Shown here piece by piece: positions 1-46,231 of a stretch of DNA of 46,231 bases. The first letter of the stretch is position 1. Every line of letters starts with the position of its first letter. The DNA is from a virus. Location of the stretch: positions 1 to 46,231 of IMG/VR virus record IMGVR_UViG_3300028829_002197, one strand, 5' to 3'. Below the pieces are notes generated by a model, which made no database searches, was not told the DNA's origin, and worked only from the letters and a program-made list of their open reading frames with translations. Both the position numbers and the translations under genes were made by a program.

Positions 1-1
1 G

Positions 2-676
2 CATACAGAAACTTGGGTTAGTAACAGCCAAAGATATGTTGCATATTTTCCAATCGATGGAAGAATTAACACTACATCCGAATCCGACCCGGCAATGAAA
101 ACAGTAATTGTTTACTCTGTTGATGCAGCAAACCCTAAAGCTCTTACTTATCATTCTAAGTTAGATTATGGGCAAGTTGCAAGAAATATGATCTGGTTAA
201 ATGATTCTAGAACTATGATGGGTGTTTGGTTTAAAACAAGTTTTAAAATTTATGTTTGGAACGATTCTACTGGTTGGGGCGAAACATCAACTATTTCAAA
301 GGTAGTTACTGCAGTTGGTAGAGATTCTTTAGATAGAATTTGGTATTGTCAAGAAGACGGAGAAGTTGGTTCAAATTTACCAGAACTTCATTTGTTGACT
401 CCAACACTACCAGTTACTGTTTCTATTACTCCAGAGAATACATCATATTCATACGCTGGTTCTAACATTAACACATTTGTGAATGTGAGTGCAATCAACG
501 CTTCTGGTGCAAGAATTGCAACGAGTGTTAAACTGGTTATTGAAGGTAGTTCTATGACTTTCTCTGATAGTACAACTACAAAAACTGTGACAACGCTTAC
601 AACTGGTGATTTACAAGTAGATACAATTATCACTGGTGCTGGATTTACAAATGTGACGGCAAGTATCGAAATCTAA
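2..676 (+). CDS. Structural (fibre/tail-type) protein, 5' end cut by window edge
   Basis: The reading frame is already open at base 2 and runs without a stop through the internal ATG at 95 to a stop at 674-676, so only the C-terminal ~224 residues are visible. The last ~90 residues are rich in Thr, Ser, Val and Ile with alternating hydrophobic positions, which suggests a beta-sandwich (Ig-like) domain typical of virion surface proteins. It lies 12 bases before a glycine-rich adhesin-like gene and upstream of neck gene 13, a position that holds baseplate, fibre or whisker genes in T4-like phages. I do not recognise a specific family. The role as a virion fibre or decoration protein is inferred from composition and position only. 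Confidence 0.6.
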   Translation, partial: HTETWVSNSQRYVAYFPIDGRINTTSESDPAMKTVIVYSVDAANPKALTYHSKLDYGQVARNMIWLNDSRTMMGVWFKTSFKIYVWNDSTGWGETSTISKVVTAVGRDSLDRIWYCQEDGEVGSNLPELHLLTPTLPVTVSITPENTSYSYAGSNINTFVNVSAINASGARIATSVKLVIEGSSMTFSDSTTTKTVTTLTTGDLQVDTIITGAGFTNVTASIEI

Positions 677-688
677 AGGAGATAGTTG

Positions 689-2617
689 ATGACTGTCTCT
701 GTAGATACGGTTTCTGTCACATTAGGAATTGAAACCAGAGTAGCAGAAAAAAGTGCATCGGAATTTCCAGCGAATATTCTCGCTGGAACTCCGATTTCAT
801 TTTTTGTTAAACCTTTAGTCAGGCAAAATCCTCTTGTAGACACGATTTCAAAAATCGGTATAGTAATTGAAGATGGAGATTATAACTCTTCTTCTAATTT
901 TTTATCTGATAGTTTACAATTAATCACAAATAATACATTAAATGTTACTGAGGTATTATCTTCTAAACTTAATATCAAAACAGAAAAAAATGATGTATAT
1001 GCACTACCAGATATTAATAGCAGCGAACTTAGTATTTTAGTTAATGATACTACTCAAATTAAAACAGTAGAAATTCCAACAAACTTAAATCACATAGAAA
1101 TAAAAGACGAAAGTACTTTTGATTTACTAGGCCCTAGTGTAAATGTAAACTATCCACTTTCTTATCTGGAACAATATGTTGAGGATGCAACTAGTGGAAA
1201 TTCTGGTGGAAACGCCGAATTTACTACACCCGGCACATATTCATGGACATGTCCATCAGGAGTATCTTCAGTATCTGTTGTTTGTGTTGGCGCTGGTGGC
1301 ACTGGTGGATATCAATGGTCTTCTGGCGGTGGTGGAGGCGGCGGCCTTGGCTGGAAAAATAATATTTCTGTAACTGCAGGTCAATCTTATACGGTTGTAG
1401 TTGGAGACCATGGAACTGTTTTAACAACAAACGCAACTAATGCGGCCGCAATGGGAAATAACTCATACTTTATAGATGTCAACACAGTTTGTGGATTCGG
1501 CGCTGGTCGTGGTGGAACCGATTCAACTGGTTCTGGAAACGGCGGATACGGTGGTGGATACACTGGCACCGGCGGCGGCCGTGGTGGTAATGGAGGCTAT
1601 AACGGTTCATGGAACTATGCTGGTGGCGGTGCTGGTGGTTATTCTGGAAGAGGTGGTGATGGTGGAGTTAATTCATCATCGGGCGAAGCAGGACAAGGCG
1701 GCGGTGGCGGCGCAGGCGGATGGTACTCATCGACTTGGGGAACGCCTGGCGGTGGTGGCGTTGGAATTTACGGAGAAGGAACATCTGGTGGTACGGTGTC
1801 ATCAGATGGCGAGGGTGGTAAAGGTGGTTCTGGTGGAGAAGACGGACATGCAGGCGAACCTATCTCAAATGGTTCAATATCAAGCGGTGATATTGTGGGT
1901 GGAAACTACGGCGGCGGGGGTGGCGGCTCTGGTACTTCTGCTGGAGGCGGCCCAGGCGGTACTGGTGCGGTTCGTATTGTTTGGGGGACAAGTGTTGCAT
2001 TCCCTACTACTAATGTGGAGAAAATTCCAACCGCTGGTTTTAATTTAACCAGTCTTTACGGCACTCAACATACTTTTTCTAACCCATTGGCCAGTATGGA
2101 TGCTCTTACAGATACAATATCTAATTTAAGAATAACCACGAATAAATTATATTCTTCTACTGGTTATTCCAATCCAAAATCAGTTGCAATTTTAAGTAAC
2201 TCCAATAGTATTTCTGTTGAATCGGTAGAAACTGAAAAATTAATTATGACTAATAGAAATGACGAACACTTTTCGGTATCTAGTCATATTCCGTCTTCTA
2301 TAGGGTTCCTCATAAAAGAAACTGAAACTTCGATTGAATATAAATTCCCAAGAAAAATAATAAAAACAGAAACTGATAAATCTGGTACAAGTCCGATCGA
2401 ATCAAGTGCTCAACAAATTGATTTTATCACATACAACTTTGCGGATATTGGATATTTTGACAAAGATGGCAGAAAGTCGTTTGAACAAATAACTGATGAA
2501 AATGATCCAAGAATTGTAACTGATACTGGAGGTACTGGAGATACTGGTGGAACTGGTGGCACTGGCGGAACTGGTGGCACTGGCGGAACAGGACCAATTC
2601 AATCGTGGAGTTCTTAA
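689..2617 (+). CDS. Glycine-rich tail fibre / adhesin-like protein
   Basis: A protein of about 642 residues. The first ~170 residues are an ordinary Ser/Thr/Asn-rich region. A segment beginning FTTPGTYSWTCPSGVSSVSV then opens a long stretch (about residues 175-430) dominated by GG, GGG and GGGG runs. This is the glycine-rich domain seen in many phage fibre and adhesin proteins, where stacked polyglycine helices can present receptor-binding loops. A further non-glycine domain follows, and the protein ends in GGTG-type repeats. ATG 689 is preferred over TTG 686 because AGGAG lies 7 bases upstream of it. The gene sits between another fibre-like gene and neck gene 13. Host recognition is inferred; the composition is directly visible. 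Confidence 0.7.
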   Translation: MTVSVDTVSVTLGIETRVAEKSASEFPANILAGTPISFFVKPLVRQNPLVDTISKIGIVIEDGDYNSSSNFLSDSLQLITNNTLNVTEVLSSKLNIKTEKNDVYALPDINSSELSILVNDTTQIKTVEIPTNLNHIEIKDESTFDLLGPSVNVNYPLSYLEQYVEDATSGNSGGNAEFTTPGTYSWTCPSGVSSVSVVCVGAGGTGGYQWSSGGGGGGGLGWKNNISVTAGQSYTVVVGDHGTVLTTNATNAAAMGNNSYFIDVNTVCGFGAGRGGTDSTGSGNGGYGGGYTGTGGGRGGNGGYNGSWNYAGGGAGGYSGRGGDGGVNSSSGEAGQGGGGGAGGWYSSTWGTPGGGGVGIYGEGTSGGTVSSDGEGGKGGSGGEDGHAGEPISNGSISSGDIVGGNYGGGGGGSGTSAGGGPGGTGAVRIVWGTSVAFPTTNVEKIPTAGFNLTSLYGTQHTFSNPLASMDALTDTISNLRITTNKLYSSTGYSNPKSVAILSNSNSISVESVETEKLIMTNRNDEHFSVSSHIPSSIGFLIKETETSIEYKFPRKIIKTETDKSGTSPIESSAQQIDFITYNFADIGYFDKDGRKSFEQITDENDPRIVTDTGGTGDTGGTGGTGGTGGTGGTGPIQSWSS

Positions 2618-2620
2618 TAA

Positions 2621-2782
2621 ATGCATATTTCAATACCAGACAATTCTACTGATGGACAGACAGTTCAAATTGGAACAATTATTTACACATATAATGCAAC
2701 ATTTGGAGTGTGGAATTCGCAACCATTGCGTTCAGGAACAGGCCCAACACTTACTCCACCAACAGAACCACTAAAAGGTTAA
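2621..2782 (+). CDS. Small 53-residue fibre-associated protein
   Basis: This short ORF starts three bases after the stop of the glycine-rich gene and encodes 53 residues beginning MHISIPDNSTDGQTVQIG and ending in a Pro/Thr-rich tail. The middle (YTYNATFGVWNSQP) resembles the short motif 'xxYxYxxxxxxW' found repeatedly in fibre proteins of marine myophages. The tight spacing suggests translational coupling to the upstream gene. No strong Shine-Dalgarno sequence of its own is seen. It could be a detached C-terminal module of the adhesin. Function is unknown. Confidence 0.5.
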   Translation: MHISIPDNSTDGQTVQIGTIIYTYNATFGVWNSQPLRSGTGPTLTPPTEPLKG

Positions 2783-2793
2783 GTTAAAAAACA

Positions 2794-2801
2794 TATAAAT
2801 A
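2794..2801 (+). promoter_or_regulatory. T4-type late promoter (TATAAATA) before gp13
   Basis: An exact match to TATAAATA, the T4 late -10 element read by gp55-RNA polymerase, lies 25 bases before the gp13 start in the gap after the small fibre ORF. A gp55 homologue is encoded at 19324-19878. It would drive the neck and terminase genes late in infection. Confidence 0.65.
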
Positions 2802-2825
2802 GTCATATCAAAAGAGAGGTATGAC

Positions 2826-3572
2826 ATGGCCGTAGTTACATCTAGAGCTGAATTTAAAGAATATTGTCTTAGAAAATTAGGTTCTCCAGTTATTCAGATA
2901 AATGTCGCAGATGAACAAGTAGAAGATCGTGTAGACGATGCACTGGAGTTTTATCGTGACTATCATTTTGATGCGGTAGAGGATGTTTTTCTCAAGCACC
3001 AAATAACTGAAGACGATATTACAAACCGATATATTCCTATCAATGACTTAGTAATTGGAATCAAAAGAGTAATTCCTCTTTACGAAAAATTCAGTCATAG
3101 TACAAATATGTTTGATGTTAGATATCAAATGTTTTTAAATGATGTTTATAATTTAAGAAGTACAGATATGTTATCATATGAATTGACTCAAAGTCATATT
3201 CAATTAGTCAATGATATGATTACTGGACAAGTTCCTATCAGATTTAACAGACATCAAAACCAACTTCATCTTGATATTGATTGGGATGAAGCATTAGTTG
3301 TTGGTGAGTTTATTATTGTAGAAGCAATGAGGGTTCTTGATCCCAATGTTTATACAGATGTTTGGAATGACAGATGGTTAAAAAGATACGCAACCGCACT
3401 GATTAAAAAACAATGGGGAGAGAATTTATCGAAGTACGAAGGCATTGCGATGCCTGGAGGTGTGACTTTCAATGGTTCCAGAATTATTGATGAAGCAAAT
3501 CAAGAAATAGAACAACTGGAACAAGAAATGTCTTTAAGTTATGAACTTCCTGTAGACATTATGGTGGGATAG
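2826..3572 (+). CDS. gp13: Neck protein gp13
   Basis: A 248-residue protein that I recognise as T4 gp13: an acidic N-terminal region (FKEYCLRKLGSPVIQINVAD), a conserved block around DDALEFYRDYHFDA, and the C-terminal ALIKKQWGENLSKYEG segment. In T4, gp13 and gp14 form the neck on the portal after DNA packaging and make the head ready to accept a tail. It is followed four bases later by gp14, as in T4. A GAGAGG-type ribosome site precedes the ATG, and a late promoter lies just upstream. Confidence 0.85.
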   Translation: MAVVTSRAEFKEYCLRKLGSPVIQINVADEQVEDRVDDALEFYRDYHFDAVEDVFLKHQITEDDITNRYIPINDLVIGIKRVIPLYEKFSHSTNMFDVRYQMFLNDVYNLRSTDMLSYELTQSHIQLVNDMITGQVPIRFNRHQNQLHLDIDWDEALVVGEFIIVEAMRVLDPNVYTDVWNDRWLKRYATALIKKQWGENLSKYEGIAMPGGVTFNGSRIIDEANQEIEQLEQEMSLSYELPVDIMVG

Positions 3573-3576
3573 TCAT

Positions 3577-4458
3577 ATGGCTACAAATCAGTATTTTAAC
3601 ACTATATCATTTGCACCAGAGCAATCCTTAACAGAAAATCTTGTCGCTGAATCGATTCAGATTCATGGACAGGATATGTATTATCTGAAAAGAACCGATG
3701 TAAACGAAGATACTGTTTTTAACGAGTCAACTATAAGTGAATTTAACGATGCATTTTCTATAGAAATGTATATCGAAGATGCAGATGGTTTCCAAGGAGA
3801 GGGAGACTTCTTATCCAAGTTTGGATTAGAAATTAGAGATCAATTAAATCTTATTGTATCTATTAAAAGGTGGGATGAAGAGTCCACAATCCAATACCCA
3901 CAAGAAGGCGACTTAGTATATTGGCCATTACAAGATAAAATATATGAAATTAAATTTGTAGAAGACGAAGTTTCCTTCTGGCAATTAGGTAAAAGATATG
4001 TCTATAGACTATCGACAGAATCATTTGAATTCTCAAGTGAAAAGTTTAATACAGGAATTGATGAGATTGATGATATTCAACAACAAACATTTGTTACTGT
4101 CGATTTAACTTTGGGTACTGGAACTGGTGATTTTATCGTAGGCGAAATAGTATATCAGGGTGCAAACTTCGATTCAGCAACAGCAACAGGTACAGTAGAA
4201 ACTTGGAATTCTGGAACTAAGGTTTTGAAACTTTCAAACCTTACAGGGAGTTTTGCACAAAACACAAATACTGTTGGTAGAGACAGTGGTGCAAATTATC
4301 TATTGGGCGCAACGCAACAGATTGTATATACAGAAAACAAAACAACAGATACCACAGATGGAACTTCTGGACAAGACACAGTATTCACTGGTTCAAGTTC
4401 AAGTGTAGAAAAGGTTATCGACTTTACTGTTGGAAACCCATTCAGTGAGGATTACTAA
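3577..4458 (+). CDS. gp14: Neck protein gp14
   Basis: A 293-residue protein directly after gp13. The N-terminal half (SEFNDAFSIEMYIEDADGFQ, then FGLEIRDQLNLIVSIKRWDE) matches the conserved part of T4 gp14, the second neck component that joins the DNA-filled head to the tail. The C-terminal half is Thr/Gly-rich and less conserved, with a beta-rich insertion around residues 170-260. Its stop overlaps the gp15 start by one base (TAATG), so the neck and tail-completion proteins are translationally coupled. Confidence 0.85.
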   Translation: MATNQYFNTISFAPEQSLTENLVAESIQIHGQDMYYLKRTDVNEDTVFNESTISEFNDAFSIEMYIEDADGFQGEGDFLSKFGLEIRDQLNLIVSIKRWDEESTIQYPQEGDLVYWPLQDKIYEIKFVEDEVSFWQLGKRYVYRLSTESFEFSSEKFNTGIDEIDDIQQQTFVTVDLTLGTGTGDFIVGEIVYQGANFDSATATGTVETWNSGTKVLKLSNLTGSFAQNTNTVGRDSGANYLLGATQQIVYTENKTTDTTDGTSGQDTVFTGSSSSVEKVIDFTVGNPFSEDY

Positions 4459-5225
4459 TGTTAGGTAATAGTCCATATTATAGAAGTACAATTAGAAACT
4501 ATGTTATTGCATTTGGTTCTATATTCGATGACATTACTATCGATAGAAGAAATGCTAATGGAGATGTATTAGAAACAATTAAAGTTCCTCTTGCATATGG
4601 GCCATCACAAAAATATCTGGCAAGAATAAATCAACCAGCAGGAAATCTTGGTGATTCTGTTGCAATTACTTTACCTAGAATGAGTTTTGAAATTTCTGGG
4701 TTTACATATGCACCAGAAAGAAAATTTTCCAAGACACAAAAAATGTTTAAACCAAATTCTGCAGACCCAAACACTAAAAACTATGTGTACAATCCAGTAC
4801 CATATGATGTTGGATTCACTTTAACAGTGATGGCAAAAAATGCGGATGATGCAACTCAAATAGTAGAACAAATATTACCGTACTTTACTCCTACCTTTAA
4901 TATACCAATAAAAGAAGCGAATGAGTTAAGTGTAATTCGTGATACAGGACTGACATTAAATTCTGTATCATATGAGGATGATTATGAAGGAGACTTTCTA
5001 TCTAGAAGAGCGCTTCTGTGGACATTAGAATTTACATTAAATGGATTTTTCTATGGTGTTCCAAGAGAACAAAAAATCATTAGAACAAGTACTGCAACAG
5101 TGGGCGACTTAGATAGTTCAGAAGTAACATATGCGGAAGCAACAATAACAACTGACCCTAGTAATGCACTTCAAACAGATAACTATGAATTTTTGACCAC
5201 ATTTAATGAAGACTTTGGAGAATAA
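4458..5225 (+). CDS. gp15: Tail sheath stabiliser / tail completion protein gp15
   Basis: A 255-residue protein recognised as gp15 by its N-terminus (YYRSTIRNYVIAFGSIFDDI) and the central YAPERKFSKTQKMFKP and PVPYDVGFTLTVMAKNADD blocks. In T4, gp15 caps the finished tail and provides the interface to the neck proteins. Its place between gp14 and the small terminase is the same as in T4. Length is close to the T4 protein. The ATG overlaps the gp14 stop. Confidence 0.85.
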   Translation: MLGNSPYYRSTIRNYVIAFGSIFDDITIDRRNANGDVLETIKVPLAYGPSQKYLARINQPAGNLGDSVAITLPRMSFEISGFTYAPERKFSKTQKMFKPNSADPNTKNYVYNPVPYDVGFTLTVMAKNADDATQIVEQILPYFTPTFNIPIKEANELSVIRDTGLTLNSVSYEDDYEGDFLSRRALLWTLEFTLNGFFYGVPREQKIIRTSTATVGDLDSSEVTYAEATITTDPSNALQTDNYEFLTTFNEDFGE

Positions 5226-5227
5226 CA

Positions 5228-5686
5228 ATGAAGAAACTAGATGATGAGCAGTTAAGTAAGTTTCTTGAAATCGATAACAAAATAGAAAAGAAATCACAAG
5301 AAATAATAGAACGTCAAAAAAATAATGTAGAAATTTATAAAGACAAAGAATCTAGAAACGAAGATATTGAAGAAGACTATCAATATCACAGAGAACTTTT
5401 AAAAGATTTAGTTTCTATGGGACAAGAATCTTTACAAAATTTGATGATGATTGCAAGGGAAAGTGAACATCCCAGAGCATATGAAGTGACTGCAGGACTT
5501 TTGAAAACTACTGGCGATTTAGCAAAAGATTTAATAGAACTTCAATTGACAATGAATAAAATAGAAAACACTAAAGACGGTGGAGTTCCACAAAAAGTAG
5601 TGAATAACGCAATATTGGTTGGAAGTACCAATGAACTCTTAGAAAGACTAAGAGGTAAAAATAGAGAAGAAGATACTGATGAGTGA
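5228..5686 (+). CDS. gp16: Small terminase subunit gp16
   Basis: A 152-residue, strongly helical, charged protein between gp15 and gp17, where T4 has gene 16. The segment LQNLMMIARESEHPRAYEVT and the C-terminal VNNAILVGSTNELLERLRG block are typical of T4-family small terminases. This subunit forms a ring that recognises DNA ends or concatemers and stimulates the gp17 motor. Its 3' end overlaps gp17 by eight bases, so the two subunits are coupled. Confidence 0.82.
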   Translation: MKKLDDEQLSKFLEIDNKIEKKSQEIIERQKNNVEIYKDKESRNEDIEEDYQYHRELLKDLVSMGQESLQNLMMIARESEHPRAYEVTAGLLKTTGDLAKDLIELQLTMNKIENTKDGGVPQKVVNNAILVGSTNELLERLRGKNREEDTDE

Positions 5687-7304
5687 AGTATATCACAACA
5701 ACCCCAATCTAAAAGCAGCTGGGGTTGAGATTGAATGGACTGAAGAACAGGCCGCAGAATATGTCAAGTGTATGGAAGACCCTATACATTTTATTAAGAT
5801 ATATATGAAGATTGTCAATGTTGATAAGGGTTTGGTAAACTTTGACCTATATCCATTCCAAGAAAAGATGATTAGATCATTTCATGATGAAAGATTTACT
5901 ATTTGTAAAATTGGGAGACAGTCTGGTAAGTCTATTACATGTATTGCATTCTTTCTTCACTATATTCTTTTCAACAAAGATGTTTCTGTTGCATTACTTG
6001 CAAACAAACTTGCTACTGCAAGGGAATTATTAAGTAGACTACAAAGAGCATACGAGAATCTTCCAAAATGGTTACAACAAGGCGTGATGGTTTGGAATAA
6101 AGGTTCTATCGAATTAGAGAACGGTGCAAAGGTACTTGCAGCTGCAACATCATCAAGTGCAATTCGTGGTGGTTCTTTTAATATTCTTTTCTTGGACGAA
6201 TTTGCATTCGTTCCAAATGAAATTGCAGAGGAATTTTTTAATTCTGTGTATCCTACAATTTCGTCTGGTGAATCAACTAAAGTTCTTATTGTATCAACTC
6301 CGCAAGGAATGAATCATTTCTATAAATTGTGGGTTGATGCAGAAGAAGGAAGAAATACATATAATCCTATTTCTGTACACTGGAGTGAAGTACCAGGCAG
6401 GGATGAGGAGTGGAAAAAAACAACAATTAAAAATACATCTGAAGAACAGTTCAGACAAGAATTTGACACTGAGTTTTTAGGAAGTTCAAACACTTTAATT
6501 AGTCCAACAAAATTAAAAACTCTGGCATATAGAAATCCACTTGAGAAATTAGAAAATGGAAGTCTAAAAATATATGAGAAGCCTAGAGAAGGAAGAGTAT
6601 ATTTTACTACAGTAGATGTAGCTAGAGGTAGAGGATTAGATTATTCTGCATTCTCTATATTTGATGCGTCTGAAGTTCCGTATAAACAGGTTGCAGTTTT
6701 TAGGTCGAATTTAATTCCTCCCATGGTATATCCTACTGTAATTAAAAAGATGTGTCAGATATATAATGACTCTTATGTTTTGATAGAAGTGAATGATGTT
6801 GGACAACAAGTTTCGGATATATTATACCATGAGTTAGAATATGAAAATATGATAAGTATTCATAATGACACAAGAAAAGGACAAAGTGTTAGTGGTGGTT
6901 TTGGTGGAAGAGGCGGAACTACACTAGGAATTAGAACAACAAAGGCAACTAAAAAAATAGGATGTTTAAATCTTAAGAGTTTAGTCGAGGAAGATAAAAT
7001 TTTCATACAAGATTTTGATACAATCAATGAATTAACAAGTTTTATTTCGAAGGGTCATAAATATCAAGCAGATGTTGGTAAAAATGACGATTTAGTGGAC
7101 ACATTAATTTTGTTCTCTTGGATGACAACAGATGATTATTTTAAAGAACTATCTGATATTGACACTAGAAACGAAATTTATGAGGAGAGATTAAGAAATA
7201 TTGAGGAAAATATGTTACCATTTGGATTTATTTCATCCAGTTATGATTTCGAATCTTTTGTTGATGCTGATGGAGACAGATGGACTACAGAAGACACCAA
7301 TTAG
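5679..7304 (+). CDS. gp17: Large terminase subunit gp17 (packaging ATPase-nuclease)
   Basis: A 541-residue DNA-packaging motor. The ATPase domain shows Walker A GRQSGKS at residues 79-85, Walker B NILFLDEF with D173-E174, and the coupling motif STPQG near 206. The C-terminal RNase H-like nuclease domain has acidic residues D313 (TTVDVARGRG), E370/D373 (VLIEVNDVG) and D470-D474 (NDDLVDTL). All catalytic positions are present, so the enzyme should be intact. It pumps DNA into the prohead through the gp20 portal and makes headful cuts. The start overlaps gp16. Confidence 0.95.
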   Translation: MSEVYHNNPNLKAAGVEIEWTEEQAAEYVKCMEDPIHFIKIYMKIVNVDKGLVNFDLYPFQEKMIRSFHDERFTICKIGRQSGKSITCIAFFLHYILFNKDVSVALLANKLATARELLSRLQRAYENLPKWLQQGVMVWNKGSIELENGAKVLAAATSSSAIRGGSFNILFLDEFAFVPNEIAEEFFNSVYPTISSGESTKVLIVSTPQGMNHFYKLWVDAEEGRNTYNPISVHWSEVPGRDEEWKKTTIKNTSEEQFRQEFDTEFLGSSNTLISPTKLKTLAYRNPLEKLENGSLKIYEKPREGRVYFTTVDVARGRGLDYSAFSIFDASEVPYKQVAVFRSNLIPPMVYPTVIKKMCQIYNDSYVLIEVNDVGQQVSDILYHELEYENMISIHNDTRKGQSVSGGFGGRGGTTLGIRTTKATKKIGCLNLKSLVEEDKIFIQDFDTINELTSFISKGHKYQADVGKNDDLVDTLILFSWMTTDDYFKELSDIDTRNEIYEERLRNIEENMLPFGFISSSYDFESFVDADGDRWTTEDTN

Positions 7305-7328
7305 GTAATTAGGTGAATTTGTTGTTTT

Positions 7329-7336
7329 TATAAATA
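7329..7336 (+). promoter_or_regulatory. T4-type late promoter before gp18
   Basis: An exact TATAAATA lies in the 73-base gap between gp17 and gp18, about 42 bases before the gp18 ATG. A strong AAAGGAG ribosome site follows it. This should initiate the tail sheath transcript. Confidence 0.65.
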
Positions 7337-7377
7337 AATAGAAAATACACTATAAAATAATTTAAAGGAGATAAAAA

Positions 7378-8055
7378 ATGGCATTCCAAGTAAGTCCTGG
7401 CGTTAACATTTCAGAGATTGATGCTTCTACAAGTGTTCCAGCATTAGCCACTAATACTGGTGGTTTAGTTGGTAGATTTAGTAAAGGCCCAATTGACGAA
7501 ATCGTAACCGTAAGTAGCGTTGAAGAATTGAGACATCATTTTGGCGACCCAGCCGAAGACAACTATAGGTCATGGTTCACAGCGGCTAACTTCCTTTCAT
7601 ATTCAAATTCATTGAAAGTTGTTAGAGTTGCGAATGATGATGATTCGAATGACACAAATAGAATTAAAAACGCAATATCTGGTATTGCTGCTGCAACTGT
7701 TGCAACTGCAAGAACAGACAATTTTACTGGACAGTCTTCAACAACTGATACAGTATTTGGTTCATCTGCACAATCATTTAGTTATGCAGTTAATACTACT
7801 GCACCAACTGCAAGTGTTGACTTACATACAACTGCAGATAGTGCAGGAAACTATCTTTTACCAAGACAGAGTACTAGTGGATTAGTTACCAGTTCTCAAA
7901 CTCTGGGCCATATTACATCCATTCAGCGGATGGGGCTGCAGTTAGTGCGGCGACAACAAATCTTGGTTCTGGTTTTTATTATCCAGCATATGACAGAGTT
8001 TCTGATGCAGAAATCGCTGACGCCGGTACATATAATGGTGATGGAGTCGCTGTAG
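7378..8055 (+). CDS. gp18: Tail sheath protein gp18, N-terminal part (frame broken near 7905)
   Basis: The first ~175 residues (MAFQVSPGVNISEIDAST, then GGLVGRFSKGPIDEI and AANFLSYSNSLKVVRVAND) are clearly the N-terminus of a contractile tail sheath protein. From about 7905 the frame turns into non-homologous sequence that runs to a stop at 8055, while the sheath sequence continues in the -1 frame (SGPYYIHSADGAAV). Adding one C to the GGGCC at 7905-7909 would join the two parts smoothly (TLGPYYIHSAD). No convincing -1 slippery heptamer is present, so a one-base deletion or assembly error is likelier than programmed frameshifting. A Shine-Dalgarno AAAGGAG precedes the ATG. Confidence 0.8.
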   Translation: MAFQVSPGVNISEIDASTSVPALATNTGGLVGRFSKGPIDEIVTVSSVEELRHHFGDPAEDNYRSWFTAANFLSYSNSLKVVRVANDDDSNDTNRIKNAISGIAAATVATARTDNFTGQSSTTDTVFGSSAQSFSYAVNTTAPTASVDLHTTADSAGNYLLPRQSTSGLVTSSQTLGHITSIQRMGLQLVRRQQILVLVFIIQHMTEFLMQKSLTPVHIMVMESL

Positions 8056-10319
8056 CATATTTCTTCCAAAAATATGGTGGTGGAATTACAGAAACTGCAA
8101 ACGCAAATGATACTGTTACTTTAGATAACACAGATCATGGTTTCCAAGTTGGTGATGCAGTCGTGTATGCAGAAAATGGTGGCGCCGCAGTAGGTCTTAC
8201 TGACGGAACAGTTTATTATGTTGCATCTGTAAATGCCGCAACAATCGGACTTTCTGAAACATTTGACTTCCAATCAAATACTGCTGGGACTGTTGTTGGC
8301 ATTGACGCAGATACAACTTTACCAGCTGTCGCTGGTGGTAACATTTACAAAGTTTGGTACATGCCAGATGAGTTTGAAAACACTGCAACTGCTGCTGCTC
8401 CTGCAAATACTGCAATTAAATTATTCGCAGATGCGAACGACCAAGTTGTAATCAATGCATCACAACAAACTGTGTTCACATTAACAAATGCGCCAGGTAC
8501 ATATGCAATAGAAAATCAATCTATTGTTGCAACAAATGACGTTGACGGTGCATATGCATCTACAGACTTTACAGTTGCTGCAAATAGTGCAGATTTTACT
8601 TTCCTTTCAAATGCTCCACTTACAGGTGAATCAGTAACTATTACTGTCCCTGCAAGACGTTCATTTACACTTGGTCAACAGGTTACTGCTGCACAAACTG
8701 TAGAAGTTACTGTCAATGGTGTTCCATACGCAGATGGTGCTGCAACTAATGGATTTAGTTTAGTCGGTGATAGAAGAAGAATCTTGTTTGCGACTGCTCC
8801 TGCTGGTGGTGACGCTATTGTTGTAAGAACAAACTTACCAGAAGAAACATCATATACATTTAATACAACAGTATATCTACCAAACAAAGATGCATTTGAT
8901 GCACTTGGATTTGGTAATGCTGGATTTAGTGGTCATGAATTTGCATTCAAAGATTCTGGTGCCGTTGGTAATGGTTACAAAGTTTATCTTGTAGACGAAT
9001 CTTCATATGATAACTTTGTAATCAACGAACCATCAATTGCAGCGGTTCTTAGTGGTGCTCCAACCGCATCTGATAATACTGTTGACCCAGTGACTAATGA
9101 TGCACAAGGTATTTCAATCGTTGTTACTGAATTGTCTCCTGCTGGTGAAACAGTAGTAGAAGTTTTGGAAAATATGTCAAAAGCAAGTAACGGTAAGACA
9201 GAAGATGGTACAAACATCTATTATGTTGACCGTATTAACAATTTGTCCAAGCATGTTTATGTTCTTAATCACCCAACGGGTACTACCGATTGGGGTCAAG
9301 ATATTACACTAACAAAGACAAGTTTTGCAAGACTTAATACAACAGGTTCTGCAACTGGTGCAGAACAATATGTCGAAAGAGAGTTTGGAAACGGTAGAAA
9401 CGGAATTGCACCTACTACTGGTGCCTTCTCTAACGGAACAGATTTATTTGCTGATTCTGAAAACGTTGACATCGCATTCTTACTTGCTGGTGAAGCACTT
9501 GAAATTGCATCTAGTGTAGATGCCGCAAGAGCTGCAGCTGCAAAACTTATCCAAGTTGCTTCTGATAGAAAAGATACGGTTGCATGTCTGTCACCAAGGT
9601 ATGCAGATGTAGTTACTGATGCAAATGCAAGAAGTTCAGATGCACAAATCGCATTCTGGAGAAGTGTTGGTTCAAACAACTATGCATTTGTAGATTCGAA
9701 CTATAAATATCAGTATGATAAGTACGCTGACAAGTTCCGTTGGGTTCCATTCAATGGAGATGTTGCTGGTTTGATGGTTAGAAGTGAACAAGAAAGAGAT
9801 GCATGGTATTCTCCTGCTGGATTCAACCGTGGTAATATCAAGAATGTTGTTAAAACACTTCAAACACAAGACAAAGCAGACAGAGATTCGTTGTATAAAA
9901 ATGCAATCAATCCAGTCGTTAACTTCTCTGGACAGGGAACAGTATTATTTGGTGATAAGACATTCACTACCAAGAGTTCTGCATTTAGTAGAATCAATGT
10001 TAGAAGATTGTTTATTGTACTTGAAAAGTCTATTGCTGCCGCTGCCAAGTTCACTCTGTTTGAGTTCAATGATGAGTTTACTAGATCACAGTTTACATCT
10101 CTCATCGAACCATTCTTGCGTGAAGTACAAGGAAGAAGAGGTATTTACGACTTCAAAGTAGTTTGTGATGAAACAAACAACACTGCCGAAGTGATTGATC
10201 AGAATCAATTCGTGGGTGACATCTACATTAAACCTGCAAGATCGATCAACTTCATTCAACTCAACTTTGTTGCAGTTAGAACTGGTGTTGATTTTGATGA
10301 AATTGTTGGTGCAGTTTAA
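7905..10319 (+). CDS. gp18: Tail sheath protein gp18, C-terminal part (continues in shifted frame)
   Basis: This frame is open from 7878 and carries sheath-like sequence from about 7905; the first usable start inside it is GTG 8163. It holds inserted beta-rich domains (DGTVYYVASVNAATIG and similar) and then the conserved sheath core, with RFKWVPFNGDVAGLM-type sequence and the C-terminal FIQLNFVAVRTGVDFDEIV. With the N-terminal part the protein would be about 980 residues, well above T4 gp18 (659), the excess lying in the inserted domains. The sheath contracts to drive the tube through the envelope. As read, it has no ribosome site of its own, which supports a single broken gene. Confidence 0.8.
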   Translation, partial: GPYYIHSADGAAVSAATTNLGSGFYYPAYDRVSDAEIADAGTYNGDGVAVAYFFQKYGGGITETANANDTVTLDNTDHGFQVGDAVVYAENGGAAVGLTDGTVYYVASVNAATIGLSETFDFQSNTAGTVVGIDADTTLPAVAGGNIYKVWYMPDEFENTATAAAPANTAIKLFADANDQVVINASQQTVFTLTNAPGTYAIENQSIVATNDVDGAYASTDFTVAANSADFTFLSNAPLTGESVTITVPARRSFTLGQQVTAAQTVEVTVNGVPYADGAATNGFSLVGDRRRILFATAPAGGDAIVVRTNLPEETSYTFNTTVYLPNKDAFDALGFGNAGFSGHEFAFKDSGAVGNGYKVYLVDESSYDNFVINEPSIAAVLSGAPTASDNTVDPVTNDAQGISIVVTELSPAGETVVEVLENMSKASNGKTEDGTNIYYVDRINNLSKHVYVLNHPTGTTDWGQDITLTKTSFARLNTTGSATGAEQYVEREFGNGRNGIAPTTGAFSNGTDLFADSENVDIAFLLAGEALEIASSVDAARAAAAKLIQVASDRKDTVACLSPRYADVVTDANARSSDAQIAFWRSVGSNNYAFVDSNYKYQYDKYADKFRWVPFNGDVAGLMVRSEQERDAWYSPAGFNRGNIKNVVKTLQTQDKADRDSLYKNAINPVVNFSGQGTVLFGDKTFTTKSSAFSRINVRRLFIVLEKSIAAAAKFTLFEFNDEFTRSQFTSLIEPFLREVQGRRGIYDFKVVCDETNNTAEVIDQNQFVGDIYIKPARSINFIQLNFVAVRTGVDFDEIVGAV

Positions 10320-10327
10320 TATAAATA
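10320..10327 (+). promoter_or_regulatory. T4-type late promoter before gp19
   Basis: An exact TATAAATA begins immediately after the gp18 stop codon, 27 bases before the gp19 ATG. It is followed by an AGGAG ribosome site. Confidence 0.6.
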
Positions 10328-10353
10328 GATAAGAAAACAGGAGAAAATAAACA

Positions 10354-10902
10354 ATGGCATTCAACATAGAACAATTTAAGTCAAACTTTGCAGATGGTGG
10401 CGCTCGTCCTAACTTATTTAGAGTTAGAATGAATTTTCCTGCTGGGGTAGGTGCTGCCGCTCCAACAGAACTTGCATTCGTTGTAAGAGCTGCTCAGATT
10501 CCTTCTTCAACAATCGCTCAGATTGATGTTCCTTACTTTGGTAGACAGGTAAGGGTTGCTGGTAATAGAACATTTGAACCATGGACTGTTACTGTTATCA
10601 ATACTGAAGAGTTTGGTGTAAGAAATTCTCTGGAACAGTGGATGAACGCAATCAATCAGCATAACTTGAATACACAACAGTTTGCATCAAATTCACTTGC
10701 TGCTTACAAATCAAATGCATTTGTAGAACACTACGGCAAGGATGGACAAGGAAGTGTTATCGCTCGTTACGAGTTTAGAGGATTATTCCCTACTGAACTA
10801 GGAGCAGTAGAACTTTCTTGGGACGCAAACGATCAGTTGGAAGAATTTACAGCAACATTCGCATATGACTATTGGCAGCATGATAACGTTGTAACTTCTT
10901 AA
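10354..10902 (+). CDS. gp19: Tail tube protein gp19
   Basis: A 182-residue protein matching T4 gp19 in length (163 in T4), place after the sheath gene, and sequence: FKSNFADGGARPNLFRVRMN at the start, then VRAAQIPSSTIAQIDVPYFG and ATFAYDYWQHD near the end. Hexameric rings of gp19 stack into the inner tail tube through which DNA passes. The last block is the well-conserved C-terminal signature of tube proteins. The very good ribosome site and own late promoter fit a high-copy virion protein. Confidence 0.92.
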   Translation: MAFNIEQFKSNFADGGARPNLFRVRMNFPAGVGAAAPTELAFVVRAAQIPSSTIAQIDVPYFGRQVRVAGNRTFEPWTVTVINTEEFGVRNSLEQWMNAINQHNLNTQQFASNSLAAYKSNAFVEHYGKDGQGSVIARYEFRGLFPTELGAVELSWDANDQLEEFTATFAYDYWQHDNVVTS

Positions 10903-10930
10903 TTTAAATAATTAAAGAGTTGGATATAGT

Positions 10931-12430
10931 ATGGAAATTAAATTATTTGGCTTCACTCTTCTAAAAACTGGAGAGGAAAACAAAAATCTTAAATCATTCG
11001 TCCCACCAAGTGGGACGAATGATGAAGACACCTTAGAAGTTTCTTCGAATTTTTACAGCACATTTTTAAATTTAGAAAATACCGCAAGAAGCGATCAAGA
11101 ACTTATCGATAGATATAGAGATATGTCAATCTATCCAGAAGTCGAGGTTGCTATTGACGATATTGTTTCTGAAGCAATAGTTAATGAAACGGATGATTAT
11201 CCAATTAAATTATTAACTAAAAATCTTGAGCAGACAGAAACTGTAAAAAGCAAAATCGCAGAAGAATTCAATAACATTTTAAATATTCTTGATTTTAAAA
11301 ATCAAGGATACGATATCTTTCGATCTTGGTATATAGATGGAAGACTTTATTTTCACATCATTATTGATGAAAATAAACCAAAAGAAGGTATCAAAGAACT
11401 CAGAAAAATCGACCCACGCACTATCAAAAAAGTCAAAGAAATAGAAAGGGACGAAAAGCCTGGTGGGCCCACATTAATTAAATCAGTAAAAGAATTTTAT
11501 TTGTATAATGAAAAGGGTATTCTTAATGGTGCAGATAAAACTACAGGCATTCCCATTTCTCCTGATGCGATTGCTTATGTAAGTTCTGGACTAAAAGATG
11601 CAAAAAGAAATTATACAATTGGATACTTACACAAGGCAATTAAAGCACTAAATCAATTAAAAATGGTAGAAGACTCTGTAGTAATATACAGATGGACAAG
11701 AGCACCAGAAAGAAGAGTTTTCTATATTGATGTTGGTAATCTTCCTAAAATTAAGGCAGAACAATATATTTCCGACATTATGAATAGATATAAGAATAAA
11801 GTTGCATATGATTCATCTACTGGTGAAATTAAAGATGAACGCAAACATATGTCTATGTTGGAAGATTTTTGGTTCCCAAGAAGAGAAGGTGGTAGAGGAA
11901 CAGAAATTGAGACTCTGCCTGGCGGAACAAATTTAGGAGAAATGGAAGATGTATTATACTTCCAGAAAAAGTTATATAAATCTTTAAATGTTCCTGCATC
12001 TAGATTAGAATCAGATCAGTCTCTTGCATTAGGAAGAGCGACTGAAATTTCTAGAGATGAATATAAATTTAATAGATTTATTGTTAGACTTAGAAATCAA
12101 TTTAGTAATTTATTTTTAGATTTACTTAAGACACAATTGATTTTGAAAGGTGTGATTACATCAGAAGAGTGGAAATCAGTCTCACAAGAATTGATTTTTG
12201 ATTTTACACAAGATTCATATTATTCAGAAATTAAAAATTCTGAAATGATTAGAGATAGGATTGCACTCGCCGGCGAGATGACAGATCAAATTGGCAAGTA
12301 CTACTCCAACATTTGGGTACAGAGAAATATTCTAAAACTCAGTGATGAAGAAATTAAAAATATGAAAGATGAAATTACGAAAGAGGCGGATGATCCGCTT
12401 TTTGGTAAAAAAGAAGATGAGGGTTTTTAA
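10931..12430 (+). CDS. gp20: Portal protein gp20
   Basis: A 499-residue portal protein (T4 524). Conserved blocks include SIYPEVEVAIDDIVSEAIV, YFHIIIDENKPKEGIKELRK, VVIYRWTRAPERRVFYIDVG, MNRYKNKVAYDSSTGEI, LPGGTNLGEMEDVLYFQKKL and ASRLESDQSLALGRATEISR. These are the standard marker segments of g20 used for marine T4-like phages. Twelve copies form the head vertex through which gp17 packages DNA and on which the prohead assembles. The stop is followed directly by the ATG of the next gene. Confidence 0.95.
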   Translation: MEIKLFGFTLLKTGEENKNLKSFVPPSGTNDEDTLEVSSNFYSTFLNLENTARSDQELIDRYRDMSIYPEVEVAIDDIVSEAIVNETDDYPIKLLTKNLEQTETVKSKIAEEFNNILNILDFKNQGYDIFRSWYIDGRLYFHIIIDENKPKEGIKELRKIDPRTIKKVKEIERDEKPGGPTLIKSVKEFYLYNEKGILNGADKTTGIPISPDAIAYVSSGLKDAKRNYTIGYLHKAIKALNQLKMVEDSVVIYRWTRAPERRVFYIDVGNLPKIKAEQYISDIMNRYKNKVAYDSSTGEIKDERKHMSMLEDFWFPRREGGRGTEIETLPGGTNLGEMEDVLYFQKKLYKSLNVPASRLESDQSLALGRATEISRDEYKFNRFIVRLRNQFSNLFLDLLKTQLILKGVITSEEWKSVSQELIFDFTQDSYYSEIKNSEMIRDRIALAGEMTDQIGKYYSNIWVQRNILKLSDEEIKNMKDEITKEADDPLFGKKEDEGF

Positions 12431-12634
12431 ATGACAGAGAATGAAGATAATATAAATAATATAACAATAGATATTGTAGATAATTCTGTTTTAGGTAAAG
12501 CGGCTTCTGCTGCTGATGATATTAAATCAGTACTTGATGCAAAGAGACAGGAAGAAATCGACAATTACAAACAGGATTTTGCAAAAACAATGTTTAATAA
12601 TCCTGTACATAGTGATGTTGAAAACGAAGAATAA
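12431..12634 (+). CDS. Prohead core protein, gp67-like by position
   Basis: An acidic 67-residue protein that starts immediately after the gp20 stop (TAAATG). In T4 the genes between 20 and 21 are 67 and 68, both small prohead core proteins. The sequence (VLGKAASAADDIKSVLDAKRQEEIDNYKQD by position 19-48, given here only in outline) is helical and charged, as expected for a core component. I cannot recognise gp67 by sequence alone. The call rests on position, size and charge. Confidence 0.5.
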   Translation: MTENEDNINNITIDIVDNSVLGKAASAADDIKSVLDAKRQEEIDNYKQDFAKTMFNNPVHSDVENEE

Positions 12635-12653
12635 ATATTAAAGGGTTTAAAAG

Positions 12654-12920
12654 ATGCATTCTTTTTTAGAATTCTTGGAAGATGACTTAGATGAAGCTGT
12701 TAAAAGAAAAATAGTCGTCAGAAAAGGTAAGAGAAAAATTAAATATGTGTCTGATAAGGCCGGTTATAAAGTAATTAACAAGAGAGAGGTCAAGATTAAA
12801 CCAGGCGATATGCGAAAAATGAGTATTACTAATACTCGTTCCGCAAGAAAAAGAAAAGGCAAGGTTAATGTTGCAAATCTCCGTAGAAGAAGATCACTTC
12901 AAAGAAGGACAGGACTATGA
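12654..12920 (+). CDS. Basic prohead core protein with capsid-targeting-like leader, gp68-like by position
   Basis: An 88-residue protein with a sharply divided composition. The first 15 residues are acidic and aromatic (MHSFLEFLEDDLDEA), and the rest is very rich in Lys and Arg. The leader resembles the M-K-T-Y-x-x-F-(I/L)-x-E start of T4 internal proteins. A gp21-type site (L-D-E, then A) sits exactly where the basic part begins. Cleavage would release a basic peptide able to bind DNA in the head. Position between 20 and 21 matches T4 gene 68. The gene overlaps gp21 by four bases. Confidence 0.55.
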   Translation: MHSFLEFLEDDLDEAVKRKIVVRKGKRKIKYVSDKAGYKVINKREVKIKPGDMRKMSITNTRSARKRKGKVNVANLRRRRSLQRRTGL

Positions 12921-13552
12921 AACTAATTACAGAAGTAGTTGAAGACATTCTGGTAGAATCTAAAGGAAAAGACCTTTTTATCGAAGGTGTTTTCTTACAA
13001 TCAAATGTCAAAAATAGGAATGGTAGAGTATATCCTACAGAAGTTCTCGAAAGAGAAGTTGAGAGATATAACGAAAACTACATTCAAAAAAATAGAGCAT
13101 TTGGAGAACTTGGACACCCAGAAGGCCCGACTATCAATCTGGAAAGAGTTTCCCATATGATTAAAGAGCTTAAGAGAGATGGTGATAATTTTGTTGGTAA
13201 AGCAAAAATTATGACAGATACTCCTTATGGCGCTATCGTTAATAACCTTATTAAAGAAGGTGCATCTTTAGGTGTTTCTTCTAGAGGTATGGGTAGTGTA
13301 AAACAGTCTGGTGGTGCAAATGTTGTTCAAGATGATTTTTATCTTGCAACCGCCGCAGACATCGTTGCAGACCCTTCTGCACCTAATGCATTTGTAGAAG
13401 GTATTATGGAAGGTAGAGAGTGGGTTTGGGAAAACGGTATTATTAGAGAAGCTCAAATTGCAGAATACCAAAACTCTCTCAAAAAGGCCAAAAGGCAACA
13501 ATTAGAAGAAACAAAACTGAGAGTTTTCAAAGATTTTGTGTTAAAACTTTAA
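12917..13552 (+). CDS. gp21: Prohead core protease gp21
   Basis: A 211-residue serine protease of the prohead (herpesvirus assemblin-like fold). The conserved GELGHPEG places a catalytic His at residue 67, the VSHMIKEL block follows with His80, and GVSSRGMGSV supplies the Ser at 121/122. In T4 this enzyme degrades the scaffold and trims gp23, gp24 and internal proteins after (L/I)-x-E. It starts inside the last codons of the basic core gene (ATGA overlap) and is followed by scaffold gene 22. It is the protease that would act on the leader segments found elsewhere in this window. Confidence 0.92.
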   Translation: MKLITEVVEDILVESKGKDLFIEGVFLQSNVKNRNGRVYPTEVLEREVERYNENYIQKNRAFGELGHPEGPTINLERVSHMIKELKRDGDNFVGKAKIMTDTPYGAIVNNLIKEGASLGVSSRGMGSVKQSGGANVVQDDFYLATAADIVADPSAPNAFVEGIMEGREWVWENGIIREAQIAEYQNSLKKAKRQQLEETKLRVFKDFVLKL

Positions 13553-13556
13553 ATAT

Positions 13557-13574
13557 TATAAATAAATATAAATT
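13557..13574 (+). promoter_or_regulatory. Tandem late promoter elements before gp22
   Basis: TATAAATA at 13557-13564 is followed by the near match TATAAATT at 13567-13574, both between gp21 and gp22 and upstream of an AAGGAG ribosome site. The exact copy is the likelier gp55-dependent promoter. Confidence 0.6.
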
Positions 13575-13595
13575 AAAACTCTAAGGAGAAAGACA

Positions 13596-14729
13596 ATGGA
13601 AGATTTAAAAAACAAAGATATGATTGAAGAAGTTGTTGCTTCTGAAGCCGAAGAGATTGATTCTCAGGTAGAAGAACTAATTGCCGACCTTCAAGAAGAT
13701 CAAGAAGATGTCGCTGAGGCAAAAACTTCTAAAAAAGAAGATAAGCATGGTGATGATGAAGAAGAAGACGAAGCTGAGGAATCAGTAAAGAAAGAGTCTA
13801 AAACTTCTAAGAAAGAAATGGCAGATGAGGAAGACGAAGACGATGAAGAAGTCGCAGAGTCTAAGTCATCTAAGAAAGAAGATATGCATGGTGATGATGA
13901 AGAAGAAGACGAAGACGAAGAAGAAGTCAAAGAGTCTCCTAAGAAAAAAATGAATGCATCTTATAAGGTTGCCAAAGAAGATATCGATGTCAAAGAAGAC
14001 GTTGATGCTATGCTTGCTGGACAGGAACTTACTGAAGAATTCCAGTCACAAGTTAAAACCATTTTCGAAGCAGCTGTAGTTGCTAAAGTAAACGAACAGT
14101 TGGAAAAAATGTACGAAGATTACGAAAAAGAACTTCATGAAGAAGTTTCTCATATCCGTGAAGATATTTCAGAAAAAGTGAATGAGTATCTTACTTATGT
14201 CGCTAAAGAGTGGGTTGAAGAAAATAAACTCGCCGTTGAAAACAAACTGAAGTTAGAAGTTATGGAAAACTTCATGTCAGGACTCAAAACTCTGTTTGAG
14301 GAAAATTATGTTGATGTGCCAGAAGATAAAATTGACCTTTATGGGGATGCATTATCTTCTCTTGAGGAAAAAGAGACAAAATTGGATGAGTCAGTTCAGA
14401 AGAATATCGAATTGACAAGGAAAATTCAAGCTCTAGAGACCGAAATCATCCTAAAGGATGTAACAGAAGGACTTGCAGTTTCACAAGTTGAAAAAGTAAG
14501 AACACTTACTGAGAGTGTTGATTTCGTGAACGCCGGTGATATGAGAAAAAAGATTACATTGATCAGAGATAATTATTTTCCATCTGAAGCAAGTGTGGAA
14601 AGCGAAAGTATTCTCGCTGAGAGTGCATTAGAAACTTCTGTAGAGGATTCGCCAGTGGTTAAAGAGGAAAATAAATTTCAATCGGTTATGGATATTTATG
14701 CGAGAGCACTAAATAAACCTAAAGATTAA
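13596..14729 (+). CDS. gp22: Prohead core scaffold protein gp22
   Basis: A 377-residue, highly acidic, helical scaffold protein between the protease and capsid genes, as in T4 (269 residues). The extra length lies largely in residues about 40-120. That stretch alternates Lys-Lys-Glu clusters with Asp/Glu runs and contains two near-identical copies of a HGDDEEEDE unit. The rest has the coiled-coil look of T4 gp22, with a conserved region around KVNEYLTYVAKEWVEENKLA and the C-terminal MDIYARALNK. It forms the core around which the prohead shell assembles and is then degraded by gp21. Function is known from T4. Confidence 0.88.
   Translation: MEDLKNKDMIEEVVASEAEEIDSQVEELIADLQEDQEDVAEAKTSKKEDKHGDDEEEDEAEESVKKESKTSKKEMADEEDEDDEEVAESKSSKKEDMHGDDEEEDEDEEEVKESPKKKMNASYKVAKEDIDVKEDVDAMLAGQELTEEFQSQVKTIFEAAVVAKVNEQLEKMYEDYEKELHEEVSHIREDISEKVNEYLTYVAKEWVEENKLAVENKLKLEVMENFMSGLKTLFEENYVDVPEDKIDLYGDALSSLEEKETKLDESVQKNIELTRKIQALETEIILKDVTEGLAVSQVEKVRTLTESVDFVNAGDMRKKITLIRDNYFPSEASVESESILAESALETSVEDSPVVKEENKFQSVMDIYARALNKPKD
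13745..13914 (+). repeat. Direct repeat inside gp22
   Basis: A 29-base unit beginning GCATGGTGATGATG occurs at 13745-13773 and again at 13886-13914, 141 bases apart and in the same reading frame (47 codons). It encodes the repeated acidic HGDDEEEDE segment. This looks like an in-frame duplication that lengthened the scaffold. Confidence 0.8.
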
Positions 14730-14734
14730 AATTT

Positions 14735-14742
14735 TATAAATA
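14735..14742 (+). promoter_or_regulatory. T4-type late promoter before gp23
   Basis: An exact TATAAATA lies 41 bases before the capsid ATG in the short gap after gp22. A strong AAGGAG ribosome site follows at about 14772. Both are expected for the most abundant late product. Confidence 0.7.
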
Positions 14743-14782
14743 ATATTATAGAAACAAACATTATCTATTTAAGGAGAAAAAA

Positions 14783-16162
14783 ATGCACGACTATAACGAG
14801 AACTTTGTTCAACAGTTAAAAGAAAAGTGGGCACCTGTTCTTGACCATGGTGAACATGCCGAGATTACAGACCCATACAGAAAGGCAGTAACTGCTATTC
14901 TTCTTGAGAATACAGAACAAGCCACAATCAAAGAAAACGCCTTAGGACGTTCTTCTTTGGATCAACTTAACGAAGCACCAACAAGTGTTGCACCATCAGG
15001 TGCTGCTTCTGGAAATATCCAGTATGCAGATCCAGTCATCATTTCTATGCTTCGTAGAACTGCACCAAACCTAATGGCATATGACCTTTGTGGTGTACAA
15101 CCAATGACAGGACCAACTGGACTTATCTTTGCGATGCGTTCACGTTATTCTAATCAGACTGGTACAGAATCATCATTCAATGAAGCTAACACAGAGTTTT
15201 CTGGTGATGTTGCAGGACCAAATCACTCAGGTACAGATCCATTCGCTGGTGCTGTTGTCGTAGGTACTGCATTGGATGAGACAGGTTCAACAGTAACAAC
15301 TGGTCTCGGTGGTTCAACTGCACAGGGTGAATTGTTGGGTAACGGTTCTACAATGACTGGAGACGGTAACTTCAATCAAATGGCATTTTCAATTGAGAGA
15401 GTTTCAGTAACTGCAAAAACAAGAGCATTGAAAGCTGAGTACACAACTGAACTTTCACAAGACTTGAAAGCGGTTCATGGACTTGATGCAGAAGCAGAAC
15501 TTTCAACAATTCTTTCTACAGAAATCACTGCAGAAATCAACCGTGAAGTTCTTCGCACAATGTACGGTATCGCAAAACTTGGTGCTCAGTCTCAGGTAAC
15601 TAACACAGGTATCTTCGATCTTGCTACAGATGCAGATGGACGTTGGTCAGTTGAGAAGTTCAAAGGACTTATGTTCCACATTGAGAGAGAAGCAAATACA
15701 ATTGCTAAAGAAACTCGCCGTGGTAAGGGTAATGTAATCGTTTGTTCTTCAGACGTTGCTTCCGCACTTGCAATGGCAGGTCTTCTTGAATACAACCCAC
15801 AAATGTCAACAGGGTTGAATGTTGATGACACTGGTTCGACATTTGCTGGAACACTTAACGGACGTTTCAAAGTATACATTGACCCATACTTCTCGTCTGC
15901 AAACAACACCGACTTCGTAATGGTTGGATTCAGAGGTACATCACCATATGACGCTGGATTCTTCTATTGCCCATACGTTCCATTACAGATGGTTCGTGCA
16001 GTTGGTGAAAATAGTTTTCAACCAAAAATCGGGTTCAAGACTCGTTATGGATTGGTTGCTAACCCATATGCAGAAGGTACAACAGTTGGTAGCGGTGCTC
16101 TTACAGCTCGTGCAAATACCTACTACAGAATCTTCCGTGTAGACAATATCAATTCTGTATAA
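14783..16162 (+). CDS. gp23: Major capsid protein gp23
   Basis: A 459-residue HK97-fold capsid protein. Marker blocks are ISMLRRTAPNLMAYDLCGVQ, PMTGPTGLIFAMRSRYSNQ, FSIERVSVTAKTRALKAEYT, EINREVLRTMYGIAKLGAQ and PKIGFKTRYGLVANPYAEG, all standard in marine T4-like g23. A gp21 site (L-N-E, then A) occurs at residues 62-65. Cleavage after Glu64 would remove an N-terminal segment almost exactly as long as in T4, where the cut follows Glu65. Processing is inferred from that match. The gene is followed by a terminator, marking the end of the head transcript. Confidence 0.97.
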   Translation: MHDYNENFVQQLKEKWAPVLDHGEHAEITDPYRKAVTAILLENTEQATIKENALGRSSLDQLNEAPTSVAPSGAASGNIQYADPVIISMLRRTAPNLMAYDLCGVQPMTGPTGLIFAMRSRYSNQTGTESSFNEANTEFSGDVAGPNHSGTDPFAGAVVVGTALDETGSTVTTGLGGSTAQGELLGNGSTMTGDGNFNQMAFSIERVSVTAKTRALKAEYTTELSQDLKAVHGLDAEAELSTILSTEITAEINREVLRTMYGIAKLGAQSQVTNTGIFDLATDADGRWSVEKFKGLMFHIEREANTIAKETRRGKGNVIVCSSDVASALAMAGLLEYNPQMSTGLNVDDTGSTFAGTLNGRFKVYIDPYFSSANNTDFVMVGFRGTSPYDAGFFYCPYVPLQMVRAVGENSFQPKIGFKTRYGLVANPYAEGTTVGSGALTARANTYYRIFRVDNINSV

Positions 16163-16190
16163 TAACAAAAAAATAGATTGATAGTACTTA

Positions 16191-16217
16191 GGGGGAGTTT
16201 TTACTCCCCCTTTTTTT
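16191..16217 (+). terminator. Rho-independent terminator after gp23
   Basis: A perfect 8-bp stem, GGGGGAGT at 16191-16198 pairing with ACTCCCCC at 16203-16210, has a TTTT loop and is followed by seven T. It lies 28 bases past the capsid stop codon. Confidence 0.92.
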
Positions 16218-16219
16218 GG

Positions 16220-16227
16220 CATAAATA
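16220..16227 (+). promoter_or_regulatory. Weak late promoter candidate (CATAAATA)
   Basis: One mismatch from TATAAATA, located directly after the gp23 terminator and about 22 bases before the next ATG. The placement makes a promoter sensible. The first base deviates from consensus. Confidence 0.35.
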
Positions 16228-16248
16228 GTATGTGAGAAGGAGATTATA

Positions 16249-16761
16249 ATGGATCTTGTAACAAATTCTGTAAATTTTTTAAATACACAAAACTTTACAT
16301 TTAATAGTAATATGTGTCCGTCATTAGGCCCATATGTACAAGAGTTAACTTTGCCTGGCATACAGTTAGGAGAGGCGATCGCTGAAACCCCATTCGTTGC
16401 AAGAAAAGAGCCAGGGGATAAGTTGATATATTCTCCATTGGGCATTTCATTTACAGTAGATGAAGATATGAAGAACTGGTTGGAAGTTTACGATTGGATT
16501 ACTGCACTTGGTTTCCCAGAAAATTTTCAACAATATGGAAATTTCCAAAACGCAAAAAGAATTAACTTAAAGTCTGTATTTGATGACCTTACAATTCTTG
16601 TAAATAATAATCAAGAACAACCAATTATAAGAGTCACATTTAAAGATGCATTTCCAATCTCTATTGGAGATATCCCATTAACGACATCCGCAACTGAGGC
16701 GGCCCCACCAGTCGCACAGGCAGATTTTCAGTACAGAAACTATGTGGTGGAACGATTATAA
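16249..16761 (+). CDS. Tail tube-fold protein (gp3-like tail completion candidate)
   Basis: A 170-residue protein located between gp23 and uvsY, a place where marine T4-like phages carry a gene usually called gp3 (tail completion and sheath stabiliser). The block ELTLPGIQLGEAIAETPFVA followed by GDKLIYSPLGISFTVDED and a WLEVYDWITALGFP helix follows the same pattern as tube protein gp19 (QIPSSTIAQIDVPYFG, then the TVTV strand and the EQWMNAIN helix). I therefore infer the tail tube fold. It could equally be a gp48/gp54-like tube initiator. A good AAGGAG site precedes the ATG. Confidence 0.55.
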   Translation: MDLVTNSVNFLNTQNFTFNSNMCPSLGPYVQELTLPGIQLGEAIAETPFVARKEPGDKLIYSPLGISFTVDEDMKNWLEVYDWITALGFPENFQQYGNFQNAKRINLKSVFDDLTILVNNNQEQPIIRVTFKDAFPISIGDIPLTTSATEAAPPVAQADFQYRNYVVERL

Positions 16762-16764
16762 ATA
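16757..16764 (+). promoter_or_regulatory. Late promoter candidate overlapping the end of the tube-fold gene
   Basis: TATAAATA spans the stop codon of the tube-fold gene, 27 bases before the preferred uvsY start. If active, it would add late transcription of the recombination genes uvsY and uvsW. Confidence 0.45.
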
Positions 16765-16790
16765 ATTATTAATTGAATGGATTTTTTATT

Positions 16791-17252
16791 ATGAGTGAAT
16801 ACTCTAAATTATTATCAAAAATAGCAGAACTTACCAAAGAGTCCGAAAAGGATGTTAAGATTGATTTTCTAAGACTAGAAGACGAACTAGTTCACAATCA
16901 AAATCTAATCGGTAAGTGGATGACCTACCAACAAGTAAATCAGACAAAACTTCAGTTTATTGAACTGGAATATAAGAAATTAGTCGGTGATAAAATGAAG
17001 TACTATACAGGTAAGATGTCTGAAGATGAAATCATATCCAAAGGATGGCAGATAGAGGGAACCAAAATTCTTAAATCTGATGTAGGTTCTTGGATGGATA
17101 GTGATCCAGATGCTTTAAAGTTAAAAAAGAATGTGTTACTTCAAAATCAAATTTTAGATTTAATTAGTAAGACATTAGACATATTAATAGACCAAAAGAA
17201 ATGGACTATAAAAAATTACATAGACTGGAAAAAGTGGTTAGAAGGTAATTAA
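16791..17252 (+). CDS. uvsY: Recombination mediator UvsY
   Basis: A 153-residue, charged helical protein recognised as UvsY by KIDFLRLEDELVHNQNLIGK and the YKKLVGDKMKYYTGKMSED block. UvsY helps load the recombinase UvsX onto single-stranded DNA covered by gp32. ATG 16791 gives the typical N-terminus MSEYSKLLS; an upstream TTG at 16773 would only add six unlikely residues. The stop overlaps the uvsW ATG by one base, keeping the T4 uvsY-uvsW pairing. Confidence 0.88.
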   Translation: MSEYSKLLSKIAELTKESEKDVKIDFLRLEDELVHNQNLIGKWMTYQQVNQTKLQFIELEYKKLVGDKMKYYTGKMSEDEIISKGWQIEGTKILKSDVGSWMDSDPDALKLKKNVLLQNQILDLISKTLDILIDQKKWTIKNYIDWKKWLEGN

Positions 17253-18742
17253 TGTCTAAATTTTATGCTGCTAAATTAAATGAGGTTTACTTACAAGTAG
17301 ACGCAGATGAACTGCACATGTTAAAGGAGCTTGTGGATTACTTCACATTTAAAGTTCCTGGCGCTGAATTTATGCCTGCATATAAAAACAAGTATTGGGA
17401 TGGTAAAATCAGGATATTCAATCCGACTAATTGCAAATTGTATGTTGGACTACTAAATCAGTTAAAATTTTTCTGTGATAAAAACGGATACGAACTGTCC
17501 TTTGAAGATGACTTAACGGATACAAATTTTACAGATAACAACTTACAAGAGTTGTGTAAATATATTGACCCATACAGTCAAGGAAAGAAAATTGAGTATA
17601 GAGATTATCAACTTGATGCTATAAAACACGCAATCAACTACAATCGAGCACTACTTCTTTCTCCTACTGCATCAGGAAAATCTCTGATTATATATACATT
17701 GGTCAGATTTTATAATATGCATCCTAATGTAAAGGGAAAGAAAATATTAATAATTGTACCCACAACATCTTTGGTGTCGCAAATGTATTCTGACTTTGCG
17801 GATTATGGATGGGACGCAGAAAAATACTGTCACAAGATATTCCAAGGACAGAGTAAAGAAACCGATAAGAAAGTTGTAATATCTACATGGCAATCTATCT
17901 ATAAGATGCCTAGAGATTATTGGGGTCAGTTTAATGTTGTAATTGGTGATGAATGTCACTTGTTTAAAGCAAATTCTTTAAACAAGATTATGGACAGACT
18001 CACTGATTGTAAATACAGATTTGGAACTACTGGAACTTTGGATGGAAGTAAAACTCACAAATTAGTTTTGACTGGATTGTTTGGTGATGTAAAACAAGTT
18101 ACAACCACAAGAAAACTAATTGATAGTAAAACTCTTGCAGACTTTAGTATTAAGTGTATTGTACTTAAATACTCTGAGAAAATTTGTAAGGAAATGAAAG
18201 GAACCAAATACGCAGACGAAGTAGAGTGGATTGTTACAAACAATAGAAGAAACGAATTCATTAAAAACTTGGTTCTAGATTTAAAGGGTAATACACTCGT
18301 TTTATTTAACTTTGTAGAAAAGCATGGAATTCCATTACATAATTTATTAGAGGATGGCGCAGCTGAAAACAGAAGAGTCTTTTTTGTACATGGAGGAGTT
18401 GACACAGAAATTAGAGAAGAGATACGAAGAATTACAGAAAAAGAGAAAGACGCAATTATCGTGGCTTCTTATGGTACATTTTCTACTGGTGTCAATATTC
18501 GTAATCTACACAATGTAGTTTTTACATCTCCTTCGAAGAGTCGGATACGAAATCTTCAATCGATTGGAAGAGGATTGAGGAAAGGAAATAACAAAGAGCG
18601 TGCAGTGTTGTATGATATTGCTGATGATATGAAGTATAAATCACATATGAATTTTGCACTGAGGCATTTTTATGAAAGACTAAATATTTACAACGAAGAG
18701 AAATTTGATTTCAAAATTCATGAAGTTAAAATTTCAGAGTAG
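17252..18742 (+). CDS. uvsW: UvsW RNA/DNA helicase
   Basis: A 496-residue superfamily 2 helicase (T4 UvsW 503). Motif I is SPTASGKS at residues 137-144, motif II is DECH at 233-236, and motif VI is QSIGRGLRKG in the C-terminal RecA-like domain. An N-terminal ~110-residue domain (FTFKVPGAEFMPAYKNKYWDG) matches the UvsW substrate-binding domain. In T4 it unwinds R-loops and branched DNA and shifts replication from origin-dependent to recombination-dependent. The motif set is complete. Confidence 0.93.
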   Translation: MSKFYAAKLNEVYLQVDADELHMLKELVDYFTFKVPGAEFMPAYKNKYWDGKIRIFNPTNCKLYVGLLNQLKFFCDKNGYELSFEDDLTDTNFTDNNLQELCKYIDPYSQGKKIEYRDYQLDAIKHAINYNRALLLSPTASGKSLIIYTLVRFYNMHPNVKGKKILIIVPTTSLVSQMYSDFADYGWDAEKYCHKIFQGQSKETDKKVVISTWQSIYKMPRDYWGQFNVVIGDECHLFKANSLNKIMDRLTDCKYRFGTTGTLDGSKTHKLVLTGLFGDVKQVTTTRKLIDSKTLADFSIKCIVLKYSEKICKEMKGTKYADEVEWIVTNNRRNEFIKNLVLDLKGNTLVLFNFVEKHGIPLHNLLEDGAAENRRVFFVHGGVDTEIREEIRRITEKEKDAIIVASYGTFSTGVNIRNLHNVVFTSPSKSRIRNLQSIGRGLRKGNNKERAVLYDIADDMKYKSHMNFALRHFYERLNIYNEEKFDFKIHEVKISE

Positions 18743-18765
18743 TATAAAAAAGGATTATTTCCGAA

Positions 18766-19185
18766 ATGAATATTGAGTATAAACTAATTAAACTCATAAC
18801 AAAAGAAAATATAATCACTCAAGTCATTCCCGAAGAAATAGAAGGGAAGAGTTATATAATTTTTCATAATCCATATGAGATTAAATCATTCATAAACCCT
18901 CAGAACGGAGAGTTTAGCACTACACTCATCGATTGGTTAACTTTTTCAACAGATAACTTTACAAAAGTCGCACTTAATGATATAATTACTGTTAATGAAC
19001 CAAATAAAGATCTAGTTGACCATTATCAAATGATTTTAAACAACAGAAATTTTAATGAACAGATTGATAAAGAAGTCGGAACTGCTCCCCTAGAGAACAG
19101 TGTAAGTATTGATGAATCAGAAGAACCTTTACAAGAAGACTTCTTAGAGATGTTAATAAAGCAGTCTAATAGAACAATACATTAA
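18766..19185 (+). CDS. Small Sm-like-fold candidate protein, function unknown
   Basis: A 139-residue protein. The N-terminal ~40 residues (YKLIKLITKENIITQVIPEE, then GKSYIIFHNPYEI) follow the strand pattern of an Sm/LSm-like small barrel. They align by eye with the start of the protein at 32698-33042, and both also share a later pattern ending in a Pro...Leu...Tyr...Ile helix. Related small genes are common between uvsW and 55 in marine T4-like phages. The C-terminus is acidic. The Sm-like idea is an inference and no function is assigned. Confidence 0.5.
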   Translation: MNIEYKLIKLITKENIITQVIPEEIEGKSYIIFHNPYEIKSFINPQNGEFSTTLIDWLTFSTDNFTKVALNDIITVNEPNKDLVDHYQMILNNRNFNEQIDKEVGTAPLENSVSIDESEEPLQEDFLEMLIKQSNRTIH

Positions 19186-19196
19186 TATCCTTAACC

Positions 19197-19239
19197 ATCC
19201 ACATAGTGGATAATACACGATTGTCAAGGACTTGTCAAG
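19197..19239 (+). promoter_or_regulatory. Hairpin and 11-base-spaced direct repeat upstream of gp55 promoter
   Basis: A perfect 6-bp hairpin (ATCCAC, loop ATA, GTGGAT) lies at 19197-19211. It is followed by two copies of TTGTCAAG at 19221-19228 and 19232-19239, one helical turn apart, and then an A-rich stretch. All sit just upstream of the -35 of the promoter at 19264. The repeats could be a regulator binding site, and the hairpin a weak terminator for the previous unit. Function is inferred from placement only. Confidence 0.4.
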
Positions 19240-19263
19240 AGAAAAAAATAAAAAAAAAATTGA

Positions 19264-19292
19264 TTGACACGTTAACCATTTTGTGGTAGTAT
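19264..19292 (+). promoter_or_regulatory. Sigma70-like early promoter before gp55
   Basis: TTGACA at 19264-19269, a 17-base spacer and TAGTAT at 19287-19292 match the bacterial housekeeping consensus in 11 of 12 positions. The gp55 ATG is 31 bases past the -10. An unmodified host polymerase should use it early, starting the 55-47-46-methyltransferase unit. Confidence 0.8.
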
Positions 19293-19323
19293 GTACATAA
19301 CTTTACATTAGGAAAAGAATAAT

Positions 19324-19878
19324 ATGCCAAAAACTAAAGATAAAAATACAAGACATCATTATGTTGACAACAAGCTCCTTTTTCAAGAGATGCGAAAGTA
19401 TAAGGAAGCAGTCAACCAATCAAAGGAAGAAGGGACAGAGCGTCCAAGAGTTCCTAACTATATAGGCGAGTGCATTATGAAAATTGCACAACACTTATCC
19501 TATAAACCAAACTTTATTAACTACACATACAAAGAGGAAATGATATCTGATGGGATAGAAAATTGTTTGTTGTACATTGACAATTTTAATCCAGAAAAAT
19601 CATCGAACCCTTTTGCATATTTTACTCAAATCATTTACTATGCGTTTATTCGAAGAATTCAGAAGGAAAAGAAACAATCTTATGTTAAGTACAAATCTCT
19701 AGAAAATCAAGAACTTCTTGATGAAGTAATGTCCGGCCCAGATAATAGTCAGATAAAAAGAGGTGTCTTAGATTTCATACACAGTAACATGGATGGATTT
19801 CTTGCTGAATTTGAAGAAACTCAGAGAAAAAAGAAAGAGAAAGCAAAAGAGAAAAGAATGCAGAATAAGGAAGCATAA
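19324..19878 (+). CDS. gp55: Late sigma factor gp55
   Basis: A 184-residue protein recognised as gp55 by MISDGIENCLLYIDNFNPEK and NPFAYFTQIIYYAFIRRIQK, the sigma region 2-like helix pair. T4 gp55 directs host RNA polymerase to TATAAATA late promoters, with help from gp33 and the gp45 clamp. At least seven such exact elements are visible in this window and gp45 is encoded at 28454. The strongly basic C-terminal tail (about residues 165-184) is typical. It is driven by a sigma70-like promoter, as an early or middle gene should be. Confidence 0.9.
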   Translation: MPKTKDKNTRHHYVDNKLLFQEMRKYKEAVNQSKEEGTERPRVPNYIGECIMKIAQHLSYKPNFINYTYKEEMISDGIENCLLYIDNFNPEKSSNPFAYFTQIIYYAFIRRIQKEKKQSYVKYKSLENQELLDEVMSGPDNSQIKRGVLDFIHSNMDGFLAEFEETQRKKKEKAKEKRMQNKEA

Positions 19879-19884
19879 TTTATA

Positions 19885-20910
19885 ATGAAAATTGCATTGA
19901 TTACGGACACTCATTTTGGTGCCCGAGGCGACTCTATTCTATTTCATAATTATTTTTTGGAATTCTATGATAATGTTTTCTTCCCTTATCTTGAAGATAA
20001 TGGAATTGACACGGTTATTCATTTAGGCGATGTAACCGATAGACGAAAGTTTATTAACTATAATATCTTAGATGGATTTAAAAGTAGATTTATTGAGCGC
20101 CTAAAGAAATACGATACCTATTTTATCATTGGTAATCATGATGTGTATTATAAAAATACAAACCGCATTAATTCAATGGAACAGTTATTTGGTGATGAAT
20201 TAAAAATTTATACTGAAACCACAACTTTAAATTTTGATGGAACAGATGTATGTTTTATTCCTTGGATTAACTCAGAAAATTATGATAACACAATATCTCA
20301 TTTAAAGAAAACCAAAGCAAAGATTGCAATGGGACATCTTGAAATCGCAGGATTTGAAATGGGCGCTGGATTGATGTGTCATGATGGTATGGATAAAAAA
20401 TTATTCAAAAATTTTGATATTGTGATGTCTGGCCACTTCCATCATAAATCTCACAATGGAAACATTCATTACTTAGGAAATCCATATGAAATTACATGGG
20501 TTGATTGTAATGATAAAAGAGGTTTTCATATTTTTGACACTGAAACATTAGAACTAGAACATATTATAAACCCATATAAAATGTTTCACAAAGTTTATTA
20601 TGACGAAGATGAAAAAATTTCTGCAAGCAAATACAAAGACAAATATGTTAAGTTGATTGTAAAAAATAAAACGGACTCTTATAAGTTTGATGTTTTTGTG
20701 GATGAACTTTATAGGAATGAAGTTGCCGATTTATCAATTGTAGATGATTCAACTGAATGGGATTTTGAGGAGGCATCTGATATTGATGCAACTGAAGATA
20801 CAATGTCACTTTTAACAAATTATATAGACAACTACGAAATCGATGTAGATAAAAACAAGTTAAAGAGTATCATGCAAGACTTGTATGTTTCTGCGTTGAG
20901 AGGTGCGTAA
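19885..20910 (+). CDS. gp47: Recombination endonuclease gp47 (Mre11-like)
   Basis: A 341-residue metallophosphoesterase (T4 gp47 339). Metal-binding motifs are DTHFG (D8, H10), HLGDVTDRR, IGNHDVYYK, MGHLE and SGHFHHKSH. With the Rad50-like gp46 it processes double-strand ends to create 3' single strands for UvsX. The stop is followed directly by the gp46 ATG, so the two subunits are coupled. Confidence 0.93.
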   Translation: MKIALITDTHFGARGDSILFHNYFLEFYDNVFFPYLEDNGIDTVIHLGDVTDRRKFINYNILDGFKSRFIERLKKYDTYFIIGNHDVYYKNTNRINSMEQLFGDELKIYTETTTLNFDGTDVCFIPWINSENYDNTISHLKKTKAKIAMGHLEIAGFEMGAGLMCHDGMDKKLFKNFDIVMSGHFHHKSHNGNIHYLGNPYEITWVDCNDKRGFHIFDTETLELEHIINPYKMFHKVYYDEDEKISASKYKDKYVKLIVKNKTDSYKFDVFVDELYRNEVADLSIVDDSTEWDFEEASDIDATEDTMSLLTNYIDNYEIDVDKNKLKSIMQDLYVSALRGA

Positions 20911-22629
20911 ATGATTGAATTTAAAAAGATTAGATGGAAAAACTTCTTATCGACAGGTGATAATTTCACAGAGATACAGTTAAATAGAACTTCATCAACT
21001 TTGATTGTTGGGGAAAATGGCGCTGGTAAGTCTACTATACTTGATGCCCTAACATTTGGACTATTCGGCAAACCCTTCCGTAAAATTAACAAACCGCAAC
21101 TTGTTAATACTGTTAATGAAAAAGACTGTGTAATCGAAATTGAATTTTCAATAGGTAAACGAGAATATTTGGTAAGACGAGCGATTAAACCAAATAACTT
21201 CGAAGTTTATATTGATGGTAAGATGTTAGACCAAGACTCTAAAATTAGAGACAGTCAAATCTATCTAGAAGAAAACATTCTTAAACTTAATTTTAAATCT
21301 TTTACCCAAACAGTTATTTTAGGTAGTGCAACCTTTGTTCCTTTCATGCAATTGAATTCCAATGATCGAAGAGATATTATTGAAGACATTCTCGACATCA
21401 AAATATTTTCTGCCATGAATGAAATTCTTAAAACAAAATCTACAATACTGAAAGAAGAATTGTTTGAGAATGAAAAAGAAAGAGAGTTACAAGATTATAA
21501 GATTGATTTGCAAGAAAGAAATATTCAACAGTTGAATGAAGATAAGTCTGCCTCTATCAAACAAAACAAAACAAAAATTAAAGACAAGAGACTTCAACAG
21601 AAAAAAATACTATCTGAAAACGAGAAGCATGATAGTCAACTAAACACACTTGCACTATCTATTGGTGATGAAGTAAAGGCAGTAACAAAGAATAAAAAAT
21701 TAGAAAAGTTAGACACTCAACTGCACAATAATATTTCCAAAATCGAGGGTGATATTAATTGGTTTGAGAGTAAAGATGTTTGTCCTTCTTGTCAACAAGA
21801 TATTGAAGATGAACACAAACACGAAATAATTTCTTGTAAAAATACCAAGAAAAAAGAAATAGAAAATGCCTTGTTAGATCTTCAAAAAGAGTTGGATTCA
21901 ACACAAGAAAGAATACAAGAAATTGAGACTATTAAAAAAGAAATATTAGAGCTAAATAATAAGAAGAGTTCCAATATGAACACTTTTTCTTTTATCCAAG
22001 ATAGTATTGATGAAATTGAAAAAGAAATTGAGGATGCAGAAAGTAATAATGACAATATGAATTCTTTAGAAGAGGAACTAAAAGAACTTAGAAAACTGGC
22101 AAAAGATTTAGATTCCAAGAGAAGAGAATTAGTAGATACTAGAAATTATTATAATGTTGCCTCTCAATTCCTAAAGGACACTGGAGTAAAAACTTCTATT
22201 GTAAAATACTACTTACCAATTATGAATAAGTTGATAAACAAGTATTTGCAAGAGATGGATTTTTATATTAATTTTACCTTGGATGAAAAATTCTCTGAGA
22301 ATATTAAGTCTAGAGCGAGAGAAAACTTCACATATCCTTCTTTCTCTGAAGGTGAAAAAATGCGTATTGACCTTGCACTTCTGTTTACTTGGAGAGAAAT
22401 CGCTCGTATGAAGAATAGTGTTAATACCAACTTACTTATTCTTGATGAAGTGTTTGATAGTTCTTTGGATGCAACTGGAACAGATGAGTTTTTAAAACTG
22501 CTAAATACTTTAGGTGGTAATAATGTTTTCGTTATCAGTCATAAGGGTGATATACTATATGACAAGTTTCATAGTGTTGTTAGATTTGAAAAAGTAAAAG
22601 GATTTAGTAGGATTGGACAAAATATATAA
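20911..22629 (+). CDS. gp46: Recombination endonuclease gp46 (Rad50-like ATPase)
   Basis: A 572-residue SMC-type protein. The Walker A GENGAGKS is at residues 34-41. A long coiled coil is broken near the middle by a zinc-hook CPSC (Cys291, Cys294). The C-terminal lobe carries the ABC signature (FSEGEKMRIDLAL) and Walker B (LLILDEVFDSSLD). Length matches T4 gp46 (560). It partners gp47 in end resection. The stop overlaps the next gene's ATG by one base. Confidence 0.94.
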   Translation: MIEFKKIRWKNFLSTGDNFTEIQLNRTSSTLIVGENGAGKSTILDALTFGLFGKPFRKINKPQLVNTVNEKDCVIEIEFSIGKREYLVRRAIKPNNFEVYIDGKMLDQDSKIRDSQIYLEENILKLNFKSFTQTVILGSATFVPFMQLNSNDRRDIIEDILDIKIFSAMNEILKTKSTILKEELFENEKERELQDYKIDLQERNIQQLNEDKSASIKQNKTKIKDKRLQQKKILSENEKHDSQLNTLALSIGDEVKAVTKNKKLEKLDTQLHNNISKIEGDINWFESKDVCPSCQQDIEDEHKHEIISCKNTKKKEIENALLDLQKELDSTQERIQEIETIKKEILELNNKKSSNMNTFSFIQDSIDEIEKEIEDAESNNDNMNSLEEELKELRKLAKDLDSKRRELVDTRNYYNVASQFLKDTGVKTSIVKYYLPIMNKLINKYLQEMDFYINFTLDEKFSENIKSRARENFTYPSFSEGEKMRIDLALLFTWREIARMKNSVNTNLLILDEVFDSSLDATGTDEFLKLLNTLGGNNVFVISHKGDILYDKFHSVVRFEKVKGFSRIGQNI

Positions 22630-23282
22630 TGACAAGTAAATTATTATTGGGTGATTATAAAAAATGGATTGGTGAATTGGAATATGATTATCTTTTTACA
22701 AGTCCACCAGACTTTGAAGAAATAGGTATAGATCCATCTAAACCAGACCTTTATCAAGATTTTTTGATTGAGGTTTTTAGTGCGTCCAGCCCAAAAAGTA
22801 ATGCGTTTACTGTTGCCTTTACCGACAGAAAATACAATGGTACTATTGTTCCCAAATCTAGTATTATGAAACACTCAATGAGTTGTTTGGGTTATAACTT
22901 ATTGACTCATAAGATATGGGTTAAAAGTGAAAAAGTCGATTTGTATAGATTAACATACGGCAATGTAATGACTTTTGGTAAAGGTAAAGTAAAACAGTAT
23001 ATGTCAAAAGAATTTAAACCAGATGTATGGTTTGATGGATATGGTGAAAAATATAAAAAATATTCATATGGAATGCCAATATCTATTGCAAAAAGATGCA
23101 TTTTGAATTATACTAAAGAGAATGATATAGTTTATGATCCTTTTATGGGTAGTGGCACAACCGCAGTTGCATGTATTAGAAGTAATAGGCAATATTATGG
23201 TTCGGAACTTTTACAAGAAACATATGATTTGTCTCTTGAAAGAATTGCAGACGAACACAACACATTGATTGGACATTTTTGA
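22629..23282 (+). CDS. DNA methyltransferase (N4-cytosine / N6-adenine type)
   Basis: A 217-residue SAM-dependent DNA methyltransferase of the beta-like motif order. The catalytic-motif region comes first (LFTSPPDF near residue 20), and the SAM-binding motif comes late (YDPFMGSGTTAVAC, then YYGSEL). The catalytic motif is usually (D/N/S)PP(Y/F); here the fourth position is Asp followed by Phe, which is unusual and might affect activity. There is no obvious target recognition insert beyond the central ~100 residues. It overlaps gp46 and the second methyltransferase. A role in protecting phage DNA from host restriction is likely but inferred. Confidence 0.78.
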   Translation: MTSKLLLGDYKKWIGELEYDYLFTSPPDFEEIGIDPSKPDLYQDFLIEVFSASSPKSNAFTVAFTDRKYNGTIVPKSSIMKHSMSCLGYNLLTHKIWVKSEKVDLYRLTYGNVMTFGKGKVKQYMSKEFKPDVWFDGYGEKYKKYSYGMPISIAKRCILNYTKENDIVYDPFMGSGTTAVACIRSNRQYYGSELLQETYDLSLERIADEHNTLIGHF

Positions 23283-24613
23283 TGAAAACAGATAGTAACA
23301 AAGAACTTTATAATTTTTTAAAAATAATTACAAATGAAAATAGATTGCCTGTCATGGATAGTACACTATTTACTATTGCGACAGAAAAATATGGTCGTGA
23401 TGTTTTTAGATCAACAGTTGCAGAGTATATAACAAATGAGAAACCTCTATTTCCATATAAAGAGTTTTCATATGATGAACTTGTTTCTAAATTTAGAAAA
23501 TTAAAGTCTGCAGATTATTCTGACTATATCTCTCCAGTAGAAAACTTACAAAAAGAGGTTATTGAAAAATATGATGATTACAAATATTCCTTTAAAGAAT
23601 ATGGCATTGGATTGATTGATGCCCCATCTGTTTTCAATGAAGTGAGTGATTATTTTCAAAACAAACAAAGAATGTCCTGTGGTTCATATGGGTACAAATC
23701 ACCAGTAGATAGATGGAACGAGGGCGATAACATTTGGGGGGTGCTAGGCCCCATATGGCGAGGCGTGAACGATAGTTGGGAACTAACCAACAAACAGTAT
23801 ATGATGGCGTTTAGACTTGGTACATACATCGCCACGCAGTTTAAACCGTTAGTTGCAAAGTGTATATATGAAATGACTGCCGCAAAGAGAGTTTTGGATA
23901 CTTCGATGGGTTGGGGTGATAGACTTGCAGGATTCTTTTGTTCAAATGCGACACTTTATATTGGTTGTGACCCAAATCCAAACACATTCAATAATTATAA
24001 AATTCAGGCACAAGAATATTCTAAGTTGATAGGCAACGCATATGAAATTGTAGACAAGGAAGATTATTTTGCACTTTATGGTGATAAGAAAACTTGTGTG
24101 TTTTATCGTTGCGGTGCTGAAAATTTACCTTGGCATGATATTGGAGATATTGATTGTGCATTTACTTCGCCTCCATATTTTTCTACAGAAAGATATAATG
24201 AAGGCGGTGAACACTCTGAAGATCAGTCTTGGGCAAAGTTTAATGAATATGAATCGTGGAGAGATGACTTTTACTTGCCAGTATCTCAAAATACATTTGA
24301 CTCACTTAGAAGTGGTGGACATATGCTGATAAACATCATGGATCCCAAGATTAAGGGTAAGAGATATCGTTCTGGTGATGAACTTGTCGATATGTTGAGT
24401 GATTCGTTTATTGGACAAGTTGGTATGCGAATTATGCAAAGACCTCAAGGAAAGGCGGTATTTTCTGACGAAGATGGTAATTTTGACAAAGAAAAAATGA
24501 ATACCTTTATGAATAAAATTTATATGGAAAATGTCTGGTGTTTTCAAAAGGATAAGGACGATTTTGACATGTTTCGACATAAAAGAGTGATAAGTTTAGA
24601 TAATTTTTTCTAA
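23282..24613 (+). CDS. Second DNA methyltransferase-like protein
   Basis: A 443-residue protein that starts at ATG 23282, inside the stop of the previous methyltransferase (TGATG). After an N-terminal ~190-residue region it has a SAM-binding motif (RVLDTSMGWGDRLAGF, then YIGCDPNP) and a classical catalytic motif TSPPYF near residue 295, followed by GGHMLINIMD. The motif order is the reverse of its neighbour. The N-terminal part (SCGSYGYKSPVDRWNEG) could hold target recognition. No restriction endonuclease is seen nearby. Adjacent divergent methyltransferases may mark different sites, or one may depend on the other. Confidence 0.75.
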   Translation: MKTDSNKELYNFLKIITNENRLPVMDSTLFTIATEKYGRDVFRSTVAEYITNEKPLFPYKEFSYDELVSKFRKLKSADYSDYISPVENLQKEVIEKYDDYKYSFKEYGIGLIDAPSVFNEVSDYFQNKQRMSCGSYGYKSPVDRWNEGDNIWGVLGPIWRGVNDSWELTNKQYMMAFRLGTYIATQFKPLVAKCIYEMTAAKRVLDTSMGWGDRLAGFFCSNATLYIGCDPNPNTFNNYKIQAQEYSKLIGNAYEIVDKEDYFALYGDKKTCVFYRCGAENLPWHDIGDIDCAFTSPPYFSTERYNEGGEHSEDQSWAKFNEYESWRDDFYLPVSQNTFDSLRSGGHMLINIMDPKIKGKRYRSGDELVDMLSDSFIGQVGMRIMQRPQGKAVFSDEDGNFDKEKMNTFMNKIYMENVWCFQKDKDDFDMFRHKRVISLDNFF

Positions 24614-24620
24614 AAACTGC

Positions 24621-24649
24621 TTGACAAACCCCTTATAATATGAGATCAT
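24621..24649 (+). promoter_or_regulatory. Sigma70-like promoter before the metallopeptidase-VWA gene
   Basis: A perfect TTGACA at 24621-24626 has a 17-base spacer to GATCAT at 24644-24649 (4 of 6 matches, with the critical A2 and T6 kept). The -35 spot and distance fit the other early promoters in the window, but the -10 is weaker. A TATAAT at 24634-24639 is too close to serve with this -35. Confidence 0.55.
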
Positions 24650-24686
24650 CATATAGTGATTTGGTTCTCTATATGGGATTTTTGAT

Positions 24687-26942
24687 ATGAATGATGTTGT
24701 GATGTTCACGAAGAATTCGAAAAGTCTTCTTGCTAAACTAATGGCAGAAGAAGACATTTCGGTTCAACACAAGAATATTGAGACTGCTTACTTTGATGTA
24801 AGAAATCGTGTTCTTGCCCTCCCTCTTTGGAAAGATATGTCTGGTACACTTTATGACCTTCTGGTAGGACATGAGGTGGGACATGCTTTATATACTCCTT
24901 CAGAAGAAGGCGTTTTAGAAAATGCAATTAAACGCTCTAACAAAGCGTTTGTTAATGTCATAGAAGATGCTCGAATTGAAAAATTGATGAAACGAAAGTT
25001 TCCTGGCTTGCGTTCATCTTTCTTCAAAGGTTATGATGAACTCCATGACAAAGACTTTTTCGGAATCCAACAATCCGATTTCGGTAATATGTCATTTATC
25101 GATAAAATCAATGTGTTCTTTAAGTATCCTTCGAACCAGTATGACCTAAAGGGTTACTTTACTGCAGAAGAACTTCCACTTCTAAAAATGGTTGCAGAAA
25201 CTGAAACATTTGCAGAAGTTGCTGATGTTGCAGAAAAAATCTTTAACTTCATTTCAGAAAAAGTAAAAGAAGAAAAAGAAAATCAGATGCAAAATTCTGT
25301 TGCACCATCTGATGCAGAAAAAAATCCAGATGCACAAAGTATTGATATTTCTTCTGATAGTTCTGAAGAGATTGAAGATACTGACGGTAGTGGTGATGCG
25401 GATCAACAAAAAAATTCAGAAAATGATAACGAAGGTTCTGAATCTTCTTCAGAAGAAAAAGTTTCTGCAAATGGTGATAATATAGAACCATCAGATAGTG
25501 AAGAAAAATCTACATCATCTACCAGTGGGAAAGAAGGTGGCTCTGGAATTAATGACAAAGAGTTTGCTTCTCAGACAGCAACCGACCTTGCAGATGCACT
25601 TAAAGAATTGATAGATCATGAAGCATCTATCACATATATTGATATTCCAAAATTCAATGCAAATAATTATATTACTCAATGGACAGAAGTGCGTGATGAT
25701 CTTGCAAAGAAGTTGAATATGAGTTTGATTACAACTGAAAAAATGAAGAACTACTGGACAAACTCATATACTAATCTTCTTGCAAAACATAACAAAACAA
25801 TTTCTTATCTTGTAAAAGAATTTGAAATGAAGAAATCTGCCGATGAGTATGCAAAAAGTTATATTGCAAAGTCTGGTAGTATCAACTCTAACAAACTTTG
25901 GAGTTTCCAGTTAAATGACGATATCTTTAAAAAGAAAAATGTCATTCCAGAAGGTAAAAACCATGGTATGGTTATGCTTGTTGACTGGTCAGGTTCTATG
26001 CATCGCCAGTTGATTAAGACGGTAGAACAAACAATCATTCTTGCAACGTTCTGTCGCCGTGTTGGAATTCCTTTTGAGGTTTACAACTTCAGTGATCAAA
26101 ATCGTTCTAAAGTTGACAAAAATGAAATTTTGGAATCCCTAGAAGTAGGTGAACATGTTTTGAGTCAAAATGTAAAACTTCATTGCATGTTGTCTCATAA
26201 AATGAAAAAGTCTGAATTCTATGAAGCATGTCGGCAATATATCAATCTTGCATATGCAAATGTATATCATATTTACAGTGTAACTTATGAACTAGATCAA
26301 TACCGTATGGGCGGAACGCCTCTTAATGATGCTTTGATTATTCTTGATAGAGTAGTAGATAAGTTTCGTAAAGAAAACTCAGTGCAGAAAATGAGTTTTG
26401 TAGTTCTGACAGATGGTGAGGCAGGAGATCATTTCCAATATATTGATGAAACTCCTGATGGAAAAAGGTGGATTTCTCATAAAGGATTTTCTTGGCACCG
26501 GACTCACAATTCTAGTACGGTTTTTGTGAAGGATAATAATACAGGAACATTCTTTTCATATGATACAAAAAAACATACTCAAACTGATGCATATTTGAAT
26601 TATATGAAAAATAAACATAAAGCCTCTTCTATTGGGTTTTATGTTGTGAATAAGATTGGAGACTTAAAATCTGCTATCTACAAGTACATGGGTAGGGATA
26701 CAGACTCGACTGATGTTTCAAAATACCTAAAAGAGTCTCGTACAAATGGTTTTTTGACAGCTACTAAGTGTGGATATGATGAATACTACATTCTTGATAT
26801 GCGTAACCAAGGTAGTGAAGATGAGTTGGAAGTTAGTGATGATATGACTAATGCAAAAATTGCAAAACAGTTTGCAAAATTCCAATCCAAGAAAAAAACC
26901 AGTCGCCAACTTTTAAATAAATTTGTCGATTTAGTGAAATAA
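24687..26942 (+). CDS. Metallopeptidase-VWA protein (CobT-like)
   Basis: A 751-residue protein with three parts. Near the N-terminus is an HEVGH zinc-peptidase motif (His62, Glu63, His66) with a possible third ligand in IEDARIE at 92-98. A long acidic, Ser-rich linker follows (about 190-300). The C-terminal von Willebrand A domain has a complete MIDAS: DWSGS at 433-437, GGTPLND and VVLTDGEAGD. Such proteins are often labelled CobT-like because of the VWA domain. The next gene is a MoxR/CobS-type AAA+ ATPase, the usual partner. A chaperone or protease-like role on virion or host targets fits better than cobalamin synthesis, but this is inference. Confidence 0.75.
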   Translation: MNDVVMFTKNSKSLLAKLMAEEDISVQHKNIETAYFDVRNRVLALPLWKDMSGTLYDLLVGHEVGHALYTPSEEGVLENAIKRSNKAFVNVIEDARIEKLMKRKFPGLRSSFFKGYDELHDKDFFGIQQSDFGNMSFIDKINVFFKYPSNQYDLKGYFTAEELPLLKMVAETETFAEVADVAEKIFNFISEKVKEEKENQMQNSVAPSDAEKNPDAQSIDISSDSSEEIEDTDGSGDADQQKNSENDNEGSESSSEEKVSANGDNIEPSDSEEKSTSSTSGKEGGSGINDKEFASQTATDLADALKELIDHEASITYIDIPKFNANNYITQWTEVRDDLAKKLNMSLITTEKMKNYWTNSYTNLLAKHNKTISYLVKEFEMKKSADEYAKSYIAKSGSINSNKLWSFQLNDDIFKKKNVIPEGKNHGMVMLVDWSGSMHRQLIKTVEQTIILATFCRRVGIPFEVYNFSDQNRSKVDKNEILESLEVGEHVLSQNVKLHCMLSHKMKKSEFYEACRQYINLAYANVYHIYSVTYELDQYRMGGTPLNDALIILDRVVDKFRKENSVQKMSFVVLTDGEAGDHFQYIDETPDGKRWISHKGFSWHRTHNSSTVFVKDNNTGTFFSYDTKKHTQTDAYLNYMKNKHKASSIGFYVVNKIGDLKSAIYKYMGRDTDSTDVSKYLKESRTNGFLTATKCGYDEYYILDMRNQGSEDELEVSDDMTNAKIAKQFAKFQSKKKTSRQLLNKFVDLVK

Positions 26943-26955
26943 TTGCCAAAAACTA

Positions 26956-26984
26956 TTGACAACCCTAGTAGTTTTTGGTATTAT
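26956..26984 (+). promoter_or_regulatory. Sigma70-like promoter before the MoxR/CobS-like gene
   Basis: TTGACA at 26956-26961, a 17-base spacer and TATTAT at 26979-26984 (11 of 12 consensus positions). The -10 and the bases after it (ATGTAC) repeat those of the gp55 promoter. Confidence 0.8.
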
Positions 26985-27031
26985 GTACTTGTAATGATGA
27001 TTTGTGAAACCTTCCCTGTGGAGAATATATA

Positions 27032-28174
27032 ATGTGGAATAAAGACAAAAAGGTAGAGTTCCTTTCAAAACTCCAAACCAAGTATGGCAATGTTGTTCGT
27101 AAAAAAGACATCCTTGCAGAGGCAGAAAATTTTGGTGAGGCAATCCCTCAATGGTTGTGTAAAACACAAAACCGCCAAGGACATGGTTCCTATAATGTAA
27201 TTAATGTGTTCAACATGCTTACGGGTAATGTTGTCCCTATTAAAAAAACAAAAGAGTCGGCGGTATCAATGCCAAAACGTGATACAGAATCATTGGTTCC
27301 AGAAAAAGATCCAAACTTTGTTAAGTTCGGATTCTACAATGATATGAAAAAGATTCTTTCATCAAAAATCTTTTATCCTGTTTTCATTACTGGACTTTCT
27401 GGAAACGGTAAAACCTATGGATCGCAACAGCTTTGTGCTCAACTGAAACGTGAATGTATTACGGTTCCAATTACTATCGAAACTGACGAATCAGATTTGC
27501 TGGGGGATAAAACCCTTGTTGATGGTAATGTTGTCTTCTCGCAAGGCCCTGTTGTTGATGCAATGGAACGAGGTGCAGTTCTTATTCTTGATGAAATTGA
27601 TCTTGCATCAAATAAGATTATGTGTCTACAGTCCATCATCGATGGTAAGGGAGTTTACCTAAAGAAAGATAATCGTATGGTTTATCCTGCGCCTGGATTT
27701 ACAGTGATTGCAACTGCAAACACAAAAGGTAAAGGTTCTGATGACGGACGGTTTATCGGTACTAATGTTCTGAACGAGGCATTCTTGGAACGATTCAAAA
27801 TTACCTTTGAACAGGAATATCCTACTCAATCAGTAGAGAAGAAAATTCTTATAAACCATCTTACTTCTTTTGGTAAGGTAGGTACAGAAGAAACAAAAAT
27901 CATCGAAGACCTTACTACTTGGGCTTCTGCGATTCGCCGAACCTTTGAAGAAGGTGGTATTGATGAGATTATTTCTACTCGCCGTCTAGTTCATATTGTC
28001 GAAACATATTCAATCTTTGGTGATGTGTTCAGGGCAGTAGAACTTTGTACAAATCGATTTGATGAAGATACAAAGTCATCGTTTGTTGACCTGTTCACTA
28101 AGATTAACGGTGGTGAAGATGTTATAAACATGGGAACTGGTGAAGATGAACTATTTAATGAGGAACCATTTTGA
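27032..28174 (+). CDS. cobS: MoxR/CobS-like AAA+ ATPase
   Basis: A 380-residue AAA+ protein. Walker A GLSGNGKT is at 121-128, Walker B AVLILDEIDLAS follows, and a sensor-type segment reads FTVIATANTKGKG. An N-terminal ~90-residue region precedes it. This is the protein family annotated as cobS in many marine myophages. With the VWA protein upstream it forms the ATPase-plus-VWA pair typical of MoxR systems, in which the ATPase ring remodels a target held by the VWA domain. The cobS label reflects homology; B12 synthesis by the phage is not shown by anything here. Confidence 0.8.
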   Translation: MWNKDKKVEFLSKLQTKYGNVVRKKDILAEAENFGEAIPQWLCKTQNRQGHGSYNVINVFNMLTGNVVPIKKTKESAVSMPKRDTESLVPEKDPNFVKFGFYNDMKKILSSKIFYPVFITGLSGNGKTYGSQQLCAQLKRECITVPITIETDESDLLGDKTLVDGNVVFSQGPVVDAMERGAVLILDEIDLASNKIMCLQSIIDGKGVYLKKDNRMVYPAPGFTVIATANTKGKGSDDGRFIGTNVLNEAFLERFKITFEQEYPTQSVEKKILINHLTSFGKVGTEETKIIEDLTTWASAIRRTFEEGGIDEIISTRRLVHIVETYSIFGDVFRAVELCTNRFDEDTKSSFVDLFTKINGGEDVINMGTGEDELFNEEPF

Positions 28175-28467
28175 TAAATTATAAATTCAACGAAGATGTA
28201 TTGCTCGAAGAGATTCGGGCATACATCGACAATACATATAATCAACACTATTCGCAAGGTAAATTCCAATCTACCGAATTCATTATGGATAATGGTTTGG
28301 GCGAAGGATTTTGTTTGGGAAATGTATTGAAATATACACAAAGATATGGTAAAAAGGGATCACCAGAAGATCATAGAAAAGATATATTAAAAGTGATTCA
28401 TTATGGTTTACTGGCATTACATAATCATGATTTAACTTATGGAGAAAATATAAATGAGATTGAGTGA
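28171..28467 (+). CDS. DUF3310-like small protein
   Basis: A 98-residue protein with the block GFCLGNVLKYTQRYGKKGSP, EDHRKDILKVIHYGLLAL. This matches the DUF3310-type signature (F-x-L-G-N-x-x-K-Y...R-x-G-K...D-x-x-K) found in many phages. The likely start is TTG 28171, overlapping the stop of the ATPase gene by four bases, with GAGGA six bases upstream. It overlaps gp45 by 14 bases. The family is unassigned biochemically and has been linked only loosely to nucleotide metabolism. Confidence 0.65.
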   Translation: MINYKFNEDVLLEEIRAYIDNTYNQHYSQGKFQSTEFIMDNGLGEGFCLGNVLKYTQRYGKKGSPEDHRKDILKVIHYGLLALHNHDLTYGENINEIE

Positions 28468-29152
28468 AACAACCCAGAATATTCTAAAAAATTATTCTAC
28501 TATTAATCAGTCGATTTATCTTAAAAAAGGTAATCGACTTTCAACTATTTCCGTGATGCGAAATATACTTGCAGCTGCAGATGTGACAGAAGAATTTCCA
28601 GTAGATTTTTGTGTTTATGATTTGACAAAGTTTTTAAACCTGTTGTCAGTATACCCAGAACTTGAATTTCACGAAAAGTATGTGATGATGTACAATGGTG
28701 AAAAGAATTATAAGTTCTATGCTGCAGAACCATCTATTATTGTATACACAGAAAATACATTTGAACTAGATGGTTCAGAAAACAATCCAGCGAGTTCTAA
28801 ACCTTCTCCAACATGGGATATCGATGTTAGTATTTCTAATGCAACACTTTCTACAATTAATAAAGTTGCATCGATAAGTGGACTTCCAGATTTTTCTTTA
28901 GAAACTGGTGATGATTCAAAGGTATTTTTGTGTGCATTAGATAAGAAAGATGACACTTCTAATGTTGCAAAAGAACCAGTTGGTGAGAGTGATAAAAACT
29001 TTAGAATGTTCTTCAAATCTGAGAACTTGAAACTTATCGAAGGTGATTATTCTGTAAGTATTTCGAAGAACAAAATCTCAACTTTCCGCCATCAGAAACT
29101 TCCTGTTCAGTATTGGATTACACTTGAACAAGATTCTGTTTATGGAGAGTGA
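28454..29152 (+). CDS. gp45: Sliding clamp gp45
   Basis: A 232-residue DNA polymerase processivity clamp (T4 gp45 228). It is recognised by ILKNYSTINQSIYLKKGNRL, the FCVYDLTKFLNLLSVYPELE block and the C-terminal YWITLEQDS. Three copies form a ring loaded by gp44/62. In T4 it also activates gp55-dependent late transcription, so it ties replication to the late promoters seen in this window. Order 45-44-62-regA is as in T4. Confidence 0.93.
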   Translation: MRLSETTQNILKNYSTINQSIYLKKGNRLSTISVMRNILAAADVTEEFPVDFCVYDLTKFLNLLSVYPELEFHEKYVMMYNGEKNYKFYAAEPSIIVYTENTFELDGSENNPASSKPSPTWDIDVSISNATLSTINKVASISGLPDFSLETGDDSKVFLCALDKKDDTSNVAKEPVGESDKNFRMFFKSENLKLIEGDYSVSISKNKISTFRHQKLPVQYWITLEQDSVYGE

Positions 29153-29154
29153 GG

Positions 29155-30111
29155 ATGGGTTCTGAAAATTATCTATGGGTAGAGTCATATCGTCCTAAAA
29201 CCATTGACGAATGCATATTGCCGGACGACCTAAAGGCGACCTTCAAAGAGTTCGTAGAGAACGGTAGTCTTCCTAATCTACTCCTTGCAGGAGGGCCTGG
29301 CATCGGTAAAACAACTGTTGCCAGAGCGTTGTGTGAAGAACTGAATGTTGACTATATATTAGTGAACGGTTCAGAAGATGGAAACATCGACACTCTTAGA
29401 ACCAAGATTAGAAACTATGCATCAACTGTAAGTTTTAGTGCGAGTGATGATGCAGAATTTGGAAAGGTTATTATTTTAGATGAGGCAGACTATCTCAATC
29501 CGCAATCGACTCAGCCTGCTTTGCGTGGGTTTATCGAAGAATTCTCAGCCAATTGCAGATTTATTCTCACTTGTAATTTTAAAAATCGTATCATCGAACC
29601 ACTTCATAGTCGGTGCTCTCTAGTAGAATTTAAGATTGTAAAAAAAGATAAACCAAAACTTGCGTCTGGTTTTTATAACAGGGTTCTTAAGATTCTTGAT
29701 AACGAGAGTGTTAAATATAAAGAAAAGGTTATTCAACAACTTGTAATGAAACACTTTCCAGATTGGAGAAGAGTTTTAAATGAGTTGCAAAGATATTCTA
29801 TAGGTGGTGAGGTTGACGAAGGCCTTCTCACTGATGTTGGAGAAATAAATCTTGGTAAGTTAGTATCTGCCTTAAAAGATAAAAAGTTTACCGACATGCG
29901 TGGATGGGTAAATCAAAATTTAGATAATGACCCTAATACTTTGTTTAGAAGTATCTATGATGGACTGTATGACCATATGGAACCATCTTCCATACCTCAG
30001 GCAGTCGTAACAATTGCAGAGTATTCGTATAAGTCTGCCTTTGTCGCCGATCAGGAAATCAATCTAGTTGCATGTCTTACTGAACTAATGGTAGAATGTG
30101 ACTGGAAATGA
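29155..30111 (+). CDS. gp44: Clamp loader ATPase subunit gp44
   Basis: A 318-residue AAA+ clamp loader subunit. Walker A GGPGIGKT is at about residues 46-53, Walker B is LDEAD (109-112 core), and the SRC arginine finger is at 152-154. ATG 29155 has GGAG seven bases upstream and gives the usual N-terminus ENYLWVESYRPKTIDE, so it is preferred over GTG 29149. It opens and loads the gp45 clamp using ATP together with gp62. The stop overlaps gp62 by four bases. Confidence 0.94.
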   Translation: MGSENYLWVESYRPKTIDECILPDDLKATFKEFVENGSLPNLLLAGGPGIGKTTVARALCEELNVDYILVNGSEDGNIDTLRTKIRNYASTVSFSASDDAEFGKVIILDEADYLNPQSTQPALRGFIEEFSANCRFILTCNFKNRIIEPLHSRCSLVEFKIVKKDKPKLASGFYNRVLKILDNESVKYKEKVIQQLVMKHFPDWRRVLNELQRYSIGGEVDEGLLTDVGEINLGKLVSALKDKKFTDMRGWVNQNLDNDPNTLFRSIYDGLYDHMEPSSIPQAVVTIAEYSYKSAFVADQEINLVACLTELMVECDWK

Positions 30112-30494
30112 GTTACGATTTATTTAAAGATTACATTCCATCAATCTCTCATACAAAAAAGAGGTTGATGGATAGTGATGATGAACAATGGGAGAAAAAC
30201 TATCAACCTTACCTTGTAAACAAGAACTACTCTAATTTCCAAGATACTATATTATACGCCAACGAAATGAACAAATATCATAATCTTGATAATAAGTTAC
30301 AATTCGATTATTTACTAAATAGTATACGTCCAAGGAAAAGGTTTTCACCTTGGCATAAAAAAACTATTCATAATGACTTTGATTATGTAAAAGAATATTA
30401 TGGATATAATAATAAAAAAACAGAACAGGCTCTTAATATCCTAACAAAAAAACAAATAGAGGAAATAAAGAGTCAACTGAATAAAGGCGGATAA
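30108..30494 (+). CDS. gp62: Clamp loader small subunit gp62
   Basis: A 128-residue protein in the T4 position after gp44. It begins YDLFKDYIPSISHTKKRLMD and has the conserved FDYLLNSIRPRKRFSPWHK. T4 gp62 (187 residues) completes the 4:1 gp44/gp62 loader; the marine forms are shorter, as here. ATGA overlap with gp44 couples their translation, which suits the fixed stoichiometry. Confidence 0.88.
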   Translation: MSYDLFKDYIPSISHTKKRLMDSDDEQWEKNYQPYLVNKNYSNFQDTILYANEMNKYHNLDNKLQFDYLLNSIRPRKRFSPWHKKTIHNDFDYVKEYYGYNNKKTEQALNILTKKQIEEIKSQLNKGG

Positions 30495-30496
30495 TT

Positions 30497-30886
30497 ATGT
30501 CAGTACTAGAAACTTTAGTGGAAGTTGCACTTGATGATCAAGAAGACTTCTTGAAAATTAAAGAGACATTAACTAGAATTGGTGTCGCATCAAAAAAAGA
30601 TAGAAAACTTTATCAATCTTGCCATATTCTTCATAAACAAGGAAAATATTACATCGTTCATTTCAAAGAGTTATTTAAACTTGATGGAAAATCATCAGAC
30701 TTTTCTGACAACGACAGGGCAAGAAGGAATGCAGTTGTAAATCTATTGAAAGAGTGGGGATTAATCAATGTTGTTAAGACAGACGAATTTGAAAGTGCCC
30801 CTATTTCTCAAATTAAAATAATTTCTCATAAAGAGAAAGATAATTGGGAGTTAGTACCAAAGTATAATATTGGTAGAAAAAAATAA
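30497..30886 (+). CDS. regA: Translational repressor RegA
   Basis: A 129-residue protein (T4 RegA 122). Signature parts are DFLKIKETLTRIGVASKKDR, CHILHKQGKYYIVHFKELF and NDRARRNAVVNLLKEWGLI. RegA binds the start regions of many early mRNAs and blocks ribosome access, including in T4 its own and those of the clamp-loader genes. Being next to 45-44-62 suggests the same feedback here. Confidence 0.92.
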   Translation: MSVLETLVEVALDDQEDFLKIKETLTRIGVASKKDRKLYQSCHILHKQGKYYIVHFKELFKLDGKSSDFSDNDRARRNAVVNLLKEWGLINVVKTDEFESAPISQIKIISHKEKDNWELVPKYNIGRKK

Positions 30887-30906
30887 TTTGAAAGGTGAAC
30901 TACTTA

Positions 30907-31281
30907 ATGACTAATTTTGAAAAAGTAAAACAGTTTATGGAAACCTTTGGACAAGAAGTTGTACAAAAGGCAAAATTTCCAAGTAAAGAAATTGTTAGTT
31001 TAAGAAATGAGTTGATTGAAGAAGAGTTACAAGAACTTAGAGTGGCGGCAATCCTAGACAACGATTTAGTAGAAGTAGCAGATGCATTAACTGATCTGTT
31101 GTATGTTGTTTATGGCGCTGGACATGCCTATGGTATAGACTTAGATAAATGTTTCGATGAAGTTCATCGTTCCAATATGTCTAAACTAGGACTTGATGGT
31201 AAACCCATCTATAGAGATGATGGAAAAGTTCTAAAAGGCCCAAATTTTTTTCAACCAGACTTGAATAATATTATATATTGA
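30907..31281 (+). CDS. MazG / phosphoribosyl-ATP pyrophosphatase-like NTP hydrolase
   Basis: A 124-residue all-alpha NTP pyrophosphatase. The N-terminal helix has SLRNELIEEELQEL with the metal-binding Glu cluster (35-39). The second helix has EVADALTDLLYVVYGAG with Glu56 and Asp59. The tail RSNMSKLGLDGKPIYRDDGK is typical of phage and bacterial MazG-like proteins. It would hydrolyse (d)NTPs to monophosphates. ATG 30907 with AAGGTG nine bases upstream is favoured over GTG 30895. Related genes are frequent in marine phages. Confidence 0.8.
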   Translation: MTNFEKVKQFMETFGQEVVQKAKFPSKEIVSLRNELIEEELQELRVAAILDNDLVEVADALTDLLYVVYGAGHAYGIDLDKCFDEVHRSNMSKLGLDGKPIYRDDGKVLKGPNFFQPDLNNIIY

Positions 31282-31386
31282 TTATATATAGTATATGGAT
31301 CGTGGATTCCATCGTGCAATCGCAGTAAAATCCACATGTTACCGAAAGGGACAGTACATAAACCTTGCTAAATATAGGAGGAAAAC
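31282..31386 (+). other. Non-coding leader before hsp20 with possible RNA structure
   Basis: A 105-base gap with no ORF. GTGGATT at 31302-31308 can pair with AATCCAC at 31329-31335 around a 20-base loop. An alternative smaller hairpin (ATGGA with TCCAT) competes with it. A strong AGGAGG ribosome site precedes the hsp20 ATG. Two exclusive hairpins upstream of a heat-shock gene might regulate its expression, but nothing more specific is visible. Confidence 0.35.
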
Positions 31387-31854
31387 ATGGTTAGTACAAG
31401 ATTAAGAAGTTTAGACCCATTTATGCGTTACAGTGTCGGGTTTGATAGATTGTTTAATGAACTTGAGGCAATGACTCAAGCAACAACGCAAAACTATCCC
31501 CCCTACAATGTAATCAAAGAAACAGATTCGAACTATCGTATCGAAATCGCAGTTTCTGGATTTTCGGAAGACGAACTTGAAGTAGAAATAAAAGAAAGTA
31601 TTCTACGAGTAAAAGGTTCTGTCCAAGAAAAACAAAATGATTCTGCATTCCTACATAGAGGTATTTCTGGAAAGGACTTTGAAAGAACCTTTACATTAAA
31701 TGCCGATATTGTTGTAATGGGTGCTGAATTAGTGAATGGATTGCTTGTTATTGAATTAGAACATGTAATCCCAGAAGAAAAGAAACCTCGCCGAATTGAT
31801 ATCGGTGGTTCTAAAACACTGCCGAATAAAAAGAAAAAATTCTTGGCAGAGTAA
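31387..31854 (+). CDS. Small heat-shock protein Hsp20
   Basis: A 155-residue IbpA-type chaperone. An N-terminal region starting RSLDPFMRYSVGFDRLFNEL is followed by an alpha-crystallin domain (YPPYNVIKETDSNYRIEIAV, GFSEDELEV, then FLHRGISGKDFERTFTL) and ends with a basic tail. It holds unfolding proteins and probably assists virion assembly or infection stress. Hsp20 genes are a hallmark of marine T4-like phages. It has its own leader and is followed by a strong hairpin, so it may be a separate transcript. Confidence 0.9.
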   Translation: MVSTRLRSLDPFMRYSVGFDRLFNELEAMTQATTQNYPPYNVIKETDSNYRIEIAVSGFSEDELEVEIKESILRVKGSVQEKQNDSAFLHRGISGKDFERTFTLNADIVVMGAELVNGLLVIELEHVIPEEKKPRRIDIGGSKTLPNKKKKFLAE

Positions 31855-31860
31855 AAAATT

Positions 31861-31879
31861 GGGGGGAACCATTCCCCCC
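31861..31879 (+). terminator. Perfect G/C hairpin after hsp20
   Basis: GGGGGGAA at 31861-31868 pairs with TTCCCCCC at 31872-31879 around a CCA loop. On the + strand no T-run follows. On the - strand the stem is followed by AATTTTTT, so by form it is a better terminator for antisense transcription. It may still slow or stop + strand transcription, or protect the hsp20 mRNA 3' end. Confidence 0.6.
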
Positions 31880-31901
31880 ATCACTTGATGAGGATTAAAA
31901 A

Positions 31902-32090
31902 ATGGAAACACATGACCAACTAACAATTGAGTTAGAACAGTATAAATTAGAAAATGAAAAATTTCAAAAAGGTAATAAGTCTGCAGGAATTCGTGCAAGA
32001 AAACACCTTAATGAATTGATGAAGTTGTGTAAAACACGCCGTTCAGAAATTCAAGACGAAAAAGAATGGATTGTTAAAGGCGATAGTTAA
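31902..32090 (+). CDS. Hc1-like histone-family small protein
   Basis: A 62-residue helical protein with the segment FQKGNKSAGIRARKHLNELM followed by KLCKTRRSEIQDEK. This matches the core of Hc1/H1-like proteins (KGNKxAGxRARKxLxELKKL). Similar small genes occur in marine T4-like phages and in several bacteria. It may bind DNA non-specifically, but unlike true Hc1 it lacks a long Lys/Ala tail. One base overlaps the next gene. Confidence 0.65.
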   Translation: METHDQLTIELEQYKLENEKFQKGNKSAGIRARKHLNELMKLCKTRRSEIQDEKEWIVKGDS

Positions 32091-32437
32091 TGAAATTATC
32101 AGAACAAGAAACCGAAATTGAAATGAGTGATGATAAGGTTTATAAGGTTTCTAATAATTCTGGAAAATTGGGAGATATTGAATTCTCGCCAGGATTACCA
32201 AATGACCTTTTAATTCAAGACTTGTTGAATAACAAAAAAATCGTACTTGCCCATCCAAATGTTGTACAGAAAGTATTAAACATGGAGTGGGCATGGTTCG
32301 AAAGAAGAGTTATTAAATGGTTGGGTGACTCGCCTGAAAGTAGAGAGTTACAAAAACGTTTAAGAACGCACATTAAAAATGAAAAGAAATGGATCAAAAA
32401 AGGAGCGAAAGCAGATGAAGTTCGATTATTCCAATAG
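32090..32437 (+). CDS. Conserved-type phage protein, unknown function
   Basis: A 115-residue protein beginning MKLSEQETEIEMSDDKVYKV, with a basic C-terminal helix (RELQKRLRTHIKNEKKWIKK). It starts within the stop of the Hc1-like gene and overlaps the next gene by 23 bases, so it is part of a compact set of small genes between hsp20 and gp43. No family is recognised. The basic C-terminus would permit nucleic acid or protein binding; this is only a possibility. Confidence 0.6.
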   Translation: MKLSEQETEIEMSDDKVYKVSNNSGKLGDIEFSPGLPNDLLIQDLLNNKKIVLAHPNVVQKVLNMEWAWFERRVIKWLGDSPESRELQKRLRTHIKNEKKWIKKGAKADEVRLFQ

Positions 32438-32708
32438 TATGAAATTGAGAGCACTTATTAGAAAGTATGAATATGAAAGAGATACGGCAATTGCAAATCT
32501 TCAAATATATTTTGAAAATTCTGTAGGTGTTGGTGAACATGGTGATATTATAGCAGAAATGGATGAACAGGCCTGTCGCCTTGCAATGGCAGAAGATAAA
32601 CTAAGAACTGTGATTCAGTATTTTGCAAATATTCAACAGCAACCAGTCCCACAGACAGCGGAAACCCCAGAACCTGTAGAACCTGTAGAAACAGAAGATG
32701 TCGGTTAA
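32415..32708 (+). CDS. Small coiled-coil protein, unknown function
   Basis: A 97-residue protein, mostly helical (MKLRALIRKYEYERDTAIAN, later EQACRLAMAEDKLRTVIQYF), ending in a Pro/Glu/Thr-rich acidic tail with a repeated EPVEPVE. ATG 32415 has AGGAGC about nine bases upstream; an ATG at 32379 would lie deep in the previous gene and add basic residues unlike the family. It overlaps the next gene by 11 bases. Confidence 0.55.
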   Translation: MKFDYSNSMKLRALIRKYEYERDTAIANLQIYFENSVGVGEHGDIIAEMDEQACRLAMAEDKLRTVIQYFANIQQQPVPQTAETPEPVEPVETEDVG

Positions 32709-33042
32709 AGTTCTCAGATTAATTTCTGGTGAAGAGATTATGGGTGATGTATCGGAAAAAGAAGATGGTACTATCTATATAAAAGATGTATGTCAGATCG
32801 CCACTTCTTATGCCGATACAACAACCGCTACCGCAAGGGTGGGACTGGCGCCCTTTATGCCATATACAAAATCTTCAGACGGAATTACAGTTGCCAAATC
32901 ATATGTTGGATTTATTGTTGACCCTGTAAATGAGTTGACTAATGAATACAATAAAATATTTGGTAGTGGATTGGTTCTCCCGCCGAGTACACCAACACTC
33001 AAAACACCAAAGGGTGGAAATCACGGATTTGTTAAAGTTTAG
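32698..33042 (+). CDS. Sm-like-fold candidate protein
   Basis: A 114-residue protein starting SVKVLRLISGEEIMGDVSEK, then GTIYIKDVCQIAT. The short strands and the LISGEEI-type turn are like the Sm1 motif of Sm/LSm barrels, and this small family is widespread in marine T4-like phages. A later pattern (LAPFMPYT, FIVDPVNEL, YNKIFG) also aligns with the protein at 18766-19185, so the two may be paralogues. RNA binding is a hypothesis. It is the last gene before the gp43 promoter. Confidence 0.6.
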   Translation: MSVKVLRLISGEEIMGDVSEKEDGTIYIKDVCQIATSYADTTTATARVGLAPFMPYTKSSDGITVAKSYVGFIVDPVNELTNEYNKIFGSGLVLPPSTPTLKTPKGGNHGFVKV

Positions 33043-33045
33043 TGA

Positions 33046-33074
33046 TTGACTTATTGTGCGTTGTGTGATATAAT
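33046..33074 (+). promoter_or_regulatory. Sigma70-like promoter before gp43
   Basis: TTGACT at 33046-33051, a 17-base spacer and a perfect TATAAT at 33069-33074, so 11 of 12 consensus positions. The polymerase ATG is 30 bases past the -10. Confidence 0.82.
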
Positions 33075-33103
33075 ACACCTAGTAATTTACATAATGAGGA
33101 ATC

Positions 33104-35539
33104 ATGCGATTTTATACTAATATCCAGAATCTTGGAAATAAAATTCTTGTCAAAGAAACTGTTAATGGTGAGCGTAAGAGGTATCGAACTTCTTACTCAC
33201 CATCTCTTTTTTATGAAGTAAAAGAAAAGACGCCTCATCGTTCTCTTGATGGTAAATATTTGAGAAAAGTTAAATTCCCAGATATTTCTTCTGCAAGAGC
33301 AAAGATAAAAGAGAATGCTGATATTTTGTCATTCTATGGAATGACGCAGTTTATTTATCCGTACATTGCAGACAACTATTCAGATTTAGAATTTGACTTG
33401 GACAAGATTCGAATTGCGACACTTGACATTGAGGTTGAGTGTGAAAACGGTTTCCCTAATCCTCTAGAAGCAGTAGAACGAGTGAACGCCATTACTCTTA
33501 AGTATGACAATATGTATACTGTTCTTGGTTTGGGGGATTGGGAGAATACTAATGAGTCTTTATCACATCTCAATATCAAGTATTACAAATGTACCAGTGA
33601 GATTGAACTTCTTAAATCTTTCTTAAATTTGTGGGAAGCTGCCGACATTGATATTGTAACTGGTTGGAATGTTAATCAGTTTGATATGAGTTATCTTGTA
33701 AACCGTATCACAAAAATTCTTGGAGAAAACAATACTAAAAAACTTTCTCCTTGGGGCATCGTAGATAGAATTCAAAAAAACATTCGTGGACAATTGCAGG
33801 AACAAGTTAATATACTTGGTATTACCATTGTCGATTATCTTGACTTATATCGAAAGTTTACCTATGTAACAAGAGAAAGTTATCGCCTCGACCACATTGC
33901 CTTTGTCGAGTTGGGTGAGAGAAAACTAGATCACTCAGAATTCTCGCACATGCACCTGTTCTATAAAGAGGATTACCAAAAGTTTATTGACTACAACATC
34001 AAAGACGTTGAACTTGTTGATAGACTTGACGATAAACTTAAATTGTTAGAGTTGTTAATTACGATTGCATATGAGGCGAGAGTAAACTATGATGAGGTTT
34101 TTTCGCCCATTAAAACTTGGGACTCAATTGCGTTTAATCATCTTAAAAAGGGTAATATTGTAATCCCCCCAAAAAGAAATAATAGTAAGACTGCCGCATA
34201 CGCCGGAGCTTATGTAAAAGAACCAACTGTGGGGATGCATGATTGGATTCTTTCGTTTGACTTGAACAGTCTATATCCGCACCTTATTATGCAGTATAAT
34301 ATTTCGCCTGAAACTTTGGTTGAAACAGACAGAGTAGATACATCTGTTAATGACCTGTTAGAAATGAAAACAAATACTGAAATTATTTCGAGGAGTAACT
34401 TGTCACTTACTCCTAATGGTGTTCTATATAATAATGACAAGAAAGGTTTTCTTCCAAAACTTATGCAGAAGATGTATGATGACAGGGTTTTGTACAAGAA
34501 GGAAATGTTGAAGACAAAACAAGATAAAATTGATGGTGTTGGTGACCCTAAAGAACTAGACAAAAAGATTGCCGCACTTAACAACAAGCAGATGGCCGCA
34601 AAGATTCTTCTCAACTCCGCCTATGGTGCGCTGGGAAATCAATACTTTAGGTATTTCGATATCAGACAGGCGGAGTCTATCACTTTATCTGGACAGTTAG
34701 CTATCAGATGGATTGAAAAGAAAGTAAATGAATATGTCAACAAAATTCTACAAAATGAACAGGAAAAGAACTACGTTATTGCAAGCGATACGGATTCGAT
34801 ATACGTCACTCTTGGTGACTTGGTACATAAAGTGTTTAACCAAGGAACTGCATTCAAGGAGAGTGATGATATCATACAAACGGAACGAGTGGTTAACTTC
34901 CTTGATAGAGTGGCCCAAGAGAAAATTGAACCTTTTATTGATCGTAGTTATCAAGAACTTGCTTTGTATATGAATGCATATGAACAGAAGATGTTCATGA
35001 AAAGAGAAGTGATTGCATCAAAAGGATTATGGACTGCAAAGAAACGATACATTCTGAATGTTCATGACAGTGAGGGTGTTCGATATAAAGAACCAGACTT
35101 AAAAATCATGGGGATTGAGGCGGTTCGATCATCCACCCCCGCTGCATGTAGGGACAAGTTAAAACAATCCTTTAAGGTTATTATGGGTGGTGATAATGAT
35201 GAACTTATTCAGTTTATCGACACTTTTAGAGAAGACTTTAAAACCTTTCCTGTAGATGAGGTTGCATTTCCTAGAAGTGTCAACGGATTACGAAAGTATT
35301 TCGATTCTGCAAAACTATACAAGAAGGGAACGCCCATCCATGTAAAGGGAGTAATGCACTACAATCAGCTAGTCAAGAAACATAAATTGGATATGACTTA
35401 TCCAGTTATCAAAGAGGGCGAAAAGATTAAGTTCGCTTATCTAAAAGAACCCAATCCAATTGGAAACAATACAATTGCAATTCAATTAAAACCATCACTG
35501 ATGCTATTGGATGGAAGGTTGAAAAAATATTCACAATAG
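33104..35539 (+). CDS. gp43: DNA polymerase gp43 (family B)
   Basis: An 811-residue replicative polymerase (T4 898). The exonuclease domain has TLDIEVE (Asp108, Glu110), TGWNVNQFDMSYL and YNIKDVELVDRLD. The polymerase domain has DLNSLYPHLIMQ (Asp386), KILLNSAYGALGNQ with the conserved Lys/Tyr helix, and ASDTDSIYV (Asp562, Asp564). All catalytic residues are kept, so both proofreading and synthesis should work. It uses the gp45 clamp. It has its own early promoter and no intron or split, unlike some T4 relatives. Confidence 0.97.
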   Translation: MRFYTNIQNLGNKILVKETVNGERKRYRTSYSPSLFYEVKEKTPHRSLDGKYLRKVKFPDISSARAKIKENADILSFYGMTQFIYPYIADNYSDLEFDLDKIRIATLDIEVECENGFPNPLEAVERVNAITLKYDNMYTVLGLGDWENTNESLSHLNIKYYKCTSEIELLKSFLNLWEAADIDIVTGWNVNQFDMSYLVNRITKILGENNTKKLSPWGIVDRIQKNIRGQLQEQVNILGITIVDYLDLYRKFTYVTRESYRLDHIAFVELGERKLDHSEFSHMHLFYKEDYQKFIDYNIKDVELVDRLDDKLKLLELLITIAYEARVNYDEVFSPIKTWDSIAFNHLKKGNIVIPPKRNNSKTAAYAGAYVKEPTVGMHDWILSFDLNSLYPHLIMQYNISPETLVETDRVDTSVNDLLEMKTNTEIISRSNLSLTPNGVLYNNDKKGFLPKLMQKMYDDRVLYKKEMLKTKQDKIDGVGDPKELDKKIAALNNKQMAAKILLNSAYGALGNQYFRYFDIRQAESITLSGQLAIRWIEKKVNEYVNKILQNEQEKNYVIASDTDSIYVTLGDLVHKVFNQGTAFKESDDIIQTERVVNFLDRVAQEKIEPFIDRSYQELALYMNAYEQKMFMKREVIASKGLWTAKKRYILNVHDSEGVRYKEPDLKIMGIEAVRSSTPAACRDKLKQSFKVIMGGDNDELIQFIDTFREDFKTFPVDEVAFPRSVNGLRKYFDSAKLYKKGTPIHVKGVMHYNQLVKKHKLDMTYPVIKEGEKIKFAYLKEPNPIGNNTIAIQLKPSLMLLDGRLKKYSQ

Positions 35540-35565
35540 ACGATTTTTTTTAATAGGAGAATAAT

Positions 35566-36582
35566 ATGTCTGGACTAATGAGTAAATTGAGAAAGAATAC
35601 TTCTTTCAAAGACGGAAGAGTTAATACTCTTTCCGAATCTCCATTTCTACACGAAAAGGATGATATTCCTACAAACATTCCTGCAGTGAATGTTGCATTT
35701 TCTGGTTCGTTGGATAAAGGATATACATCTGGGTTGACTATGTTTGCAGGCCCTAGTAAACACTTCAAGACTGCATTTGGTTTGATTATGATGAAGGCAT
35801 ATCTTGACAAGTATCCAGAAGGTGTTGCACTTTTTTATGATAGTGAATTTGGTACACCACAAAATTATTTTGATGTGTTCGAGATCGATACATCAAGAGT
35901 TGTACATATTCCAGTTACTGATTTGGAAGAATTAAAATTTGATATAGTTTCGCAGTTAAAAGAAATCGAAACAGAAGACAAACTTTTTATCATGGTTGAT
36001 TCTGTAGGAAACCTTGCGTCCAAAAAAGAAGTAGAAGATGCGGAGAATCAAAAATCTACCGCCGATATGACTAGAGCAAAGCAGTTCAAATCTTTATTCA
36101 GAATGATTACTCCCCATCTTACGATGAAGGATATTCCAATGGTTGCAATCAATCATACATACGATTCTCAGGGGCTATATCCTACCAAAGTAGTCTCTGG
36201 TGGTACTGGAATGTATTATAGCGCAGATACTATTTGGATTATAGGTAGACAACAAGATAAAGTTGGTGCAGAAATTCAAGGTTATCACTTTGTAATTAAT
36301 GTAGAGAAATCTAGATTTGTTAAAGAGAAATCTAAAATACCAATTTCAGTTTCTTGGGAAAAAGGTGTAGATAAATTCTCAGGTCTTCTTGACATGGCAC
36401 TAGATTATGGTGTAATATCTAGATCTGGTGGATGGTATCAAATGGTTGATCCAGAAACTGGTGCGGTTGATGATAAGAAGTTTCGTGAAAAAGAAACCCA
36501 TACCCCTGAGTTTTGGAAAGACTTGTTGACGGATTCTAAATTCAATGACTTCTTGAAAAAGAAATATAGAGTTGGTAATTAG
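35566..36582 (+). CDS. uvsX: RecA-like recombinase UvsX
   Basis: A 338-residue strand-exchange protein. Walker A AGPSKHFKT covers residues 61-69, similar to T4 GPSKSFKS. FIMVDSVGNLASKKE is Walker B, and MVAINHTYDSQGLYPTKVVS is the L2-type DNA-binding region. It forms filaments on single-stranded DNA with help from UvsY for repair and recombination-dependent replication. The stop is followed directly by the next ATG. Confidence 0.95.
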   Translation: MSGLMSKLRKNTSFKDGRVNTLSESPFLHEKDDIPTNIPAVNVAFSGSLDKGYTSGLTMFAGPSKHFKTAFGLIMMKAYLDKYPEGVALFYDSEFGTPQNYFDVFEIDTSRVVHIPVTDLEELKFDIVSQLKEIETEDKLFIMVDSVGNLASKKEVEDAENQKSTADMTRAKQFKSLFRMITPHLTMKDIPMVAINHTYDSQGLYPTKVVSGGTGMYYSADTIWIIGRQQDKVGAEIQGYHFVINVEKSRFVKEKSKIPISVSWEKGVDKFSGLLDMALDYGVISRSGGWYQMVDPETGAVDDKKFREKETHTPEFWKDLLTDSKFNDFLKKKYRVGN

Positions 36583-36915
36583 ATGAAAATCTTTGCTTCT
36601 AAACATGTATATAAACAAAGACTTAATACTTGTAGAGGGTGCGAACACTTTCAAGGTTTGGCCCTCGTATGTAAAAAGTGTGGATGTTTTATGCCTGCAA
36701 AAGCAAAGATTGCAAATCTAAGATGTCCTGTAGATAAGTGGAAAGAAGTTTATGGTACTGAAGATAGAGAACCCGAAACAATTACTTTGATCGATCAAAA
36801 AAAAACTTTAACTAAAGAAGAAAAGATTATAGAACTACATAATAGAGCGAAGACCTTAGAGTCTGAAGCAAAAAAACTTTATGATGAAGCGGATAAATTG
36901 AATGGAATTAAGTGA
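36583..36915 (+). CDS. Zinc-binding small protein between uvsX and 41
   Basis: A 110-residue protein with six cysteines in the N-terminal half (Cys17, 20, 30, 33, 35 and 48) arranged as CxxC...CxxCxC...C, a zinc-ribbon-like pattern. A helical, Lys/Glu-rich C-terminal half (EEKIIELHNRAKTLESEAKK) follows. It lies exactly between two replication-recombination genes and overlaps gp41 by 14 bases, so it is probably made with them. Similar small zinc proteins occur in other phages. No biochemical role is known to me. Confidence 0.65.
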   Translation: MKIFASKHVYKQRLNTCRGCEHFQGLALVCKKCGCFMPAKAKIANLRCPVDKWKEVYGTEDREPETITLIDQKKTLTKEEKIIELHNRAKTLESEAKKLYDEADKLNGIK

Positions 36916-38278
36916 AAGTATAATTCTAAGTGCATTATATTCTAATGAAGATTATGTGCGAAGAACATTACCATACCTAGAAAAAGATTATTTTACTAGT
37001 GAACCAAATAAAGTTATATTTGAGTTGATTCGTAGTCATGTTGAAACGTACAATACTACACCAACCAAAGATTCTTTAATGATATCATTAGATGATGTTA
37101 GTTTGAGTGAAAATAATTTTAAAGAGTCACATGCTCTTATTGAGTCATTAAAAGAAACGGATGAGAAACAAACAGACTGGCAAGTAGACCATACTGAAAG
37201 GTGGTGTCAAGAACGTGCATTATATAATGCAGTTATGAAATCTATCAGTATATTGAATGACCATGAAGATCAGAAGGGTGATTTACCAAAACTACTACAG
37301 GATGCACTTGCTGTATCATTTGATACACATATTGGACATGATTTTGTTGATGATTTTGAAACTAGATTTGAGTTTTATAATAGAGTAGAAGAAAAGGTAC
37401 CTTTTCACTTGGAATTATTCAACGAAATTACCAAAGGTGGACTATCGAACAAAACATTAAATGTTGCTCTTGCTGGTACAGGTGTTGGTAAATCTTTGTT
37501 TATGTGTGACCTTGCAGCAAACCATTATATGATGGGAAAAAATGTTTTATACATTACATTAGAAATGTCTGAAGAAAAAATTGCAGAAAGAATTGATGCT
37601 AACTTGCTTAACATTTCTATTGCGGATGTTGCAAGTACTTCGAAATCTTCATTTGAGAAGAAAATAGAAAAGATTAAAAACAAAACCACTGGTAAGTTGA
37701 TTATCAAAGAGTATCCAACTGCAGTTGCAAATGCAAATCACTTTAGACATTTGTTGAATGAATTGCATCTAAAAAGGAACTTTATCCCTGATGTTATATT
37801 CATTGATTATTTGAATATTTGTAGTTCTGCGAGAATTCGATATGGTGCTGGTATAAATTCTTATACACTTGTAAAATCAATTGCAGAAGAACTGAGAGGA
37901 CTTGCAGTTGAGAATAATGTCCCAATCATCAGTGCAACTCAGACCACTCGTTCTGGCTACTCAAATACAGATGTTGACTTAACAGATACTTCAGAGTCTT
38001 TTGGACTTCCTGCGACTGCAGACTTGATGTTTGCGTTGATATCTACTGAAGAGTTGGAAGACATGAATCAGATTTTGGTTAAACAATTGAAGAATAGATA
38101 TAATGACATTAATAATCATAAACGCTTTGTTGTCGGAATCGATAGGGCAAAGATGCGACTGTACGATGCAGAAAATTCTGCACAAAATGATATCGTAGAA
38201 GAAGTGAGTACATCATCCTATAAGAATTTACAAAACGAAGGAAAGAAAAAAATTGGAAGTGTGGAGATAAAAATATGA
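36902..38278 (+). CDS. gp41: Replicative DNA helicase gp41
   Basis: A 458-residue DnaB-family helicase (T4 gp41 475). Walker A GTGVGKS is at residues 192-198, and LYITLEMSEEKIAERID and VIFIDYLNICSS are the H1a and Walker B regions. A later segment holds IISATQTTRSGYSNTD. It unwinds DNA at the fork and works with the primase gp61 (not in this window). The start overlaps the zinc protein and the end overlaps the oxygenase gene by four bases. Confidence 0.94.
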   Translation: MELSESIILSALYSNEDYVRRTLPYLEKDYFTSEPNKVIFELIRSHVETYNTTPTKDSLMISLDDVSLSENNFKESHALIESLKETDEKQTDWQVDHTERWCQERALYNAVMKSISILNDHEDQKGDLPKLLQDALAVSFDTHIGHDFVDDFETRFEFYNRVEEKVPFHLELFNEITKGGLSNKTLNVALAGTGVGKSLFMCDLAANHYMMGKNVLYITLEMSEEKIAERIDANLLNISIADVASTSKSSFEKKIEKIKNKTTGKLIIKEYPTAVANANHFRHLLNELHLKRNFIPDVIFIDYLNICSSARIRYGAGINSYTLVKSIAEELRGLAVENNVPIISATQTTRSGYSNTDVDLTDTSESFGLPATADLMFALISTEELEDMNQILVKQLKNRYNDINNHKRFVVGIDRAKMRLYDAENSAQNDIVEEVSTSSYKNLQNEGKKKIGSVEIKI

Positions 38279-38925
38279 CACAAGAAGCAAATACTGCAAC
38301 TACTGCAGAAACAACAGTTCATTTTGAAGTAGATGAAGATAATTTTGATATACGACCACCAGATGGCCAACGGGCATTTATTTCTGTTTGGGATAATGTT
38401 TTATCTGATGAAGATTGTACTAAGATGATTGAATTGTTTGAAGATGCAAACGAACATCACAGAAAAGTAAATACCGAAGCGAGAACATATACCGAAGTAA
38501 ATTTCTTTGACCCAGAACTATCTGAAAAGTTCCCAGAGTTTGAAGAATTTTCTATGAAACTTTTAAATATTATTTCTGAGTATACTGAAATGTATCGCAG
38601 ACATAATAACATTATGTTTTTTCCTGGCCAGTGTGTCAACGAAGAAATTAAAATGAAAAAATATACTAAGGGTTCTGCTGATGATTTTAAATATCATTCA
38701 GATGTTGGAGACCACTTATCTGCAAAAAGATTTGTTGCATGTTTCTTTTATTTGAATGATGTCGAAGAGGGTGGGGAGACCGTTTTCCCAGATTATAATC
38801 TAAGTGTGAATCCAGTTAAGGGAAGACTTGCCATCTGGCCACCTTTCTGGACACACCCACATCAATGTATGCCCGCAAAGTCTGATGATAAGTATGTTGT
38901 CGGTACATATCTCCATTATATGTAA
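38275..38925 (+). CDS. 2OG-Fe(II) oxygenase (prolyl 4-hydroxylase-like)
   Basis: A 216-residue dioxygenase. Iron ligands are HSD (His141, Asp143) and His196 in the HPHQ segment. Lys206, ten residues after the last His, is the usual 2-oxoglutarate-binding residue. FFYLNDVEEGGETVFPDYNL is the conserved core strand region. Such enzymes are common in marine T4-like phages. They could hydroxylate proteins or modify nucleic acid, and the substrate is unknown. It follows gp41 with a start/stop overlap. Confidence 0.88.
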   Translation: MTQEANTATTAETTVHFEVDEDNFDIRPPDGQRAFISVWDNVLSDEDCTKMIELFEDANEHHRKVNTEARTYTEVNFFDPELSEKFPEFEEFSMKLLNIISEYTEMYRRHNNIMFFPGQCVNEEIKMKKYTKGSADDFKYHSDVGDHLSAKRFVACFFYLNDVEEGGETVFPDYNLSVNPVKGRLAIWPPFWTHPHQCMPAKSDDKYVVGTYLHYM

Positions 38926-38928
38926 AAT

Positions 38929-38936
38929 TATAAATA
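38929..38936 (+). promoter_or_regulatory. T4-type late promoter before the accessory cluster
   Basis: An exact TATAAATA lies four bases after the oxygenase stop codon and 31 bases before the next start. It is the only intergenic exact late element downstream of uvsY, so it sets the following genes apart from the surrounding early replication genes. Confidence 0.6.
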
Positions 38937-38967
38937 ATGGTATTAACCTAATAAAAAGGGAATTCCA

Positions 38968-40329
38968 TTGGCAAACCTTGGATCAAAAGAAGCAAAGTTT
39001 GAAAAACCATATTTGAATATGGTTGCAGATGTTATTAATGGTAAAAAAGAACTAAAGTTTGCGGATAGATCAAAGGCCGTAGTTCAATTGACTCCAGAAG
39101 TAAAAAAGTTTCTTGGGGCAGTGAAGGACAAATCACAACCTAGAGTTACAGGTTCTTTAACAAAAGGTGGTCAGTACCTTCCCATTTTTAATGGATACAA
39201 GTGGACACAAATAGATAAAGCGCCCTTTAGTGGAATGGGAGGCGGTTCTGATGGGAAAACTACCCAGATGCAAGAACTCGCCTCTCTTTTTGCAATACAA
39301 AAAAGTATTGAAAATAATGGGTATACTAATCAAGGCGCCTTTATGAAATTATATCGCAATGATTTGAAAACGATATATCCTGCAATGAATGAAGAATGGG
39401 AAAGCACATTCTTCCAGCAACAACTCACCACATATAGAGAAGTCGGAAACACCAGATATGGACACTACTCCAGAGATGGTGGGTTTATGGATTATATTAC
39501 TAGTATTTGCAAACAAAAATATGGTATTGCAAAAAAGGATACTTGGAATCCTGCAGATATATGGCTAGTATCTGACCTTAATAAAGTAAAAAATACCTTG
39601 AAAGAAAAGGTATTAGACGATGTAACTTCATTAGAAGAATTTAATGCTATTCTTAGAGATATGTTTCATGAGAGAAGAATCGTTGGAATTTCTCTAAAGA
39701 AAATGTCTGGGAGAACTGCAAAATGGGAACCTGTGAATCTAGAAAACATGGATATTTTCGATGATAGAGAATATAATTTTAAACTTTCTGATATTGATAT
39801 AAATTTAAAAACAAAAGGTAATGGAGAGTTTGTTAACTCAGATACCAAAATTGTTGTAGCAGGTAAAAAGGGAAAAATTAAATTTCAAATCAGACAAAAT
39901 AGTGCTGGGTTTAATAATTTAAAAATTGAAGGGACAGACTTGGGTGCGACTTCTGCAAGACTTGGTAAAGTTCCTTTAGATATGGCCAGAAAAATTTTTA
40001 CAGATGAAGGCCTTACTTGGGATAACGATAACAAAAACTATCCTACATCCGAACAAGAATTTATGAATGATTATAATAGATTCTTGTATAAATTCAATAA
40101 AGTAAAACAATATACAGGAATAACCGAAACCCAGTTTCAAAAGAATGTGGTATCGGTATTTAATACATCCAGACCAGATTATGCTCATAGTAAATTGATG
40201 CAGCTGCATTTGGTGTGTGAAATTGTCTCTATTACAAATGACGAAAAAAGAGATGATTTACTAACAACTTTAACATATCTTGCCCAGAAGAAGGGAAAAA
40301 TATTTGGGCCATTCGGGAAACTTTACTAA
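38968..40329 (+). CDS. Protein of unknown function, possible PD-(D/E)xK-type nuclease
   Basis: A 453-residue protein starting at TTG 38968 (AAGGG seven bases upstream). The middle holds the pair NPADIWLVSD and VGISLKKMSG, about 60 residues apart. This arrangement (PxDxW ... (I/V)SLKK) is like that of restriction-endonuclease-fold proteins, in which an acidic residue and a Lys flank the active site. The Glu of a classical ExK is not evident. A C-terminal ~100-residue helical region follows. The next gene starts in its stop codon (TAATG). I do not recognise a named family; the nuclease idea is a weak inference. Confidence 0.5.
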   Translation: MANLGSKEAKFEKPYLNMVADVINGKKELKFADRSKAVVQLTPEVKKFLGAVKDKSQPRVTGSLTKGGQYLPIFNGYKWTQIDKAPFSGMGGGSDGKTTQMQELASLFAIQKSIENNGYTNQGAFMKLYRNDLKTIYPAMNEEWESTFFQQQLTTYREVGNTRYGHYSRDGGFMDYITSICKQKYGIAKKDTWNPADIWLVSDLNKVKNTLKEKVLDDVTSLEEFNAILRDMFHERRIVGISLKKMSGRTAKWEPVNLENMDIFDDREYNFKLSDIDINLKTKGNGEFVNSDTKIVVAGKKGKIKFQIRQNSAGFNNLKIEGTDLGATSARLGKVPLDMARKIFTDEGLTWDNDNKNYPTSEQEFMNDYNRFLYKFNKVKQYTGITETQFQKNVVSVFNTSRPDYAHSKLMQLHLVCEIVSITNDEKRDDLLTTLTYLAQKKGKIFGPFGKLY

Positions 40330-41582
40330 TGAAATCATTTACAAAATATCTTAATGAATCAAAGGGTGGAAAAAATTTACACCTAGAACACCTTGAGGAT
40401 GAAATTTTAAACTTTGGGGTCGATGGTGGTCGTGCTGCTGTTCGATTTCTTTTATCTTTAAAAGACATGTTGTCTGGAAATTCAGATTCTAAAGTAAACA
40501 TGACAGTTAAATGGGACGGTGCTCCTGCTATATTCGCTGGAATTGACCCATCAGATGGTAAGTTTTTTATTGCAAAAAAGTCTGTATTTAATGAGACTCC
40601 ATTGTTATATAAAAGTATGGCAGAGATTGCTGCAGATACAAAACTCAGTCCTGCCTTAAAATCAAAATTTACTGTTGCACTTCGAGAATTTTCCAAGTTG
40701 GGAATCACGGGGGTAATTCAAGGCGACTTGATGTTTACTGATGATGTGTCAGAAAAAACACTTGACGGTGAGACATATCTAACATTTCAACAAAATACAT
40801 TGATGTATGCAGTTCAGAAAGACTCTGATTTAGGAAGGGCGATCAACGCTGCAAAGATTGGAGTTGTTTGGCATACAACATATTCTGGAAAAGATTTACC
40901 ATCAATGACAGCTTCTTTTGGTGTTAATATTTCTGGACTAAAGAAAACCTCGTCTGTGTGGATGGATGATGCAACATATAAAGATGTTTCTGGTTCTGCA
41001 AAATTTACTTCGTCTGAACTAAAAACATTTAATGGTCAAATGTCTCAAGTTGGTAGAAAATTTAAGAAAATTAAAGCAAACGACTTTAAAACATTCATGC
41101 AACTCCAAAACAAAACTTTCATCAAAGGACTTGCTGGTGCAAGTTTTAAAACATATCTTAACACATATATTCGTGAAGGACAGAATATTTCTACAAAGAA
41201 TATGAAAAATCTAGACTATTCGATGTATGTTAAAAACTTTTTTGATGAAAAGGTTATTGCAAAATTAAAAACAGAAGGTGCAAGAAAAGATAAAGAGAGA
41301 ATTAGAGATGAGGCAGTAAAGCAATTAATTAAATTAGATGGTGTTGCATATGCAATTGTTGATTTTATGGAAGAATTAATTAGTGCTAAGTCTCTTATTA
41401 TAAATAAACTAAATAGTGTTAAACAATTAACGCAGATTTTTGTTCGTACAAAAAACGGTTATGAAGTGACAAATCCAGAAGGTTATGTTGCAATTGATAC
41501 GAAAGGTAATGCCGTCAAAATTGTAGATCGAATGGAATTTAGTTACAATAACTTTACTGCAGCAAAGGCATGGGACAAGTAA
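40329..41582 (+). CDS. KxDG nucleotidyltransferase (ligase-like) with capsid-targeting-like leader
   Basis: A 417-residue protein starting MKSFTKYLNES, a leader resembling T4 internal proteins with a possible gp21 site after Glu10. The next part contains VKWDGAPAIFAG with K61-W-D-G64, the motif I signature of ATP-dependent DNA/RNA ligases and capping enzymes. FFIAKKSVFN (79-88) and GVIQGDLMFTDD (near 128-139) would correspond to later motifs; a clear motif IV and V are not obvious. Such proteins are found in other large phages with no proven activity. It directly precedes a P-loop kinase. A nucleic-acid sealing role is inferred. Confidence 0.55.
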   Translation: MKSFTKYLNESKGGKNLHLEHLEDEILNFGVDGGRAAVRFLLSLKDMLSGNSDSKVNMTVKWDGAPAIFAGIDPSDGKFFIAKKSVFNETPLLYKSMAEIAADTKLSPALKSKFTVALREFSKLGITGVIQGDLMFTDDVSEKTLDGETYLTFQQNTLMYAVQKDSDLGRAINAAKIGVVWHTTYSGKDLPSMTASFGVNISGLKKTSSVWMDDATYKDVSGSAKFTSSELKTFNGQMSQVGRKFKKIKANDFKTFMQLQNKTFIKGLAGASFKTYLNTYIREGQNISTKNMKNLDYSMYVKNFFDEKVIAKLKTEGARKDKERIRDEAVKQLIKLDGVAYAIVDFMEELISAKSLIINKLNSVKQLTQIFVRTKNGYEVTNPEGYVAIDTKGNAVKIVDRMEFSYNNFTAAKAWDK

Positions 41583-41583
41583 A

Positions 41584-42528
41584 ATGGATATAAAAAATAT
41601 AATCGAAAATCTTAGAAACGAAGATTCTTTAAATGAGGGGATCAACGACCCAGGCATATTTAAGGCGGTGTTTCTTGCTGGTGGGCCAGGTTCTGGTAAG
41701 TCTTTTATCGTAGGTAGAACTGCACTTACTTCTTTTGGAATGAGAGTTGTAAACTCTGACCCTGCATTTGAAAGGGCATTAGATAAGGCTGGTCTGGACA
41801 AAGGAAACCCAGACGATGTTTTCTCTGACCTTGGACAACAAGTAAGAGGTAAGGCAAAAGCACTTACTGCGATGCAACAGGCGGGATATGTGAAGGGTAG
41901 ACTTGGACTTGTTGTCGATGGTACTGGAAAAGATTATGACAAAATTAAAAAACAAAAGGACAAATTAGAGGCGATGGGTTATGAAACCGCCATGATTTTT
42001 GTCAATACCGATTTAGATACCGCATTAAACCGAAATAGATTAAGGGCGAGAAGTCTTCCAGACAATGAAGTTGAATCTATGTGGAAAGGTGTCCAAGGAA
42101 ACATTGGTAAATTCCAGTCTGCGTTTAAATCAAAAATGTTTGTAATCGATAACTCCGATGGTGCAGACTTCGAAAGAGATGTTATGAGAGCATATAGAAC
42201 TATTGGAACATGGGCAAAGAAGACCCCAACCAATAATGTCGCTAAAAAGTGGATTTCTGCGGAAAAGGCAGCTAGAGGAATTAAAGAAGAACTACTTAGA
42301 GAAGACGTAGAGTTTGCACAGGACAGTTTAGAGATGATGTTAAGACAACTCATTATTCTTTCTAATAAGTCTACAGAACTTGCAGAGTCACTTATGGAAG
42401 AAGTGGATAATCCACAAAATGACGAATATGAAATGGAGGCGTGGGTAGTTTCTAAAGTGACAAAGGCCAAGGATTACATTGACGCTGTTTATGATTATAG
42501 TATCATGGACGAAATGGATGATGACTAA
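41584..42528 (+). CDS. P-loop kinase (polynucleotide kinase / zeta-toxin-like)
   Basis: A 314-residue protein with Walker A GGPGSGKS at residues 33-40. NSDPAFERAL, a VVDGTGKDYDKI strand and an Arg-rich lid (RNRLRARSLPDNEV) follow, the layout of AAA_33-type small-molecule or 5'-end kinases. The first 20 residues are a separate helical leader (MDIKNIIENLRNEDSLNEG) with two L-x-E sequences that could be cut by gp21. The C-terminal ~100 residues are acidic. Its place between the ligase-like and HAD phosphatase genes suggests a joint role. Substrate unproven. Confidence 0.65.
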   Translation: MDIKNIIENLRNEDSLNEGINDPGIFKAVFLAGGPGSGKSFIVGRTALTSFGMRVVNSDPAFERALDKAGLDKGNPDDVFSDLGQQVRGKAKALTAMQQAGYVKGRLGLVVDGTGKDYDKIKKQKDKLEAMGYETAMIFVNTDLDTALNRNRLRARSLPDNEVESMWKGVQGNIGKFQSAFKSKMFVIDNSDGADFERDVMRAYRTIGTWAKKTPTNNVAKKWISAEKAARGIKEELLREDVEFAQDSLEMMLRQLIILSNKSTELAESLMEEVDNPQNDEYEMEAWVVSKVTKAKDYIDAVYDYSIMDEMDDD

Positions 42529-42821
42529 TGTTAGGATTTACTCAGTATCTTTCTGAAGGTATCAAACTTAAATTGATTCGTGGTAAAGGACAAGATGTTC
42601 TTAAAATGTGGGATACTAAGGAAAAGAGTTGGGTAGAACTAAGAGGAAAATCCGATTTTGAGCGAAGATACGATCCAAAAGATCCATTACACAAAGCAAT
42701 TGCTGCTCTTGGCAAGTCAGCTAATATTTCTGATTTTGTTAACGGAGATGAAGTCAGTATTAACCCGAACCACCCAGATGGTAAAAAGGCATTTAAAATA
42801 ATAAAAGGTTTGATGAAATGA
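42528..42821 (+). CDS. Small protein with capsid-targeting-like leader
   Basis: A 97-residue protein beginning MLGFTQYLSEG, close to the leader of the neighbouring genes, followed by a basic region and a helical C-terminus (HPDGKKAFKIIKGLMK). Cleavage after Glu10 would release a basic ~87-residue protein, similar in size to T4 internal proteins. It overlaps both neighbours by one to four bases. No family is recognised. The leader is the only functional hint. Confidence 0.55.
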   Translation: MLGFTQYLSEGIKLKLIRGKGQDVLKMWDTKEKSWVELRGKSDFERRYDPKDPLHKAIAALGKSANISDFVNGDEVSINPNHPDGKKAFKIIKGLMK

Positions 42822-43321
42822 AAACATTCAATCAATATATTCTTGAAAAAGAAATGCCAGAAATTTACTGCGATATGGATGAAGTCCTTTGTAATTTTAC
42901 AGGCGGATATACAGATACATTTAATAAAGACTTTGCATCAACTGATAAAGAAGAAAGATGGGAAGATATTAAATCCAAAAAAGATTTTTGGCATACCCTT
43001 CCATGGATGCCTGGTGCAGAAAAAATGTGGAGAATGTTAAACAAATATAATGCAAATATTTTATCTGCATATTCTAAGAGAGATTCAAACTCACAAAAAG
43101 GTAAAAGAACTTGGATTTCAAAAAATTTAAGATTGAACGGAAAGATACATCTGGTTCAAAGAGAAGATAAACAGAAATTTGCCACAACAAATGATAAACC
43201 GAATATTCTAATTGATGATTATCCTAAGAATATAAAAGAGTGGGAGGCAAAAGGTGGTATTGGTATTCGTCATATCAATCCAGCGAAGACTATGAGAGAA
43301 TTGGAGAAGTTATTGAAATGA
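42818..43321 (+). CDS. HAD-family phosphatase (5'(3')-deoxyribonucleotidase-like) with leader
   Basis: A 167-residue protein. After the leader MKTFNQYILEK comes a HAD motif I, CDMDEVLCNF (nucleophile Asp19, acid/base Asp21). Motif II is a Ser near 83 in ILSAYSK, motif III a Lys near 118, and motif IV IDDYPKNI with Asp133-Asp134. The pattern is that of NT5C-type nucleotidases, which remove phosphate from nucleoside monophosphates; T4 Pnkp uses a related fold as a 3'-phosphatase. Either a dNMP phosphatase or an end-healing phosphatase is possible. ATGA overlaps on both sides. Confidence 0.72.
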   Translation: MKTFNQYILEKEMPEIYCDMDEVLCNFTGGYTDTFNKDFASTDKEERWEDIKSKKDFWHTLPWMPGAEKMWRMLNKYNANILSAYSKRDSNSQKGKRTWISKNLRLNGKIHLVQREDKQKFATTNDKPNILIDDYPKNIKEWEAKGGIGIRHINPAKTMRELEKLLK

Positions 43322-43851
43322 AAACTTATAAACAGTTTCAAAATATAGAAGAAATGATATTATATCATAGACAGAACGAAATACCACTGATTGATAATGT
43401 CTTTCGTCTAGGTTCAAATAATTTTTATGAAACCTTTAAAGTTGCAAGAAGATTATACAAAGAAGATATGGTCGAGTTTGACATTTACGACATCGAAATG
43501 TTACAAACAGATATTGGTGATTGGGCGATGTTTGAGGAACAAGAATATGTTCCTTTAGACTGCCCCCTGATGGAAGAAGAAGATGTAGAATTGAATTCTC
43601 CAAAGAGGGGTGGTAAGAAAAAGTATTATGTATATGTTAAAAATGACAAAGGAAATGTAATTAAGATTTCCTTTGGGGATACAACAGGATTGACTGCAAA
43701 AATTAATGACCCAGAGGCAAGAAAGAGTTTTGTTGCAAGACATAATTGCGATCAGAAGAACGATAAAACAAAACCTGGCTATTGGGCGTGTAGACTTCCA
43801 AAGTATGCAAAACAACTTGGATTAAGTGGTGGTGGGAATTTTTTCTGGTAA
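43318..43851 (+). CDS. Protein with a conserved phage C-terminal domain (DUF5872-like) and leader
   Basis: A 177-residue protein. ATG 43318 overlaps the previous stop and gives MKTYKQFQNIEE, nearly the T4 IP leader (MKTYQEF...). After an acidic middle, the last ~80 residues read GGKKKYYVYVKNDKGNVIKI, SFGDTTG, KSFVARHNCDQKND and GYWACRLPKYAKQLGL. This is a domain I recall as recurrent in T4-like phages (DUF5872-type, assigned from memory), with two Cys and a His that could bind metal. A longer reading from 43240 is rejected because it would overlap the HAD gene heavily. Confidence 0.65.
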   Translation: MKTYKQFQNIEEMILYHRQNEIPLIDNVFRLGSNNFYETFKVARRLYKEDMVEFDIYDIEMLQTDIGDWAMFEEQEYVPLDCPLMEEEDVELNSPKRGGKKKYYVYVKNDKGNVIKISFGDTTGLTAKINDPEARKSFVARHNCDQKNDKTKPGYWACRLPKYAKQLGLSGGGNFFW

Positions 43852-43864
43852 GAGGTGACTTATA

Positions 43865-44143
43865 ATGGTTCCATATATTGAAGAGTATATTGATGAAAGA
43901 ACAGTAAAGAGAACATTTTCTGATGATGCCGATATAACTGATTTAGTATGGCACAGAGATAATGAAACTAGATTGGTTGAAATAGTACACTCTGATGACT
44001 GGCACTTTCAGTATGATGACGAATTTCCTTTTCCTCTTTTGAAAGGGATGATGTTAAAAATAAACAAAGGAGTTTTTCATAGAGTCATAAAAGGATATGA
44101 CTGTGGAAAATTAGAAATAAAAATTCATAGGTTTGACACATGA
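43865..44143 (+). CDS. Small His/Asp-rich protein, possibly cupin-like
   Basis: A 92-residue protein with an AGAGGTGA ribosome region upstream. The segment LVWHRDNETRLVEIVHSDDW and then FPLLKGMMLKINKGVFHRVI has short strands, a WHRD and a KGVFHRV turn, reminiscent of a single small cupin barrel in which His residues line a pocket. The match is only by pattern. Start/stop overlap with the next gene. Confidence 0.55.
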   Translation: MVPYIEEYIDERTVKRTFSDDADITDLVWHRDNETRLVEIVHSDDWHFQYDDEFPFPLLKGMMLKINKGVFHRVIKGYDCGKLEIKIHRFDT

Positions 44144-44526
44144 CACAAGACGATATAGATTTTGGTTTTACAGCAGTAGATGAAGAGGATCTTAGAGGAT
44201 TATCTGGTACATCTACACAGACCGAAGAGATGACTTCTCAGTTGGAGACTACGGGTGAGAGCGTAAAACTGTTAGAATATAAAATGGATAATCTTGCAGA
44301 CCGTCTTGGTAGTATGTTAGATGAAGTTTCTACAGTAAAAGAGTATTATGAAAACGAAAAAGTTATTGTAACAAATAAATTACAAGAGGTGGAGAATTTG
44401 ATTTTGCCACTTCTAAATAATTTAATGAAGAATAAAGACAAAGAGTATATTTACTGGCCCAACAGAGAGGCTATTATCAATCAACAGATTGAAAGAATCA
44501 CTAAAATTACAAGAGCAGGGTCATGA
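44140..44526 (+). CDS. Coiled-coil protein with C-terminal WPNR motif
   Basis: A 128-residue acidic protein. The middle (LEYKMDNLADRLGSMLDEVS, then VKEYYENEKVIVTNKLQEVE) is a coiled coil. The end has YIYWPNREAIINQQIERITK, a motif of proteins found in several T4-like and related phages. Function unknown. It precedes the nucleotidyltransferase gene with a four-base overlap. Confidence 0.6.
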   Translation: MTQDDIDFGFTAVDEEDLRGLSGTSTQTEEMTSQLETTGESVKLLEYKMDNLADRLGSMLDEVSTVKEYYENEKVIVTNKLQEVENLILPLLNNLMKNKDKEYIYWPNREAIINQQIERITKITRAGS

Positions 44527-46231
44527 AAGATACAGTAGTTTTTACATTTGGTAGGTTTAATCCTCCAACCACAGGACATGAAAAACTTATAGAAAAACTT
44601 GCATCGGTTGCCAAAAAAGAAGGCGCCGATTTTATGGTATTTCCTAGTCATTCGCAGAATGACAAGAAGGATCCTTTAGATCATAAAACTAAAGTTGGTT
44701 TTATGAAAAAAATGTTTCCAAAGTATTCTCGTAATATCATCTCTAATAGAAATGCAAAGACCGCATTTATGATTGCTCCTATGTTGTACGATATGGGTTA
44801 TAAGAGATGTATTATGGTCGTTGGCGGTGACAGAGTTACAGAATTTAAAACTACACTTAACAAATATAATGGTAAAAAAGGAAGTCATGGTTTCTATGAT
44901 TTCAAAGATGGAATTGAAGTAGTTTCTGCAGGAGAGCGTGATCCAGATGCTGAAGGTGTTGCTGGAATGTCCGCTTCTAAGATGAGAGCTGCAGCTGCTG
45001 CAAATGACTATGATAGTTTTAAAAATGGTTTGCCATCTTCCTTTGAAAAGTCCAATGGAAAAAAATTATTTGATGCTCTTAGAAAGGCAATGAATATAAG
45101 TGAAGAATTATCAGAGTTTCTTGAAGCAACCAATTCAGACTTTTCACGTTTTATTGAAACAGAATTTGTAGAGATTGTAGAAGATATTGAAGATGAAATG
45201 TTGATAGAATCTGTTTATAAAGAGTTGGATTTTAAAATTGGTATCGATGATGATTATGCAACGGTATATAAAAGAATATACAATAATGAAGAAGTATCTC
45301 AAAAACAAATAGACGATTTGGAAAAATTCGCAGATAGAATGCTTGCAAAATATGATATTGATGTTACATTTACAAGACATTTTGTTGATAGAATGAATGA
45401 TACTAGAAATGACCCAGAAATTAAAGTAGCGGAACTTCAAAAGTTTTTCAAAAAGATTCAGAAGAAAAAAGGTTCTCAGATCAAGGCGAACCCTGACATC
45501 GAAGCAGTTCTCAAAGACATGTCAACTAATTTAAATTTGCCTGTAGTCATCAACTACAAGGATGGTGAGTTTGAAGTTGTGCATAAAACAGTCATGCGTA
45601 AGAAAAACTTCTCTACATCAAGTAAAGAATTAAAATATGAAAGTCTTGAGGAGGCGAATTATCAAGTAGATATTGAAGGATTACCCACTTTTTATGTAGA
45701 TGCAAGTAGTGCTGGGGAAGTTAAAAACGGCCTACGCAAACTATTAAAAAATCCAAAGGTTATTAAAGATGTTGAGAAAGTGACAGATGGTGAAATTAAA
45801 AAAGATTTCCGTGACAGGATTACTGGAAAAGATGAAGGTGTATCTCGAGCTCAACAGGCTGCAATTGCAATCGCTAAAAAGAAATCTGGTAAGTACGACA
45901 AAGATGGTAATAAACTAGAAGATTGTTGGACTGGATTTAAACAAGTAGGAATGAAGAAGAAAAATGGTAAAGACGTTCCTAATTGTGTTCCAGAAGATTT
46001 TAAGATGAATCCAGAAAGAGAAAAGGATTTAGAAAATATTGCAAAAGATTTGCCAGATGATGATTTTAAGAAAAGATACGGTGATGAGTGGATGCAAGTT
46101 AAGATGGCAACTGCAATGAACATTCTGAAAAAGAAACTTGGTTATTCTACAGAAGATTTAGAAGAGATTGCATGTAACGAAGATGCAGAGATAAAAAGTT
46201 TTTCTCAATTTCTTTTTGAAAGAAAGACAAC
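44523..46231 (+). CDS. Modular protein: NMN adenylyltransferase-like domain plus repeated phage modules, 3' end cut
   Basis: The frame is open from ATG 44523 to the window end, at least 569 residues with no stop. Residues 1-170 form a cytidylyltransferase/NMNAT-like domain: TFGRFNPPTTGHEKL (TxGH at 16-19) and GMSASKMR. It is followed by IQ-free, Lys-rich modules: FTRHFVDRMNDTRNDPEI with VMRKKNFSTSS, then GLPTFYVDASSAGEVKNGLR, then AQQAAIAIAKKKSGKYDKDG with CWTGFKQVGMKKK and NCVPEDF. These modules resemble small internal phage proteins. Leader-like EELSEFLEA (194-202) and IKSFSQFLFE (557-566) occur inside. It may be cut into pieces by gp21. NAD-related synthesis is inferred. Confidence 0.65.
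   Translation, partial: MKDTVVFTFGRFNPPTTGHEKLIEKLASVAKKEGADFMVFPSHSQNDKKDPLDHKTKVGFMKKMFPKYSRNIISNRNAKTAFMIAPMLYDMGYKRCIMVVGGDRVTEFKTTLNKYNGKKGSHGFYDFKDGIEVVSAGERDPDAEGVAGMSASKMRAAAAANDYDSFKNGLPSSFEKSNGKKLFDALRKAMNISEELSEFLEATNSDFSRFIETEFVEIVEDIEDEMLIESVYKELDFKIGIDDDYATVYKRIYNNEEVSQKQIDDLEKFADRMLAKYDIDVTFTRHFVDRMNDTRNDPEIKVAELQKFFKKIQKKKGSQIKANPDIEAVLKDMSTNLNLPVVINYKDGEFEVVHKTVMRKKNFSTSSKELKYESLEEANYQVDIEGLPTFYVDASSAGEVKNGLRKLLKNPKVIKDVEKVTDGEIKKDFRDRITGKDEGVSRAQQAAIAIAKKKSGKYDKDGNKLEDCWTGFKQVGMKKKNGKDVPNCVPEDFKMNPEREKDLENIAKDLPDDDFKKRYGDEWMQVKMATAMNILKKKLGYSTEDLEEIACNEDAEIKSFSQFLFERKT

Follow-up and report, generated by a model that had tools for sequence, protein, structure and literature searches.

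Among the closest described relatives of the genes analysed here, two readings have been published, and they are incompatible. Iyer et al. 2021 (PMC7824862) described a pair in jumbo phages as a MoxR-vWA chaperone with an N-terminal metallopeptidase and suggested a part in virion assembly, while Liu et al. 2021 (PMC8651126) regarded the annotation 'peptidase' in cyanophages as a mistake for CobT and argued for a cobalamin role. Our pair corresponds to phrog_459 plus phrog_249, which are already known from hundreds of T4-like cyanophages and pelagiphages. It has the domain order and the partner of the phage MoxR/metallopeptidase-vWA pair of Iyer et al. 2021 and is a member of that group, from which it differs by sequence divergence and by no functional difference that we could see. 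Both the architecture and the peptidase annotation have thus been published before and are not new. What our study adds is evidence on the published disagreement, which favours an ATP-driven remodelling peptidase over B12 synthesis, and a plausible origin of CobT from a degenerate zincin.

An AAA+ ring with a VWA/MIDAS partner is common to this pair and to the MoxR-vWA assembly systems Midasin, NorQ-NorD, RavA-ViaA and CoxD-CoxE; we know of no N-terminal peptidase of the present type in any of the four. The cobaltochelatase CobS-CobT of Alphaproteobacteria and their relatives is likewise an AAA+ plus VWA pair, and its N-terminal domain and VWA appear to be distantly homologous to those of the phage pair through SSU5-like phage-plasmid proteins. 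In contrast to the phage protein, bacterial CobT possesses no HExxH motif (0/12), and CobS forms a clade separate from the T4-like ATPases.

Genomic setting and distribution of the pair

The window, i.e. the whole stretch of 46,231 nucleotides that was analysed, is a 46-kb IMG/VR record which may be a fragment of a genome. It belongs to a marine T4-like phage, recognised by genes for portal, head, tail sheath, UvsW and a late sigma factor; its replication genes include gp47/gp46 and those for sliding clamp, clamp loader, DNA polymerase and UvsX. The pair sits inside the replication/recombination block (gp47-gp46-pair-gp45-gp44), and both open reading frames were found where the preliminary description had placed them (24687-26942 and 27032-28174). 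The features of the locus are:

24621..24649, + strand: sigma70-like promoter-like site TTGACA-17-GATCAT before the peptidase-VWA gene; recurs in divergent relatives
24687..26942, + strand: P0001, metallopeptidase-VWA protein, 751 aa; phrog_459 'peptidase', E=5.6e-201, residues 6-750
24723..25298, + strand: predicted N-terminal zincin-like (minigluzincin-type) metallopeptidase domain, residues 13-204; AlphaFold2 (mean pLDDT 89.4) and Foldseek
24870..24884, + strand: HEVGH, residues 62-66, with predicted zinc ligands H62/H66 and predicted catalytic E63; invariant in 81/81, in predicted helix 53-69
24954..24974, + strand: NVIEDAR, residues 90-96; N90, E93, D94 and R96 in 81/81, in predicted helix 86-104
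25299..25553, + strand: disordered acidic/Ser-rich linker, residues 205-289; pLDDT below 50 over 205-288, 24 D/E and 20 S per 85 residues
25956..26696, + strand: VWA domain, approximately residues 424-670, assigned from the model; closest in the PDB to the Midasin MIDAS domain and NorD VWA
25983..25997, + strand: MIDAS motif DWSGS, residues 433-437; site completed by T544 and D576
26956..26984, + strand: sigma70-like promoter-like site TTGACA-17-TATTAT before the AAA+ gene; recurs in divergent relatives
27032..28174, + strand: P0002, MoxR/CobS-type AAA+ ATPase, 380 aa; AAA_5 E=1.8e-17, phrog_249 E=9e-113
27392..27415, + strand: Walker A GLSGNGKT, P0002 residues 121-128 (sequence motif)
27578..27595, + strand: Walker B VLILDE of P0002 (sequence motif)

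Immediately upstream of the pair lie two adjacent genes for N6/N4-type DNA methyltransferases (PF01555; 22629-23282 and 23279-24613). An Hsp20 gene (31387-31854) is found close to the replication block, and the pelagiphages HTVC008M and Mosig carry Hsp20 too (L144 6797-7243 and L083 9063-9512). Elsewhere in the window, a Zeta-toxin/AAA_33-type kinase-like protein (41584-42528) is encoded close to an NT5C-type nucleotidase (42818-43321).

With tblastn, 463 phage records matched the peptidase-VWA gene and 731 the AAA+ gene, with equal counts for both genes in Synechococcus (365), 'Cyanophage' (61) and Prochlorococcus (24) records. In most loci of the peptidase-VWA family an AAA+ gene of the P0002 family lies on the same strand, and in the window the MoxR-type AAA+ gene (phrog_249) is adjacent. 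Matches of the AAA+ gene in Staphylococcus phages were not counted as the same system, because the neighbour that was checked had no VWA motif. Identity of P0001 is about 86-93% to its five nearest IMG/VR loci and 31-48% to more distant aligned members. Ochrobactrum phage OC and P-TIM68 likewise have the order gp47-gp46-...-pair-...-gp45-gp44, and the portion from the pair to clamp and clamp loader recurs in Mosig and HTVC008M; a search of viral_contigs for relatives of OC and ICP2 found none. The preliminary description had stated that phage homologues are called cobT/cobS, which holds for the second gene, usually annotated cobS, but not for the first, mostly annotated 'peptidase' in cyanophages.

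Domains and conserved residues of the two proteins

The phrog_459 match covers P0001 over practically its full length (profile positions 1-735 of 736), and P0001 combines the N-terminal HExxH with a complete MIDAS, as a phrog_459-type pair requires. Besides DWSGS, the MIDAS elements are GGTP (542-545, with T544) and LTDG (574-577, with D576); HEVGH at residues 62-66 and the complete MIDAS were thus both correctly recognised in the preliminary description. HEVGH is the sole HExxH among the approximately 14,300 amino acids of the window's proteins, against 0.25 expected from composition. Stronger evidence against a chance occurrence comes from conservation: in a set of 81 sequences (80 IMG/VR relatives plus the window, with identities down to about 31%), H62, E63, H66, A67, T70, N90, E93, D94 and R96 are invariant, so that loss of the motif in close homologues, which had been named as contrary to a peptidase, is not seen. 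HExxH is also kept in 13 genome-contig relatives with a recovered ORF, and in phages HTVC008M, Mosig, P-TIM68 and OC. The 16 'genome' matches (L084-L099), found in MAGs, one Prochlorococcus genome and one 188-kb Nonlabens contig, are probably phage contigs within bacterial/archaeal assemblies, judged by match and contig sizes. E93, located on a glutamate helix, is probably the third zinc ligand, and with this downstream candidate P0001 has the predicted ligand pattern of gluzincin-type zincins.

The N-terminal 204 residues, modelled alone, are predicted to begin with a helix, followed by three strands, the HExxH helix (53-69) and the N90-R96 helix (86-104). All of the top ten Foldseek matches of this domain in the PDB are zincin-type metallopeptidases (chains of ArdC, selecase, jannalysin, abylysin and PprI), with probabilities of 0.23-0.98 and E-values of 0.1 or worse, no single match being significant. 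The zincin fold that had been proposed for this region is therefore likely as judged from the model, although no solved structure is more than weakly similar by itself (best E 0.1). Selecase, jannalysin, abylysin, ArdC and PprI, i.e. minigluzincins and ArdC-like zincins, resemble P0001 in the fold order predicted for it and in HExxH plus a downstream glutamate, but stand alone or are otherwise fused. In a viral structure library the domain matches proteins of phages and haloarchaeal viruses annotated CobT or VWFA; a PDB sequence search with A1 gave no useful match. The full-length model of P0001, built with 45 homologues, has a pLDDT of 75.6.

Whole-protein Foldseek results for P0001 are dominated by the VWA domain, whose best matches, Midasin and NorD, both partner AAA+ motors. 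The MIDAS residues D433, S435, S437 and T544 are found in 81/81 sequences and D576 in 80/81. The second protein, P0002, is an AAA+ ATPase as had been claimed: in addition to Walker A and B it has an ATAN sensor and an ERF arginine finger, and phmmer links it to Midasin and CobS structures. The invariant HExxH and the predicted zincin-like N-terminal fold are in line with the earlier suggestion of a metallopeptidase-VWA protein paired with a MoxR-type AAA+ protein, probably distinct from an ordinary cobaltochelatase.

Relation to CobT and CobS

The preliminary description had called the pair not clearly cobalamin-related. This is upheld for function but not for descent, in that P0001 appears to be distantly homologous to CobT and the ATPase is CobS-like. 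In Pfam, P0001 matches 0 families, PF11775 (CobT_C) has no match anywhere in the window, and PF06213 is matched by just 4 of 45 members of the P0001 family (best E 0.029). Comparison of full A1 with A2 yielded the VWA as its sole match (66%). A direct profile match between the T4-like N-terminal domain and bacterial CobT (hhalign 7.6%) is too weak by itself and was set aside, and an HMM comparison of the two reached one CobT at E 0.006 and brought no useful match to a second. Among the Foldseek matches listed there is neither of the solved CobT chains 9uka and 21vu, which the library may not contain. Since the direct match is too weak, homology between the T4-like proteins and CobT rests on intermediates.

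Such intermediates are the SSU5-like phage-plasmid proteins (phrog_1576, PF06213/PF11775), which link the phage and CobT families. They keep HEVAH and N..ED..IE and match the T4-like N-terminal domain (hhalign 96.9%); their VWA is of the CobT_C type (E=1.3e-82), unlike that of P0001. Their first 215 residues alone match Pfam CobT (E=1.2e-19). This Pfam signal may stem partly from viral sequences, because an HMM built from bacterial CobT alone picks up the SSU5-like proteins only weakly (11 bits). At the aligned motif position, SSU5-like and Rhizobium phage proteins have HEVAH, and CobT has SIALK or AAALQ. In the ATPase tree bacterial CobS forms one clade near the SSU5-like group and apart from the T4-like ATPases, a placement that is uncertain because several branches are long, and the HExxH label requires about three changes on this tree. 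Given the lack of HExxH in CobT and its apparent distant relation via phage-plasmid intermediates, CobT may be a relative without catalytic activity. We put at even odds the idea that an active metallopeptidase-VWA protein of the phage type was the ancestor of CobT, or that the two have a common ancestor; the N-terminal domain of CobT would then be a decayed zincin, and the active site would have been lost two to three times in the family.

HExxH has also been lost in phages: two clades of the wider family retain the pair and lack the motif, and remodelling is therefore possible without peptidase activity. They are the proteins of Nickievirus (SEISK; L140, L148-L152) and Stenotrophomonas phage BUCTxx99 (REVST; L141, L153), which fall in the same clade as the SSU5-like proteins. 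These CobT-like partner proteins may serve as natural test cases for a peptidase-free function. Together with bacterial CobT, these cases lend weight to a metal-binding or pseudo-enzymatic chaperone, in which the N-terminal domain would bind metal or substrate and the pair would remodel proteins or insert metal without cleavage; several MoxR-vWA systems serve cofactor or complex assembly (PMC7159879). For the T4-like pair we nonetheless judge this quite improbable, as the invariance of E63 in 81/81 members would be unexpected if metal binding were all that mattered.

Liu et al. 2021 offer another possibility, namely that the pair acts as a cobaltochelatase CobST that borrows CobN from the host and raises cobalamin output. 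Such borrowing is possible for cyanobacterial hosts, CobN-family genes being present in a Prochlorococcus genome, and it would fit the likeness of P0002 to CobS structures and the distant relation of the N-terminal domain to CobT. P0002 does match TIGR01650, the CobS equivalog (E=7.5e-23), but its 81.2 bits lie below the cut-off of 558.55 bits; the CobT Pfam domains are absent from P0001, and all 12 bacterial CobT proteins are without the HExxH that P0001 keeps. Of 32 bacterial genomes that encode CobT, 27 have a CobN-family gene; none of eight complete related phage genomes carrying the pair has CobN. Two of these eight, the pelagiphages HTVC008M and Mosig, infect SAR11, which is reported to be without MetE, MetH and MtgBCDE (PMC12478193). 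The missing CobT domains, the missing CobN and the SAR11 hosts all weaken cobalamin synthesis as the main function, and we consider it very improbable. In Caulobacter vibrioides, CobT (PF06213) is matched and CobN (PF02514) is not; bacterial CobT without a detected CobN may thus exist.

Timing and function of the pair

Each gene had been credited with its own sigma70-like promoter and the pair with early and strong expression. Sigma70-like sequences are indeed conserved before both genes; 'early and strongly' was an inference. A scan of the whole window says little by itself, because the number of sites equals that in shuffles (49 vs 48.5). TTGACA-17-TA...T is, however, kept before both genes in divergent relatives, and sites scoring at least 10/12 are found upstream of the peptidase gene at 37% of loci (3.5% in shuffles) and upstream of the AAA+ gene at 53% (4.3% in shuffles), where the shuffles preserve single-base composition only and the compared loci are related. 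Among about 48 window ORFs tested, just five attain 10/12, the two pair genes included. Of the 17 structural-block ORFs, 8 are preceded at 16-49 bp by the T4-late-type motif NATAAATA, which stands before neither pair gene. Neither gene is named in the published transcriptomes found in our literature search. On account of the replication block, the sigma70-like sequences and the lack of the late motif, the pair is probably synthesised before late virion assembly.

The same three observations speak against a virion-assembly machine, i.e. a MoxR-vWA chaperone whose peptidase would process structural proteins during maturation. This function has been proposed for the same architecture in group 2.2 jumbo phages, with the MoxR-vWA tail assembly of the archaeal virus ATV as a precedent (PMC7824862), and early synthesis would be compatible with a late role; for the present pair we regard it as unlikely.

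The explanation that we prefer, with a probability of about 0.58, is that in T4-like phages the two proteins work together as a protein-remodelling peptidase which is driven by ATP and acts before late assembly. The ring of the MoxR/CobS-type ATPase (27032-28174) would dock the VWA domain of its partner, whose MIDAS site would seize a target protein by an acidic element. The captured target would be pulled or remodelled through ATP hydrolysis, and its cleavage would fall to the tethered N-terminal gluzincin-type domain (H62/E63/H66, probably E93). The targets of such a machine in the early/middle phase of infection may come from host or phage. Our literature search found no demonstration of proteolysis by any member of the family. 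A role in conflict, also considered in the preliminary description, gained no support: PADLOC matched neither P0001 nor P0002 to a known defence-system protein.

The pair occurs in hundreds of marine phages sequenced so far, and the usual annotation of its ATPase gene, cobS, points to vitamin B12. Should the pair be a remodelling peptidase, claims about B12 metabolism in viruses that are based on it would be misleading. The conserved E63 offers a one-residue discrimination between the peptidase and the CobT readings. If the likely link to CobT is true as well, the cobaltochelatase would gain an unexpected origin.
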